Below are positions 1 through 64,000 of a stretch of DNA of 64,000 bases, piece by piece. Positions within the stretch are counted from its first letter, which is position 1, and every line of letters starts with the position of its first letter. A program made the position numbers and the translations under genes. The stretch is from Vitellaria paradoxa (lineage: Eukaryota > Streptophyta > Magnoliopsida > Ericales > Sapotaceae), in assembly GCA_019916065.1 (NCBI GenBank), contig CM034239.1, positions 34,310,419 through 34,374,418 on the forward strand, given 5' to 3'. Under the pieces are notes generated by a model. It saw nothing but the letters and a program-made list of their open reading frames with translations, ran no database searches and was not told the DNA's origin.

Positions 1-275
1 AATTTGGTCAATTTAAATTTTGTTGAGATATTAATTAAATATTTATTTTATTATGGATGCACGATGGGTATGAGAATTTTATTTAAATATTTAAATAATT
101 TACTTTATTATAAAATATGGTTTAATTTTAATAAATTTATTAAATTTTTCTTAATTAACGGTGTGCTATGCTGGTATATATACATACATGGATTAGAATC
201 CCAATTCAAATTGAATTTTTAACAAAATAATTATTAACAAATTTATATAGTATTTCAGGGAGTGCATTTTGTTTT

Positions 276-390
276 AATTTGAATCCAATTTGGATCCTTA
301 TAGAGGATAGTCGGATGTACCAGTACTTTGGCAGCCAAGTTAAAAAAAAAAAAAAGATTCTCAAATCCAAATTGGATTCTCATTAGAGCC

Positions 391-429
<39 letters not shown>

Positions 430-600
430 TTTAGTAACTCCACTATTTGGTAGAGAGTTTAAAAAAATAAAAAAAAAAAGAATTTTGAATCCAATTTGGA
501 TTCTTATAGGTAGCATATAAGTATATATATGTATATACTTTAGGGGAATGCTGAGTAGAATGATTCTGCAGAAAAAAAAAAAAAAAAGAAAAGAGAGTTG
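276..600. repeat. tandem repeat of about 105-120 bp, three units
   Basis: Three units each carry the near-palindrome AATCCAATTTGGATT (about 281, 365 and 487), followed by a short variable part that includes TA runs and then a poly-A tract. The units are diverged. No gene is present; the short reading frames here are low-complexity translations. Confidence 0.6.
392..425. repeat. (TA)n microsatellite
   Basis: About 17 TA dinucleotides in a row inside the second unit of the surrounding tandem repeat. Confidence 0.95.
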
Positions 601-1380
601 GCTTTGGCAGAGCATTTAGCCAGGAGAAAATTTTTCTGGTGCTCGTGATTTGACAGCGCATAGTCACGTTAATCCAGAGGCTTTTTCTTTCAATCGGAAG
701 CATTGTTTCTTGTTTTTCTTCTACAAATTTAATTGAGATAGAGGTGGAGCGAAATAAAAACTAAACTAATTATGTGTGGTTTAATTTTGTGAATTTTTTT
801 GTGATTATTTGGTTCATTATTACATGATAAATTATGCAATGGTGGATGTCTTGTGCATTATACAAGTATGTATAAATTAATTTTAATTTTGAGGGATTAA
901 AATTTAGTTGGTACAAAAATTTTAATTTTTAAAATTTGTGTTTTATTATGGAACCTTGAATAAGGAAAATAAATATTTTTAAAGGATGATTTGGATTTGA
1001 ATAAATCAATAATTTTGGATTTGAAAGACTAGAAACCCGCGCGGTATTAGGTTATCATGTCTAGTAGGCTAGTAACCTACGATGCATTGATGAGTTGATA
1101 TTTGGTTTCTTATGACTGAAGCATAGGTTGACCGGGTAGCGATACCTAACCCAAAAATTAATAATATGGTTTGTTAAAATAACTTATTTTATTTTATGTT
1201 GTGTTCAAAATATTTAAATTTAAATTTAAACATTTTTGATATGTGATGTATGCTGACATAACATGTTAGAGATTTATGTTAGGACACCCATGCATGATTT
1301 ATTTAATTTTTATTTTTCTCTGAGTACCAGTTGATTATTTTTATATATTAGTATATTGTGCTCATACCCCTACAGCCTTA

Positions 1381-2960
1381 TGACCGCTCTCTAATTTGGT
1401 AGTGGCTTACTCTCAAGTATAAGAGGTCGGTTGAGTTTAGTCTAGGTGAGTCCTAGGTCATCTTCCACAGGGAGCAAGGGTGTGACTAAATTTTTGGAAA
1501 ACTTGGTTTCAAAAACACTTGCGAAAATCTTAAAAAGAAAAGATTAAAATCTTTTTGGAGTTTTAGAATAGGGAATTGAGATGATGATTTGAAAATTGAA
1601 AACACCAATTAAATGAAAAACGAAAACACGAAGATGCAAACTTTAACAAACTACATAAATTGAACTTAAACAAACCATGTGAATGGAAACACTTGGCCCT
1701 AACCTAATCCTGTAATGTCCTCGAAGGGCTGAATTCGGATATATAATTAACGCAACCTAATTTTTACACTTGTAATATTAGGTCGGAAGATTTAACAATC
1801 GAAAACCCTTTTTCGTAAGGAGATCGCTAATCTAGGGTTTTGAAATCAAGTTCGAAATCACCGGGACATAGAATTGACCTTCGATTTATGCGATTGTAAC
1901 CGAAGATCAACTTTATCACGGGTGATTCGTTTTCGAAAATTAATGTAGGATCACGATCCTTACATTTTTATTCGAAAGATGAACAAATTTTAGTTCAAAC
2001 TATCCGAATTCAACTCCTTCAATTCGATTACATGCCTAGGTTAAAACCAAGAAAAACCCTAGCCTAGCATTGCGAATGCGTAAACGAAACCTTTCGAAAA
2101 GAAAATAATCTTCATTATGCACTCAAACACGAAAATAGAGTAAATCGAAACGGTTTTAATCACTTTTGAAATCAAATCAAACATAAACAAGCTAAGACGA
2201 AGTGTTACGAAGTGTTTGCGAGAGCGACAAATATGAACAATAAGAAAGTAATCAACTTCAATTAAACTTAATAAGAATTGAACTTACAATAGAAAATCTT
2301 AGTACGAAGAAGAAACGTAAACTCTTTAATCCAAAACGAAATCAAAACCTTAACCCTAATCTAAACTAAACTAAGAAAATAGAAGAGTGCGTAGGGTTTT
2401 CGACCCCCAGTACATAAAAAATCTTCCCTTTTATATAATTACATAGTTTAAGGGCATAATGGTAAAATCACACTCTAAACATCATCCTGAACATGTGCTG
2501 GAGAAGTCATCAGGGGCGCCTGTGGCTTGGTTGTCAAAGGTGTTTGATGAAGTTCCCAACGAAACAGCCCCAAAACACCCTCTCGGCAGGCGCCCATCTG
2601 ATTAAGGGTGGGGTGCCTGTGGGTAGTGAAGGGTGCCCGTGGGTAGCCTCCACCAACTGCTCGATGAAATGCCTTTGACACTTGAACTTTTTCTCCAAAA
2701 TCACCTCTCGGTGGGCGCCCATCTGCTTTTGGGTCGGGCGCCCACCACTTTTGAGGGGCGCCCATCAGTTCCAACTTTAGCCCCTTGTTCTTTCAGTTCA
2801 CATTTACCTCTTTTCTCTTCAATTTGATTACCAAATACCTACAAACATCCACAAATATGTAAATTAGCTCACTTCATTATAACTTATAAGATTTATGAAG
2901 ATAAAACACTTAAAACCCATTGCAAAATCATGATGAAATAACATTATATGTGTTCAATCA
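1381..2960. mobile_element. complete LTR (solo LTR) nested in another LTR
   Basis: A 1,580-bp block begins with TGACCGCTC and ends with GTTCAATCA, so it has the TG...CA ends of an LTR. It is flanked by identical 5-bp copies of CCTTA (1376-1380 and 2961-2965), the target duplication length made by LTR-retrotransposon integrases. Neither a primer-binding site nor coding sequence lies beside it, so it is best read as a solo LTR left by recombination. Near its left edge the minus strand carries CTCCCTGTGG, a block often seen close to the 3' end of Athila/Tat-type LTRs, which suggests a minus-strand orientation. Family assignment is uncertain. Confidence 0.7.
2505..2775. repeat. GC-rich GGGCGCCCAT repeats inside the solo LTR
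   Basis: The block is much richer in G and C than its surroundings and repeats GGGCGCCCATC or close variants (about 2588, 2713, 2743 and 2758) and GGTGCCYGTGGGTAG. Open frames on both strands follow from the base composition and show no domain. It is a sub-repeat of the LTR. Confidence 0.6.
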
Positions 2961-3290
2961 CCTTAGATGTAGGTGCAATTGTTGCACATGACGATGGTCG
3001 TGATGGGATTGCTTAAGCAAAGTAGATATTTTAAGTAGTTTGTTAATTTTATTTTAGGAAGAGAACTGCATATTTTTTCAATTTATTTTCTTTATTGGAT
3101 TTTGATTATTGTATATGTCTCGGTTTGGGAGACTAGAGATGGATTTATTTATTTAATTTTTTTAAGTTTGGAGATTATTAGTTCATTATTATTAAATATA
3201 ATTGGCTTTGGTTATTTTAGAGTAATGGTTTTGGTGATTTATGATTGTTTGTTTATGCTCTTAGGTTTGTGGCAAATTTGGGGCGCGACA

Positions 3291-4333
3291 ATATTGATTG
3301 ATGGCATTGTTTACAGGAGGGGTCACATTGTGCCCCTACTCAGGTGTGCAAATAAAGAGGAAGTGAAATATAACTTGAGAGAAATTCGTGAAGGAGTTTA
3401 CGGGAATCATTTGGGATGGAAGGTGCTAGCCAGTATACCCAGACTGCTGACGCAATAATTGACTCTGATCTAGACCCCTTGGCCTTTTTACCCAGTGGGA
3501 GATCGATATTGTTGGCCCCCTCCCTTTGAGCAAATGCCAGAAAAAGTTTGCTGTAGTGGCAATAGACTATTTTACCAAGTGGGTTGAAGAGGAAGCTTTG
3601 CCTAACATCATTGAGCAGAATGTGAAGAAATTTTATGGAAGTAATAGTTTGCAGGTTCAGAATCCTAAAGGTTGTGGTTACTGACAATGGGAAATAGTTT
3701 AAAGGGTGCCTATTTAATGAACTTTGTGAGCAGCTCAGCATCATCCATTATTACTCCTTCCCCGAGCATCCCTAAGTCAAGGGCCAAGTGGAGGTGACAA
3801 ATAGATCTTTGTTGAAGATCATTAAAATAAGGCTCAAGAAGGCAAAAAGGTTGTGCGTAAACAAGTTGCCAAGCATATTATGGGCCTATCAAGCGACTGA
3901 GAGGACTCTAACAGGGCACACTCCATTCTCTCTTGCCTTCAGAATAGAAGTAGTAATCCCAGTTGAGATCAGCTTGCCTAGTCTAAAGATCGAGCTATAT
4001 GACCTGGAGATGAATGATGAAGCCATATGAATCGATCTAGATCTTTTGTAGGAGAAAAGACTGCAAATAGTTGTCAGAATAGCAGCCTACAATAGAAAAT
4101 AAAGCAATACCATAGCAAGAGAGTCAGACCAAAAGAATTCAAGATCGGAGACTTGGTCCTTAAAAGGGTGAACCAGTCGACAAGAGATACTTTGAAAGGA
4201 AAGCTCGGATGAACTGGAAAGGACCTTACATAAAAACCACTTACACGAGGAAAGGAACCTATTGGCTTAAGAACTTTAATAGAAAGACTCTATCTTACAC
4301 ATAGCACACTGAACATTTGAAAATTTAGTACGT
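3291..4333 (+). pseudogene. Ty3/gypsy (Tat lineage) integrase, broken
   Basis: Integrase inserts the element's cDNA into the host chromosome. Frames read ILIDGIVYRRGHIVPLLRC (zinc-binding region, about 3291-3345), then WEIDIVGPLPLSKCQKKFAV and DYFTKWVEEEAL (catalytic core, about 3493-3605), VVVTDNGK (second core Asp, about 3670) and QVEVTNRSLLKIIK with TPFSLAF and VIPVEI (about 3785-3975), typical of plant Tat/Retand integrases. Several stop codons and frame changes separate the blocks, and the zinc finger runs into non-matching sequence after about 3430. The reverse transcriptase that should precede it is absent because the LTR ending at 3290 abuts the first block. It is a dead remnant, placed correctly upstream of the antisense ORF and 3' LTR of the same element. 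Confidence 0.88.
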
Positions 4334-4439
4334 TTGAAGTATATGTGTTTTCTTTCTTTAATTACTAGTAAAATATTTTTAGGAAGCTTTCCCCCAACAC
4401 TCTACTATTCCTTGATCATCGAGAAGATTACATCGCTTG

Positions 4440-4790
4440 ATCCGAGAGTGACTGATTGATGAGGAAGCGCCTGCTAAGCTTGTGAAGCTTAAGAGGCCGA
4501 TTGATAAATCAATTGATTTGAGATGACTGACTGACGGAGGAAGTGCCTACTAAGCTTGTGAAGCTTAAGAGGCCGATCTACAGATCAGTTGGTCCAAGAG
4601 TGTCTAATCGACAAATTAGTTGGTTTGAGAATAAGCGATTGACGGAAGAAAACACTTGCTAAGCTTGTAAAGCTTAAGAGGTCGATCGACAGATCGGTTA
4701 GTTCGAGAGTGATTGACCGACTGGAGACTACCTATTATGCTCATAAAGCCTAAGAGGCCTAAATGGGCTCGCTTTACTAGAAGATCAACC
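4440..4790. repeat. minisatellite with CTAAGCTTGTGAAGCTTAAGAG core
   Basis: Four units centre on CTAAGCTT...AAGCTTAAGAGG at about 4474, 4550, 4659 and 4733 (the last degenerate). Spacing is about 76, 109 and 74 bp, so one unit carries an extra segment. Between the cores lie GATCGACAGATCGGTT-like half-palindromes. The array sits between integrase and antisense ORF, where Tat elements often carry tandem repeats. Confidence 0.75.
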
Positions 4791-5019
4791 AAGTTATAAC
4801 AAACTTAGGTAATTTAGACAATTCAATTATTTGTCTATATTTCTGAAATCAAGCAAAAAATAAAGTCATTTTCAAAAAGGCTGTAAAGATCCTTGCAAAT
4901 GACATAAGCAATAATGAAAATTATTATAAGGTAAAATTTCGGATTAGAAAAATATGACAAAATTTACAGAGCAAGTTCAAAAAGAAAAAAACAAGAAGAC
5001 AACAAGGCGAAGATTAGTC

Positions 5020-7197
5020 TTAGGCATCATCACCCTGGCCTGACTGGATATGCTCGGATTGAATTCCAGGTTCTTTGTCTTGGCTCTCATCTTCCTTCTC
5101 GGCACCTAGAGATGCGGCAGCTCCTCCTGTGAACATAACCTTGGAAATATCGAGATCAGTAGAGCTTATCCTTCTATGCATTTTCAAAGCCATCGTCAAA
5201 AGCCTCGAGAAGCCAATCTTGAGCTTTGTCACTCTCCTTGAAGTCATCAACCACCTTGGCTTTTTGTTCCTGCACTTGACCTTTGAGAGCTTCCAGCTGT
5301 TTCGCCACCTCTTCAGCCCTTAGATTAGCTAGTTATTTCAAGTTAGTTTTAGCAATTAGAGTTGAAAAAAAGGCTGATGGGCTCGAAATGGTCTTGTCTC
5401 TGGCAAGCAGGGCTTGGTTTTGCTCAGCAATAATAGCTTGAGTCTTGACTCATACCTTCTCCAATTCTTTCTCTATGGGAGACGTTTTTGCTAAAAGATG
5501 AGCAATTTTCTTACATTCTTGAACATAGCCTCGGTTATTTCCACGTATTGATTGATAGGTCAGTACTCCAAACCATGATTTACAAGATAAGAAAATTAAG
5601 GACGGCTAAAAAATAAATAAATGTGTATTCTATCTTTGCCAAGTCATGGGCCACATTTTTTATCCACTGAGTAGGAGAAATGTCCCTAGACCTTGCTTGA
5701 TCATTTGATAAAACAACAGCCTCAATCCTCTTGCTAGCTAAACTGAAGTCATCCATGACATTAAATGGCTTGGATGGCTCAGTAGAAGAGGACAAAAGCA
5801 TCTCGCTCTTTGGTTGGTTGCTCGGGAAAGAGGGAGAAGGAACTGCTTTCTGCTTGGGAATGACTAAACCTAGTAGAGGGGCACCTTGAAGATGCTCTCG
5901 GATTAAGGTAGAAATGGGTTCATCATCCTTAAGACCTCTCATTCGGAGAACCCGAACTAACCACCTTAGTCCTTTTGAAGGGCCTTGATTTTGAACTTCA
6001 TCCTTCGGACCAAACTGATCAGAGGGCTTCCTGCCTGATCCCTTGTACCTTTCCTTGTTGAACTTCATCCCTTCGAAAAATTTTGGAAAGTCGGTAACAG
6101 CTATGTCAGTGCCTGCAATTATATGGAGAAATAGGTTAACGGTGCATAAAAAAGAAAAGAATAGAAAAAATAAAGAACTTACTCCTCTCACGTTCAAACT
6201 TAAGAGCTTCCAAGCTCAGTTCAGAGTTGAGCAAGTGCTCGGCCAAGCTCTCCACTGTTAGCAAAAAGCTGAAATGATGATCGGCATAGTCCTGAGTAAG
6301 TTTTATTCTCTCTTGTTACTCTTTGGGCTCCTTAGGCTAGGCTTTGGCTGGATAAGGTAACAATAAAGGGTTAGAGCTACATTAACTATAGGGAAGGAAG
6401 TGAAAGAGAATGGCTGCGCTAATCTTTAACTCGAAAGATCGGTATACCCTCTTTACTTAGACAACCTCACGCCAGGGGGCATCAAAATTACCTATTTTCG
6501 TTCGTCCCCCACAGACAGAACTCCGAACCATCACCTAATAAAAAGAAAAAGTGGTCTTTCTAGTGCTTGACAGAAGATGGATAGCCGACCACCAGATTGT
6601 AATCTTTCGCCCGAGTTGAGAAGTAATACTAACTTTTGGCTGGCCTCGACGATCGTATAGCAATACAAGAATTCGTCAGTAATGATGTGTTCATTGGTAG
6701 CGGCCTTTTAGATTATTGCACAGCTGACCAGAATCTTCCAATTGTTTGGCGTGAGCTAAGCAAGGTTCAAGCTCAGCCTAACTAGAACCTTTTTGATCAG
6801 CCAAGCTAGAGGAAACCGAAAACTGCTTGATAGGGTAACCTCATAGAGAGTGACTACTCCAAGCATCCAAGGAGAGCAGGCCTAATCCCCAGGCATAGGC
6901 CATCGATAAGATAAGTGTTTTAGGAGTTGGAAGGCCTTCAATAGCTTCTTAAGTTTTTTTTTTTTTTTTATTATCAATCACGAAATAGATTTTGACATAG
7001 TCCAATGTGGGATTTGCTTTGCCAAACGTGGACACTACCTCTTGTTGAGGATTATGGTTTGGAATAGTAGCTCCTTTTGATAATTCTAGGGTCTGATTGG
7101 AAATGGAATCGGGGGCATCCGATTTCACCTGAGTGGGACTTTTAGGAAAAGATTCATCGCTTTCCTCAGGAAGTATTAGTCTTTGACGGGAGGCCAT
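5020..7197 (-). pseudogene. antisense 'gypsy-type transposon' ORF of a Tat element
   Basis: A decayed minus-strand gene starts at the ATG at 7195-7197 (MASRQRLILPEESDESF). After a poly-A interruption near 6960, the frame at about 6850-6720 reads VTLYEVTLSSSFRFPLAWLI, KKVLVRLSLNLA, a TAG stop and LTPNNWKILV, the pattern of the plant domain called 'putative gypsy type transposon' (PF04195 as I recall). Downstream frames at 6197-5580 and 5250-5020 give charged, Ser/Pro-rich and helical sequence typical of the tail of these proteins. It lies antisense between integrase and 3' LTR, where Tat-lineage elements are known to carry an extra antisense ORF. Function is unknown. Stops and frame changes make it non-functional. 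Confidence 0.75.
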
Positions 7198-7748
7198 ATT
7201 CTCAGAGGCTACTAAGGTTTGTAATCTATAATGGTGATACTCAAAAATTGAAAGGGTACAGATGGATCTATGGAAGATATGGTTTGCTACGAAACCTACA
7301 GTACTAGGAAGGCTATTTTCTCTCCAATAAAACCATAAATAGCGGATGAGGAACCAGAGCACAAGTGAAAAGAAAATGGCAGCAATAGCAAAGTGAAGGA
7401 AGAAATGGCATACTAGGGAAGAAAGAGGCAATTTTACTAGGTTCGAAGCTTGGATATGGCGAACTAATTCGAGCAGGAAACGAAATATAGAAATGAAAGA
7501 GAAGGTGCAATAAGGAATGAACCATCTTGAAATACACGGTCCAAATGGAATCACATAGCAGGCATCAAAGGAGCCGAATCGCTATACGTATGATGAACAA
7601 ACTCTGAATTGATGCATGGCAGGGATGTGAAGGAGTGAAACCTTTCGTGTGTCAGCGCAATGCTAATAGTTGCTGTGCATTAAATGCGCTTGTGGTTTAG
7701 AAGTTAATCAACTAATAGATTCCCCTAAGCTTGCATAGAGACTTGTGG

Positions 7749-7761
7749 AATTGGGGGCAAC
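7749..7761 (+). promoter_or_regulatory. polypurine tract of the Tat element
   Basis: AATTGGGGGCAAC directly precedes a TG dinucleotide at 7762, the arrangement expected for the plus-strand primer next to a 3' LTR. The position, just after the antisense ORF start, fits. Confidence 0.65.
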
Positions 7762-8058
7762 TGATGCGGTGTATTTCCTCGACCTACCGAACTAATGAAG
7801 TAGGTCTTGAAATAACTGAGCACTAGGCACCCTATACCGAGCAATGGTGACTGAGCAGAGCTAAAGAAGCTGAGCAGTGCAGTGGGTAGGACCCAGGGCA
7901 TGATCACCGCAATCCTATGATTCCCACTTATAATACTATAACTGCCATTAATTTGGAATTATCGTATCATAAGTTTAATATGATACTTTCCTTATTCGAA
8001 TAAGAAAACAGTGATGAACTAGGGAAGGTTTTGAATTTGATTCCAAATATATTTTCTC
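7762..8058 (+). mobile_element. partial 3' LTR of the Tat element
   Basis: Sequence beginning TGATGCGGTG follows the polypurine tract. It continues without coding potential to about 8058, where the tandemly duplicated 2.45-kb segment starts. I cannot see a matching 5' LTR in the window, so the end is set by the change in sequence character only. Confidence 0.45.
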
Positions 8059-8334
8059 GAAGATCATTTTATAATTGATTAATTAACCTTAACAGGTACG
8101 CAATTATAAATTACTATTACTCTGCCAAATTAAACTTGGACAATCCTTTACTAATTCAAGTATTAGAGGATTTTTTACAGGCATCATATCGGTGTCAATA
8201 GAGCACGGATTCCTAAATCGAGGTTTGGATTAAAAGGTACGAGTTTTCTTCATCATCACACACACATTTAAATGATACATGACACAATAAATAAAAAATG
8301 AGGAATCGATAATTAAAAAAGATATATGGACACA

Positions 8335-8690
8335 TTAAGTAACATACGTTTCACAAACATTTATAAAATCTCTGATTTGAAAAAAAATTAAAAATAATAG
8401 AGATGCCATAATGAAAACGTGATAGATCTGGACGTTCAAGTAACATGAGTTTCTCAAGTACTTATGAAGTGTTTGATTTAAAAAATAAATAAAACTAATA
8501 GATATACCAACAAAATTATTAAAAATATATATAAACATGTCTAAGTGATACAAGTTTTTCTACCTTTCAAAAAAGAAAAAAAATAATACAGTTTTCTCAA
8601 ACATTCATCCAACATTTAATTTAAAAAATTTAAATTAAAAACAATAGGCATGCCATAATTAATAACAAGTGCATCTCTAAACAACAGACT
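8335..8690. repeat. degenerate about 105-bp tandem repeat inside copy A
   Basis: The pattern AAGTRAYAYRNGTTTYWC...TTTGATTTRAAAAA...AATAGRNATRCCA recurs at about 8337, 8441 and 8548, with a shortened fourth unit from about 8590. The same series is present in copy B at about 11062-11420, so it predates the larger duplication. Confidence 0.6.
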
Positions 8691-9339
8691 TACGTTTGTC
8701 CATTTTTTTCAAAATAAAATATTAGAATTTTTATTTAAATGTCATATCTATCTTAAAAATAAAATAACATTAAATTAATAACGACATTCAGACTTTATTA
8801 CTAAGATGGAAAATGACCTTTTGACTTGTTCCTCTAGAAAATGTAGGTTATATTTTTTTAATAAGACTAATTGGTCCCGGCAGGGTCATAGAAAACAAGA
8901 TGTGCACGTATTGATTGTTATATATCATTAATTGGCCAAGGATGTGCCCATCATTTGTCCCAGTGTTTACAGCATCTCAACAAATCTTGGTCATCAAGGC
9001 AATAAGCTGTGCACTGCATGCGCTTGAGGTAGTCTCAGCAGTGTGTATATATATATATATACCAGTTGATTGCAACTACATGGATAACATGGGTTGATGT
9101 GAAAATGATAAATTAACAATTTTGCATTCTTAATTTGAGCATCTAATTCCTTTTTCATATTTTGATTACCTTTTTGTTTTGTTCTGTTTTGTATATATAT
9201 ATATATATATATATATTTTAATATAGTTGAAGAAGAATACTAATGTTTTATTTATACAGGAGTTGAGGAAGGTTGTTTTTGTGTTTTTTTTTTTCATCAA
9301 CATAGTAATACTAGTAGTGAACCTGTGTTATACACTACA

Positions 9340-9780
9340 AATTTATAAAATTAAATAATATAATCTCATAATTTTATTGCTTTTGTCTTTTTATGATTAT
9401 TTTATTTTTTTAAAGGGAGATGCAAGAGAAAATGCTATATATAGATATATTAATTTTTTTACTCAAAATTTAAATAACTCCATTATGTGATTTATTTATG
9501 AAAATTTTTTATTTTTTATTTTTTGAAACTAGAAATCGATGTATAAGCACGGTAAAATTATAAAATTAAATAATATATATATCTTATAATTTTATTATTT
9601 TAGTCTTTTTACAATTATTGTATTTTTTTTTAAAGGTGGATGTAAGAGTAAAACTATATTTCTTTTAAACTTTTAACTCAAAATTTAAATAACTACACTG
9701 TGTGATTTTGTTTATGAATTGTTTTTTTTTTAAAACTAAATATCAACGTATTAAATTAAAAGTTATTTTAGTCTAGTTGT
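9340..9780. repeat. about 213-bp tandem pair inside copy A
   Basis: TTATAAAATTAAATAATATA followed by TCTTATAATTTTATT, a GTCTTTTTA block, AAAGGNNGATGNAAGAG and ACTCAAAATTTAAATAACT appears at about 9345 and again at about 9557. Copy B repeats the pair at about 12125 and 12340, so this duplication is also older than the 2.45-kb one. Confidence 0.6.
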
Positions 9781-10620
9781 GTTTTAAAGTATGGTTTTGT
9801 TATTAAGTCAATGAGTTAAATATGCAATTAATATAACATAATTATTTAGATGTATTGCATATATAATCTTGACCATTTCGTTAATTTGTACACTGAATAT
9901 CTTAATTTTTTTCAATATATTAACTTTTTTTAATGACTCAGGATGTCTAGTTTAATTTGTGCGCACTTCTAGTCCAATATGCGTGCACAACGAATAATTC
10001 TTGTAATCTGAAAATTAACGACTAGGTAAGTTTCTAATAATCCTAAAGAGATTCGAACTGATGATCAAATTAACGATCAGGCAAGTCTTCAGTAGTCTTA
10101 AAGAGATTTGAACTAATGATCATTAAAAAGAAAATTTAAAATTTTACTCGTTGAGTTGTTGCTTATGGTTCAATCTTAAAATTCATTGAACCGTATCAAA
10201 AGTGATGCATTTATCTATATATTACAATCACGTGTTTAATACTCAATACCGATTATGTGACCATTATTAATTCTCTGCACTTAATAAATCGACGCACAAT
10301 TTTATTATAACTATTCGGCGCGTAGGTTCAATTTTCATAATAGTTTAGCTAAACGAATTTTTCAAAAATATTTGTTTATTTAGATTTTTGTTCAAAAAAT
10401 AAATATGAATAATTTATACTTAGTATTTTGTATTTTATTCTTAATTTTATTTTGGCTCAATAATTTAAATCATCTAACTTTACTCAATGAACGTTACTTC
10501 CTTAAAGATCATTATAAATAATTGATTAATTAACGTTAATGGGTGCGCAATTATAAACTACTATTACTCTGCCAAATTAAATTTGGACAATTCTTTATTA
10601 ATTTAAGTATTAAATGATTT

Positions 10621-10881
10621 GCCCCCACGGGGTGGTCGAGTGGAAGTCGGGCTCGCCTTAGAGCTTGGGCCTCTCGAGGTTCCGGGTTCGACTCCCCCAC
10701 GGGGGTGGGTTACCGCTGTAATGGCGGGTGCCTAATGGCCTCCTCTCGGTCGTGCCGGTCAGCCAGGGCTTGCCTAGGCTAGTTAACTCTCCAGGGGCCT
10801 TTGCCGGGTAGGGTCCTGGAGCGTGCTTCGCCTTGTGCGCACCCCAGTACGGAGTAACGGCTGCGGACTTCCACGTACCAG
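10621..10881 (+). mobile_element. tRNA-derived SINE with 16-bp target duplication
   Basis: A GC-rich 261-bp insertion is flanked by identical copies of AAGTATTAAATGATTT (10605-10620 and 10882-10897). Its 5' part resembles a tRNA: an A-box-like GGTGGTCGAGTGG at about 10631 and a B box GGTTCGACTCC at about 10685. Copy A of the duplicated segment has the unoccupied site near 8158. The 3' end (ACGTACCAG) has no A or T tail, which is unusual. Confidence 0.85.
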
Positions 10882-12497
10882 AAGTATTAAATGATTTTTG
10901 ACAAACACTACATTAGTGTCAACCGAGCACGGATTCCTGAATCGAGGTTTGGATTAAAAAGTACGAGTTTTTTCACCATCACATAGACACTTTTAAATGA
11001 TACACGGCACAATAAATAAAAAATGAGGAATTCATAATTAAAAAAATATATAGGGACAATTAAGTAATATGGGTTTCACAAACATTTATAAAATCTCTAA
11101 TTTGAAAAAAAAAATCAAAAATAATAGAGATACCATAATGAATAAAAACATGATAGATTCACACATTTAAGTGACACGAGTTTCTCAAGCATTTATGGAG
11201 TGTTTGATTTAAAAAGTAAATAAAAATAATAGATATACCAACAAAATTATTAAAAAAAATATGAACACGTCTAAGTGATACAGGTTTTTCTACCTTTCAA
11301 AAAAAAAAAAAAAAAAGAATACAATTTTTTCAAACATTCATCCATCATCTAATTTAAAAAAAAAAAATCAAATTAAAAACAATAGACAAGCCATTAATAA
11401 TAACAAGTGCATCTCTAGACAACAGACTTACGTTTGCCCCTTTTTTTCAAAATAAAATAATTGAACTTTTATCTAAATGTCATATCTATTTTAAAAATAA
11501 AATAAAATTAATAACGACATTTAGAGTTTATTACTAAGATGAAAGATGACCATTTGACCTGTTCCTCTTGAAAATGTAGGTTATATTTTTTTAATAAGAC
11601 TAATTGGTCCCCGCAGGGTCATAGAGAACAAGTTGATGTGCATGTATTGATTGTTATATATCATTAATTGGCCAAGGATGTGCCCTTCATTTGTCCCAGT
11701 GTTTACAGCATCTCAACGAATCTTGGCCATCAAGGCAATAAGCTGTGCACTGCATGCGCTCGAGGTAGTCTCAGCAGTGTGTATATATATATACCAGTTG
11801 ATTGCAACTACATGGATAACATGGGTTGATGTGAAAATGATAAATTAACAATTTTGCATTCTTAATTTAAGTGTCTAATTTGTTTTGGTAACTCAGAACT
11901 CACACTAATTTATTATAATTCTTAACGAATCGCGTAGTCGATGGGTAAATCGAAGATGTTTTTTCCTGTTTTGATTATTTTTTTGTTTTATTTTGTATTT
12001 TTTTATTTACTTAAAGAAGAATACTAATGTATTTTTATACTAGAGTTGAGAGGAAGGTTGTTTTTGTATTTTTTTTTTATCAATATAATTAATACTAGTA
12101 GTGAACCGGTGGTGTACACTACAAATTTATAAAATTAAATAATATAATCTCATAATTTTATTGCTTTTGTCTTTTATGATTATTTTATTTTTTTTCAAAG
12201 GGAGATGTAAGAGAAAATGCTATATATATATATATATATATATATTTTAAATTTTTTACTCAAAAAACTTAAATAACTCCACTATGTGATTTATTTATGA
12301 AATTTTTTTATTTTTTTAAACCAAAATCGACATATAAGCATGGTAAAATTATAAAATGAAATATTATTTATATCTTATAATTTTATTATTTTAGTCTTTT
12401 TACAATTATTGTATTCTTTTTTTTTCGTTTTTAAGGTAAATGTAAGATAAAAAACTATATTTCTTTTAAATTTTTACTCAAAATTTAAATAATTAAC

Positions 12498-12749
12498 CCT
12501 TAGGCCTAGCTCAGCGGATGACCTCCTGATTGTGGGGGGCCGAGGCAATAACCCGCAAGGGTTCGAGTCTCCGCTGGTGAAATCCAGTCTCGTTGAGTTA
12601 TTCCAAGGGTCACTCACCACATGCGCAAGTGTGTGACTTAATCGGTTCGGCGGGCTTGTGGGGTGTTCGTCGGTCCCCGGTTCACCGGTCGGCTACACGG
12701 TTCGTTGAGGGCTGTAATAAATCGGCCGGGTTCCAGGTCACAAAAAAGA
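12498..12749 (+). mobile_element. tRNA-derived SINE with short A tail
   Basis: The insertion begins CCTTAGGCCTAGCTCAGCGG (A box TAGCTCAGCGG near 12507), has a B box GGGTTCGAGTCT near 12559, and ends in CACAAAAAAG. It is flanked by AAATTTAAATAATTAAC (12481-12497) and a near-copy at 12750-12765. Copy A shows the empty site (AAATTTAAATAACTACACTG near 9675). The 3' third (GTTCGTTGAGGG...AATAAATCG...GGGTTCC) is shared with the SINE at 24909. Confidence 0.85.
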
Positions 12750-13512
12750 AAATTAAATAATTAACTACACTGAGTGATTTTGTTTACTAAATATCAACGT
12801 ATTAAATTAAAAGTTATTTTAGTCTTGTTGTGTTTTAAAGTATGGTTTTGTTATTAAGTCAATGAGTTATATATGCAATTAATATAACATAATTATTTAG
12901 ATGTATTGCATAATCTTGACCATTTTGTTAATTTGTGCACAGAATATAATTCAATACCTTAATTTTTTCTTTTTTTTTTTTTGGACGATTCAGAATGTTT
13001 AGACTAATTTGCGTGCATCTTAACTAATTCTTGGGCTCCTGAAGTTAATGACTGATTAAGCCTCTAGTAAGCCTAAGAAGACTTAAACTAATGATTACCA
13101 AAGAGTAAATCCAAAATTCTATCAATTAAATTACCCCTCATGGTTCAATATCTTAAAATTCATTGAACTGTATTAAAAGCAAAGCATTTGTCTATATATT
13201 ACAATCATGTGTTTAATACTCTATCGATTATGTGACTATTATTAATTCTCTGCACTTAATAAATCCACGCACATTTTTATTATAACTATTCCGTGCATAG
13301 GTTCAATTTCCATAATAGTTTAGCTAAACGACTTTTTTAAAAATATTTGTTTATTTAAATTTTTGTTCAAAAAATAAATATGAATAATTTATGCTTAGCA
13401 CTTTGTATTTTATTCCTAATTTTATTTTGACTCCAATAATTTAAATCATTTAACTTTCCTCCATGTGCGTTACTTCAACCTGCATTTGTTCCCCTTCGTC
13501 AATTGTAATTAA

Positions 13513-13941
13513 GGGCCTATTTGATGCCATGAAAATCATTAAAAAATTTTAAAAATTTCTAAAATTTTCTAATACTTTTTACACTTCTCATATTTCGTGA
13601 AACAATTATAAATTTATATATATCTGCACATCTCAATAATTTTTTACAAATTCCAATACATTTTTTACAAACCCCAATAACATTTCACAAACTCAAATAA
13701 TTTTTCTAAAAATCCCAAAAATTTTTACATCTTTCAATAAATTCTGACATAAAATCATTCGGACAAACAAAAAAAAACTGTTTCGACGGTTTTTTTCTCA
13801 AAAAATCTGACGCAAACGTCAAAAATTTCGCTATTTATCTTTGAAAAAAGTGATTTTGTGGCTGTGTATCAAACGGTAAAAAATTATCCAAACTACATTT
13901 TTTATTTTTTTTCATTATTTTTCGTCGCATTAAATACCCCT
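13513..13941. mobile_element. Tourist/PIF-Harbinger-type MITE
   Basis: A 429-bp AT-rich block bounded by TAA trinucleotides (13510-13512 and 13942-13944). The left end GGGCCTATTTGATGC pairs with the right end read on the other strand, AGGGGTATTTAATGC, and similarity continues inward through a GAAAA...AATnAnAAAA stretch for about 30 bp. TIRs starting GGGC/GGG with a TWA target duplication are the hallmark of Tourist-like MITEs. No transposase is present. Confidence 0.75.
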
Positions 13942-14029
13942 TAAATGTCTGATTAAAAATGCTAAATATGCATGCATAAGAAACAGACAAATAGTATGCT
14001 TTATTAATAGTTTTGATAAAATAAAACAC

Positions 14030-14885
14030 AATAAACCTGTATTAGTGAAATTGTATTAAAATATAAGAAATAAAGTAAAATTATTTAGCATATAAGGTTG
14101 AAAGTGAAATTCAGTATAAATTATAGGAGTTTACCCTATTATTTTTAAATTTTTGGGCTATCAGTTTAAACAATTCATAACGGAAAAACTTCTTTGTGAC
14201 TATGGTTTCCTCAAAAACTCAAACAAATAAAATGAATACTATTCCAATTATAAGGCTTTCAAAGGCAGAGAGAATTGTAAAAATATTAGATAATTGACGC
14301 ATGATTTAATATTCAAAATTATACACATGGAAATATTAAAAATTATTCAAATTTATATTTTTAACCAATCAAAGTGTTACAAATCATTTTAGTATAATAT
14401 CTAATTTAAAAATATAAAACAAAGTAAGTTAAGAAAATAATTCGAAGTTTTAATCATTCAAAGCGGGACATATAATATTCTATTATTTATTTATTATATT
14501 GAAATCTAATAGGATTTCCTCAAATTCTTTTTTTTCCACCTTTGTTGTTTGAAATCATATCATCTTAAGCTGTTGTAAGTGTAGATGACTCTTCAAAATA
14601 AATAGTCTTTGTTTACTATTAATTCCGACAAATTTTTTATATTCGGTAGAAGATAAATGTTATTTAATTTATTTTCTATTTTATTTGTTGTGCCTATTAC
14701 TTCAAGCACATCACCTATTAAAAAATTTGTAATTTTAGCACTAATTATGTTTAAAACTATTTAGTTTTTTTTTTTTTTTTATGAAAAATTATAATTTAAT
14801 GTTTATACACTTTTTTATTACCTTCTCCTACACAAAAAATTTCTTATTGAATACTATTAACGATTTTTAATTTGTTTATCCTAAA
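14030..14885. other. AT-rich intergenic DNA
   Basis: I see no gene, structured repeat or mobile-element end here beyond homopolymer runs. Confidence 0.6.
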
Positions 14886-14899
14886 AGAATGTCAATTTC

Positions 14900-15008
14900 G
14901 AGGATGGCTTGTGGCTGAGTGGTAAAAGTTTTCCGTGTCTCCTCATTGACTCGGGTTCGATACTTGGGGTGCCCACCCCCACTTACCAATCAAAAAAAAA
15001 AAAAAAAA
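14900..15008 (+). mobile_element. short tRNA-derived SINE with poly-A tail
   Basis: About 109 bp with an A box TGGCTGAGTGGTAA at about 14912, a B box GGGTTCGATAC at about 14953 and an 18-A tail. It is flanked by AATGTCAATTTC (14888-14899) and AATGTCAGTTTC (about 15008-15019), one mismatch apart. Essentially only the tRNA-like head and tail are present, so it is either a minimal SINE or a tRNA retroposon. Confidence 0.8.
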
Positions 15009-15738
15009 ATGTCAGTTTCAAATCTAACTTAAAAAGTTGTAAAAATGTATAATCAGTACTTAGAAATGAACTCTTAGTAACCTAATTTTTTATACTTATG
15101 ATCTCTTGATTCAATTTTTAACAACTTTCAAAAATATATATGTAAAAAAAATTGAACTATGAGCTCAAGGTCACAAATACTGTAAATAGATCATAATCAT
15201 AAAAGCAGGTGAAAATGTATAAACAATTAAGGAAAAAAAATGCAAAAAGATTAAAAATAAAAAGTTACCAAACAACATGTAGCTTTTCATTTCCAAAAAT
15301 AAATTAAAGATTTCACTAAACCTCTCATTTATATTATATTTTGATTCTAAATTCTTCAATTAAAAAAATGACTGATAAATAGAGTTATTTTCTATCCTTT
15401 TTTTTTTTTTTTTGGTTTAACGACTTATTTTCAATCATTAAAAAAATAAAAATTACAATTTTTTTTGCAGATAATAATTTGTTTTTCATTTTAATTTTTA
15501 ACTTAATAAAAAAATTAAAATGATTTTCTTTTATTTTTTTCTTTTTCTTTCCTTTCCATTTTCTCTAAAATTGAAGACCCAAACATAGGATTAAAGACTC
15601 TCCTTTTTTTTTTTTTAAATTAGAATTTCATACATTTTTCCTAAACATTATTCTAAACTTGTGGCCATTATCATTACCACTCTGGGTGCTTGGGTTTCAA
15701 TATGCATATTTGAAAAGCAAACCAAGATTACAACAATT

Positions 15739-16252
15739 GGTACGTAGAAACGGAATTGAATGAAATGAAAATGAAGGTTGGAATAGAATGAAATTGAAAA
15801 TGAAATAAATTACTGTAATTATTCTTTTGTTTGGCTATTAGTAAAATAATGTTAGAATGGAATAACTATTCTCACTCTTTTGGTTGCTAAATTAAGTAAT
15901 GATAGAAAGGAATAATAATTTTTCTCTTAATATTAATTTAAATTAAAAAAAAAAAAAAACTCATGGATCTAAAATTAGTGTAGAAACGGTGGTGGAGATT
16001 GGTGGTCATTGGCAGCTAGCATTTAATTTTATGTGCTCTCTTCTTATTTCTTCTTATTCTCTTTCTTATTTTATAACAAAATTAAAATTTGAGAATGACC
16101 ATTTCTTCCATTAAAGAAAGCGCCATTCCCACATTTTGTTAAAATGAATATTCTATGGGAATAGACATTCCACTTCTCATGAGCATACCAAACAAGAAAA
16201 TGAGAACGAAGTGGGAGAATAAACATTTTATTCCCTTCCATTCACTTGTACC
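15739..16252. mobile_element. MITE-like element with about 29-bp inverted ends
   Basis: The left end GGTACGTAGAAACGGAATTG and the right end read on the other strand, GGTACAAGTGAATGGAAGGG, continue in parallel through GAATRAAATG. The interior has no coding capacity. I could not find a convincing target duplication, so the superfamily stays open. Confidence 0.45.
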
Positions 16253-16339
16253 TGATCGGCTTTAAATTCAATATTAATATTCTTCATTAAAGTTTCACAT
16301 CATTATCAATCTGTCACAAGGCAACTTACACTGAATATC

Positions 16340-16677
16340 TACATGTGCAATTGTTTCCCTCACTTCCGATGGAGAAACAAATCATTCACATAACCAATAT
16401 ACACATATTCCAAATCATTCACATAACCAATCCTATTCCAGCAACTACAGAATTCAGGTTAAATTCCCAACATTATAAAATCATGCAAACTGTTTTTGGT
16501 TCCCAGTCTGTACAATCATGTACAATGTCTTCCCAGACTAATGTACGCACTCATAAATTACAAGATAATGTTGTCACAATTGAAAGTAAACTAGATTAAC
16601 TCTGACAGCTTCATAATCAGTTGCAGATTACAGGTTTAACACCTATTTGCAACATGTACAGCAGTTCACCCTAAAGA
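16340..16677 (-). other. probable 3' UTR of the L18a-like gene
   Basis: Ordinary mixed-composition sequence directly after the stop codon on the minus strand. It contains CATAACCAAT repeats but no gene. The extent of the UTR is inferred from its position. Confidence 0.35.
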
Positions 16678-19600
16678 TTACCAGTCATCCCTCGTCGCAC
16701 CAAAGACTATCGCAATGGTAGCAAGAACAGCCTGCACATACGCAGCAGTGTCAGTCGTGGATGAGGGTAGAACAAAACATACAAAAATAGTTTGCTTAAA
16801 TATAGACAAAGTAAAGGGTAAGACTGCCTGATGTGGAAGGGAGGATCCAAAAACATACAACGAGTTTCATTCCAGTTCTCGTATTATTAGCGGCCATGCA
16901 TAGATCAACAGTTTGTGTCGGCCATGCATAAACCATTGTCCCTAGTTAAGACATTATTCATATGACCTTTTCCGACCTTCAGAGCTAGACATATTTTCAT
17001 TTTTCATTACTCGGCCTAACCTCTCTGTCTTAATATAACCCCGAACCCATTGTCTCCTCTTGATTTAAACCTTAAGAAGCCTTATTCTCCCAGCCTCAAC
17101 CGTTCCTTCTGTGACTTCTGTCTACCACCCTCCATTGTCCAACTACGGATGGTGTTCCTGCTCGAAAAACAGCAAAATCTCACCAAAATGCCTATCTTCT
17201 TGTTGGAAAGAATATAGCCTTGTGACCTCTTTGCATACAGGGTGTGATAAATGCGGTTTGGAGAATCAAGGATGGCTTTGCTATATCAGTGTGGGGAGGA
17301 AATGTTTCCAGTTTTGCCTTCCAATTAGAAGACGACCAGATAAAAATAGTAGTCCAACCTCGGTCAGTGATGGAGCATCTACTAGTCTTAGAAGACAGGA
17401 TGTCAAAAGCCATAGAGGAAGGAACTGGATTACTCTCAGTCCATCTTGGATCACCCATACGACTTTAGTCCCTATATGAGATTGGTCCCCTGTATAAGTT
17501 TGGCCCTAAACTTAGAGCTAATCCAATCAATAAGGACCATTCCATGAGAAGGAAAAATCAAAGACAAAAGAGAAGTTATACCTAGCTCCAACCCACCTAT
17601 GGTAACAGTTCACAGACTACGATGGTGCTTGATGCCCAACCACTTGCAACACACGCCAAGAGAGGGATTCTGTGCTGTCAGGTAGTACAAATTGACAAGA
17701 TGACGGCCAAGAAACGGGAAAAGTCCAGTACACCATTGATGAAAACGAGTCAGGAGAGAATAAAACCACAATACCGAGGCCAATCCAGCAGGGGTCTTGC
17801 CAAGATTAACATGCCCCACAACCGGGTAGTGGAGCTGAAAACACTACACAGACGAAAGGACCAGAAATGAGAGGTGATTCATCCCTTGGGCAGCTGAGAA
17901 AGGATTGCGTGCTATGTACACTCACAAATATGCGAACAAAGCTATTACGTGGAAGAGGCTCTGAAAGCCCAGTAGAGAATGGCCTCTTATCCAAATTTGG
18001 AGGCCTCAGGCCCCTTATAGGTTATGGTTGTCTGCCCAAGACCAAGTAGATTTCAACGAACCCAAAGCTCCAAGAGGTCCAATCTTTTGAGATGTCAGAT
18101 AAACTCAATCAACCGGAATCCACCCTTGCCATAATATTTTGACAAAATTCTGTCCCTCAAAAGAAAATACAACAAAGCCACAAAAAATATTACCCTAAAA
18201 AAACTTCGAAAGATGGTTGGCCATGGGCAGAAACGGATGACATTTCCCTGGGAAAACTGGTGAAAGCTAGAACCTCGCCTTTAGACGAAAGAGGGGCAAT
18301 CTTAAGCTTTGAAAACCAGGAAATAAGTGCTGGCCAAGAAACCCACTTCCAAAAACCCAAGGATGGACAGCTGAATTGAGTGCACTTCAAGATGGTACAC
18401 AACAAATGTGTCCTATGCCATTCATCTTGTCAGTTAGTTCATGTCTGTTTCTCGCCCTATTCATTATGCTACTGTTCTTCGCATTCTCTGATATGTCAAG
18501 GGCACTCTATTTCATGGCCTTTACTATTCTTCTTAGTCTTCTCTGACTCTTCTGGCTTACACTGATGTTTATTAGGCTAGTGATCCTATTGATTGTCATT
18601 CCACCACTAGGTATTACTTCTTCCTTAGTGATTCTCTCATTTTCTAGTGAAACAAGAAACAGATTGTCACTACTTGTTCTAGTACAAAACTTGAATATCG
18701 TGCCCTTACTGATACTGCACAGAAGCTTCTCTAGCTTCGTTGGTTACTCAAAGAGATGGGAATATCTCATGCAATCTATTGCAATAATTAAAGTGCTATT
18801 TAGATTGCCTACAATGATTCTTTTCATGATCTCACTAAACACGTCAAAATTAATTGTCATTTTGTACATCAACGTGCTGTCCGGGATACCATACAACTTC
18901 TCCATACCTCATCTACTGCTCAAACTTTTGATCTACTTGCCAAAGCCCATTCACTAGGACAGTTTCAGGATTTGGTCTCCAAACTCGAGTTAGTCTCTTC
19001 TATATCCCCTTGAGTTTGCGGGGGATGTTAGAATACTGTGTTAGTTTAGAATATTTGCTATGTATACTCTATTACAATATAAATATAGTATATTCCCTAG
19101 GATTCCTATCTTGGGCAGAGATTCTCTAGGTTATCTACCTTGTATAGTATATTCCCTAGGCTATATATATAGTGTAGACATTCTATTAAAACACATAATT
19201 CAATCATATATACAATTCACATACTCCTTCTATCTCCAATTTCAATCTGTTCTAACAAAATGTACATCGAGGAGACGGTGAATACAACAATTATATTAGC
19301 AAGTTGTGGTAGAGGCAACTGATGAAGAAGAGGTAGTCCCTAGCATCTTTCCTCAAGAAAGTAGTGACAATTCTTTGACAAGGGCGGTGGTGACTGGCCC
19401 CAGACAGCCATAAAACCAATGTTAGTTCTCTCATAAAACCGGCAAGGAGTTGGATGACCCTAGACAGCTTGAGCATTAAGAGAGACCATCAAGGCTCATT
19501 ATCTTTTCATTGTTTTCTTGATGGAGACTAAGACTAATTCTGTAAAAATGGAGAAGATCTGCCGATCTCTTAAGTTTTGAAGCTAGTTGTTACATAAATC

Positions 19601-22600
19601 CTTTCAGTTTACCATAGGGCTTAACAGTTTGCCGGAAGAAACAAATGAACTTGATTATTGAAGAAAAAGGAAAAACATCTAATTCATGCTCATTGTTCTT
19701 GTAGTGATCAAGTATGAATTGAGACAATGTGAAGAGCAGTTGGAATCGGTAGATAATAGAGCTAAAGAAGAGATGCAAGCAACATTAACCAACCTCTAGA
19801 GTTGTACTGCTTTTCTTTTTACTAGAAAAAGGTTTAATTTGGAAATCTTATTCCCCATGGAGTTGTATTGCTTTTTATGTAAATAATGCTGCAAAAAAAG
19901 TAATGAGGTGTTTCTCACTTGGTAATAAATTATAAATCTTTGAATGCTATTTTAAAATGGGTAAGATATCCAATGCCTAACAAAAAAGATTTGGTAGACA
20001 GATAATATGACATGTATAAAACTGCTTTTATAGTGCCTTTTGGGCATTAAGATTGAAATATTATGCCATTTAGTTTAAGAAATGCTCCTTTTGAGTCTTA
20101 GAATATAATAAATGTAACATTCAATCCTTATACTGAATTTATATTATTATATATTGATGATATGCTCAAGTTTCAAAATCAAGTGAAAAACATTTTAAAC
20201 ACTTGCATATTTTTAAAAATACTGTTAAACGCAATAGGTTAGTTATATTTGCCTCTAAAATTAAACTTTTCAAACCAAAGTTCAATTTTTGGGTCATTTA
20301 ATTAATCAAGGGAAAACAATTCCTATTGATAGAAGAATTGAATTAGCTTCAAAAATTTCAGATGAAATTAGTGATACTAAATAGCTACAAAAGATTTTTA
20401 GGATCTCTTAATTACATTTCTTCCTATTATAAAGATTTAGCTAAATACAACTATCATACATGAAAGTTAAATAATAACTCAGTCTCTCGGACTCCCAAAC
20501 ATACTTTGGCAGTTAAACAAATAAAAACCAAGGTTAAGAATCTGCTTTGCCTTGGTATTGCTAATCCCAACTAGTTCAAAATAGTTGAAACAGAAGTTTA
20601 TAATATTGGATATGGTGGAATTCTTAAACAAAGAAATCTTGCTGATAACCAGGAATATCTATTAAGATTTAGTTAAGGAAAATAGAATCTTACTCGGTCA
20701 AAAAATGTGATTATTAAAAGAGGAATACTCTTCATTATTGTGAAATGTATAAATAAATTTCAAGAAGATTTGTTCTTTCTTTATCAAAAAAAAAAAAAAA
20801 AAAAATCAAGAAGATTTACTTGAGGAAAGATTTCTTCTAAGGATTGAATGCAGTGTAGTGAAACAAATAATCCCAAAAGATGTTAAAAACTTAGAATCGA
20901 AGAATGTACATGCTTGATGCCAAGCACAACTAAGTTGCTTTGAGTTTGATATAGAATATATTAAATAAGAAAAAAATTCTCTTCTTAATATCTTGACCTG
21001 CGAATTTTTTACAGGGTGCATGACCTCCAGGAAAGGATGAGCATGTGGAAATATGACACGAGGGAAGAGGATGAGGAAGAAAGTTCTTCCAAAAAGCAAG
21101 TGATGGAATTTCTTTTCGGAAGGCAACAAACTCACATGATTCCAGTTTTCAAAAATAAATACGTTCTAAGTAGCTTTTCCAACAATGACGGCGATTCTCA
21201 TCTAATGGATCTAGAAACATATTTGCAGAAGATTAAGAAAAGTGAATCTTCGTCAACAGACAATAAGCCTAATGATTCTACTGAATCCTCACTAACTGCA
21301 AAACACATTTTGCAAACTACAACTAAATATCAATAGACTGCAATTATAGAATCAATTCTACCTTCAGAAATTGAGGATAAGCAGTGGTTTAGCGGTTCTT
21401 GGTATCTATGCCAAAAATATTTAGATAGAACCAGTTATCCTTTTACCGAATACAAATACAAGCCAATCTTCAAAGCTATGCTACCTTGACAGGGTTAGTT
21501 GAAATACACCACCTTAGCTAAAATAATAAACCAAATGAGGTCGTACATTATAGTAAATGCAATATTCTAGAAGTCCTCACACTAATAAGCTATGGATCAG
21601 ACCCTCATAGCATAGAAAGCTTAGAATGGGTGAAGTTGAGTACCATACTAATTACTAGGATTATGTGAATGCTTTGACTTCTTCATTTTACTATGAAAAC
21701 GCTAAACGAAAGCATTCTTAGTTTTTCCAACTAGATGGAAAATTCTTTGATAATTCAAACACTATTCCCTTCTGGTTTTACCAATGGGGGAATTTGGGCT
21801 AGAATTAATTTTGCTGCCTAAACCTATCAAAAAGAAAAATATTCTTTGGGCTAAAGTACGCCCACTATTTAGTAATAACCTACTCTATTGTAAAGGACAA
21901 TGCATCTTTCATTATTTTCCAGACTTCCCTGCATTTGGAAGTGGGATTAACCATAGAGTATGATGGTTTGGGTATACCAATGTTAACCTGAACTTTTCAT
22001 TTTAGATGGTGGAAAGAATTTTTGGTTCAACAATGTATTGATGATATTACTAAAGTAATGATAGTCTATCAAGAAGATAATCTTATTACTAAACCTACTA
22101 CTTCAGATTTCTTAATAGAGAAGCACCAAGTCTAGAAGGAATCAAGCAGATGTTCATTGAAAAAAAATAATTTCAGCCATTTTCTCATCAGATAATAAGT
22201 TTGATAAAATGTCCAATAACACTAAGTCTAAGCACTGTCATGCTTCAGATAAAAATGACTACATTCTTCCAGGAGAAACTCAAAATCTCGAGGAACACCT
22301 ACCTCAAGATGAGAATATTTGGGACCCTAGGTCCAAGTCATGAAAGAGAAAAAAGACAAAGGAAAGGACAAGATAACCATTAAAAGTTTAGAAGTCTGAA
22401 AATTTGGCAAAACACCAAAATATTTTCATTGTTAGTGTAAAGAAGCTCGAATACGCATACAAGGAGGGGCCTTAACCTTAAAACGTAGGTATTAAGATGA
22501 GCGAAGTTCATTTCTTATATGGGAAGAATAACTTTTCTTATGAATCGATATCTAACAACCCCTCTCACGCTAGCTCACATGGACATAGGCATAGTATGAA

Positions 22601-25600
22601 TTGTGATAAGACTCAGTTAAAAACCCACTCCGATACCATGTCAAGAAACCAAACAATACGTAAGAGGAGTGGGCTTTAACCTTAAAACCTAGTGATAGGT
22701 GGTGTTGGACCTATCTCAATCCCAAAAGCTAGCTCAAGAGGAGAGGTTTTTCCTCACACTTATAAACTGACCACTAGTCCCTTTCCATAATCGATGTGAG
22801 AAACCCTAACAATCTCCCTCTTCAAACACCGGCCCTTCGGTCGAAAGAAGCAATAACCCTTTCTCCCAATGGGCTGAGATTAATGGTACACCTATACTCG
22901 GATACTAGTAAAGAAGCCCAACTATGCATAAGAGGAAGAGTCTCAACCTTAAAACCTAGATGTTAAGGTAATGGAAGTCCATTTCTTAAATGGGAGGAAT
23001 AACTTTTCTCATGGGCCGATGTGGGACAATTTATGTAAGTTAGAATAAAGAGGTCACATGCCTTTGTTGAAAGGAATCTACTTTTGACAACTTCTCAAAA
23101 AGCTGATACATTTTCTAGAAGAACTTGACTTCTAAACACCAAGAAATAAGCATTGTATAACTTTGTCAAAGAAGATAATTAAAGTAAAGAATACTTTGTC
23201 ATTCCTAGTAACACTACTCTAGGAACACCTTGTTCCTTCATCAAAGGTTTATAATTAATTACCAATCTAGAAACATCTTGCTCCTTTTCAGCTACATTAT
23301 TTACGTTAAAAGAAAAAAAAAAAGGAAACACGATACAGTGAGAAGAAGATTTCTTCATAATACCTAATTTCTACATTATTTAGTGGTGCTCGGCTTGTCC
23401 CATTCTAAGCTTTTCTGATCCTCAACTTATTACTGTAAGGAATCTTAAAATAATGCATTTATTATAATTTATAATCTCATTTGGTTTATTATTTTGGGTA
23501 AAGTGATGTACTTCCGACGATCCCGTCATGGTACTCATAACTTTGAAGACTACCTTGGGTTTGTATTCAGGAGGAGGATCCTCTTCACTAATCAAAGACA
23601 AAGTTTGCTCTTGATCCTCCATATTTATGGTCAATGTCATGGCTTTCACTGCCATCTTGGAGCTTGTAATTTACAGTTCAAATATTCTTGCGGCCCTAAG
23701 CTTTAGAGTTCAATCTCATGAGTATAATTTTCTCCCATGATCAGAAATTATAGCTGTACTCTATAAAACTCTGGTCAAAGTTTTGCATACCATATGTCCT
23801 AATGCTAGAAACATAAGTATACCAGGAAAGACTTTTGGTTGAAACTAATTTATTGAGTCGTTCATGAAATGTACCAAGCATATTGAACTTGTCATTCCAT
23901 CTGGAAATCTCCTGCTTAAGCATAACCTCACCACTCCATTTGTGCACTCAGATTCTTAGTTGAATGACATCCTCACCAAGACATTAGCTCGTCCTTTGTT
24001 TCAGCAGTTGTCTGCCAAAGTAGACATGTTTGATCTTCATCACCCGATTTATGAGGGAGTGGTAGAAGAACAAGACAATAACTCCGTATATCCTAGTTTC
24101 CTTTTCTATTTTGGACAATTGTGTTCGGTTGCATCCTGGAACTTTGATTATAAATACAATACGAGAGAGAAGGGGATAATCACTCCATTCCAATATCTTC
24201 TCTCTTTCTTCCAACCCATTCTGTTTGTTTCTTTCAACCATGCTTCAAATTCAAGTTCTTCTTGTCAAGGATCAAACATTAATAAGTAATTAAATGACAT
24301 TTGTTTGCAAGGTACACGTGGAAGAAAGTAATTATAAATGACAAAACAATGAGGATAACTTCATGAATATTCATAAACTATGTCGTAAAATCATGACATA
24401 AACTGAAATGGGAAGGAACTACTCACAGCAACTGTGCAAGCAATATATCCCGGTTTCTCTCTGTAATCAACTGGCCTGACACAAAGTAGAATGACTGCCC
24501 CAACATACCAGGGGATAGCAGCAAGGAAGAAACCAATAATGAACCTTCACAAAACAGACAGCTTATTACCATCAGCTTATTACCATTTATGTCAGGACCA
24601 TGCCACGAAAAAGAATTCAATATAAAATAGGATATGACATCAAATCCATCCCATATCAGGTATCAACATTCAGAAGCCCTGGTACCTAGGTATCAACAGT
24701 TTTTATCAGATTCATAAACAAATTTATTTTGATACCTTAAGTTCAAGCAGTAAAATGAAAATTACTTCATCCACAAAGCCATGAATCCAAATACACTTAT
24801 CAGTTGGTAAATGATGAACAACATTTACACAAGCTGCAGAAAACAATCTAAAAATTTAGAAATCACAATTCTAACAAGACAAATGAGACTCATCAAGTTC
24901 ACCTAGATGCCCCCTGGGATTAGCCCGAGTGGCTCATGGGTATACTCCCCACAGAGACCACACAAGTTCGATTCCTGACTCAAGTAGGGTGTGCATGAGG
25001 GGCAGCGTATATCGCCCCAGTTTACCTATCAGTTACGCAGTTCGTTGAGGGTTGCAATAAATCGAGAAGGGTTCCTAGTTACCCCAAAAAAAAAAAAAAA
25101 AAAGAAAAAAAAAAAGAGGTTCACCTAGATAAAAATAAATTGGCAATTGTAAAGTGATTTATTTAAGAAAACTTGCAAGATCTCATGGAACTCAACATTA
25201 TTATAGGAACTTAAATAATGTTTCCATGACAAATGAAAATATCCTCGAATAGAGAAGAGACAAAGGTGGAAAATTTACAGAGCAAAAATCAGTAAGAAAG
25301 GAATAAAAAAATAAAAGAAACAAGGACAAAAAGAGAGCAACCCATAGACTGATACATGGGTCCCTGTCATCACAATCTAAGCAGAAATTATAGTAATTTA
25401 AGCTATATTAAAAGAAAATGGAAAATCCTACTCTTGATAATTGACCACTCAAAAATGCAAAAGCAAACTCACAAATAGAGGCATGTGCACAAAAACACAT
25501 GCTTGCATGCACTCAAATGTTCATAGAAAGAAAAAGACATTCCTTCAAATAATGCGGCCAATTAATCAAAAGATGGGTTTAATGGAGTCTATGGACTTTA

Positions 25601-27428
25601 TTGGAGTCTTAAGTGTCTAAAGAAAAATTAACACGCAGTGAGATACAGAGGACCAAAACAAGCTTAGAAGTTCGGACACTTCTAACAAAGTGACAGACTC
25701 GTGTCTTGTCCATACTGAATATACTAAGATTCATCACACTACCAGTAAGTATCAAAGGCCCATCTAAAGCTGTCCCATTATTTTTGTTATTATTTTTATT
25801 TAAACAATATACACTCTTCGGACACTTACTTAGACACTAGGACACATGTGAAACGTATTATAACTTTGAAGTGAAAATTTGGACTTAAATAATAAGATAA
25901 AAACAATATGAATTTATATTCATTAATTTCTTATCCCTCCAATTATTTACTTAATCCACTGAACATCAGTTTTACATTTAGTCAAGCTTCTTCACAAGCA
26001 CTAGTCTCAAGTTACAAGCTTGACTATAACATAACCAAGAGAGATATGACCATGTAAACAGAAGTGGGAGCAAATTGGCTTGCCAACTCAATTTAACAAA
26101 ACAACGCTTTAGTCCCAAACTAGCCAGGTTGGCAATAAGAATCTAGGTCAAAAATAGCTGACTTCGACTAGTTTGAGACTGAGACTTTCTTGAGATGAGT
26201 AACAGGCTAAAGGTGCAAATTTTAAACATAGATTCACTTTCATCCAAGTGAATAATCTAGTACACCTCAACAAACATGTTTCCTGTCGGGAACTACATAC
26301 TACAAGAGGAAGGTGCAAAACTCACAAACAAATTTACATATCAATCCCAATCCTTCAGATCATGGTGTATATTTACACATACATTAATTAAACAATAAGA
26401 CATCAAAATAATTTTTTTTTTCTTTTTGCTAATTAATAAGCATCAAAATGATTACTTACAAGCACCAACCCACCCCACAGCCACAACAAGGAAGGCGACC
26501 CTCTCCTACTGGTCTTCCTTCGGCAACCGCATAACCTGGAGCAGGATAACAGCAAACGAAATTCCAAGATATACAACTCTCAGGTATGTTTGGAACAAGG
26601 ATTTATGGAAAGATAAATTTAAGCGAAGAGAAAATAAAATTATTAGTTCACATTATTTTTATTTTTTATTTTTTTATTTTTATTTTTATTTTTTTACGTG
26701 TAATTAAGTAACAAATTTTAACCAAAAATGAAATAAATACAAAATTTTCACTCCACTTTGTTTCCTACCATTTTACTTTATTTTCTTTTCTTCCACAAAT
26801 CCATCCTCCAACAATAGCATCAAGGAATATAAAAAATATGAAGCAACTAAGGTTCAGCAAAGGAAAATGGCGGAAGCTTATAGATAACCATAATTTTTTC
26901 TTTTCCCAAGAATTCATTGGAATTCAGCAGACTGATCTTAAATTAAAGTAGTAATCACTACAATTTATCACCCGCTACCAAAAAATGATATTTGTATATT
27001 TGTCCGAATTAACTTTCATATATGATTCCTTTCCTTTGGCACATAAACTTCTGTCAAAGTTTCAATGCCTTTCAGATTGACTACACAAAAGAAACCATCC
27101 ACAATCCCATTTTCAGCTTTCGAGATCTAAAGTGTTTAAACAGAACAATGCCAATAAATCATCCACAATCCGAACTAGAAAGAAATTTGGTACCCGGAAC
27201 TGCTTGATAGCCATGGACGTAGTATGGAGGAGCAGACGGAGGAGCAGACGATTCGGTAGCACCGGGAGGTGGAACCGGTTGAGGGAATCCGATCGCCGGC
27301 TGCGGAGGGTAGTTGGCCACTCCCTGGAACGTTCCATACTGAGGCTGCGACGTCTCTTGCTCATGGTGGTGGTGATAATGAGGCGGACCGCCACCGGCGA
27401 ATCCTCTCTCCTTCCCTTCTCCAGTCAT
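16678..27428 (-). CDS. 60S ribosomal protein L18a-like membrane protein, four coding exons
   Basis: Exon 1 27428-27194, exon 2 26535-26460, exon 3 24544-24427, exon 4 16731-16678; all introns are GT-AG and the joined frame is open, giving 160 aa. The plant L18a-like family is recognisable from QYGTFQGVANYPPQPAIG and FPQPVPPPG in exon 1, GYAVAEGRPV and RLPCC in exon 2, GFFLAAIPWYVGAV and DYREKPGYIACTVA in exon 3, and AVLATIAIVFGAT at the end. The first half is His/Pro-rich. The second has two hydrophobic segments (WCLFIIGFFLAAIPWYVGAV and YIACTVAAVLATIAIVFGA), so it is probably a small membrane protein, not a ribosomal subunit. The ATG at 27428 is the first in frame after an upstream stop, and the length fits the family (about 150 aa). 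Function is not established. Oddity: the last intron is 7,695 bp and full of retroelements, while introns 1 and 2 are 658 and 1,915 bp. Confidence 0.93.
17220..18100 (+). pseudogene. L1-type LINE ORF1 (DUF4283-like) fragment
   Basis: The open stretch at 17244-17468 reads AVWRIKDGFAISVWGGNVSS, FAFQLEDDQIKI and VMEHLLVLE, which match the DUF4283 domain of plant L1 retrotransposon ORF1 proteins (nucleic-acid-binding chaperones for reverse transcription). The following sequence is broken and I cannot place the zinc knuckle. An ORF2 endonuclease relic with the same orientation lies at 19430-19580, with copia sequence between. Confidence 0.65.
18380..19025 (+). pseudogene. Ty1/copia reverse transcriptase C-terminus and RNase H, broken
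   Basis: Frames read FMSVSRPIHYATVLRIL and YVKGTLFHGLYYSS (end of RT), then ASDPIDCHSTTRYYFFLSDS, EYRALTDTAQKLL, LRWLLKEMGISHAI, and HDLTKHVKINCHFVHQ, DLLAKAHSLGQFQDLVSKLE (RNase H to C-terminus). Stops and frame changes interrupt it. It stops where the polypurine tract GCGGGGGA and an LTR begin. The 5' two thirds of the element are missing. Confidence 0.85.
19026..19257 (+). mobile_element. 3' LTR of the copia element
   Basis: A 232-bp LTR beginning TGTTAGAA and ending with its inverse TTCTAACA, right after the polypurine tract. It contains two TATATTCCCTAGG repeats (about 19089 and 19147). No second LTR is visible, so the element is 5'-truncated. Confidence 0.85.
19430..19580 (+). pseudogene. 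L1-type LINE ORF2 endonuclease start, broken
   Basis: The frame reads KPMLVLS, stop, NRQGVG with stops, ALRETIKAHYLFIVFLMETK, then VKMEKICRSLKF. This is the beginning of the apurinic-type endonuclease of plant LINEs (pattern LSWNCRGLGNP...FLMETK). It carries several stops. With the ORF1 piece at 17220-18100 it probably comes from one LINE split by the copia element. Confidence 0.75.
19880..22430 (+). pseudogene. endogenous pararetrovirus (Caulimoviridae-like) relic
   Basis: Broken reverse transcriptase blocks run from about 19930 to 20440, including a YIDDM catalytic motif near 20150, followed by an RNase H-like part to about 20970. A short open frame at 21016-21336 (acidic, Ser/Lys-rich) and further relics continue to about 22430. 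The style fits plant pararetroviruses and not Ty3 or copia elements: no LTR, integrase or target duplication is seen. Many stops, frame changes and a small insertion at 20772 make it inert. Genus cannot be fixed by eye, and the downstream part is assigned only by continuity and orientation. Confidence 0.7.
20772..20805 (+). mobile_element. tiny retroposed insertion: 14 bp plus poly-A
   Basis: GTTCTTTCTTTATC followed by 20 A is flanked by perfect 12-bp copies of TCAAGAAGATTT (20760-20771 and 20806-20817). It has the structure of a severely 5'-truncated poly-A retroposon. Confidence 0.75.
22440..23035. repeat. LTR- or TRIM-like block with direct repeats
   Basis: A segment containing ACCTTAAAACNTAGRTRTTAAG, CATTTCTTAWATGGGA and AATAACTTTTCTYATG occurs at about 22470-22560 and again at about 22950-23020. 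A third partial copy of CTTTAACCTTAAAACCTAG lies at about 22674. Phrases such as GATACCATGTCAAGAAACC and GATGTGGGACAA are common in plant dispersed repeats. Class is undetermined. Confidence 0.5.
23080..23655 (-). pseudogene. possible antisense pararetrovirus fragment
   Basis: The minus strand has an open stretch at 23655-23422 and, further down, a short block that resembles the start of a pararetroviral reverse transcriptase domain (near 23260). The match rests on short similarity only, and the orientation is opposite to the larger relic. It may belong to something else. Confidence 0.3.
23820..24057 (+). pseudogene. Ty1/copia C-terminal fragment
   Basis: Reads TKHIELVIPSGNLLLKHNL, TTPFVHSDS, a stop, LNDILTKTLARPLFQQLSAK and VDMFDLHHPIYEG, the usual end of a copia RNase H/C-terminal region. 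It is followed by a purine tract GAGGGAG and LTR-like sequence. Confidence 0.75.
24058..24269 (+). mobile_element. probable copia 3' LTR
   Basis: Starts TGGTAGAAGA and ends near TCTTCTTGTCA, roughly inverted ends. It contains a TATAAATACAATACGAGAG box about halfway, like a retrotransposon promoter. The boundaries are approximate. Confidence 0.5.
24909..25118 (+). mobile_element. tRNA-derived SINE in intron 2 of the L18a-like gene
   Basis: Flanked by perfect 12-bp GTTCACCTAGAT (24897-24908 and 25119-25130). It has an A-box-like TAGCCCGAGTGGCTC at about 24921, a B box AGTTCGATTCC at about 24965, and a long A-rich tail. It is antisense to the host gene. Its 3' part (CAGTTCGTTGAGGGTTGCAA onward) is shared with the SINE at 12498, but its head differs. 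Confidence 0.9.
25131..26459. other. rest of intron 2, no further features seen
   Basis: AT-rich sequence without recognisable elements. Confidence 0.5.
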
Positions 27429-27499
27429 CTTTTTCCAAAATCTACCAAAAACACTTCCAAGCGCTTCAGATGACAAAGATCATTTGACTTCTTTTATTA

Positions 27500-28330
27500 A
27501 TTAATTGATATTTTCATCTAATATCCACTCTATTAATTAAATGAAATAACAGCATTCACATTGTGATAATTAGTTGACTTTTCCTTTCAAAGTTTATCAA
27601 GTAACTCAATCAATTAAAGTTAATAAATCCGGAGAAAATATTTAATTATGTAACCCACTAGGTAATTAGTTTATATAGTAAGCAACACCAAACAAAATTG
27701 TGTTAAATTATAAATTATTAACATATTTAATTAAATTAAAAAATTTGTCAAAAAATTAATTTAATAATAATATGATATATTCAATATAAAATTTGACCTA
27801 ATATCATTGAGTGTTATTTAATGTATCAATGGATAGCGCTAAGGGTTGCACTCATTGAAGTAAGATAAAGTAGACAAATAATGAGTCCAACCAATCTTGG
27901 TACTAAGCTAGTACAACTGAAGTTAGTGCATTTGTGACTTAATGTTAGTATTGAACAATGACATGTTTGCATCTTTGGAATCTTCTTGCCTCTAACTGGA
28001 TATGCAATGATGCATTCGGAGAATAGTCAAAAATTGAAAGCATTGCATGTTAAATGGGAGTCAACCAAATATCCCTCCAACGAGCTAGTTAGTAAATAAT
28101 TTTGATTGGAAAAATTATAACATGTAGTCTATGAAGTATTCATCTTTTGACAATATCTTCTTCTTCTATTTATAATCTCTATCCCTCTTAATTGGTTGAT
28201 GAGTATGTAATATTATATATTTTTATATTATTGTGGCACATTCATTGTGCATTTATCTTTTCTTTTGATTTGATATCATCACAATTACTTCACTTTCTTG
28301 TATTTACAATGTTTATGGATTTTTAGGCAT
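27500..28330. other. AT-rich upstream region of the L18a-like gene
   Basis: It should contain the promoter of the minus-strand gene starting at 27428. I cannot pick a certain TATA box among many A/T runs. No other gene is seen. Confidence 0.4.
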
Positions 28331-29620
28331 TAAATATAGCATTTGAGGCCTATAGACACCGTAGGGTGCAAGAGAAGAGGAGCTGAGACAGAGAAATAAA
28401 GAAAATTGCAAAATATAAGCTATAACAATTGCCACATTTTGACCAAAGAAATTGTGTCACGACTAGAGGAACTTAGAAAAACAGGAAATCTGAACCAATA
28501 ACTACGTTTGGATAATTCGATAGCGTCCAAACGCTAGTGTCTAGGGATACCCCTACTTGCGTGTAAGGTCAGATGCCCACACTCAAATTCAGCAAATTTA
28601 CCCAAAGGTCAAGATATGGCCAAGCCATCCAGATGCTAGCCACATTTGAACTCCAACTCTCCATGCAAACCGAATCTCCAAAGAGTAACTTGTTCTTAAC
28701 CCTCTCCTCTTCCCCTATTCCATTCCCCTTTATTTATTTTATCTCCTTGTAATTTCTTTGTAGATTTTGTAATTTCAATTATAAAACCTTAGTTTTGGTG
28801 GAAGTTAGATTCAAGCACTTTTGGGTTCTTCAAAGTTTTGTAATGATAAAGTTTTTGCTTTCAGTGATTAATCTCTTTGTTTTGATGAATGATTATTGTT
28901 TAATTTTCATATAAATTAATTAAGTAATGTTCTCATCTTCAATTTTTTGCATGAACCATAGATTTTTGTATATTCATTTATTAGATTTAATTTCTTACCT
29001 AATTAGACTTATAATTTCCTAAATTATAATGAGAATTAATCATCCACTTTACTTAGTGCATAAGAAATTAGAAAATTGGTTTCTAAGAATGCAAGCTAGC
29101 TTTGATTAGGATTGCTAATTTCATATTGGTATCTCAAAAGTTTGGTGAACCATCTAGATAATCAAACTCTTTAGTTCAAATTTCATTGCATCCATGTATT
29201 TCAATGTTTCCCAAACTAAATCTCTAGTCGATGGATTGCAGATGAGTTATCAAGTTGTCATTACTTGTAAAAAAGGTGCCCACAAGGTATTTGACGAAAT
29301 ATACCTTTTACAATTTAATTTTAATTCCTTTAATTTTATGTTATTTACTTATAAGTTCACCATTTAATTTATTTGTCCTTTTTAATTTATTGTCTTTAAA
29401 AAATTTACATTTTTCTCAACTCATCAACCATCCACCAAATTCAACATTCTAAATTAGGTTAGTTTAAAGTTGGAATCACTTACTAGTTTATAAGAGTAAA
29501 CTGTGAGTGTGCTTCAAAAAACTGACTGAAACCAAGTCTTTCTCTATGGATAAAATGACCCAATCTTTTCGATATTATATTGCAATGACTCTATGCACTT
29601 GCGAGAGCTCAAAAAAAACT
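28330..29620 (+). mobile_element. probable 5' LTR of an Athila/Tat-like Ty3 element
   Basis: Non-coding DNA that ends in CTATGCACTTGCGAGAGC and then a degenerate primer-binding block TTAGCATTATTGCTGGGGAG (29621-29640), which recalls the TTGGCGCCGTTGCCGGGGA site of Athila-type elements. A gag-like relic follows. The left end of the LTR is not identifiable. Confidence 0.45.
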
Positions 29621-29859
29621 TTAGCATTATTGCTGGGGAGAGCAAGTGTTAGGGTGCAATACTAAAATAGGAGGATGTCATTTGAGAAATTAGGTAATTT
29701 ATTTCCTTTCTTCAATAGTAATTTTCTTTTTCTTTCGCACTGTAATATATTAATATACATATCATATAGTTTAATTTGCATTCTAGATTAGTTTTTATAT
29801 TTTTATTTCATTTTTTTATTTACATACACTTGTGAACATAGAATTCAGTACATATACAT

Positions 29860-31157
29860 CTACTTCACTTGACACCCCAAACACATATAGATTATCTAGG
29901 AGGCTTTTATAGCTACGACGTTGTCCTAGAAACCTTTCATGTGTTACCCCAATTCTATGGGCTAGGAAATAAAGACCTCCTCTTCCTGTCGATAATTTTG
30001 AGTCGATTTGTGCATTTAGAATGAATTGTATCATAGATGACAACTTTAGGTTATTGGTTTTTCCTCCATCAATGCAAAGTATGCCTGGAGAACGTGTCTA
30101 TGCCACTGGTAACTCATTCGGAAATTGGGAAGGCTTCTATAATGCTTTCATTGAAAATTTTCTTCATTTACATCAAATTTTAACTTTAGATTTCAATTAG
30201 AAATTTTTTCTCAAAATAAGGATGAAGCATTTTATAGATGTTAGGAGTGATTTAGTAAACTTTTGCAATCCTTCCCAATCATGAATATAAGTTGTGGTAC
30301 ATCTTTGAATCTTTTATAATACTTTATCTATCAAGGTGTAACACATTTGTGATGACATATTCAAAGGAAAGTATCTTGACTCCACTCTAAAAGAGGCATG
30401 CCATGTTCTTGAAGTCTACGAGAATAAAAGGCTTAAGGGAGAAATGAAGTTGAAATTCAAGTCTAATGCTCTTGAGAACCACACCAACCAATTTTTGCAA
30501 GACTCCCTGTCACACGAATCTTATTCTTTACTTTTTGGGAGTCATGTATGTCAGGATCCTATATTTGACATTGTATACTCCAATCTCACACCACTGACCA
30601 AGCCCTATCATGAAAAATCTAGGGTCATGTTGCCTTTTGCATATGAGGATAAACCTTTAGAGACCTTAGATTCCAAGTGGAGCTATTACACTGACCTTGA
30701 GTCTTTTGCTTCATTCTCATCAAACTCTCTCATTCATGAGACTTCCTTTACCTTTATTGAGAATCTAGAGAGATGCAATTTATTCCTACCCACTGAGCAT
30801 GATGCTCATCCCATTCCAACCACCTAGGCCACCTTTGAGAGTTTTAGGAGTCATTTTGAGAGCATATATCCCATATGGCCTAAGGAGCACGTCATTGAGT
30901 TTATCACTTTCCTACCACTCACTTATACACTTGAAGATAAGAATGATGCATACCACATATTTCATGTATTGTCCCCAAAGAAGAGTCTAATTAAGGCAGA
31001 AGTGAGTGAAGAGTTCACCCAAACCTACCATCAGTGGGGGAGGGAGGTAGCACATGTAGATTTCTTAGGTATCGAAAGACTATTTAAGAGGCCTATATTC
31101 ATATTTTTGATCTTCAATATGTGTTATATTTGGGGTTGTTTGGACCTTAAGAGGTAA
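29860..31157 (+). pseudogene. gag-like relic with two open segments
   Basis: Open segments at 30444-30827 and about 30828-31157 are in continuous order. Before them, broken frames give WYIFESF (about 30298) and DIFKGKYLDSTLKEACHVLE (about 30356-30416), the pattern of a Ty3 Gag capsid end. The open parts (for example SHVCQDPIFDIVYSNLTPLT and EEFTQTYHQWGREVAHVDFL) match no family I recognise. They are probably an extra ORF or spacer of a non-autonomous LTR element. No protease or polymerase follows; the next element starts at 31407. Confidence 0.4.
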
Positions 31158-33307
31158 TCCCCCTCTGTTATTTGTCCCTTACCCAAAGTTATATACACAC
31201 ACATGTATATTATATGTATAAACACACATAGAAGATGCTTTGAAGGGAAGAAAAAGAAAAGGCAGGGTGATTGAAATAACAAGGGGCAGTGGACCTAAAA
31301 CCTAGGTCCTATAGCTTGGATGGGGTAAATCATAAGACTGAATTCAGTAAAAAATTACGAAAAAGCTTGCTATAAATTGGCTAATGTGACAGTCTATGTA
31401 CGCGAATGTGACATCCTTAATTTTTATTATTTTAAATGCATTATTAATTTAATTTTTACTTTATTTTATGCTTAGAAATTGATTGGACTTCAATTGTTAC
31501 ACATTTGTCCATTTAAATATATTTCCTAAATGCACATTAATGATATACAATTCTTGTTTTGTAGGATTCATTCCCAATTGCTTGATCATGGAAAGTAAGC
31601 TGAAATCAATCACAATGTGAGTAATAAAAGTTACAAATGAAAGAATCAATGAAGGAAAAAAATAGAAGAGGATGTAGTATATGTTGACCATATTCAAATA
31701 CTCATATGGCAGATTCAGATACCACGATAAAGTCTTGAGAAATGTAGCATATTCGAATGCAACATGGTGATATTCAAATGCCTGTAACATCTTTCATGTG
31801 AGCCCCTTCCTAAAATCACGAACAATAATCTAAAAATCAATGGGAAAACCTATTGCATGAGCCTGAAAGCTTTGAGAAAAATTACACATAACACCTACAT
31901 AAGGACTTAGCTTACATCACGGGGATTATCTGATTTGTTAATTTTTTCAATTACAGCTTCCTATTAATTTTGTGGGAGAGGGGGAGGGAATTCTTAGTTT
32001 TAATACTGTTTTTAATTTTTAACTTCAGTTTTCAACTTCAAGTAGTGTAATTTGATTTTAATTCAATTCAAATTTGAATTTCAGTTCTTCATTTTTCAAG
32101 TTTTTCCATTAATTTTTTGTTTTTAAATTTACAATGATGATTGGCTAAGTTCCTCTTGGGCTAAGGCAAGGGCAATACCCTTTCTATTGATTCTCAAGAT
32201 GCAGCTTCATAATTCTATTTGGAGTTCTTCATTTACCAATTGATTTTTGTGTCTAATTACTTTAAAACTCATTGTCTTAAGTTCTGATTAATACTGGTTT
32301 ATATATTCCATTGATGAGTTCATAGATGTTGCTTAAATTAGAACTCTCATGACAATTTTATATGTGAGTTGCTAGACTTATAATTTCTGTCATCCTTAAG
32401 ATGGATTATGTACATCAAGTGTTTGATCTATGGCTTGTTTCAATCAAATTTATTTTCTGCGAAATCAGTACAAAGTGAATTGGTAAATTGTAAACTTATC
32501 ATTTTGAGAATTAGTTGGGTTAGGTGTTGGAACTGTCTTGTCCTTACCTTTTACCATTAGTTTTTAATCAAACCCAAAATTTATTTCCAAAATCAAGAAT
32601 GAAATTTTTTTTTTCAGTCATACATTTTTGTAAGTTTAGTTTTTGGCACTTAAATCAATTAGAATCATTCACCATGTCGCATCTTAGATCCCTGTGGAAA
32701 TTGACCTGGTACTTAACTAGTTTACAGTGTTACTTTGAAGCCTTTCACTTGGAGTATTTGTTTCAATTATTCAGTTTATATAAAAAGTTTTCAATTAAAT
32801 CTGAAGCAAAGCAATTGAAAATAATGACAAGCAAAAATTTTAATTGTACTAATTTGGTATTATTTTAAAATTTATTCAGTTTTAATCTAAATTAATTAGT
32901 TGATTAATTAAGTTTATAATATATCCTAATTAGATTCAGTTAATCAGTTAGTATAAAACAAAAAAAATCATTAGTTGATGCTAGCCACGTGGCTACAACG
33001 TGGCAAGTGTAGGTTTATATATCATGGTGTAAGGCTTGTGATAAGCCACCTAAGAAGTTAGGGGAAAAAAAAGAGTTTGAGGCGATGATTACCTAGCTGC
33101 CCAAGGTATATGTAACTTATATATATAAGTTATAAGTTGAAGAAAAAAATGGTAAGGAAGAAAAAATAGCAAGGAAAAGGTAGTGAGAAAAAAAAAAAAA
33201 GCAAAAAAAGGGGGGGAAACTTAAGAATTTTAGCCAGATTGTTGAGGTAAGTTATTTTATTTTGTTAGTTTAAAATTAAATCTATAGGAGATTAAATAAG
33301 TTAAATA

Positions 33308-34860
33308 AGGTAAAATTACACTTGCCTCCCTAGAACATCAGGCATAATTTAAAGACCTCCCCCAACCTTTTGAACTTGACAGTTTCCTTCCCTGAACCCA
33401 AATGTTTGTTACATTTAACTCCATCTATTAGTTTGGACCGTTAAACTTTAATAGAGTCAACCAAGTCAACTAAATTTTTTACGTAAAAGACAAATTTAAC
33501 CCCAATGAATACAATACAAAACCAAAAAAAAAAAAAAAAAGAGAGAGAGAATGCCTTGTTCACCATCACAAGCGACATCGACAACCATCGATGCTCATTG
33601 GAAGCTTGGACAGCCATGGGAAACTTTGAAGAAAAACCCAAATATTTGTGCCTACAAGGTCACATCTCTAGACGTTTGTCACGGCATAGCTATATCGAAA
33701 ATACCCAAACTTGGGGAAAAAGCAGCATCAAAAGCCACCAAAGGATGGGGAAGACCGAAATTGAAATAACCTAAGCTTCTCTTTCTCTCTCTCTCTCTCT
33801 CTCTGTGTATGTGTGTGTGCGAGCGTGTGCAAAACCCAGTAAAAAAATATGTTCATTGAGGGTCTAGACCAAAGTGCAATCAATTGGATCAAGCATGTAT
33901 CAAACCGTAGCTTTCCCATTCAAAATTCTTCACCATACATATGCACATATATATACATAAATATTGTTTTCAATTATTTCTTTCTCAATCAATCTTCAGT
34001 TGGAAAACTTAACTTGCAAGGATTAGAAGTTGAACAAAACCATCATTGATCACTAGTAACAGAAAAAATCAATCATGATTTTTATGCTATACTAGATCTC
34101 CTCTAGCATTTAATAACACTGTTCACTATATATATATATATATATGCATATGCGTATGTCAACAAACTTAAACCTAAAACCGCCATCGCCAGCCTTTTTT
34201 CTGGTGTCCCCATAGCTCAAATGAAAGAACACCATAAATCTATAACAACCATACAAAATAATCTCAACAAACCCACAAATTCCTACACGAATCACCTAGA
34301 GTTGAGGTGACACTCTCACCGTCGCTTTCGTGGTTGCTATCTAAACCAAGAGAGGTTGTGTCATGGTGTGGGTTGCGGAAGGCCTCATTACCTCCTCACT
34401 AGTGAAGTGTTGCAGGCTTCGTAATGTAAATTCGGCAACACGGTGTGCGACGGTGGAAATAGAGGGGCTTGTGACTTGCGACAAGTGCGGTGGTAGTGGA
34501 ACCACCCACGGTATACATTACGTGCAGCGGCGGTAGCGGAGCCATTCACAGTGAGGAGCATGATGGTATTTATGGCCCAACCAATTTGAAGGCGATGGAG
34601 ATAAGATAAAAATCAAGAATTTTTTTTTTTTTTTTTTTTGGTTTTAGGTTTGTTTTAGATTTCATAGATAAGTATATTTGTCTTTATGATAATTTATTTT
34701 GTTGACTTAATTGACTATTAAAGTTTAACGGTCCAAATTAATGTATAGGGTTAAGTGTAACAAACATTTGAGTTTAGGGGAGGTAATTGTTAGGTTTTAA
34801 AGGTTGGGGGAAGTTCCTAAATTATGCCTAATATTCAGGAGAGGTAAGTGTAATTTACCT
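33308..34860. mobile_element. non-autonomous Mutator-type element with about 200-bp TIRs
   Basis: Inserted in the 5' LTR between 9-bp copies AGTTAAATA (33299-33307) and AATTAAATA (34861-34869). The matching spot in the 3' LTR (about 40500) is unoccupied. The left TIR begins AGGTAAAATTACACTTGCCT and the right, read on the other strand, AGGTAAATTACACTTACCTC. They stay similar for roughly 200 bp, including GGCATAATTTA, CAAATGTTTGTTACA and GGACCGTTAAACTTTAATAG. Long TIRs with 9-bp duplications define Mutator-like elements. The interior has no transposase. It holds a (CT)n run and a GC-richer part (34310-34565), possibly captured host DNA. Confidence 0.85.
33778..33822. repeat. (CT)n-(TG)n microsatellite
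   Basis: A CTCTCT run followed by TGTGTATGTGTGTGTG inside the non-autonomous Mutator-type element. Confidence 0.9.
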
Positions 34861-35978
34861 AATTAAATATGTTGAGGGTGTACTTGTTGTATTCTATTTA
34901 TTAGATTATTATTATTATTAATCGATTTGGTTTACATATTAACTGTTTAATATCTGATTTGTATAATTTATTTGGGTTAAAATTAGGATACGGGGATAAT
35001 CAGTGGCAATCACCTCAATAATTTGATTTCTCAGAAATTTTGTTGTTTAGGTGGGAGTATTAAACTTAAAGGCAAAAGGTACTTGATAAATTTTATTTAT
35101 TTATTATTGTTATTAAATATTTACGTTGATAAGGAATGCTGGCTATTTATGAATTATTTGTGTTAGCGGAGAATTGGGATTATTTGTGAAATGATAAATT
35201 TGAAAAGTAATATTTTTATTTGAGAAAAAAATATTATTATATATCAGTATGAATTTTATGCATTAGACTTGTATTGATGGGCCAAGAGAAAAAAATAATG
35301 AAGCCAAATAGGGCTAATGGAATATATTATATTAAAGCCACTACCCACATTTGAGCGCTCAACTCATAAGCCAGATGAGACCAAACGTGTGTTGCATTAT
35401 TATTTAAATTATTTGTCATGCAAATATGTCATGAGACGGCCAATTGGGGCCTAGTGATGATGATGATAGTTGATAAATGAAAAGTGGCAAGGAATTGTGT
35501 GCTATGATATTTTTATCATTATCAGTTATAATACATTTAAATTAATAATTATTTATTTGTGGGACATTTAATTACATAATTACTGTGGATTATTGTTAGT
35601 GTTTATTTATTATCTTTTATTCTAAGTACAATACCTTCACTGAGTGCGTGATACTCACACCTAAATTTAACAAATTTCAAGTTAAGTTTAAAAGTTACCA
35701 CATGTACCTAGAGAAGAACTCGAATTGTCTATTTCCCTGTTTTAATTATAGTGCTTTGTTACGATCTGGGGTTTGTATAAATAAATCTAGAATTTTAACA
35801 GTATTAGATTGATATTCTGTTTTCTATTTATTTTATCTATAGATATAATATGGACTTGGCAGGTTGTGCTATCTTTTAATGTAGGTATTTATATAAATTC
35901 TAATTAAGCAGAGAATTTAGAGGTGTCTACTCTATTTAAGGAATTAAATATGTATCTTAAAATAAGGGTGCGACAGTT

Positions 35979-35990
35979 TGGTATTAGAGT
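35979..35990 (+). promoter_or_regulatory. primer-binding site (initiator tRNA-Met type)
   Basis: TGGTATTAGAGT lies three bases after the 5' LTR, one or two changes from the TGGTATCAGAGC site used by many plant Ty3/copia elements. Confidence 0.75.
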
Positions 35991-36189
35991 CTGGGTTAGA
36001 AGGTTTTATAGACTTGTTAGTGTCTAGTATTTGCAGCTAATTATATGAGAAGTGCTATAGAGTTAAGTGATTATGGTGTGGCATTTATTTGCATGGATAT
36101 TAGGGATCATGAAAATAAAAAATATGGTAGAACTATATTTTACATCTCACTTTAAGTTTGATGTTAGATAATGATATGGATATTGAATA

Positions 36190-37150
36190 CAATCTTTAGG
36201 TAATAGAAGGAGAAGGCTCAGTGAATCAGATTCCACCAATAGTACATGCTTTAAGACAACAGGGAAATCAGGTGGATCAACTTCCAGCTCTGAATCAACC
36301 AAACTCAGTGGAAAGGGTAATTTAGGCTGTGGACAGATTAGTTGAGTCTTACACGAAATAGAGGTTTAGGCCAGAAGCATATGGTACTATTTATGAATAA
36401 TTTCTTAAGTTTGGACCCACGACATTCTTTGATACTGTTAATCCTTGGGAAGCTAAAGACTGGTTAAAGAGCAAGGAGATAAGTTTTTAGGTAATAAAGA
36501 TATCTAACAAAGACAAAATTATTCTACCTGCATTTATGCTAAAAGATCAAGCTAGATTTTAGTGGGAGGCTACTAAAAAGTTGTCAAATGCTGGAATGAC
36601 CCAGAAGCAATTCACTAATACCTTTGATGATAAGTATTTTCCCCAGTCCTATAGATATGATAAAGAATAGGAGTTAATTACTTTAAAGCAAAGGAGGATG
36701 TTTGTCACAAAGTGCAAAGCTCAATTTAGTGCATTATCTAAATTTGCTTTGGAATTGGTGCAAACAAAAGGTGCAAAATGCTAGAGATTCCAGAAGATGC
36801 AAAATTCTTAAATTTTTTGCTTTCAAAATGAGAAGTTATGGAGGATTAGTAAATAAAGCAAAGATTATAGAAAAAGATGTTTGGGAGGCAATCGAAAGGC
36901 AAGAATAGTCTAAAAAGGCTAGATTAGATTTTTCAGCCTCTAGTGAGTCTTCTAAATAGAGAAGTCAAGACTTTCATAGTTATAGAGGCGCAAGCCAATT
37001 AAGGGGAAGTAGAGGTATAAGTTATAACAAGACTCAGGAATAAAGTTTGAGGCAGTCACTATCTAGTTCACGAGTTGATGTTGGGGAAAGAGTAAGAAAT
37101 GTAATATGCTTTATGTGGCGGGGCTACAGGACATTACGCCAATGATTGTA
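36190..37150 (+). pseudogene. gag of the Tekay/Del-like element with CCHC knuckle
   Basis: Broken frames give FFDTVNPWEAKDWLKSKE (about 36427), ILPAFMLKDQARF with stop and WEATKKLSNAG (about 36522-36590), and DDKYFPQSYRYDKE (about 36626), the capsid pattern of chromovirus Gag. After a basic, serine-rich stretch, TGHYANDC at 37126-37149 is the second half of a CCHC zinc knuckle; a one-base shift separates it from the first cysteines. Gag packages the element's RNA. Confidence 0.75.
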
Positions 37151-37299
37151 CCATTCAGTAGCTTTTTACTTGTTTTTGAAGTGGTCAGGAGGGCATATTT
37201 CAAGAAATTGTCTTACTTTATCTACTCCAATAACATCTGTGACTAGTGCGGCCAATGGTAATAGGGCTTCTTTAGTGACTACATAGAAAGGTAAAGGAA

Positions 37300-37480
37300 T
37301 GGCCGGGAGATCTCACCTATAAGCTCGGGTCTATGTTATAACTCGTTAGGATGCTTAGGCTTCTCTTGATGTTGTTACAGGTATGCTTTTCATTATTGGT
37401 AGACTTGCTTATGCATTGATAAATTCCGATTCTGCTTATTTTTTCATATTTTGAGCATTCTGTGTGCATTTAAACTAACT
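37300..37480 (+). pseudogene. degenerate protease region
   Basis: Frames give YALINSDSAYFFI near 37410, an altered form of the Ty3 aspartic protease active-site region (ALIDSGATxSFI); the catalytic DSG is changed. It is inferred from this motif and its position between the knuckle and RT. Confidence 0.5.
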
Positions 37481-38217
37481 ACTCTCCTAATTAGATTCTG
37501 TATTGGCTGTGGCTACTCCTATTGGTAATATAATATTAGTAAGAGATGTATATAGAGACTTTGTAGTGCAATAGCTGGCAAGGGTTTGGTTGTTGATTTA
37601 ATACTTGTAGGCATATATGATTTTAACATTATTTTGAGTATGGACTAGTTGTCGGCATATCATACTTCTATTGACTGTTTGACCAAGAAAGTGACGTTTC
37701 AAGTTCTAAGAGAGTCGGAATATTTAGTGGTGATTACAGAGTTATGCCTAATTACTTGATATATATACTAAAAGCTAGGAAGGTGTTAAGTAAGAAATAT
37801 TAGGAATATATTGGTTATGTGGTTGATGCTGAAAGGCCAGAAACTAAGTTTAATGACTTACTTATTGTGAGTGAGTATCCCGATGTGTTTCCAGTTGAGT
37901 TACCAGGGGTGATCTTAGATAGAAATGTAGAATTTACTCTTGAATTGTTGTCAGGAACTACAGTAATTTCAATTGTACCTTACAAAATGGCACCTGCAGA
38001 ATTGAAGAAGTTAAAAGTTTAGTTCCAAGATTTATTAGACAAAACTTTTATCGAGCCTAGTGTATCACCATGGGGAGCGTTAGTGTTATTTGTGAAGAAG
38101 AAATATGGTACTATGAGATTGTGTATTGATTATCGTCAATTGAATCGGGTAATAGTAAAGAACATGTATCCATTAACAAGAATTGATGATTTGTTTAATC
38201 AGTTGCAAAGTGCTACT

Positions 38218-38450
38218 AAACCAAACCAAACAAAGCCTCTTCCCACTAGGGGGGTCGGCTATATGGATTTGATGACGCCAATCAATTCTATTTAGGGCCA
38301 TGTCTTCCGTTAAATCCAGGTAGGCAAGGTCATGTTTAATAGTTTTTTTTCCAACTTCTCTTAGGTTTTCCTTTTCCTCTCCTACTCTTGGCAATCTCCA
38401 TACTTTCACACCTTCTAACAGGTGCTTCTGTTGGATGCCTTTTAACTGAA
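38218..38450 (-). mobile_element. 5'-truncated RTE-type LINE in the RT gene
   Basis: A 233-bp insertion between perfect copies of AAGTGCTACT (38208-38217 and 38451-38460). On the minus strand it encodes [38 protein letters not shown], the typical C-terminus of plant RTE LINE proteins, and ends in a TTTGG-repeat tail rather than poly-A, as RTE elements do. Confidence 0.85.
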
Positions 38451-38704
38451 AAGTGCTACTATGTCCTCTAAAATTGATTTGAAATCTGGGTAATATTAGA
38501 TTAAAGTACAAGATAGTGATGTGCCTTGGACAGAATTCAGAACTAGATATGGACACTATAAGTTTCTTGTTATGCCTTTTGCATCAACTAATGCACCAAC
38601 TGTGTTCATGAACTTGATGAACAGAATATCTAAACCCTATCTTGATACTTTTGTGATTATTTTTATTGATTATATTTTGATTTATTGAAGAAATAATGAA
38701 GAAG

Positions 38705-39644
38705 CAGGCCTATCAATGGGACGAATCTGGATCTGCTTCGAATCAAATCTGCCAGATCTAAATCCAATTATAATGGATCCGATCTAGATCTAAAAATAAT
38801 TGAATCTGATTTGTAAGATCCAATCCAAATCCATATATTTAATGGATCCGACCTATTTTGAAAAATAATTTTTTAAGCCATCATTTCAAAATATGTTGCA
38901 TATAATATATATATATATATATATAAAATAAAAATAGAAAGTACAACAGCTAATTTTTATTTTTTTTATAATATATAGTTTATTACATAAATGTGAACAT
39001 ATAAAAATCAATAGCAGTAACTGATAGATCACCTAGTGCTAAACCTACTAAGGCAACTAATGGTACTGTTGACAAGTCTATGGAGAATTGCCAGTCCGAT
39101 GATGCAGTTGCCGTTGAAAGTACTATATGTATAAAAAATATGTAATATATAAAGATAATTATTTTTAAATTTAAATCCGTGCAACTCTATTTAATTTTAT
39201 TAATTGTTTTAATAAAATAATATAATATATATTACACGTTTTAATTGCACGACACAAATGCCCAGCCCACCATTGCTTGTAGTCAATTTTCTCGTTCCCC
39301 ATTGTCAAAGTACATAGAAATATATATAATATATTATATATATATAATAAAAATATATTTATATATATAATATTTATATATATGCGACAATTAAGGACCT
39401 GATTTTTTTAATTTATTATATTATTTTTCATTCTTAAATATTTTTAAAAATCTTATTTTTAATTTCAGATATTTAATTTTAGAAATAATGGACTGACGGA
39501 TCATCTAGATTGAGATTTACTAGTTTTTGAACCCAACAAATTTAGATCTATTGAGTCACGTATTTAATTGGACAAATCTGGTCTAAAATTATTAGATTTG
39601 GTCTGGGTCAGATCTGGACAAAATCCACTCCATTGACAGGCCTA
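38705..39644. mobile_element. hAT-type non-autonomous element
   Basis: Ends CAGGCCTATCAATGGG and, on the other strand, TAGGCCTGTCAATGGA are the inverted termini of a common plant hAT family. The RT frame continues on both sides, and flanks GAAGAAGC / GAAAGAAC look like a diverged 8-bp duplication. Sub-terminal GATCTGGAT-like repeats lie at both ends. A short reading SPSAKPTKATNGTVDKSMEN (near 39030-39090) might be a remnant of an hAT transposase N-terminus; otherwise it is non-coding. Confidence 0.8.
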
Positions 39645-40305
39645 GAAAGAACATGCTCAACATTTTAGAATAGTTTTGCATACTCTGTGAGAGATACAAT
39701 TGTTTACAAAGTTCAGTAAGTGTAAATTTTAGCTAGATCGAGTAGTGTTGTTGGGGCATATGATTTCAAGTAGTGGTATTAGTGTTGATCCTAATAAAGT
39801 TAAGCTTGTACTAAATTGGAAGTGTCCAACTAATGTGACAGAGATGCGCAAATTTCTTAGTTTGGTAGGATATTATCATCATTTCATTCAGAATTTTTCT
39901 TCTATTACGTCACCTATGACACGATTAACTTGTAAAGGTGTTAAATTTGAATGGAATGATAGTTGTGAGAAAATTTTCCAGGAATTGAAAGCTAGACTAA
40001 CTCAACTAACTATAACTCCATTATTAGCACTTCCTTTAGAGAATGGTGGATTCATAATTTATAGTGATGCTTCACAACAAGGGTTAGGATGTATTTTGAT
40101 GTAAAATAGGAAGGTAATTGCGTATACTTCAAGATAGTTAAAATCTCATGGACAAAATTATCCAACCTATGATTTGAAGTTAGTTGCAGTTGTGTTGAAG
40201 TTATATAGGCATTATTTATATGGAGAGACTACTGATATTTACACTGATTATCAGAACCAAAAGTATTTGTTTACTCAGAAAGAGCTAAATTTGGGATAAA
40301 AAGAT

Positions 40306-41658
40306 ATAACTTATATATATATATATATATATATAAGTTATGAGTTAAAGAAAAGAATGGTAAGAAAGAAAAAATAGTAAGCAAAAGACAATGAAAAAAA
40401 TAGCAAAAAAGAGGAAAACTTAGAAATTTTGACCAAATTGTTGAGGTAAATTATTTTATTTTGTTAGTTTAAAATTAAATTTATAGAAGATTAAATAAAT
40501 TAAATATATTGAGGGTATAATGGTTGTGTTCCATTTATAAGATTTATATTATTAATCGATTTGATTTATATTTTAACTGTTTAATATCTGATTTATATAA
40601 TTTGTTTGGGTTAAAATTAAAACTCTGGGATAATTAGCAGCAATCACTTCAATAATTTGATTTCTCAAAAATTTTATTGTTCAAATGGGTGTATTAAACT
40701 TAAAGGTAAAACGTATTAAATATGGATTGATAAATTTTATTTATTATTATTATTAAATATGTAGGTTGATAAAGAATGCTAGCCATTTATGAATTATTTG
40801 TGTTAGTAGAGAATTGCGATTATTTGTGGAATGAAAAATTTGAGAAATAATATTTTTACTTAAGAATAAAATATTATTACATATCAGCGTGAACTGTGTG
40901 CATCATACTTGCATTATGGCTAGATAGAGCCAAAGAAAAAATATATGAGGCCCAATGGGGGTAGAAAAAATAAAATAAAATCAGATGAAGCTAATGGGAC
41001 ATGCTAAATTAAAGCCACTATCCACAATTGAGTGCTCAACTCATAGGCCAGATAGGGGAAAACGTGGCTAGATGTGTGTTGTATTATTATTTAAATTATT
41101 TATCATGCAAATATGTCATAAGATGGCCCGTTGGAGCCTAATAATGATGATGATGATAGTTGATAAATGAAAAGTGGTGATAAACTGTGTGTTGAGATAT
41201 TTTTATCATTGTCAGTTATGATATATTTAAATTAATAATTATTTACTTGTGGGACATTTGATTATATAATTACTGTGGATTATTGTTGGTGTTTATTTAT
41301 TATCTTTTATTTTAAGTAAAATGCCCCCACTGAGTATGAGACACATCTAAATTTTACACTTTTCAAGTTAAGTTTAGAAGCAGCTTCTTGTGCTTGGAGA
41401 AGAACTCGAATTATCTATTTCCCTGTTTTAATTATAGTCCTATGTTAGGATTTAATGTTTGTATGAATAAACCTAGAATTTTAACTAGATTAGATTGATT
41501 TTTTTTCTATTTATTTTATCTACAGATATAATATGGACTTGACAGACTGTGCTTTCTTTTAATGAGGGTATTTATATAAATTGTGATTAGGTAGAGAGTT
41601 TAGAGGTGTCCACTCTATTTAAGAAATTAAATATATATTCTAAAATAGGGGCACGACA
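40306..41658 (+). repeat. truncated 3' LTR of the Tekay/Del-like element
   Basis: Aligns with 33110-35975 of the 5' LTR (minus the insertion) and ends GGCACGACA. It lacks the first about 1.7 kb of the LTR. At the equivalent of 33299-33307 it shows the uninterrupted target AATTAAATA. Confidence 0.85.
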
Positions 41659-41663
41659 GCGAG

Positions 41664-43620
41664 GGACTTAATTTGTGCACCCGGACAAACATGTGCACCC
41701 AAGGATCTTACCCCTTGTGCTCGGCCAAATCCGTGTGAACTGACCAAGTGTGTGCCTTGACCCCTTGGTCAGTTCGCATGGATCACCCCATTATTCTAAA
41801 ATTCTCTAATTGTTTAAACAAAATCAAAGTCAACCTAGAAGTCTAACAACCAGGTCAACGCACATATCAAATTAATCATACCAAATAGTATATTTGACCA
41901 TAACCCTAATGCATTATAATTAAAATATTATTTATGAAAACATAGGTCATTATAGTAGAGGTAGTCTTAGAAGTCAAACGTTTGTCAATTCAAAGTATTC
42001 AACTTAGCAAGTAACATTCTAGGGAATGGAATAACTTAAGATTGAGTAAGTTAATGGTTTCTATGTTATAACTCCCATAAAGATATCTGACATGCCCTAT
42101 AATTATAATCCATGATAGGAACGAAAGCAAGAATATAAGTTGCTATGACATACAAATATACCTATAATATATCACAACGCATATATTACATTACTCACAT
42201 AACATTTGGCCCCTAGGCCTATATCACACATACTTAAGCACTTTCACTAGGATCTAAGCTCCCCACAGAGTTAGGTGTAAGGCATTGACTCCACTCGAGC
42301 GTGAAGAGTTGACCAACCACAAAGCTAGGTTCTTCCACACAAGTGTAAAACTAACCTCTTTTCCAAAGTTAAGTGCAACGAACTAAATCAGCTCTCAAGT
42401 GCAAGGCGCTGATCAAACACAAAGCTAAGCTCGCCCCTAAAGTTAAATGTGAGGCACTAACTTGACTCTCAAGCATGAAATGATGATTAAACACAAAACA
42501 AGGCTCTCAGTTAAGTGCAAAACACTAAATCATCCACATGATCCAAGCACATGGTTATCAGAAGGCTATGCTCTAGCTGTGAGTCATTGACCTAGTTACC
42601 GGATTCATAGTGAGACTCCCTTACCCAATTACGTGTGAGGCATAACATCTACACCAAACTAGGCTCCCACATTTAGTCCAATGCAAGGCACTAACTCCCA
42701 CATCTAATCTAGAACTAGGCTCCTAAACCTTGACCAGGTGTGAGGTAGTAATCCATATATCAAACCAGGAGCTAAGTTCCTATCTTGAGTTGGGTGCAAA
42801 ACACTATCTCAACTATCAGACCTAGGAGCTAGGCTCTAATTCCTTGATCAAGTGTGAGGCACTAGTCCACATATTAGACTAGGATTGTGGCTCCCATCTT
42901 AAGCTAAGTATGAGACATTGACTCAATTACTTAATTGTGGAACAAGTCTCCCTGCACAAAAATCTAGCACAAAATATAGACCTTTAGATTGCACAAAATA
43001 TGGAACACTTAAAGTTAATTTAGCAATTAGATTGCATTTAGTCTTTAACCAACACACAGAACCCCCTAAGGAATATTATTGCAAAATAGGCAGACATATC
43101 ACTACACTTGCACACACACAAACTACACTTGGCCTAATTCTCAATGAGATACATAGGCAGCCTTGCAAGGCTCCACAGGCTCATTTTTCACTTATCATAT
43201 GCATTTTTATTTTTGAGTTTGTATTATATTCACTGCTATAAATTAGATATTATTGTAGATCGCGATTGAAGAGTGGAAATGGACTCTGGATATCACAAGT
43301 TATCTAGCTATAATAGTTCCCATGATCAACTAAACTGTGGACCTATTATCTTTAATTGCATAGATTAGTACAGAGTCACTAAAAAAGAGGCTATATGTCA
43401 CAATATTAAAATATAATAAAAAACACTTTTTAATTAAGAACCAAAACTTGGGTTTCTCGAAATTCCTATTTTTAAAGTGTCGAATGATGACTCCAAGTCT
43501 CTAAATTATGGCCCTACTTCAAAATCAAAACTAGTTTTTCACAAGTAAAGGCTTGCGAGCCCTACACCTCTACCCAGGTGTGGACTTGGTCGTGACAACT
43601 GTAGACCTACATGTGTATAA
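41664..43620. other. LTR-like non-coding remnant
   Basis: GC-moderate DNA with phrases seen in plant Ty3 LTRs, such as GAGATACATAGGCAGCCTTG at 43147 and, on the minus strand, TTGTCACGACCAAGTCC at about 43590. No ends or coding parts were found. The short open frame 42918-43241 shows no domain. Confidence 0.4.
42240..42920. repeat. degenerate minisatellite of about 45-60 bp units
   Basis: More than ten irregular units share parts of AAGCTAGGCTCCC, GAGTTAGGTGTGAGG and CACTAACTC, for example at 42255, 42365, 42438, 42500, 42605, 42680, 42735, 42790 and 42850. Confidence 0.65.
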
Positions 43621-43779
43621 TAAAAAAATATTTTGATGGTGATGACATGGTAATAATTGGTCAAAAATTTGGGTTGATTAGTAAGTTAAAAAGTAAGTTG
43701 TCCAAGTCTTTTGATATAAAGGGGATATAGGTCTAGCATGACAAATTTTGATAAAGCAAACCATTCAAAATAGCAAGGT

Positions 43780-44650
43780 TGAGAAACTGTGGTTATCATA
43801 GAGAAGTATAGTGACAAGGTAATTGAGGGATTTAATATGAAGAAAGCTAAGCTAGTTAGCACACTCTTAGCTAGCCACTTCAAGTTAAGTAAGAAATTGT
43901 GTCCCTCCATCAAAGAAGGTAGAGATGAGATGGCACTTATTCCCTATTCTTTAGCAGTAGGAACTCTGATATATGTAATAGTTTGTACTTGGCTAGATAT
44001 TGCTCACGCTATTAGAATTATGACTAGATTTCTTTCCAATCTTGAACAAGAATATTGAGAAATAGTCAAGTGGATCATTAGATATCTAAAAGGTACACAC
44101 CCAGTTGATATATATGCTTTAGAGATTCAAACCCATTCTCGGAAAGTTTTACATATGCAAATGTGGTAAGAAACCTCAATTATAGAAAATTTATATTAGG
44201 TTATTTGCTCACTTTTGTGAGGGAGTTGTCTTATGGAAATGCAAACTGCAAAATTATGTTTCTTTGTCTACAACTAAGGTAGAGGGTATCACTACCGCTG
44301 AAGCAGGGAAAAATGTTTTGGTTACAACGATTTCTTCAAGAATTGGGATTAAAATAGAAAAGGTCCATTCTTGTATTGTGATAGTGAAAGTGCATTGGAT
44401 TTAGGCAAGAATGTTATGTACCATTTTCGAACTAAGCACATTGATGTACAATATCATTGGTTATGGAAAGTGCTAGATAAATAATTAATAGAGCTATAGA
44501 AGATTAACACAGATAAGAACTCCTCATATATGTGAGCAAAGATGGTTACAAAAGAAAAGTTTAGGCTTTGTCGAAGCATATGGCTGGCATGAACCCAAAC
44601 TAAAAATAACAAATAGTATTCCTTCTTCCCTTGAATGTGGTGGGGAGATT
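43780..44650 (+). pseudogene. Ty1/copia RT end and RNase H, broken
   Basis: Reads KAKLVSTLLASHFKLSKKLC, YSLAVGTLIYVIVCTWLDIA, TRFLSNLEQEY, stop, IVKWIIRYLKGTH (43845-44100), then after several breaks CDSESALDLGKNVMYHFRTK, HIDVQYHWLWKVLDK and KMVTKEKFRLCRS (44378-44580). This is the copia RT C-terminus and RNase H. It ends at the polypurine tract GGTGGGGAGATT just before an LTR start. Confidence 0.85.
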
Positions 44651-44760
44651 TGTTGGGTGATATCCACACCTATGGAAGAACCTAAAAAAGGTCAAAAGAA
44701 CATGGATACTGCAATAATGTCAAACCAATGCCAAAAGCTGAAACAAATCCTTTAGTTTAT
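44651..44760 (+). mobile_element. start of a copia 3' LTR
   Basis: TGTTGGGTGATATCC follows the polypurine tract, as in many plant copia LTRs. The right end cannot be found; the LTR is probably truncated. Confidence 0.5.
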
Positions 44761-47700
44761 ATTTTGCATAAACAGTTTGATTACAGTTTGGAAAATTAGA
44801 AAATTGAATGATTCAATTTGACTCGTCATTTAAGAGCTCAATTAACTAACTATTGAATATAATTTATTACATAATATTTTAAATATATAAAATTTTTATT
44901 ACTCATTTTGCTAAATCAGATTATATGAAGTCATATCAATGGTAGTTTTTAAAGTGTTATTTATAGTTTTATCTATCTTTTTATTCCACTGTACTATGGA
45001 ACTAATACTAACAATTTTAGTGTAGCCCTAACAGTAATTCAGTTAATGCTTGTGTTCATACAAGTATTATTTAGATTAAAAAAAATTATCAACTATTTAG
45101 CATAAAATTAGTAAACTAAATTAAAACAAAGAGAAATTTGTAATTCAGTTAAGTCCGATTTCTTCCATTGAATAACTTGAAGATAGTTTAAAAAATTCTC
45201 AAATCATTGACTTACACTTTGGTTTAAGCTAGTTTCGACACAAAATCGAACCAAATAGCAGAACCATGTACGACATTTGAAAACTATACTGAAAAAATGC
45301 CATTAATTGAAATATTGCTGCTAAATGTGCATTTCATTTTTAACTGCCACTAAAATGAAGTTTTCTTGTAGTATGAAATGAATCATTAATTTCTGAAGAA
45401 ATGTATGAAGCAGTGAGGTAACTCTTATACCCCTGGTTGGCTTTGAATATATAGCCTTTAGTTGACTAGTAAGCCCCTTGGCTCTCCCAAACATAATTGT
45501 GGAAGATGATTCTCCAATGGCCAAACCATCCAATCCCCACAGCAGCGAAATAGGAAACAAAATTGTAGATTAAATTTTGTGCCCCATTACGCAATCAGAT
45601 TTCTATGTACACCGGAAGTTAACAAGATTTTATCATGCAGAAGACATTCAAAATACAAATTGGTGGCAAGCACATAATATCAAATGGAAGGCTTTTCATT
45701 TCATAAACGTCAAAGGTTCATCATGTTAGACCAGTAATTCATAATTAATTAATCTGAATCGGAAACAGCTAGTATATGCAGTAACCAATATTTAAACAAG
45801 AAAAAAAAAAAAAAAAAGACAATAAGACAAGAAATAAGTACAATTGAGAGCATTGTCCAATCCCTTTTCCTTAAACAATGAATCACCTTGCGCGCTAAAA
45901 AAAAAAAAAAAAAAAGAATTCTCTCTCTCTTCTCTCTCTCATAAGAGGGATGGTTACGGTAGGCATGACGATAGGGCGAGCATCGAGCCTTCCCCAATCT
46001 TGCCGTGGTAGGAAATTTTGCTCCCCTATCTCTTTTGAGACGGGTATTTTGTGAGCGGCCCGCTCCACCCCTATTAAAATTGATAATATTGTATTACTTT
46101 ATTTTTAAAAATAAGATAACAAACATAATACATATAAACTATTACAATAAAAGAAATAAAAAATAAAAATACTTGTTTATAAATTTTAAAATAGTAAAAA
46201 TAGATATTCTAATAATGAATGTGGCATTTGGTTTAATTTTTATTTTCTATTTTTATTTTATGTGTTTTATATTTTAAAAATTTTAAAATAAGAAAAATAA
46301 AAAATATTCTATTTTCTTTATTTAGAGATTTTTCTTATTTTTGAATTAAAAATGCTTAAAATAATTTTTTATTATTTTTTATTTCATGTGTAAACTCATT
46401 TTCTATTTTTTAAAATAAAATTTGAAATACAAGTGATCAAATACGTTTTGAGCTGTTTTTATTATTTTCAGAAGCGTAAAATGAAAATTAAGTTCAAAAT
46501 AGAAAATATAAAATAATTAAGTTTAAATCAGAAAATAGAAAATAAGAGCAGAGAACAAAAAATATAAAAACAAATTAAATGACACCAAAATTTTTAACTT
46601 CTCAACCTATAAAAGGAGATTAATAAATATTTTTATGTAATTTTAATCCTCAAGTTAGAGTTGGTTGGAGGAATTTTATTCTAAACCCGTTCGTTTCCCA
46701 AACTGTATTAGGTTTTTAGTTTTTTCTTTCACCTTTCACTCATATAGGAGTACAACCAGATTAGATCTCTTACTCTAGTCGCTCCGTTATCATCCGTTCA
46801 CCTGGTATTTTGGAAGATCTTGCGCAAGACCACACAGGCCATTCCGTAAGCAACGCATCGAGACAATACTCTAATTAGCCAGTTCTTCATTTCCTCACAA
46901 GACATCTTCTTGCTTCACGTACGTACTCTTGGCGACTTGGCATTGTCTTTAAGCTGTATTATTAGACAAGTGTCCGGACGCGGTGTTTCATGAACAGATT
47001 GCGCGGTCTTGAGCAAGATCTTAATTTCCTTTGTGACCACCACATACATACAAGTTATAGAGTTTCACAGTCAGTCTCCTCCATTACTTCATTTTTGAGC
47101 TTCAACCTCTTCATGATATCCTGCAAGAATCACTGATAACCTTCAGTGTGAAACAAACTAAACCAAAGAAAATGAGAGTGAAAATGAAAAAGAAGCTTGA
47201 AGTACATAAAGAATGAAATTAATAAGTAAAGTAAAGAAAAAAGGAAGGAGAGAAAGAAACAGCATGAGTTCTCTATAATTCCATTGAAGACAATTAAGAG
47301 AATTAGGCTAGCCAGCTATTGACTCTTTTATATGAGAAGCTTAGAAACAACTCTGGACTAGACCAAAAGGTGTCCAACCCTGGTTTGGTTAAAAGCCAAA
47401 GACCATTCCATCCCATTTGAACCAACATATTTATTAATGGGATAACCACTTTTTTACTGCTAGAGTTACAAAGACCACCACGGCCATCCATCTTTGCTTT
47501 ATGATAAAAACGAGTTTTTTTTGCTACTTTACAAAATTTTTGTTTAACAATCTAGCTATCTCGTAAGAGTCTCTGAATTTTGTTATAATATATATTTTTA
47601 ATGTGGAGAGAGGATATAGAAAAAGAGTAAAATAGAGCCAAAAAAAAAAAAAGAAAGAAAAAATGATAGAGCTGGAGTCCTTAAAAAAACTAAGGCTGCA

Positions 47701-48110
47701 TTGGAAAGTTAGTCAGCTTCTCCGCTTCTAACCACTCAACTTTTTGACTATTTTGAAAATTATCAAATTTATCTTCTTAAATTTTAAATTTTTTTAAATT
47801 ATGAAGGAAAAAATGTTAAATTAACAAAAGTTAAAAAATTAGATTTTTTTTCTTACTAAACACAAAAAAAAAAAAAAGTAACTTTTTAGTTAATAGTTAG
47901 TAACCAATTATCAAAAAAATTAATTTTTTTTTTCCAAACACAGCCTAAACTTAGAGTGAAAATTTTATTTTACAGAACTTGAAAGAAGCTGATGTAGCTT
48001 TGTTATTTTTGTTTTTTATACTCTAAAATAGGGTACAATATCAGTTTAGGGTGATGAGTGTTGATGCCTAATTGCACGCCAATCTAACTGTCACCATAAG
48101 GGTGTTTTAG
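44760..48110. other. AT-rich intergenic DNA
   Basis: It contains homopolymer and TCTC runs (45796-45816, 45898-45940) and a T/A-only-like stretch (46080-46600). A weak open frame at 45321-45560 (minus) has no domain. No gene can be supported. Confidence 0.5.
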
Positions 48111-48410
48111 TCAAATAAAAATAATAGTAATAATAGCAATACTAAAAGTTAACATATGAGGCAACGGTGATTGCAATGAGTTAATGTACAACCACAAATT
48201 GAAGTTTCTTCTTTTGTATGAACTTTGAAGCAGAGAGGACAAGTTTAGGTAATGTAGCTGGCATTTATCCTCAAATGGCATGTACTTGAGCTGCTTACAG
48301 TGTGTCCATGAAAGGATATCATTTTGGACATAGCCTGTGCGGGTTCCGATACCATCAAAGATTAGCTCCTTTCCATCTTCACGAATATGGCAGCGCACAG
48401 TAAAAGCCAA
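48111..48410 (-). CDS. unrecognised open frame, possible gene fragment
   Basis: A 100-codon minus-strand frame opens without an ATG (TTG at 48410). It reads VRCHIREDGKELIFDGIGTR and SWTHCKQLKYMPFEDKCQLH, then runs into AT-rich coding of low quality. The first 65 residues look protein-like, and the style weakly recalls the C-terminal part of some plant disease-resistance (TIR-NBS-LRR) proteins, but I cannot support that. It could be an exon fragment next to the Mutator-like element's left end. Confidence 0.2.
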   Translation of the reverse strand: MAFTVRCHIREDGKELIFDGIGTRTGYVQNDILSWTHCKQLKYMPFEDKCQLHYLNLSSLLQSSYKRRNFNLWLYINSLQSPLPHMLTFSIAIITIIFI

Positions 48411-48887
48411 AACAGTAGCAAAAGGTCCCTTATTTAGTAAACTTGATTAGCTATAACGAAAAATTATATCCAAGTCATACTTTGTAATCTTTTAAAGTTA
48501 TTAGTCATATAAAAAAAAAAGTATTGCTTTTAAGTCACATTAATGTGAAAAGTTTTGTATTTAAGTCACACTTTTGAGTGGGTCCCATGAGTTTGTTTTA
48601 AATATAATTTATAATATGACTTAAATACCCTTTCTTCTATAATTAATTGAGATGAAGTTGCCGAGAATTATGGAACCGAGAATCACGTTTTTCGTTTTTG
48701 TTTCATTCCTTATAAATCGCGTGAACAAGCATATAGTGAGATAAAAGTCTGTTAAAGGATTATATGCGAAGGAATAGATACAGATTACACGAGTTTGTGC
48801 AGTGAGATTAACGTCGGTCGAAGGAATACGTACGGATTTGGATTACGCATTTGGGTGAGTTTGTACTGTGAACGACTTCGGTCAGTC

Positions 48888-51476
48888 ATGTCTTCGAATT
48901 TGATGCTGCTATGTAAGTTTGGTACAGAGACTTTTGTAGTCAATTTGAACTGTGAAATGTTATTTTCAGATTTTGCGTTAAAGGTGTGTGAGAATTGGTC
49001 GAGTTTGAATTTGGAAAATGTGTCATTTAGTTACTCAATCCATGAACATTCTTCATGTTTTCTGAGAAACGATGTTGATTTTCAAAATATGATGATGTTG
49101 GCTCGCATGGTTGGTTTGTGTTATATATCGATTGATGTTTTTTTCGGCGGTTTGAACACAGTACCGATCCAAAACAGTACTGGTACTGTTTCCAGCAGTT
49201 CCGGTACTGTTTCTAATAGTGTGCCAATTGGTGATGCTGGTACTGGTCTAGATTCGTATGATGATTACCGTGATGTTGATGTGTATCGTAGTTCAATTTC
49301 AAGCCGTAAGGATAAACCATTGTTGTGTTCTAATTGGTCGTCATTAATATTGAGAGTGGGACAGGAATTCGTAGGAGGTGTTGATGAGTTTCGTGATGCA
49401 ATTTGTCGATATGCTACAGAGGTTGGTTTTGAATTTTTGTATGAGAGGAATAACAAGGATAGCGTCGAAGTTATTTGTGCAAAAAAGTTCGCTGAAGGGT
49501 GTCCGTGGTCAATTGTTGCATCGTTATCAAAAGTTAATCGTAATTTTTACATAAGGAAATTCAACAATGTTCACAGTTGTGGTCTGACAATTATTAGGGA
49601 TAGATCTAAGAGGATGAGCAGGAAATCTTTGGGTAAGTTGATTGTTGATCAGGTAGCATTAAAACCTTCAATGTCGTCGGTCGACGTTATTATATTTTTT
49701 AAAAACAACTATGGCATGGAAATTAGCTATGATAAGGCTTGGAGTGCTTTAGAAAAAGCTAAAGACATGATTTATGGTGAGTATGCTGATTCGTTTAATC
49801 ACTTAAGTTGTTATGTGAAGGCTGTAATGGATCTTAACCCAGGCAGTCATATTGTGTTAGATGTGGATGACGGTATAAACCGGTTTAGACGGTTGTTTGT
49901 ATCATTTGGGGCTAGTATACGTGGATTCAAATATTGCAGGCCTATCATTTTTATTGATGGTACTTTCTTGAAGTCACGTTTCAAGGGTATCCTGATGGCA
50001 GCTACTGGCAAGGATGCGAATAATGGTATGTTAATGTTCATAATATTGTGCGGTACTGTTTTTATGCAGTACTGTTTTATTATGTGGTACTGTTTTTAGT
50101 AAGATGTAGTATCGTATAAACACAGTACCAAATGCATCTAGTCATACAAAGAATGGTACTGTTTTTATGTGGTACTGTTTGTATGCGGTACTGTTTTTGT
50201 GCGGTACTGTTTTTGTGCGATACTATTTTTATGTGGTACTGTCTTATTATGTGGTACTGTTTTTAGTAAGATGTAGTATCGTATAAACACAATACCAAAT
50301 GTATCTAGCAATACAAAGAATGGTACTATTTTTGTGCGGTACTATTTTTATGTGGTACTGTTTTATGCGGTACTGTTTTATTATACGGTACTGTTTTTAA
50401 TTCGGTACTATTTTTATGTTCATATGCAGGGTTATTCCCATTGGCATTTGCTGTTGTTGATTCAGAGAATTTCGATAATTGGTCTTGGTTCCTAGGTCAT
50501 TTGCGTGAGATATTGAACCCCTCTGAAGATTTTACAATTATTTCCGATAGAAATCCTGGATTGATGGAATCTTTGCCAATTAAGTTTCCTACATGTCATC
50601 ACTTTTTCTGTCTACAGCATTTGAAGAACAATTTAAGAGATAAATTTAGTCGTGGTAACAGATCTAATGGATTCCGTGAATACATTGTGAACTTGTTTTG
50701 TCAGTGTGCTATGCTCCCACAGTTGCAGCATTTAAAGAGAAGTTAGATGTTTTGAAGAGGGAAGGGGGTGCAATTGTGGATAACTTTTTGAGTGGATTGC
50801 CTGTGCAAAATTGGACTAATGCGTATTCTTGTAGTAGAAGGTATGGTGAGATGTCTTCAAATGCCATTGAATCTTTTAACTCATGAATTCTTGATGCAAG
50901 AAATATGCCAGTGGCACATTTGGTGGACAAGATAAGGGTTAAATTAATGGAATGGTTTGCCATAAGAAAGCTCGATGCTACAAAGTGGAATGGTGTTCTA
51001 TGTCCAAGAATGGAAGAGAAGTTTAATGCACTTGTTGATGCTGGTAGAACACGGACCATCAAGATGTGTTCAGATAGTATTTATAAAGTATTTTCTAATC
51101 CTTCAACAACTGTTGATTTGGTGAATTGTACATGTTTTGTTATGGTTGGCAAATTTCTGGTTTTCCATGCTCTCATGCATTTGCTGTTATTGGGAGGATT
51201 AACAGACCTTTGAGTGAGTTTGTTGATGAGTACTTTCATGTTGATAATTACAAATTGGCATATGAAGGTGTGATTGTTCCAATACCAACAGATATAATCC
51301 AAGAGTTTGCAGACTGTAATAGTTCAATATTACCTCCAATAACACGGAGACCAGCTAGAAGGCCGAAGAAGCGTAGGATTAGATTAACTGGTGAGCTTGT
51401 ACGAAGAATTCGTTGTGGTCATTGTGGTCGCATGGGCTCTCATAATAAGAAGACTTGCAAAGAGCCGTTGAGTTGA
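48888..51476 (+). pseudogene. MuDR/VANA-type transposase, two exons, three lesions
   Basis: Exon 1 48888-50025, intron 50026-50429 (GTATGT...TGCAG), exon 2 50430-51476. The first in-frame ATG (MSSNLMLLCKFG) opens an N-terminal domain usual for plant MULE transposases. About 49350-49580 holds the MuDR DNA-binding domain (FRDAICRYATEVGFEFLYER, GCPWSIVASLS, VHSCG). The MULE catalytic domain shows FIDGTFLKSRFKG (first Asp, about 49955) and FTIISDRNPGL (second Asp, about 50535), followed by SSNAIESFNS. The C-terminus has a SWIM finger (CTC...WQISGFPCSHAFAVI) and a zinc knuckle CGHCGRMGSHNKKTC. Lesions: one-base losses near 50709 and 51139, and a TGA at 50884-50886 where Trp is usual. The protein would cut and paste the element; this copy is inactive. 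Confidence 0.92.
50041..50425. repeat. GGTACTGTTTTT repeats filling the transposase intron
   Basis: About a dozen exact GGTACTG words plus variants (GGTACTA, CAGTACTG). They sit in units such as TGTGGTACTGTTTTTAG and in a roughly 100-150 bp higher repeat (AAGATGTAGTATCGTATAAA at about 50101 and 50269). The splice sites remain intact at both edges. Confidence 0.9.
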
Positions 51477-51648
51477 ATTGTTTTTTTTTTCTCCCAAAAT
51501 TATGCTGTGAAGAAGTCTGTTATTGTTTGTTTGTTATGGTACTATTTTTGAATTAATAATGAGAATGAGTATATTTCAATCCATTTTGTGATAGTTATTT
51601 ATTCAGCGATATTCGTTTTAATGTTGGTATTGAGAATGACAGCGGTGT

Positions 51649-51670
51649 AAAACAGTACCGGTACTGTTTT
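51649..51670. repeat. perfect palindrome of two head-to-head CAGTACC words
   Basis: 22 bp centred on AACAGTACCGGTACTGTT in the spacer between the two genes. A second head-to-head pair of 18 bp lies at 51840-51857, and related pairs without perfect symmetry at about 49172 and 52545. Confidence 0.9.
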
Positions 51671-52899
51671 TATTAATACTGGTACTGTTTGTAATAGTGT
51701 TTCAATTTTAGATTTGCAGACAGTACCGTTGTCATTCTTATATTTTAAAGGACATAAAAATTTGTTGGTGACAATAGTTGTAAGTGTTTTCACAAGTAAA
51801 CTTCATTTGCAATACGTTGGTATTGAGATACTTCATACAAACAGTACCGGTACTGTTAATATTAATACCGGTACTGTTTCCAATAGAGTATCAGTCATCA
51901 CTATTTGTAGCACTATCAACATAACAAGAATCAACATCCCAAGAATTATTATACAAATCGCAAAAACCATGACTATTTATGTTAGCACAAATAGTACCAT
52001 TAACTGAACATTGACTATTTGTATTAGCATAAACTGTATCATTCAATTTACAGGAAAAAAATATTGAATATACAAGTATGTTGTTAAAAAGAAACAGAAT
52101 GTGCACTAATACTGTTTTAATTACAATCACAATGTTTGTACATCACTAATGGACAGAAATTGTGATAGCATCTTTGCTCTGTAAGCTTGTACAGCTTCTT
52201 CTGAAAGCATCGGCTCAAGTGGCTCGTCATTTGATATGCATTGCATTACGTAGTACACCATTGGCCCACAGTCAACACTGCACACAAGATGTTATAGATT
52301 GTAAGAATTTAGTTATAGGTGTTCAACAATTTGCATGAATAAAAAAGGGTGTGGCTTACGTTGTAGATCCTTATTGTGGGCAATTTGCTGCAGAAACAAT
52401 TGGGTATTCGAATTCCATGCTGGTATGTTAAATGTTTTTTGTTATTGGATCATTGAGGTATTGGTCTTTAAGTTTCAATTCCACATACTCTTTCTGATAC
52501 AATATGACAAATTTGGAGACAGTATGAGTTTTAATAAACAGCACCGGTACTGTTGTAAATAGTAGAAAAGAGTACCAATGAAATTATGTATAAAATTTAC
52601 ACACAGAATCTTACCACTTTCCTTGTATCCTCAAGATACAAATCTTTGGAATTTGCTCTACGTGGTTTCATGGAATTATAATGTGTCCATGTCCACGTGT
52701 CTCTATCCAATACCAAAAGGGTCTAATGGTTGGGATCAGCAGGAATTCTCGTTCCACTTGTATTCAAAGGGAATACAAGTAGTCTGTATGTATTAGATAG
52801 TTTCAGCTTTTGATCAATATGAGTGTCTCGAGCTGCATGATGTCTCTCAAATACCACAAATGTCTGCAACAATAAAAAATGCATGTTGTCATATACCAC

Positions 52900-53215
52900 A
52901 TGCTTGCGGTACTGTTTCCCCTAAGATGCATGCTCTCGCAAAAACAGTACCGAATGATTGTAGTATGCCAACAGTAATATGAAAATAAAAAAGAAGTCTC
53001 ATATCCATCGCATGGCTGACAGTACCATACGGATGACAGTACCGCATGTATGCGGTACTGTTTTTATGTATAAGATGAATGCTATTTGAAAAACAGTACC
53101 AAACGATAACAGTATGCAAACAGTACCAGATGAATGTTAGTTGAAAAATAGTACCAAACGATTATAGTATGCAAACAGTACCAGATGAATGCTAGTTGAA
53201 AAACAGTATCAGGGC
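52900..53215. repeat. CAGTACC-word repeats between exons of the Ulp1-type gene
   Basis: At least eight exact words in both orientations, including two near-identical units of about 52 bp (CAAACAGTACCAGATGAATG at about 53118 and 53174). Confidence 0.85.
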
Positions 53216-54009
53216 AACTGCCGCAGTGTCTGCCTTTTATTTTTTGGCAACCTTCTTTTTACCACTGTATGTGAACTCAGGATCTCTTTTCTTTTGGCGT
53301 GTTTTGTCCTTGAGCCTCTTGTACATTGAAGGTGGTTTGTTTGCAGCTGGAGTTTGTTTTTCATTGGTATCCGACTTCTTTGGCCTTCTAGTTGCTGCAT
53401 GTTTCTGCGTTACCTGGTGGACGCTAGATTCGACAAGTTCAGACCTTAATAATTCAACAACTGTATTCACATTATCAAGTTCTTCCTTTAGGTTTGTGTT
53501 TTGCAGGTTGAGATTTTCATTTTCAACGAACAACTTTGTCAGAATTTCATCTTTTTTTGCTATTTGCTTCTCCAATTCAGCAATTTTATCATCTTTTTCC
53601 TTGACCTGTTGCTCCAACTCTTCTATTTGTTCACGGTTCAAAAATGATAAAATTGAAGCAACTGGATCATTATTTTGCTGAACTGGTACTGTTTCGGCTG
53701 AGGCAGCCTGTCTTGCCTCTTGTTCTGGTTCCTCTTGTTCTGGTGCATCTTGTTCTGGGACTTTTGCTGTTATTTTGTCTGGTAAGGTGCCTTCATCAGA
53801 TTCTGGTACTGTTTCTGGAAGAATTTCAGCTATAGCAGAGGGAACAGTACCAGATTGATCGAGTTCAGGAGTACAAGACGCCTCTTGTTTTCGCTCGCTT
53901 TCGGTTGTTTTGTTCAAATGAACTATATTTGTCTTCAGTTTTTGAAGAATGTCAGAAATTACTAATTCATCATCACTGGTTTTTTCTGACGCAATGATGT
54001 ATTCATCTG

Positions 54010-54034
54010 TTTATGTCCTTTCATCATCATCATT

Positions 54035-54069
<35 letters not shown>

Positions 54070-54150
54070 TATTATCATCATATTGTTGTTGTCCATCCTC
54101 CTCTTCCTCGTCATCCTCCTCATCATCATCATCAAGATCAGGTACAATTA
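54010..54150. repeat. (CAT)n trinucleotide run in an exon
   Basis: An ATC/CAT repeat that on the minus strand encodes the Asp-rich segment of the Ulp1-type protein. The Ser- and Met-rich frames on this run are not separate genes. Confidence 0.9.
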
Positions 54151-54239
54151 CCTGATATTTTGTTCATCAATTATAGAATTCATTAGTATGTCCATGAATA
54201 CATTGTTGAATCTAGAATGATTTTATTTATCAGATGCAA

Positions 54240-54610
54240 ACAGTATCATGAAACACAAAAAGAGGTGACAAATACAAATAATAGCTGACAGTACCACACG
54301 GATGATAGTACCAAATGTATGCGGTACTGTTTTTTTTAAGGATGCATGCTCGTTCAAAAACAGTACCGAATGTATATAGCATTCAAACAGTATCATGAAA
54401 CACAACAAAACAGTACCGCATACATGAAAAAAAAAGAGAGGTCACAAATGCAAAGAATAGCTGACAGTACCACATGTCTGCGGTGCTGTTTTGTTAAGAA
54501 TGCATGCTCTTTGAAACACAGTACCTAATGCACGGATGACAGTACCACATGTATGCGGTACTGTTTTTTGTATAAGATGAATTCTATTGGAAAAATAGTA
54601 CCGAATATTC
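54240..54610. repeat. CAGTACC-word repeats in an intron of the Ulp1-type gene
   Basis: Diverged units of about 120-140 bp with the order GACAGTACCACAY, GCGGTACTGTTTT, AAGNATGCATGCTC and AACAGTACC. They are related to the tandem array at 55680-56560. Confidence 0.85.
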
Positions 54611-55679
54611 TAAGCATGCAAACATGATTTATTTTATCAGAAATAGTACCTGATTTTTATTCAACTTTTTGAGATTTATTTTTTTCAATGCATTGGACAA
54701 TGGCTTGAGATCCTAGACTAGACATCTAGGTGTTGCACTCTTCTGTACTTGTTGGACCAGAGTGGTGTGCTCACAGATCCAGTACTGCATCATTTGCTAG
54801 GGCTGATTAGTTGAATGAAGTTCATAAGACAGTACCAACATATAATATAGAATATGATATGAAAAGGTTACCGGCAACATCATGACACAGCCTGCAACAC
54901 CTTTGTTCCTAGAATCCGAGCACAAACTGTTCTCCAAGAATTCCAGTATATGCGCACTCCAGTTGTATTGGCGGATTTGATCCAAATTTTCAACCAATGT
55001 TGTGTAGTGCCATGACAATGAATGTCCTTTGTTAGGGACAAACAACATTGCCAAACAGAAGAGTGTCAAAAGTCTTGCAACATCTTCTCTGCCAATGCGT
55101 GTTTGCTCTTCAGCAGCCTGCCGCAAAGCATGAGATATGTTCTGTTTCTTAATTCGTCGCAACCCAGAGAATCTACGAGAGACGAATTCAGTGCCTGGCC
55201 TTGCGATTTTTTTGACACTGTCTATCAGTTGTTCACCATCTTCTATTGCAAACATTGTTCGCAACTCTTTCTCTCTGATGCGAAGCTTTATTCCACCTAA
55301 GTTGAAAGCTTTGGACTGTGGGTCAAATGTTTTGATGATTGTTTCCACATCAACATCGCTTTTCCTCGAGTGATCTTTGTTAATTTCACAGTTTAAAATA
55401 GTGAGGATGAGCTTCCAAAATGGAGAATGTTTAAGATATACATGGTGTGCTTTTGTCAAGTTGATGGTTTCAACTTCATTAATGACTGAGATTAGGTTCG
55501 AACGGTACTGGATGTTCACCATGTTTGATTTTGTATGAGCGTGATTGCAATACCTGTAATTCGTAACATTTGTTTTCTGTTAGAGAATGCAAATTCATCT
55601 AGATACAGTACCACTTCTACGATAGTACCGCATGTCTGACAGTACCACATCATTCAGTACTATCTCACAAAATATGCTT

Positions 55680-56560
55680 GCTTCGCAAAAACAGTACCGA
55701 ATGATTATATCATGCAAAAAGCACCATTAAACAAAGAAAAGAATCATACAACAATGAAATGACATACAGTACCGCATGTCCGACAGTACCATAGTCTGCG
55801 GTACTGTATTTTTTATGATGCATGCCCGTTCAAAAACAGTACCGCATGACTCTATAATGCAAACATCATATTTAAACACAAAAATAGCTCACATATCAAA
55901 AGAATGACCGACAGTACCGCATGTCTGACAGTACCATAGTCTGTGGTACTGTTTTTTTTAAGGATGCATGCTCGTTCAAAAACAGTAACGCATGACTCTA
56001 TCATGCAAACATCATATTTAAACACAAAAATGGCTCACATATCAAAAGAATGAGAGATAGTACCGCATGTATGACAATACCATAGTCTGCAGTACTGTTT
56101 TTTTTAAGGATGCATGCTCGTTCAAAAACAGTACCGCATGACTCTATCATGCAAACATCATATTTAAACACAAAAATGGCTCACATATCAAAAGAATGAG
56201 AGACAGTACCGCATGTATGAAAGTATCACATGTCTGCGGTACTGGTTTTTTTAAGGATGCATGCTCGTTCAAAAACAGTACCGCATGACTCTATCATGCA
56301 AACATCATATTTAAACACAAAAATGGCTCACATATCAAAAGAATGAGAGACAGTACCGCATGTATGACAGTACCATAGTCTGCGGTACTGTTTTTTTTAA
56401 GGATGCATGCTCGCATGACTCAATGATGCAAAAAACAGTACCGCATGACTCTATATAATGCAAACTTCACATTTAAACACAAAAATAGTTGCAAATATCA
56501 AAAGAATGACCGACAGTACCGCATGTATGACAGTACCACATGTCTGTTGTATTGTTTCAT
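55680..56560. repeat. 146-bp tandem array built from CAGTACC words
   Basis: The phrase GCATGCYCGTTCAAAAACAG starts at 55820, 55966, 56112 and 56259, and in shortened form at 56405, a regular 146-147 bp step. Each unit holds about four words: two CAGTACC close together, one inverted GGTACTG, and one more CAGTACC. Conservation between units is high compared with the older repeats of the element. The array lies upstream of the Ulp1-type gene and near the element's right end. Confidence 0.92.
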
Positions 56561-57239
56561 ATTAGGCTATTGTAAAAATAGCAACGATTATACGTTTTAG
56601 GAGAAACTAAATACATAATATAGTACCACAAAACCTGTTATTAGAAAGATAATCGAAAACCCTAAACAGTACCACACAATAAATATTCAAACCCTCGATA
56701 TGTGTTTTATGGAAAAACCCTAAAGAGTACCTTTAATCGAATATAATACCTGATTATTGCGAAGGACTGTAATGTGTGGATTTGCTCGGCAAAAAGTTAG
56801 GGATCAATTGAGGCTTTATTTGGAAGAAGCTTTGATTAGTTTTCAGATGATTTGTGAAGAAGTTGGAAAGTCGCGGAACGTTTCCGATAAAACAGGGAGT
56901 TTTCAAATAACAGGTTTTCTGAGTGAAATATGCGCGAGGTCCTTTTTTGTCTTTTCGTTGCAAATATGACTTATTCACAAACAATTTTTAAGGGTATGAC
57001 TTAAATCTTTAAAAGTCTATAAATTGTGACCGGCCTCCAAAAACCCCCTCTTATAATGCCCTAAAACTTTTGTCATGAGGCTACTTAAGAGATATTCATT
57101 TAATTAGTTTTTTGAGTTATGTGTTTCAAATATGTGCGTGTTTTTGTCCCCGTGTGTGTATTGTTAAAATTTTATTCGTACATGCATCTATATATGTATA
57201 TATATTTAATATATTTTTTAGTGTTTTTATTTGTTCTAT

Positions 57240-57970
57240 AATATCAACTCGCATTTGTGAACCAAGGAGCAAGGTATTATAGTTTAATCAATAATTAATT
57301 TAATATATATTAAGTTATATGCTAGATATAATTTAATTAATAATCAATAATTAACTAACTTAAGTTAATTATAATTAAATTTAAGTAATTAAATTAATAT
57401 AAAAATATTATATTAAATTATTTTTCATAAATAATATAATTACATTCTATTTAATATATTTTATTTATTGAATTAAATTATTTTTAATAAAAAATAATTA
57501 AAATAATTAAATTTAATTAATAGCTAATTAATTTTATCAATAATTAATTTAATATAATAAATTATATGTTAAATATAATGTAATTAATAATTAATAATCA
57601 CTACATTAAATTAATTATAATTAAATTTAAGTAATTAAACTAATATAAAAAATATTTTATTAAATTTTTTAATGAATAATATAATTAAATTATATTTAAT
57701 ATACTTTAGTTATTGAATTAAATTATTTTTAATAAAAATATAATTAAAATGATTAAATTAAATTAAATTAATTAAATCTAATTAATTTAAGTTAATTAAA
57801 TTATTTAATTTAATTTATTTATTTAACTAACATAAAATATATTTTATTAAATTATTTTTATAAATAATGTAATAAATTATGTTTAATATATTTTATTTTT
57901 ATTGAATTGAATTATTTTTAACAAATAATATAATTAAAATAATTAAATTTAATTAATTAACAACTATACT
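57240..57970. repeat. A/T-only tandem repeat
   Basis: Nearly pure A/T. A unit containing TTAATTATAATTAAATTTAA and TTATTGAATTAAATTATTTT recurs at about 57365 and 57612 (about 247 bp), with a diverged third unit from about 57790. No coding content. Confidence 0.75.
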
Positions 57971-58171
57971 ACCAACTAACAGCTATAATTATCAAAAGAC
58001 TTTCAAGTTTTTGTTTTTGTTTTTATTTTTATTGTTCTATTACAAAAATCAAAACTAAAAACAAAAAATTAAAAATAAAACTAAAAACTGATAATTTTGT
58101 CAAATAAACCCCACGTAAAGATTGCTCTCCCGATGGGGTTTTAGAACTGTATATGCTTCTTTCCAAGTGAG

Positions 58172-58181
58172 ACAAATGCCC

Positions 58182-58207
<26 letters not shown>
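58172..58207. repeat. (TA)n microsatellite
   Basis: An uninterrupted run of ATATAT, followed by GTATGTATCATATATATG. Confidence 0.95.
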
Positions 58208-58215
<8 letters not shown>

Positions 58216-59199
58216 CATATATATGCTTGTGTTTCTTTTCAAGTGAAAGAAAATGTATTATAAATTAAAGTTGGCCGCCAAGTTCGACACGTTGAAACAA
58301 AATAACTCAACCAATGTTGCTGTCAGATTTAGGTTTCCTGAATCCTGCTCGATCGAGTTATATACCCGTTGGATCAAAATGCATTCTGTAGAAATTCAGG
58401 CCAATGGTGAGGTTCCAATTCAATTTTCACCTTTTAGACTTATTTCAAATAATTAGTTGATTTTTTTCTAACAATCTTTTCATCTTATTTAACATTTTTT
58501 TTTAGTCAAATTTTAATTTGGTAAGTTTTAGGCATGCATGTTATTCACATTACAAAAAGCAAAAAAGAAAAAAAAAAACTTAAAAAAGTATTAAATTTCC
58601 AATACGGGTAAAAAAATGTTCTTATTTTAAATAAGTTACATTTTTCACCAATTTTCTCATTTTTAATCATTATTTTGTATTTTTAACTTTTCACGTTCTT
58701 CTCGAAAGAAAAATAAAAATTCACGTTCAATCTCAAGCACAGTGCGTAGTGTTGTTTTCAGGACTGCAACAAGTTATAAGTGAAAGTGTATTTCTTAATT
58801 TTTTTCACAATTAATTAAGACCTAGTATTTAATTGTTCAATGGTTTTAGTATTTGATTGCCTTGTAATACTTAGTATGATTTCACTTTAAAAAAAAATAT
58901 ATATGCCTGCGTGCTATATAGCTAACTTAATTTTTTCCTTTTTTGCCTATACAATAGGTTGGTTGGTAACTTTTTTTTTTCCCGATATTTGTTTGGGTAT
59001 GTGTTTTTTTTTTTTTTTCAAAAAAGTAGACATATTTTGATGGAATTCCAATTACAACATGTCAAAAATAAATTAATACACTTCCAAAAAAAAAAATTTG
59101 ACGAATGAAATAATTTATTTTTAGGGGAAAAAATATAAATTGTGGCCCTTTTAAATTAGGTCGCTGAAGGCTAATTGACGATGACCTTTTTTTTTTTTT

Positions 59200-59474
59200 T
59201 GTTTCACTGATAATGCATACACTATACACGGATGTCGTGCTGAAAGAAAACTAATTCGGGGAATATGGTTAATGAGAAAACACAGTATGAAACCGCGGTC
59301 GTTCCCTCATATGGCGATTCTTCCTCAGACCAATTCAATAACCGCCATCTGAGGTAGCGAATTCATTATCAACTGAACAAACGCCATTCCAAATGGCGAG
59401 TCCCCTTGAACAAAATCAATCAAATCGTGAGACTCAAACAAGTCATGCAGCGATGGAAGAACATAAGCCTCAAG
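59200..59474 (+). repeat. left arm of an inverted duplication (SAUR promoter and 5' end)
   Basis: Matches the reverse complement of 60490-60772 along its length. Examples are TTTCACTGATAATGCATACA, CTGAAAGAAAACTAATT, GAAACCGCGGTCGTTCC, and ATCGTGAGACTCAAACAAGT. Identity is roughly 80-85% by eye. Confidence 0.9.
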
Positions 59475-59771
59475 CGCCAGTTGGTCCTCTCCTATTTTGA
59501 CGACGACTCTCCTAGTTCCGAATTCGACTTCAGATCAAGTGGTGAGAAAGGAGGTCGACGACTCACCCTTTCCGAATTTCTCGTGGTCTACGTCGAAATC
59601 AAATGGCGCCGTTTCGTCATCCCCACTCAGTTCCTCAACCTACCAGTTTTTGTCATTCTCCTCAACCAGGTGGTGGAGGAGTTCAGGTTCCATATCAATG
59701 GCGGCCTAGTCTTCCCTTGCGAAGTCAATTTCTTCGAGGGTGTTTTGGAGTTTCTGGAGAGAGATGAGTAG
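59406..59771 (+). CDS. SAUR family auxin-responsive protein
   Basis: SAUR proteins are small, intronless, auxin-induced growth regulators; many bind and inhibit PP2C.D phosphatases at the plasma membrane. The frame has the SAUR N-terminus NKINQIVRLKQVMQRWKN, a variable basic linker, and the core VVYVEIKWRRFVIPTQFLNL, PVFVILLNQVVEEFRFHING and GLVFPCEVNFFEGVLEFLE, ending at TAG 59769-59771. Length is about 121 codons, normal for the family. The start is odd: the nearest upstream ATG (59393) is one base out of frame, the frame has no ATG before 59445 (the Met of KQVMQ), and 59406 is TTG. Either translation starts at 59445 (108 aa) or the 5' end has a one-base error. The core is intact. Confidence 0.8.
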   Translation: MNKINQIVRLKQVMQRWKNISLKRQLVLSYFDDDSPSSEFDFRSSGEKGGRRLTLSEFLVVYVEIKWRRFVIPTQFLNLPVFVILLNQVVEEFRFHINGGLVFPCEVNFFEGVLEFLERDE

Positions 59772-60489
59772 AGGTATGGGGTTTTGGGGCTTGATGAGTT
59801 CTTCTGGCTATTTTTTGAGATGAGTTCTGAGTCTTACAAAGACGCAGCCAATGTTCGTTGCCATGGATTCATACGTTTGGTCCAAAAAACGAGGGTTTGA
59901 TTTACATTGCCCAATGCTAGCTCTAGGATTAGGGTCATGTATTATGATTAATGAATGGTTTTGTTTTTGTTTTTCTTTTTTTTTTTTTTTCAAACCATCC
60001 TTAAACCCTCAAGCTCCCATTAAATGATCACCGAGTGTTGAGGTTTTTCAATGAGATGATGTTCATTTTTCTTTTTATTTTTTAATTTTATTTTGGTGGG
60101 GATTTTGGGAACACAAGGTGATAATGATGACTAACAAAAAGAAATTGTATAAATTGATACTGATGATAACATTTTTAATTTTTAGATTTCAATCATGATT
60201 GCTAAATTTTATTTTCTTTTTCTTTTTTACCTTATTTTTATTTGTGGTGATATATATATTTGTTTATATAGTTGATTGGATAATTATTGTGGGTGATCAT
60301 CGTCCTTTTATGTAAATTTGAACAAATAGATTAGTAGAATCTATTTAAAAATTACTATTATGTCCAATATATAGCATTAAATTAGTTAAAAATTATTTTT
60401 AAAAACAAATGTAATGCAAATATTAAAGAATCCCAAGAAAGTGAAATAAATCGTTTTAATCAATATATGTATATATATACAAAAACATA
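59772..60489. other. spacer between the inverted SAUR arms
   Basis: It holds the SAUR 3' flank and AT-rich DNA with homopolymer T and a (TA)n run near 60250 and 60462. No other gene. Confidence 0.5.
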
Positions 60490-60772
60490 CTGAGGCTCAT
60501 GCTCTTCCATTGCTGCATGACTTGTTTGAGTCTCACGATTTGATTGATTTTGTTTAAGTGGACTCGCCATTTGAAATAGCGTTTGTTCAATTGATCGCTA
60601 CCTCTGATGGCCGTTGTTAAATTGGTCCAAGGAAGAATCCTCATATGAGATGACATTTTCACTTTGGAACGACCGCGGTTTCATATCGCATTTTCTCATT
60701 ATACTGTATTTCTCAAATTAGTTTTCTTTCAGCAGTACATTCGTATATAGTGTATGCATTATCAGTGAAACA
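60490..60772 (-). pseudogene. right arm: inverted SAUR promoter and 5'-end copy
   Basis: Contains the promoter-like segment and the first codons (NKINQIVRLKQVMQQWKSMS) of the SAUR gene in reverse orientation, then departs into (TA)-rich DNA at about 60485. It cannot encode a SAUR because the core is missing. Confidence 0.85.
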
Positions 60773-60779
60773 AAAAGAA

Positions 60780-62230
60780 AAAAAAAAGAAGTCTGACTCC
60801 ATCAACAGGGTTTGACTTGTTGGTAGGAGGTAGATCTTCACCACCATCAGAAGCCTCGGGCTAATTTCCATCAACAGTTGCCAAAGGAGTGTCTTGGATG
60901 ATGGTGGGGTGCAAGTTTGGAATTAAGTCTGAGTTGTTAATTGGCCATGGGATGGAGGTAAAGAGTGCAGAGTACTCGGGCGTGCCAATCTTCTTCAAGG
61001 CAATAAACCATCTATCTCTAAAAAACATATTACCACCGAGAGCCACCTGCAACTTATAGTTGTTGCTAACTTCACTATAGCCCTCCTCCTGAGCTTGTTC
61101 CATTTTTGCCTCCAAGCTCAGCGACCTTCCCTTTGGTTATCTCTAGCTCAACCTCAACCTCCTCTAGCCAAGCAGCCTTAGTAGTAATATCCCTCTCGTG
61201 AGTAAGCTCTTTGATTTGAGCACAAACGTCTCTAATATTTTCCTCGATCTTTTTTAATCGAGCTCTTTGAGCTCACTCTAGACTTTTTAGTGTCTTGTTG
61301 AGGTTGATTGCCTTGCCTAGATGGTAAGCAACATCACAGAGGCACTAAAGTCCTTGTCAACGTAAAAATGAATCAAGTCAGTAAAAAGAAAAAGACTTAA
61401 AACAACATACTAAGCGTGAATACTTATAGTGAGAGTATGTTGTAATCTATACTTGATCGAGGCACGATCTTTCATGCCAAAAAGGTCTCCTTATTAAGAG
61501 GGAGTATTGAAAGCTGAGCCATGGCCATAGCGACACTAATGTCCTACCAAGCAAACTGTTGCTTTGTTACTGGATGTCTGTTCACCATGGGTTTAACCAC
61601 GAAGTCATTCTTGCTACGCTGGGGCTCGAAGGTGGAGGTTCTAGTCTCCTTACTTTTCTTTAGTGGTGGAGGAGGAGGAGGAGCCACAGGAACAAACTTA
61701 GCTACTGAGTTTCGCGGCTGAGCAGCTGCGGACGAATTGAAACTTGCCCCTAGGTTGATTCTTTACCATTCTTAGGCAAGTATTTTCAACTTAGAAATAG
61801 ATCTCCTAGTTTCATGTCATCGAAGTCTTGATCAGTGAAGGTGAAGAGGGGAATACCCTTGAGGTCGATCGAAATGTCTTCGAAAAAAAAAGGTGAGCTG
61901 ACATTGACCCATGCCACATGGGTTTAACCAGAGGAGCTTGTAGAAGTATACATTTTTGCCTGAGGGATAGCTACCGTGACCTCCTCCACAACCTCAAAGG
62001 GGAGTTTGATCAAATAGAGGGTCTGGTTGATGTCGAGCTCCCTTAGCTTTAGTGGAATGATAGTGTATTGTTTATGTGTTGGTTGATACCTGATCAGAAC
62101 AACAGCTAACTAACCAAGGCCCTTAAGGTAGTTTGGCCCTATGTAGTTGAGGACCTCAGTTACCTTGTTGATTTCAACTATCTAAGGTTTCTCAAACCAT
62201 TTGTTGAAGTCGTTATCTGCAAAAAAATGA
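60780..62230 (-). pseudogene. second antisense Tat-type ORF relic
   Basis: The minus strand has broken frames with a proline-rich stretch (VAPPPPPPLKKSKE, about 61690-61650), a helical Glu-rich part (61115-61050, MEAKMEQAQEEGYSEVSNNY) and a tail with GNMFFRDRWFIALKKIGTPE and ALFTSIPWPINNSDLIPNL. This is the layout of the antisense protein of Tat-lineage elements, as at 5020-7197. The N-terminal side (62210-61800) reads EVLNYIGPNYLKGLG and FEVVEEVTVAIPQAKMY. It contains several stops. Assignment is by style and a few motifs only. Confidence 0.5.
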
Positions 62231-62349
62231 GAAGTCCAATCAAACCAGAAAAGAAAATAAAAGAAAAGAAATCAAAACAAAATTCAAGGAAAGAAAACAA
62301 CCTACAGGTCCCATCCAGTTAACCACCCCAAACTGTCTCAGCTTGCTTG

Positions 62350-64000
62350 GCAAAAACTACCATTCTCCATTAACTAGTATGCTAACATCCTACATAATCT
62401 TACTAAGTTGTCCCTAAGCCTACACTTCATATAGTATCTATAGTGTTTGGTTTTGGCTTGTGTTATCTTAATGTATGAGAGCAGATGTATCCCTAATGCA
62501 AAATGGTCAGTTATAGTAATTTAAATTTATAAATGGTGAAATACCAGTCGTACCCACGAGAAGAGGCGTAGTGAACTCACAATTCTTCTTTTCTCAATTA
62601 GTAGGTGTCACATGATAAAAATCAAAGAAATAGAGTTGAATTTTGAAAATGTAACCTACTTATGCATTTTGTCAAACACTTAGAAAGTGACAGTTAAATC
62701 TAACTTGAAAATTGTAAAGTAAAATTTAATAAAACTAAAAATAACTATAAAATGATCTTAGATCAAACTAATTCAAGTAGTGATTTCTATGGATTTTTAA
62801 GGAGAACAATGACTAATCAATTTAATTGTAAAATCAAGTTCACTTAGTTGACTCTCTAGATTAGACACTTAGAATGCAATAACCCATATAGTATACATAA
62901 GAGTTTTAAGTGGCAGTCCACATACAAAATCCTTAAGATCAGGCATGAAAATTCCAACTAAGTAACTAACATATAATGTACATGAAATATACAATTAAGA
63001 GTTAATCAAGAAATATTAACTAGTGATTTCCAAGAATTCAAACAAACTAATCGTCATTCATTACAAATCCAAAGGAAATTGAACGTTGAAGCACAATTTA
63101 GAATAATGATTAAATGATTTGGTTACAATATTTAGTTCATGTCATTGAAAACCTAAATCAAACACTTAGAGTGTATAGCTTATAAAAAGTACATGTAAGT
63201 TATATATTAACAATCCACATACAAGTTCTCAAGAAAGTGTAAGAGAATTCTAATTAGCAACTATTGTATAATCTATATAAGTTATATAAACAAGTTTAGA
63301 TCTAGAGTAAACAATTAACAATTTTAGTAGATCCAAATAATTCAATCATCATTCAAAGAGAATTCTTAAGAAAATCAAACATTGAAACTCAAAGCACCTT
63401 GGAAATTCATATAGATCCACTACTATCCTTGATTTGGATCCAAGAATCAAGACCATTCGATCATTGTAGAAGAGAAACTCAAATTTGTATAGAATTGAAA
63501 TATGTTTATAAGATGAATTCAAAGGAAAATGAAATTGTCTATCCTACCGATGAAGATCTAAATTCTCTCTTTACAACTATATCTCTACTTTACTATATCT
63601 ATATAATTCCTAATCTTTAATGTATATTCTCTCTTAGCAATTATCCTCTATTTATAGCACCATCTAATTATTGGAATGACCAAAAAGCCCTTAAAAATAA
63701 CGAAAAAAATTACGAAATATTCTACAAAAACTCAATTTGAACCATTCTTCTATACCTAAATAGTTTTCAAAGTTTGAAGTTGAGCTACTCTCTGTTGTTT
63801 GAACCAAGGTGCAAACAAAGGGTAGTTAGATACATTTGAAGCTTGAATGTTGCTTTGCCCAATATTGTTCAGACCAAGGTGTGAACAAGGGGTGGTTCAA
63901 ACCATTTCATGCCTTAGACAATTTTTTTGACTTTTTGATCTTCTATCTTTTCGTTATTTGAACCTTAGTTCACACCAAACCCTTAATACATCATTTCTTC
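62350..64000. other. LTR-like non-coding DNA with about 290-bp internal repeats
   Basis: Degenerate units share CACTTAGARTG, CCACATACAA and AAGNNATTNACTAGTGATTTC-like blocks. CCACATACAA occurs at 62919 and 63209. Near the right edge CAAGGTGNRAACAA recurs (63807 and 63874). The layout resembles the solo LTR at 1381-2960, but no ends are visible and the window stops. Confidence 0.35.

Follow-up and report, generated by a model that had tools for sequence, protein, structure and literature searches.

The window, the 64-kb stretch of DNA analysed here, contains a Mutator-like element (48457..57047) that lacks terminal inverted repeats and carries in its interior many copies of the short word CAGTACC (GGTACTG on the opposite strand). 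The element ends were placed by analogy with short derivatives of the family (5' CGGAAAATTGTATCC... and ...CCAAAAACCCC 3'); comparison of the two ends revealed no inverted repeat shared between them, and none of the inverted repeats among the matches listed (25 of 70) links them. Target-site duplications of 9-11 bp were present in all eight derivatives tested and one of 9 bp was found in a further copy, L076; a perfect duplication was looked for at the window copy and none was found, and no result was obtained for L074 and L075. The transposase is of the MURA type, as judged by Pfam matches in separate open frames (PF03108, 9.9e-12; PF10551, 2.4e-10; SWIM, 2.7e-4). Its first exon on the plus strand (48888..50025; start codon assumed) encodes the DBD_Tnp_Mut domain and the start of the MULE domain and contains four words. 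The intron (50026..50429) holds an array of words spaced by 16 bp with GGTACTG in the sense direction, and exon 2 (50430..51476) supplies the remainder of the MULE domain and the SWIM domain. The frame of exon 2 is broken in the window copy and open in the near-complete copy L039.

An accessory gene lies on the minus strand, opposite to the transposase gene. From N- to C-terminus, its protein comprises a part weakly similar to the plant mobile domain (PMD) and DUF1985, a coiled coil and a C48 (Ulp1) domain. The first exon (54872..55522) encodes the N-terminal domain of 217 amino acids with the weak PMD/DUF1985 match; the part recognized of the second exon (53237..54151) encodes an acidic stretch, the coiled coil and a basic stretch, and is interrupted by in-frame stops at 54013 and 53239. 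The C48 domain is distributed over three exons: 52615..52863, which reads NH-stop-TLLVLD in the window copy and NHWTLLVLD in L039; 52360..52493, with two in-frame stops in the window copy; and the last exon (52127..52277), with a VDCG motif whose cysteine is expected to be the catalytic residue. In the spliced L039 accessory protein, PF02902 scored 37.7 bits against a cut-off of 20.7. Four of five accessory members matched DUF1985 (best E 0.0097, under the curated cut-off) and four of five matched PMD (best E 2.2e-4), the first member remaining below the curated cut-offs of both. A genome-wide search with the DUF1985 profile at E 1e-3 gave no match, a result that leaves absence unproven since controls matched in 0/14 genomes; the C48 profile gave 10 matches of 51 scored. 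Structural comparison added little: the AlphaFold2 model of the 217-amino-acid first exon was too poor for a fold search (mean pLDDT 48.5), a search of solved structures with the N-terminal exon returned one chance-level match (E 0.99), and the C48 part matched weakly, with SENP proteases among the hits (best E 0.49). Domain matches and orientation agree with the preliminary description of this locus as a Mutator-like element accompanied by a minus-strand, Ulp1-tailed protein.

Between 48458 and 57045 there are 66 exact copies of CAGTACC/GGTACTG on both strands, the first at 49159 and the last at 56667, as against an expectation of 0.55 (order 1) or 1.7 (order 2) under Markov models; the remaining 55.4 kb of the window has a single copy on either strand, at 39062. 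The earlier hand count of about 65, the chance level of about one and the claim of almost none elsewhere in the 64 kb were accordingly sound. Thirty-two of the 66 words fall in two tandem-repeat stretches (50040-50440 and 55590-56560), and 34 lie outside them, where about one is expected in 7.2 kb. The consensus of the 66 sites consists of an A-rich run, ACAGTACC and then A or G, with A preceding the word at 63 sites and A or G following it at 65. That words occupy exons, as had been proposed, is true to a minor extent, since most are non-coding: eight of 66 fall within predicted exons in the window copy, and in L039 exons hold nine of 101 (4,535 bp; 2.0 per kb) and non-exon DNA the other 92 (4,835 bp; 19.0 per kb). 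Across the element interior, words fill introns and the DNA upstream of the accessory gene and are dense in the spacer as well; the outermost 300 bp on the left and 255 bp on the right have none.

All relatives examined come from the same genome as the window. The family is large, with 150 scored accessory copies in a search with the N-terminal exon and about 1,800 terminus candidates. Thirty-seven other copies were fetched (29 near and 8 divergent), and each of them carries the word in bulk (14-48 words in 3.65-4 kb). Genome-wide, 8,986 pairs of words on the same strand have their starts separated by 16-18 bp, as against 51 for the reversed pattern. The word is common to all relatives found, even where identity in the N-terminal exon falls to 82%, and also to L001 (about 70% DNA identity); none of the relatives fetched represents a family with a word of its own. 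The PMD profile gave 168 matches in the genome that belong to other families; 12 of these unrelated loci served as a negative control, and no enrichment of the word was found around them. In these samples, neither a relative without the word nor its enrichment in unrelated sequence came to light, and the proposed self-recognition reading stands unrefuted. Some candidates were discarded. L001, considered for a time as a sister family characterised by a different word, contains 10 CAGTACC and seems to be old. L073, fetched as a possible derivative, is in fact a copy of the autonomous type. L003, L004, L005 and L008 from the word-pattern search, with 3-5 words each, do not resemble members of the family; L004 and L005 are overlapping loci.

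Two types of short derivatives consist mainly of both element ends and word arrays, the genes having been lost. The five type A and six type B derivatives examined have 23-46 words each, and the arrays of the two types come from distinct regions of the parent element. That of type A derives from the word-rich array with a 146-bp period (55590..56560) that lies upstream of the accessory gene, while type B contains four units of about 250 bp built from a word-bearing part of transposase exon 1 (49084..49213, plus strand; element positions 627-756). Dense occurrence in non-coding DNA and tandem arrays, presence in 37/37 copies and retention in gene-less derivatives bear out the VANC-like behaviour that had been attributed to the word.

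When the window copy was compared with L039, 29 of 30 non-coding words were kept, as against 1,014 of 1,590 other 7-mers. Among the eight divergent copies, the excess of kept words was modest in seven and reversed in one (4/22 vs. 31%). With all variants counted, words are more variable than other non-coding DNA (77/294 vs. 499/2,619 columns; P = 0.005), and old copies often contain forms of the word that are a single C>T/G>A step away from it. Shared variants, in contrast, are scarce at words (4/294 columns vs. 149/2,619 other non-coding columns), so that the ratio of rare to shared variant columns is 74:4 at words and 374:149 elsewhere in non-coding DNA (P = 1.2e-6); for C and G only, it is 64:4 and 253:87. 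None of seven shifted controls was as skewed as the words. Such a pattern looks as it would under selection on propagating lineages.

In MuDR/MURB of maize, hypomethylation targets long terminal inverted repeats. The element described here resembles that system in combining a MURA-type transposase with a second protein, and differs in having an internal word and no inverted repeats. Closer counterparts are VANC21 and VANC6 of the Arabidopsis elements VANDAL21 and VANDAL6. According to excerpts of PMC5735166, these too are accessory proteins encoded beside the transposase of a Mutator-like element; they have a variable region with tandem peptide repeats, a short word of similar size has accumulated in non-coding tandem repeats, and related non-coding elements bear it. 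There the words are YAGTATTAY or AGTTGTCC/AGTTGTAC and the named domains DUF1985 and DUF287, whereas here the word is AYAGTACCR, 8-9% of the words lie in exons (8/66; 9/101), and the predicted protein ends in a C48 domain. KI-MULEs (Kaonashi), as excerpted from PMC2528002, are likewise non-TIR MULEs of high copy number whose ULP domain is encoded in the direction opposite to the transposase gene. A 2026 review (PMC13317346, citing Sasaki et al., 2022) reports Ulp1-bearing VANC genes which recognise motifs of their own within non-coding DNA. The host differs from both, and the word probably does as well. In view of that review, the suggestion that such a word had not previously been described together with an Ulp1-tailed protein finds no support, and the present system would be a further example and not new in kind. 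CAGTACC itself was not found among the best matches of a literature text search that left out supplements; it could still be published.

The best reading, and in our judgement a probable one, is that the element belongs to the KI-MULE/VANDAL kind and has a VANC-type system for self-recognition (anti-silencing). The anatomy, the density of words, their persistence in copies and derivatives and the variant pattern are demonstrated, and from them we infer that the accessory protein is the reader of the word. The transposase would act on the two element ends, and the VANC-like protein with its Ulp1 tail would bind the AYAGTACCR words throughout the non-coding DNA of the family. AACAGTACCG DNA is its predicted target, and not that of the transposase or of a host protein. 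The protein would probably bind as a dimer or oligomer held together by its coiled coil, on words with a start-to-start distance of 16-18 bp or on palindromes. Once bound, the protein may remove or block host silencing, presumably with loss of methylation, and the C48 domain perhaps strips SUMO from silencing factors; autonomous copies and word-carrying derivatives would then remain active.

Internal or subterminal repeats serve as transposase binding sites in Spm and Ac, and the arrays could in the same way recruit the transposase instead of an anti-silencing protein. Derivatives do retain words along with the ends, and the maize MURA transposase can itself hypomethylate derivatives (excerpt of PMC10398659). 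We nevertheless consider this unlikely, given the absence of words from the outer 300 and 255 bp and their spread through introns and the accessory upstream region across the interior. A reservation that touches the anti-silencing reading directly is that arrays, which may expand by themselves, account for about half of the words. If the word were a functionless by-product of such growth, its concentration in two tandem stretches, the many rare mutations in word columns and the C>T/G>A forms in old copies would be readily understood. It is quite improbable on the evidence of the 34 words outside these stretches, of the scarcity of shared variants at words, unmatched by any shifted control, and of the two derivative types, which amplified words from different segments.

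SBP-box proteins prefer GTAC cores. A host factor of this sort might read the word and drive element expression, as GTAC stands inside it and words crowd introns and the DNA upstream of the accessory gene; an invariant part of at least seven bases and the dense words found also in the spacer and in gene-less derivatives make this very improbable.

Returning to the anti-silencing reading, we tentatively propose an extension that is possible at best. The cis requirements would be two and separable, the ends on which the transposase acts and an obligatory address in the form of a word array, with the gene-less derivatives as the minimum; the Ulp1-tailed reader would bring a SUMO protease to this address and disarm silencing, and spread via circular or concatemeric intermediates would leave seamless head-to-tail arrays of whole elements.

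If the reading holds, the family would represent a young and very abundant VANC-type system with a sharply distinct word (8,986 vs. 51 pairs), in which two natural minimal derivatives tell what the cis function needs. It would be a good object for studying transposon self-addressing and the role of the Ulp1 tail, and word and protein might perhaps be used for lowering DNA methylation at chosen sites.

Whole elements also occur in the genome in seamless head-to-tail arrays, an observation that bears on the movement of Mutator-like elements without inverted repeats.

Within the element at positions 48458–57045 of the window, the word CAGTACC occurs 66 times when counted on either strand (reverse complement GGTACTG), against an expectation of 0.55 (Markov order 1) or 1.7 (Markov order 2), and once in the remaining 55.4 kb; this bears out the excess claimed in the preliminary description. 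Thirty-two of the 66 words reside in two tandem-repeat stretches, the transposase intron and an array of 146-bp period that lies upstream of the accessory gene; outside both stretches, 34 words are found where about one is expected. The extended form of the word, ACAGTACC with A or G as the next base, is preceded by A-rich sequence. Words in coding exons of the transposase and accessory genes (window 49159–49239 and 53685–53845) specify short peptides, e.g., GTV and ETVP.

The element carries a MuDR-type transposase gene with two exons on the plus strand (PF03108, PF10551, SWIM), which is broken in the window copy, and a VANC-like accessory gene on the minus strand, which there contains in-frame stops. 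L039, a near-complete copy of the element at another place in the genome (the same copy as L034), holds 101 words in 10 kb, nine of them exonic, and its accessory gene can be modeled with seven exons and GT-AG introns to yield a protein of 836 amino acids. A C48 (Ulp1) domain is present at residues 679–824 (37.7 bits; cut-off 20.7), as are coiled-coil repeats, while the match to the plant mobile domain (PMD) in the N-terminal part is sub-threshold (20.3 vs 34.9 bits); five versions of the accessory exon, the first exon of this gene, gave weak matches, to PMD in four and to DUF1985 in four. By our reading of the sequence, HWTLLVLD contains the C48 histidine and VDCG the cysteine, and HYNS stands at the place of the aspartate in Ulp1 proteases. 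The part corresponding to two short accessory exons of L039 was without a match in the window copy. Near-identical peptide units of the EKDDKIAELEKQMA type are repeated in the coiled coil of the L039 protein (about residues 378–430), and the window copy has fewer of them. A CAT-triplet run at window 54022–54140, which encodes a long aspartate stretch of the accessory protein, differs in length between the window copy and L039.

A genome search with the accessory exon yielded 150 scored matches among 382 candidates. Since these are 82–98% identical, mostly stop-free and in many cases of equal score, the sequences suggest a recent burst of the element family. Each of the best 30 of the 150 matches, one of which is the window, contains 29–48 words in 3.65 kb; 28 of these copies lack the reversed word, and the other two have it a single time each. 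Eight divergent copies (exon identity 82–87%) carry 14–24 words in 4 kb, and the word is among the commonest 7-mers in each, if not the first in every one. The check on unrelated sequence and on relatives that had been proposed did not refute the original claim in the samples examined, with three words altogether in 12 unrelated PMD loci (47.3 kb) and retention of the word in the relatives sampled. Genome-wide, 8,986 same-strand CAGTACC pairs have starts 16–18 bp apart, compared with 51 for the reversed pattern; among the pairs listed (the first places, within the first 4 Mb of C1), about ten clusters with element-like spacers are discernible by eye.

When the left end served as the query of a genome search, 40 of 1,821 candidates were scored; from these, eight were fetched (the window, six loci with transposase sequence and one without) and five more were picked for the absence of a nearby accessory match. 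One of these five possible derivatives, L073, proved to be an autonomous-type copy. Five elements of 1.6–2.4 kb with 23–46 words form type A (L069–L072 and L068, an extension of L063); between element positions 1–395 and the right end they hold a word array of 146-bp type and fragments of the array found in the transposase intron. Six others with 23–31 words (type B) were found either via the word (L002, L006, L007) or via their end (L074–L076; three of 40 scored matches, 1,836 candidates); they combine positions 3–189 and the right end with four units, each about 250 bp long, built up from positions 627–756 inside the transposase gene. In five loci checked, ATG frames reach at most 167 amino acids. 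Perfect target-site duplications of 9–11 bp flank all eight derivatives tested, and L076 too. The words of the two types stem from different parent segments; what the types have in common are the ends and the words.

Variant columns among the 30 aligned copies were divided into rare (at most two copies) and shared (at least three copies). With L034 as the reference, the rare-to-shared ratio is 74:4 at words, compared with 374:149 at the remaining non-coding sites (Fisher P = 1.2e-6); two other references gave 51:4 (P = 5.7e-4) and 61:4 (P = 5.9e-5) at words, and C and G columns alone gave 64:4 vs 253:87 (P = 1.8e-4). As the copies are related to one another and the arrays are internally repetitive, all P values given here for word variants serve only as guides. 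None of seven shifted controls (27:12 to 49:20) reached the skew of the words; hence mutations at words arise yet scarcely spread, as if words were freely lost after insertion but needed for propagation. Between the window and L039, 29 of 30 non-coding words are identical, compared with 1,014 of 1,590 other 7-mers. Two observations count against selection at the words, however: with all variants counted, word columns are more variable (77/294 vs 499/2,619, P = 0.005), and among the eight divergent copies, seven show a modest excess of kept words and one the reverse (4/22 vs 31%).

The exact right-end/left-end junction CCAAAAACCCCCGGAAAATT occurs eight times in the genome, and never reversed, at three places: C12:10446393, 10456524 and 10466670 (L077, L079, L080), C9:47300623, 47290483 (L082, L083) and 47280351, and C5:8187836 and 8197903. 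The spacing of 10,067 to 10,146 bases would correspond to about one element length. In the five of eight junctions that were read, whole elements are joined seamlessly head to tail, with no extra base or target-site duplication between copies. These arrays suggest a possible circular or concatemeric intermediate, given that extrachromosomal circles are reported for Arabidopsis VANDAL21 (PMC10462705); tandem duplication by recombination may also have generated them.

According to PMC5735166, VANC21 binds YAGTATTAY and VANC6 acts via AGTTGTCC/AGTTGTAC, within tandem repeats of non-coding DNA. KI-MULEs are described as high-copy non-TIR MULEs whose ULP domain is reverse to the transposase gene (PMC2528002), and MULE groups with PMD genes, some of them antisense, are tabulated in PMC6446971. 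The suggestion that the pairing of such a word with an Ulp1-tailed protein might be undescribed is not supported, since a 2026 review (PMC13317346) reports recognition of their own motifs by Ulp1-bearing VANC genes, a finding it attributes to Sasaki et al. 2022. With KI-MULEs, Ulp1-bearing VANCs and PMD-carrying MULE groups all on record, this kind of system is already known. Motif density, helical periodicity and non-autonomous VANDALs are reportedly also covered by Sasaki et al. 2022. The CAGTACC word and its element family were not found in the published literature in a limited search.

Transposases of such MULEs act on the element ends. This action by itself would leave the retention and multiplication of the words unexplained; a family-encoded protein that reads the word would account for both. 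The likeliest reader would be the accessory protein, and we infer a loss of methylation at the words and a role for C48. Word starts are commonly 16–18 bp apart, and type B elements contain the 14-bp palindrome CAGTACCGGTACTG (five to six per copy in L074–L076); both features would suit a dimer or oligomer of the reader, whose formation the coiled coil of the accessory protein could serve. In L039 and at window 48888–56790, words are oriented with transcription: of the 80 non-exonic words lying within the two L039 gene units, 63 show GGTACTG on the sense strand of their gene.
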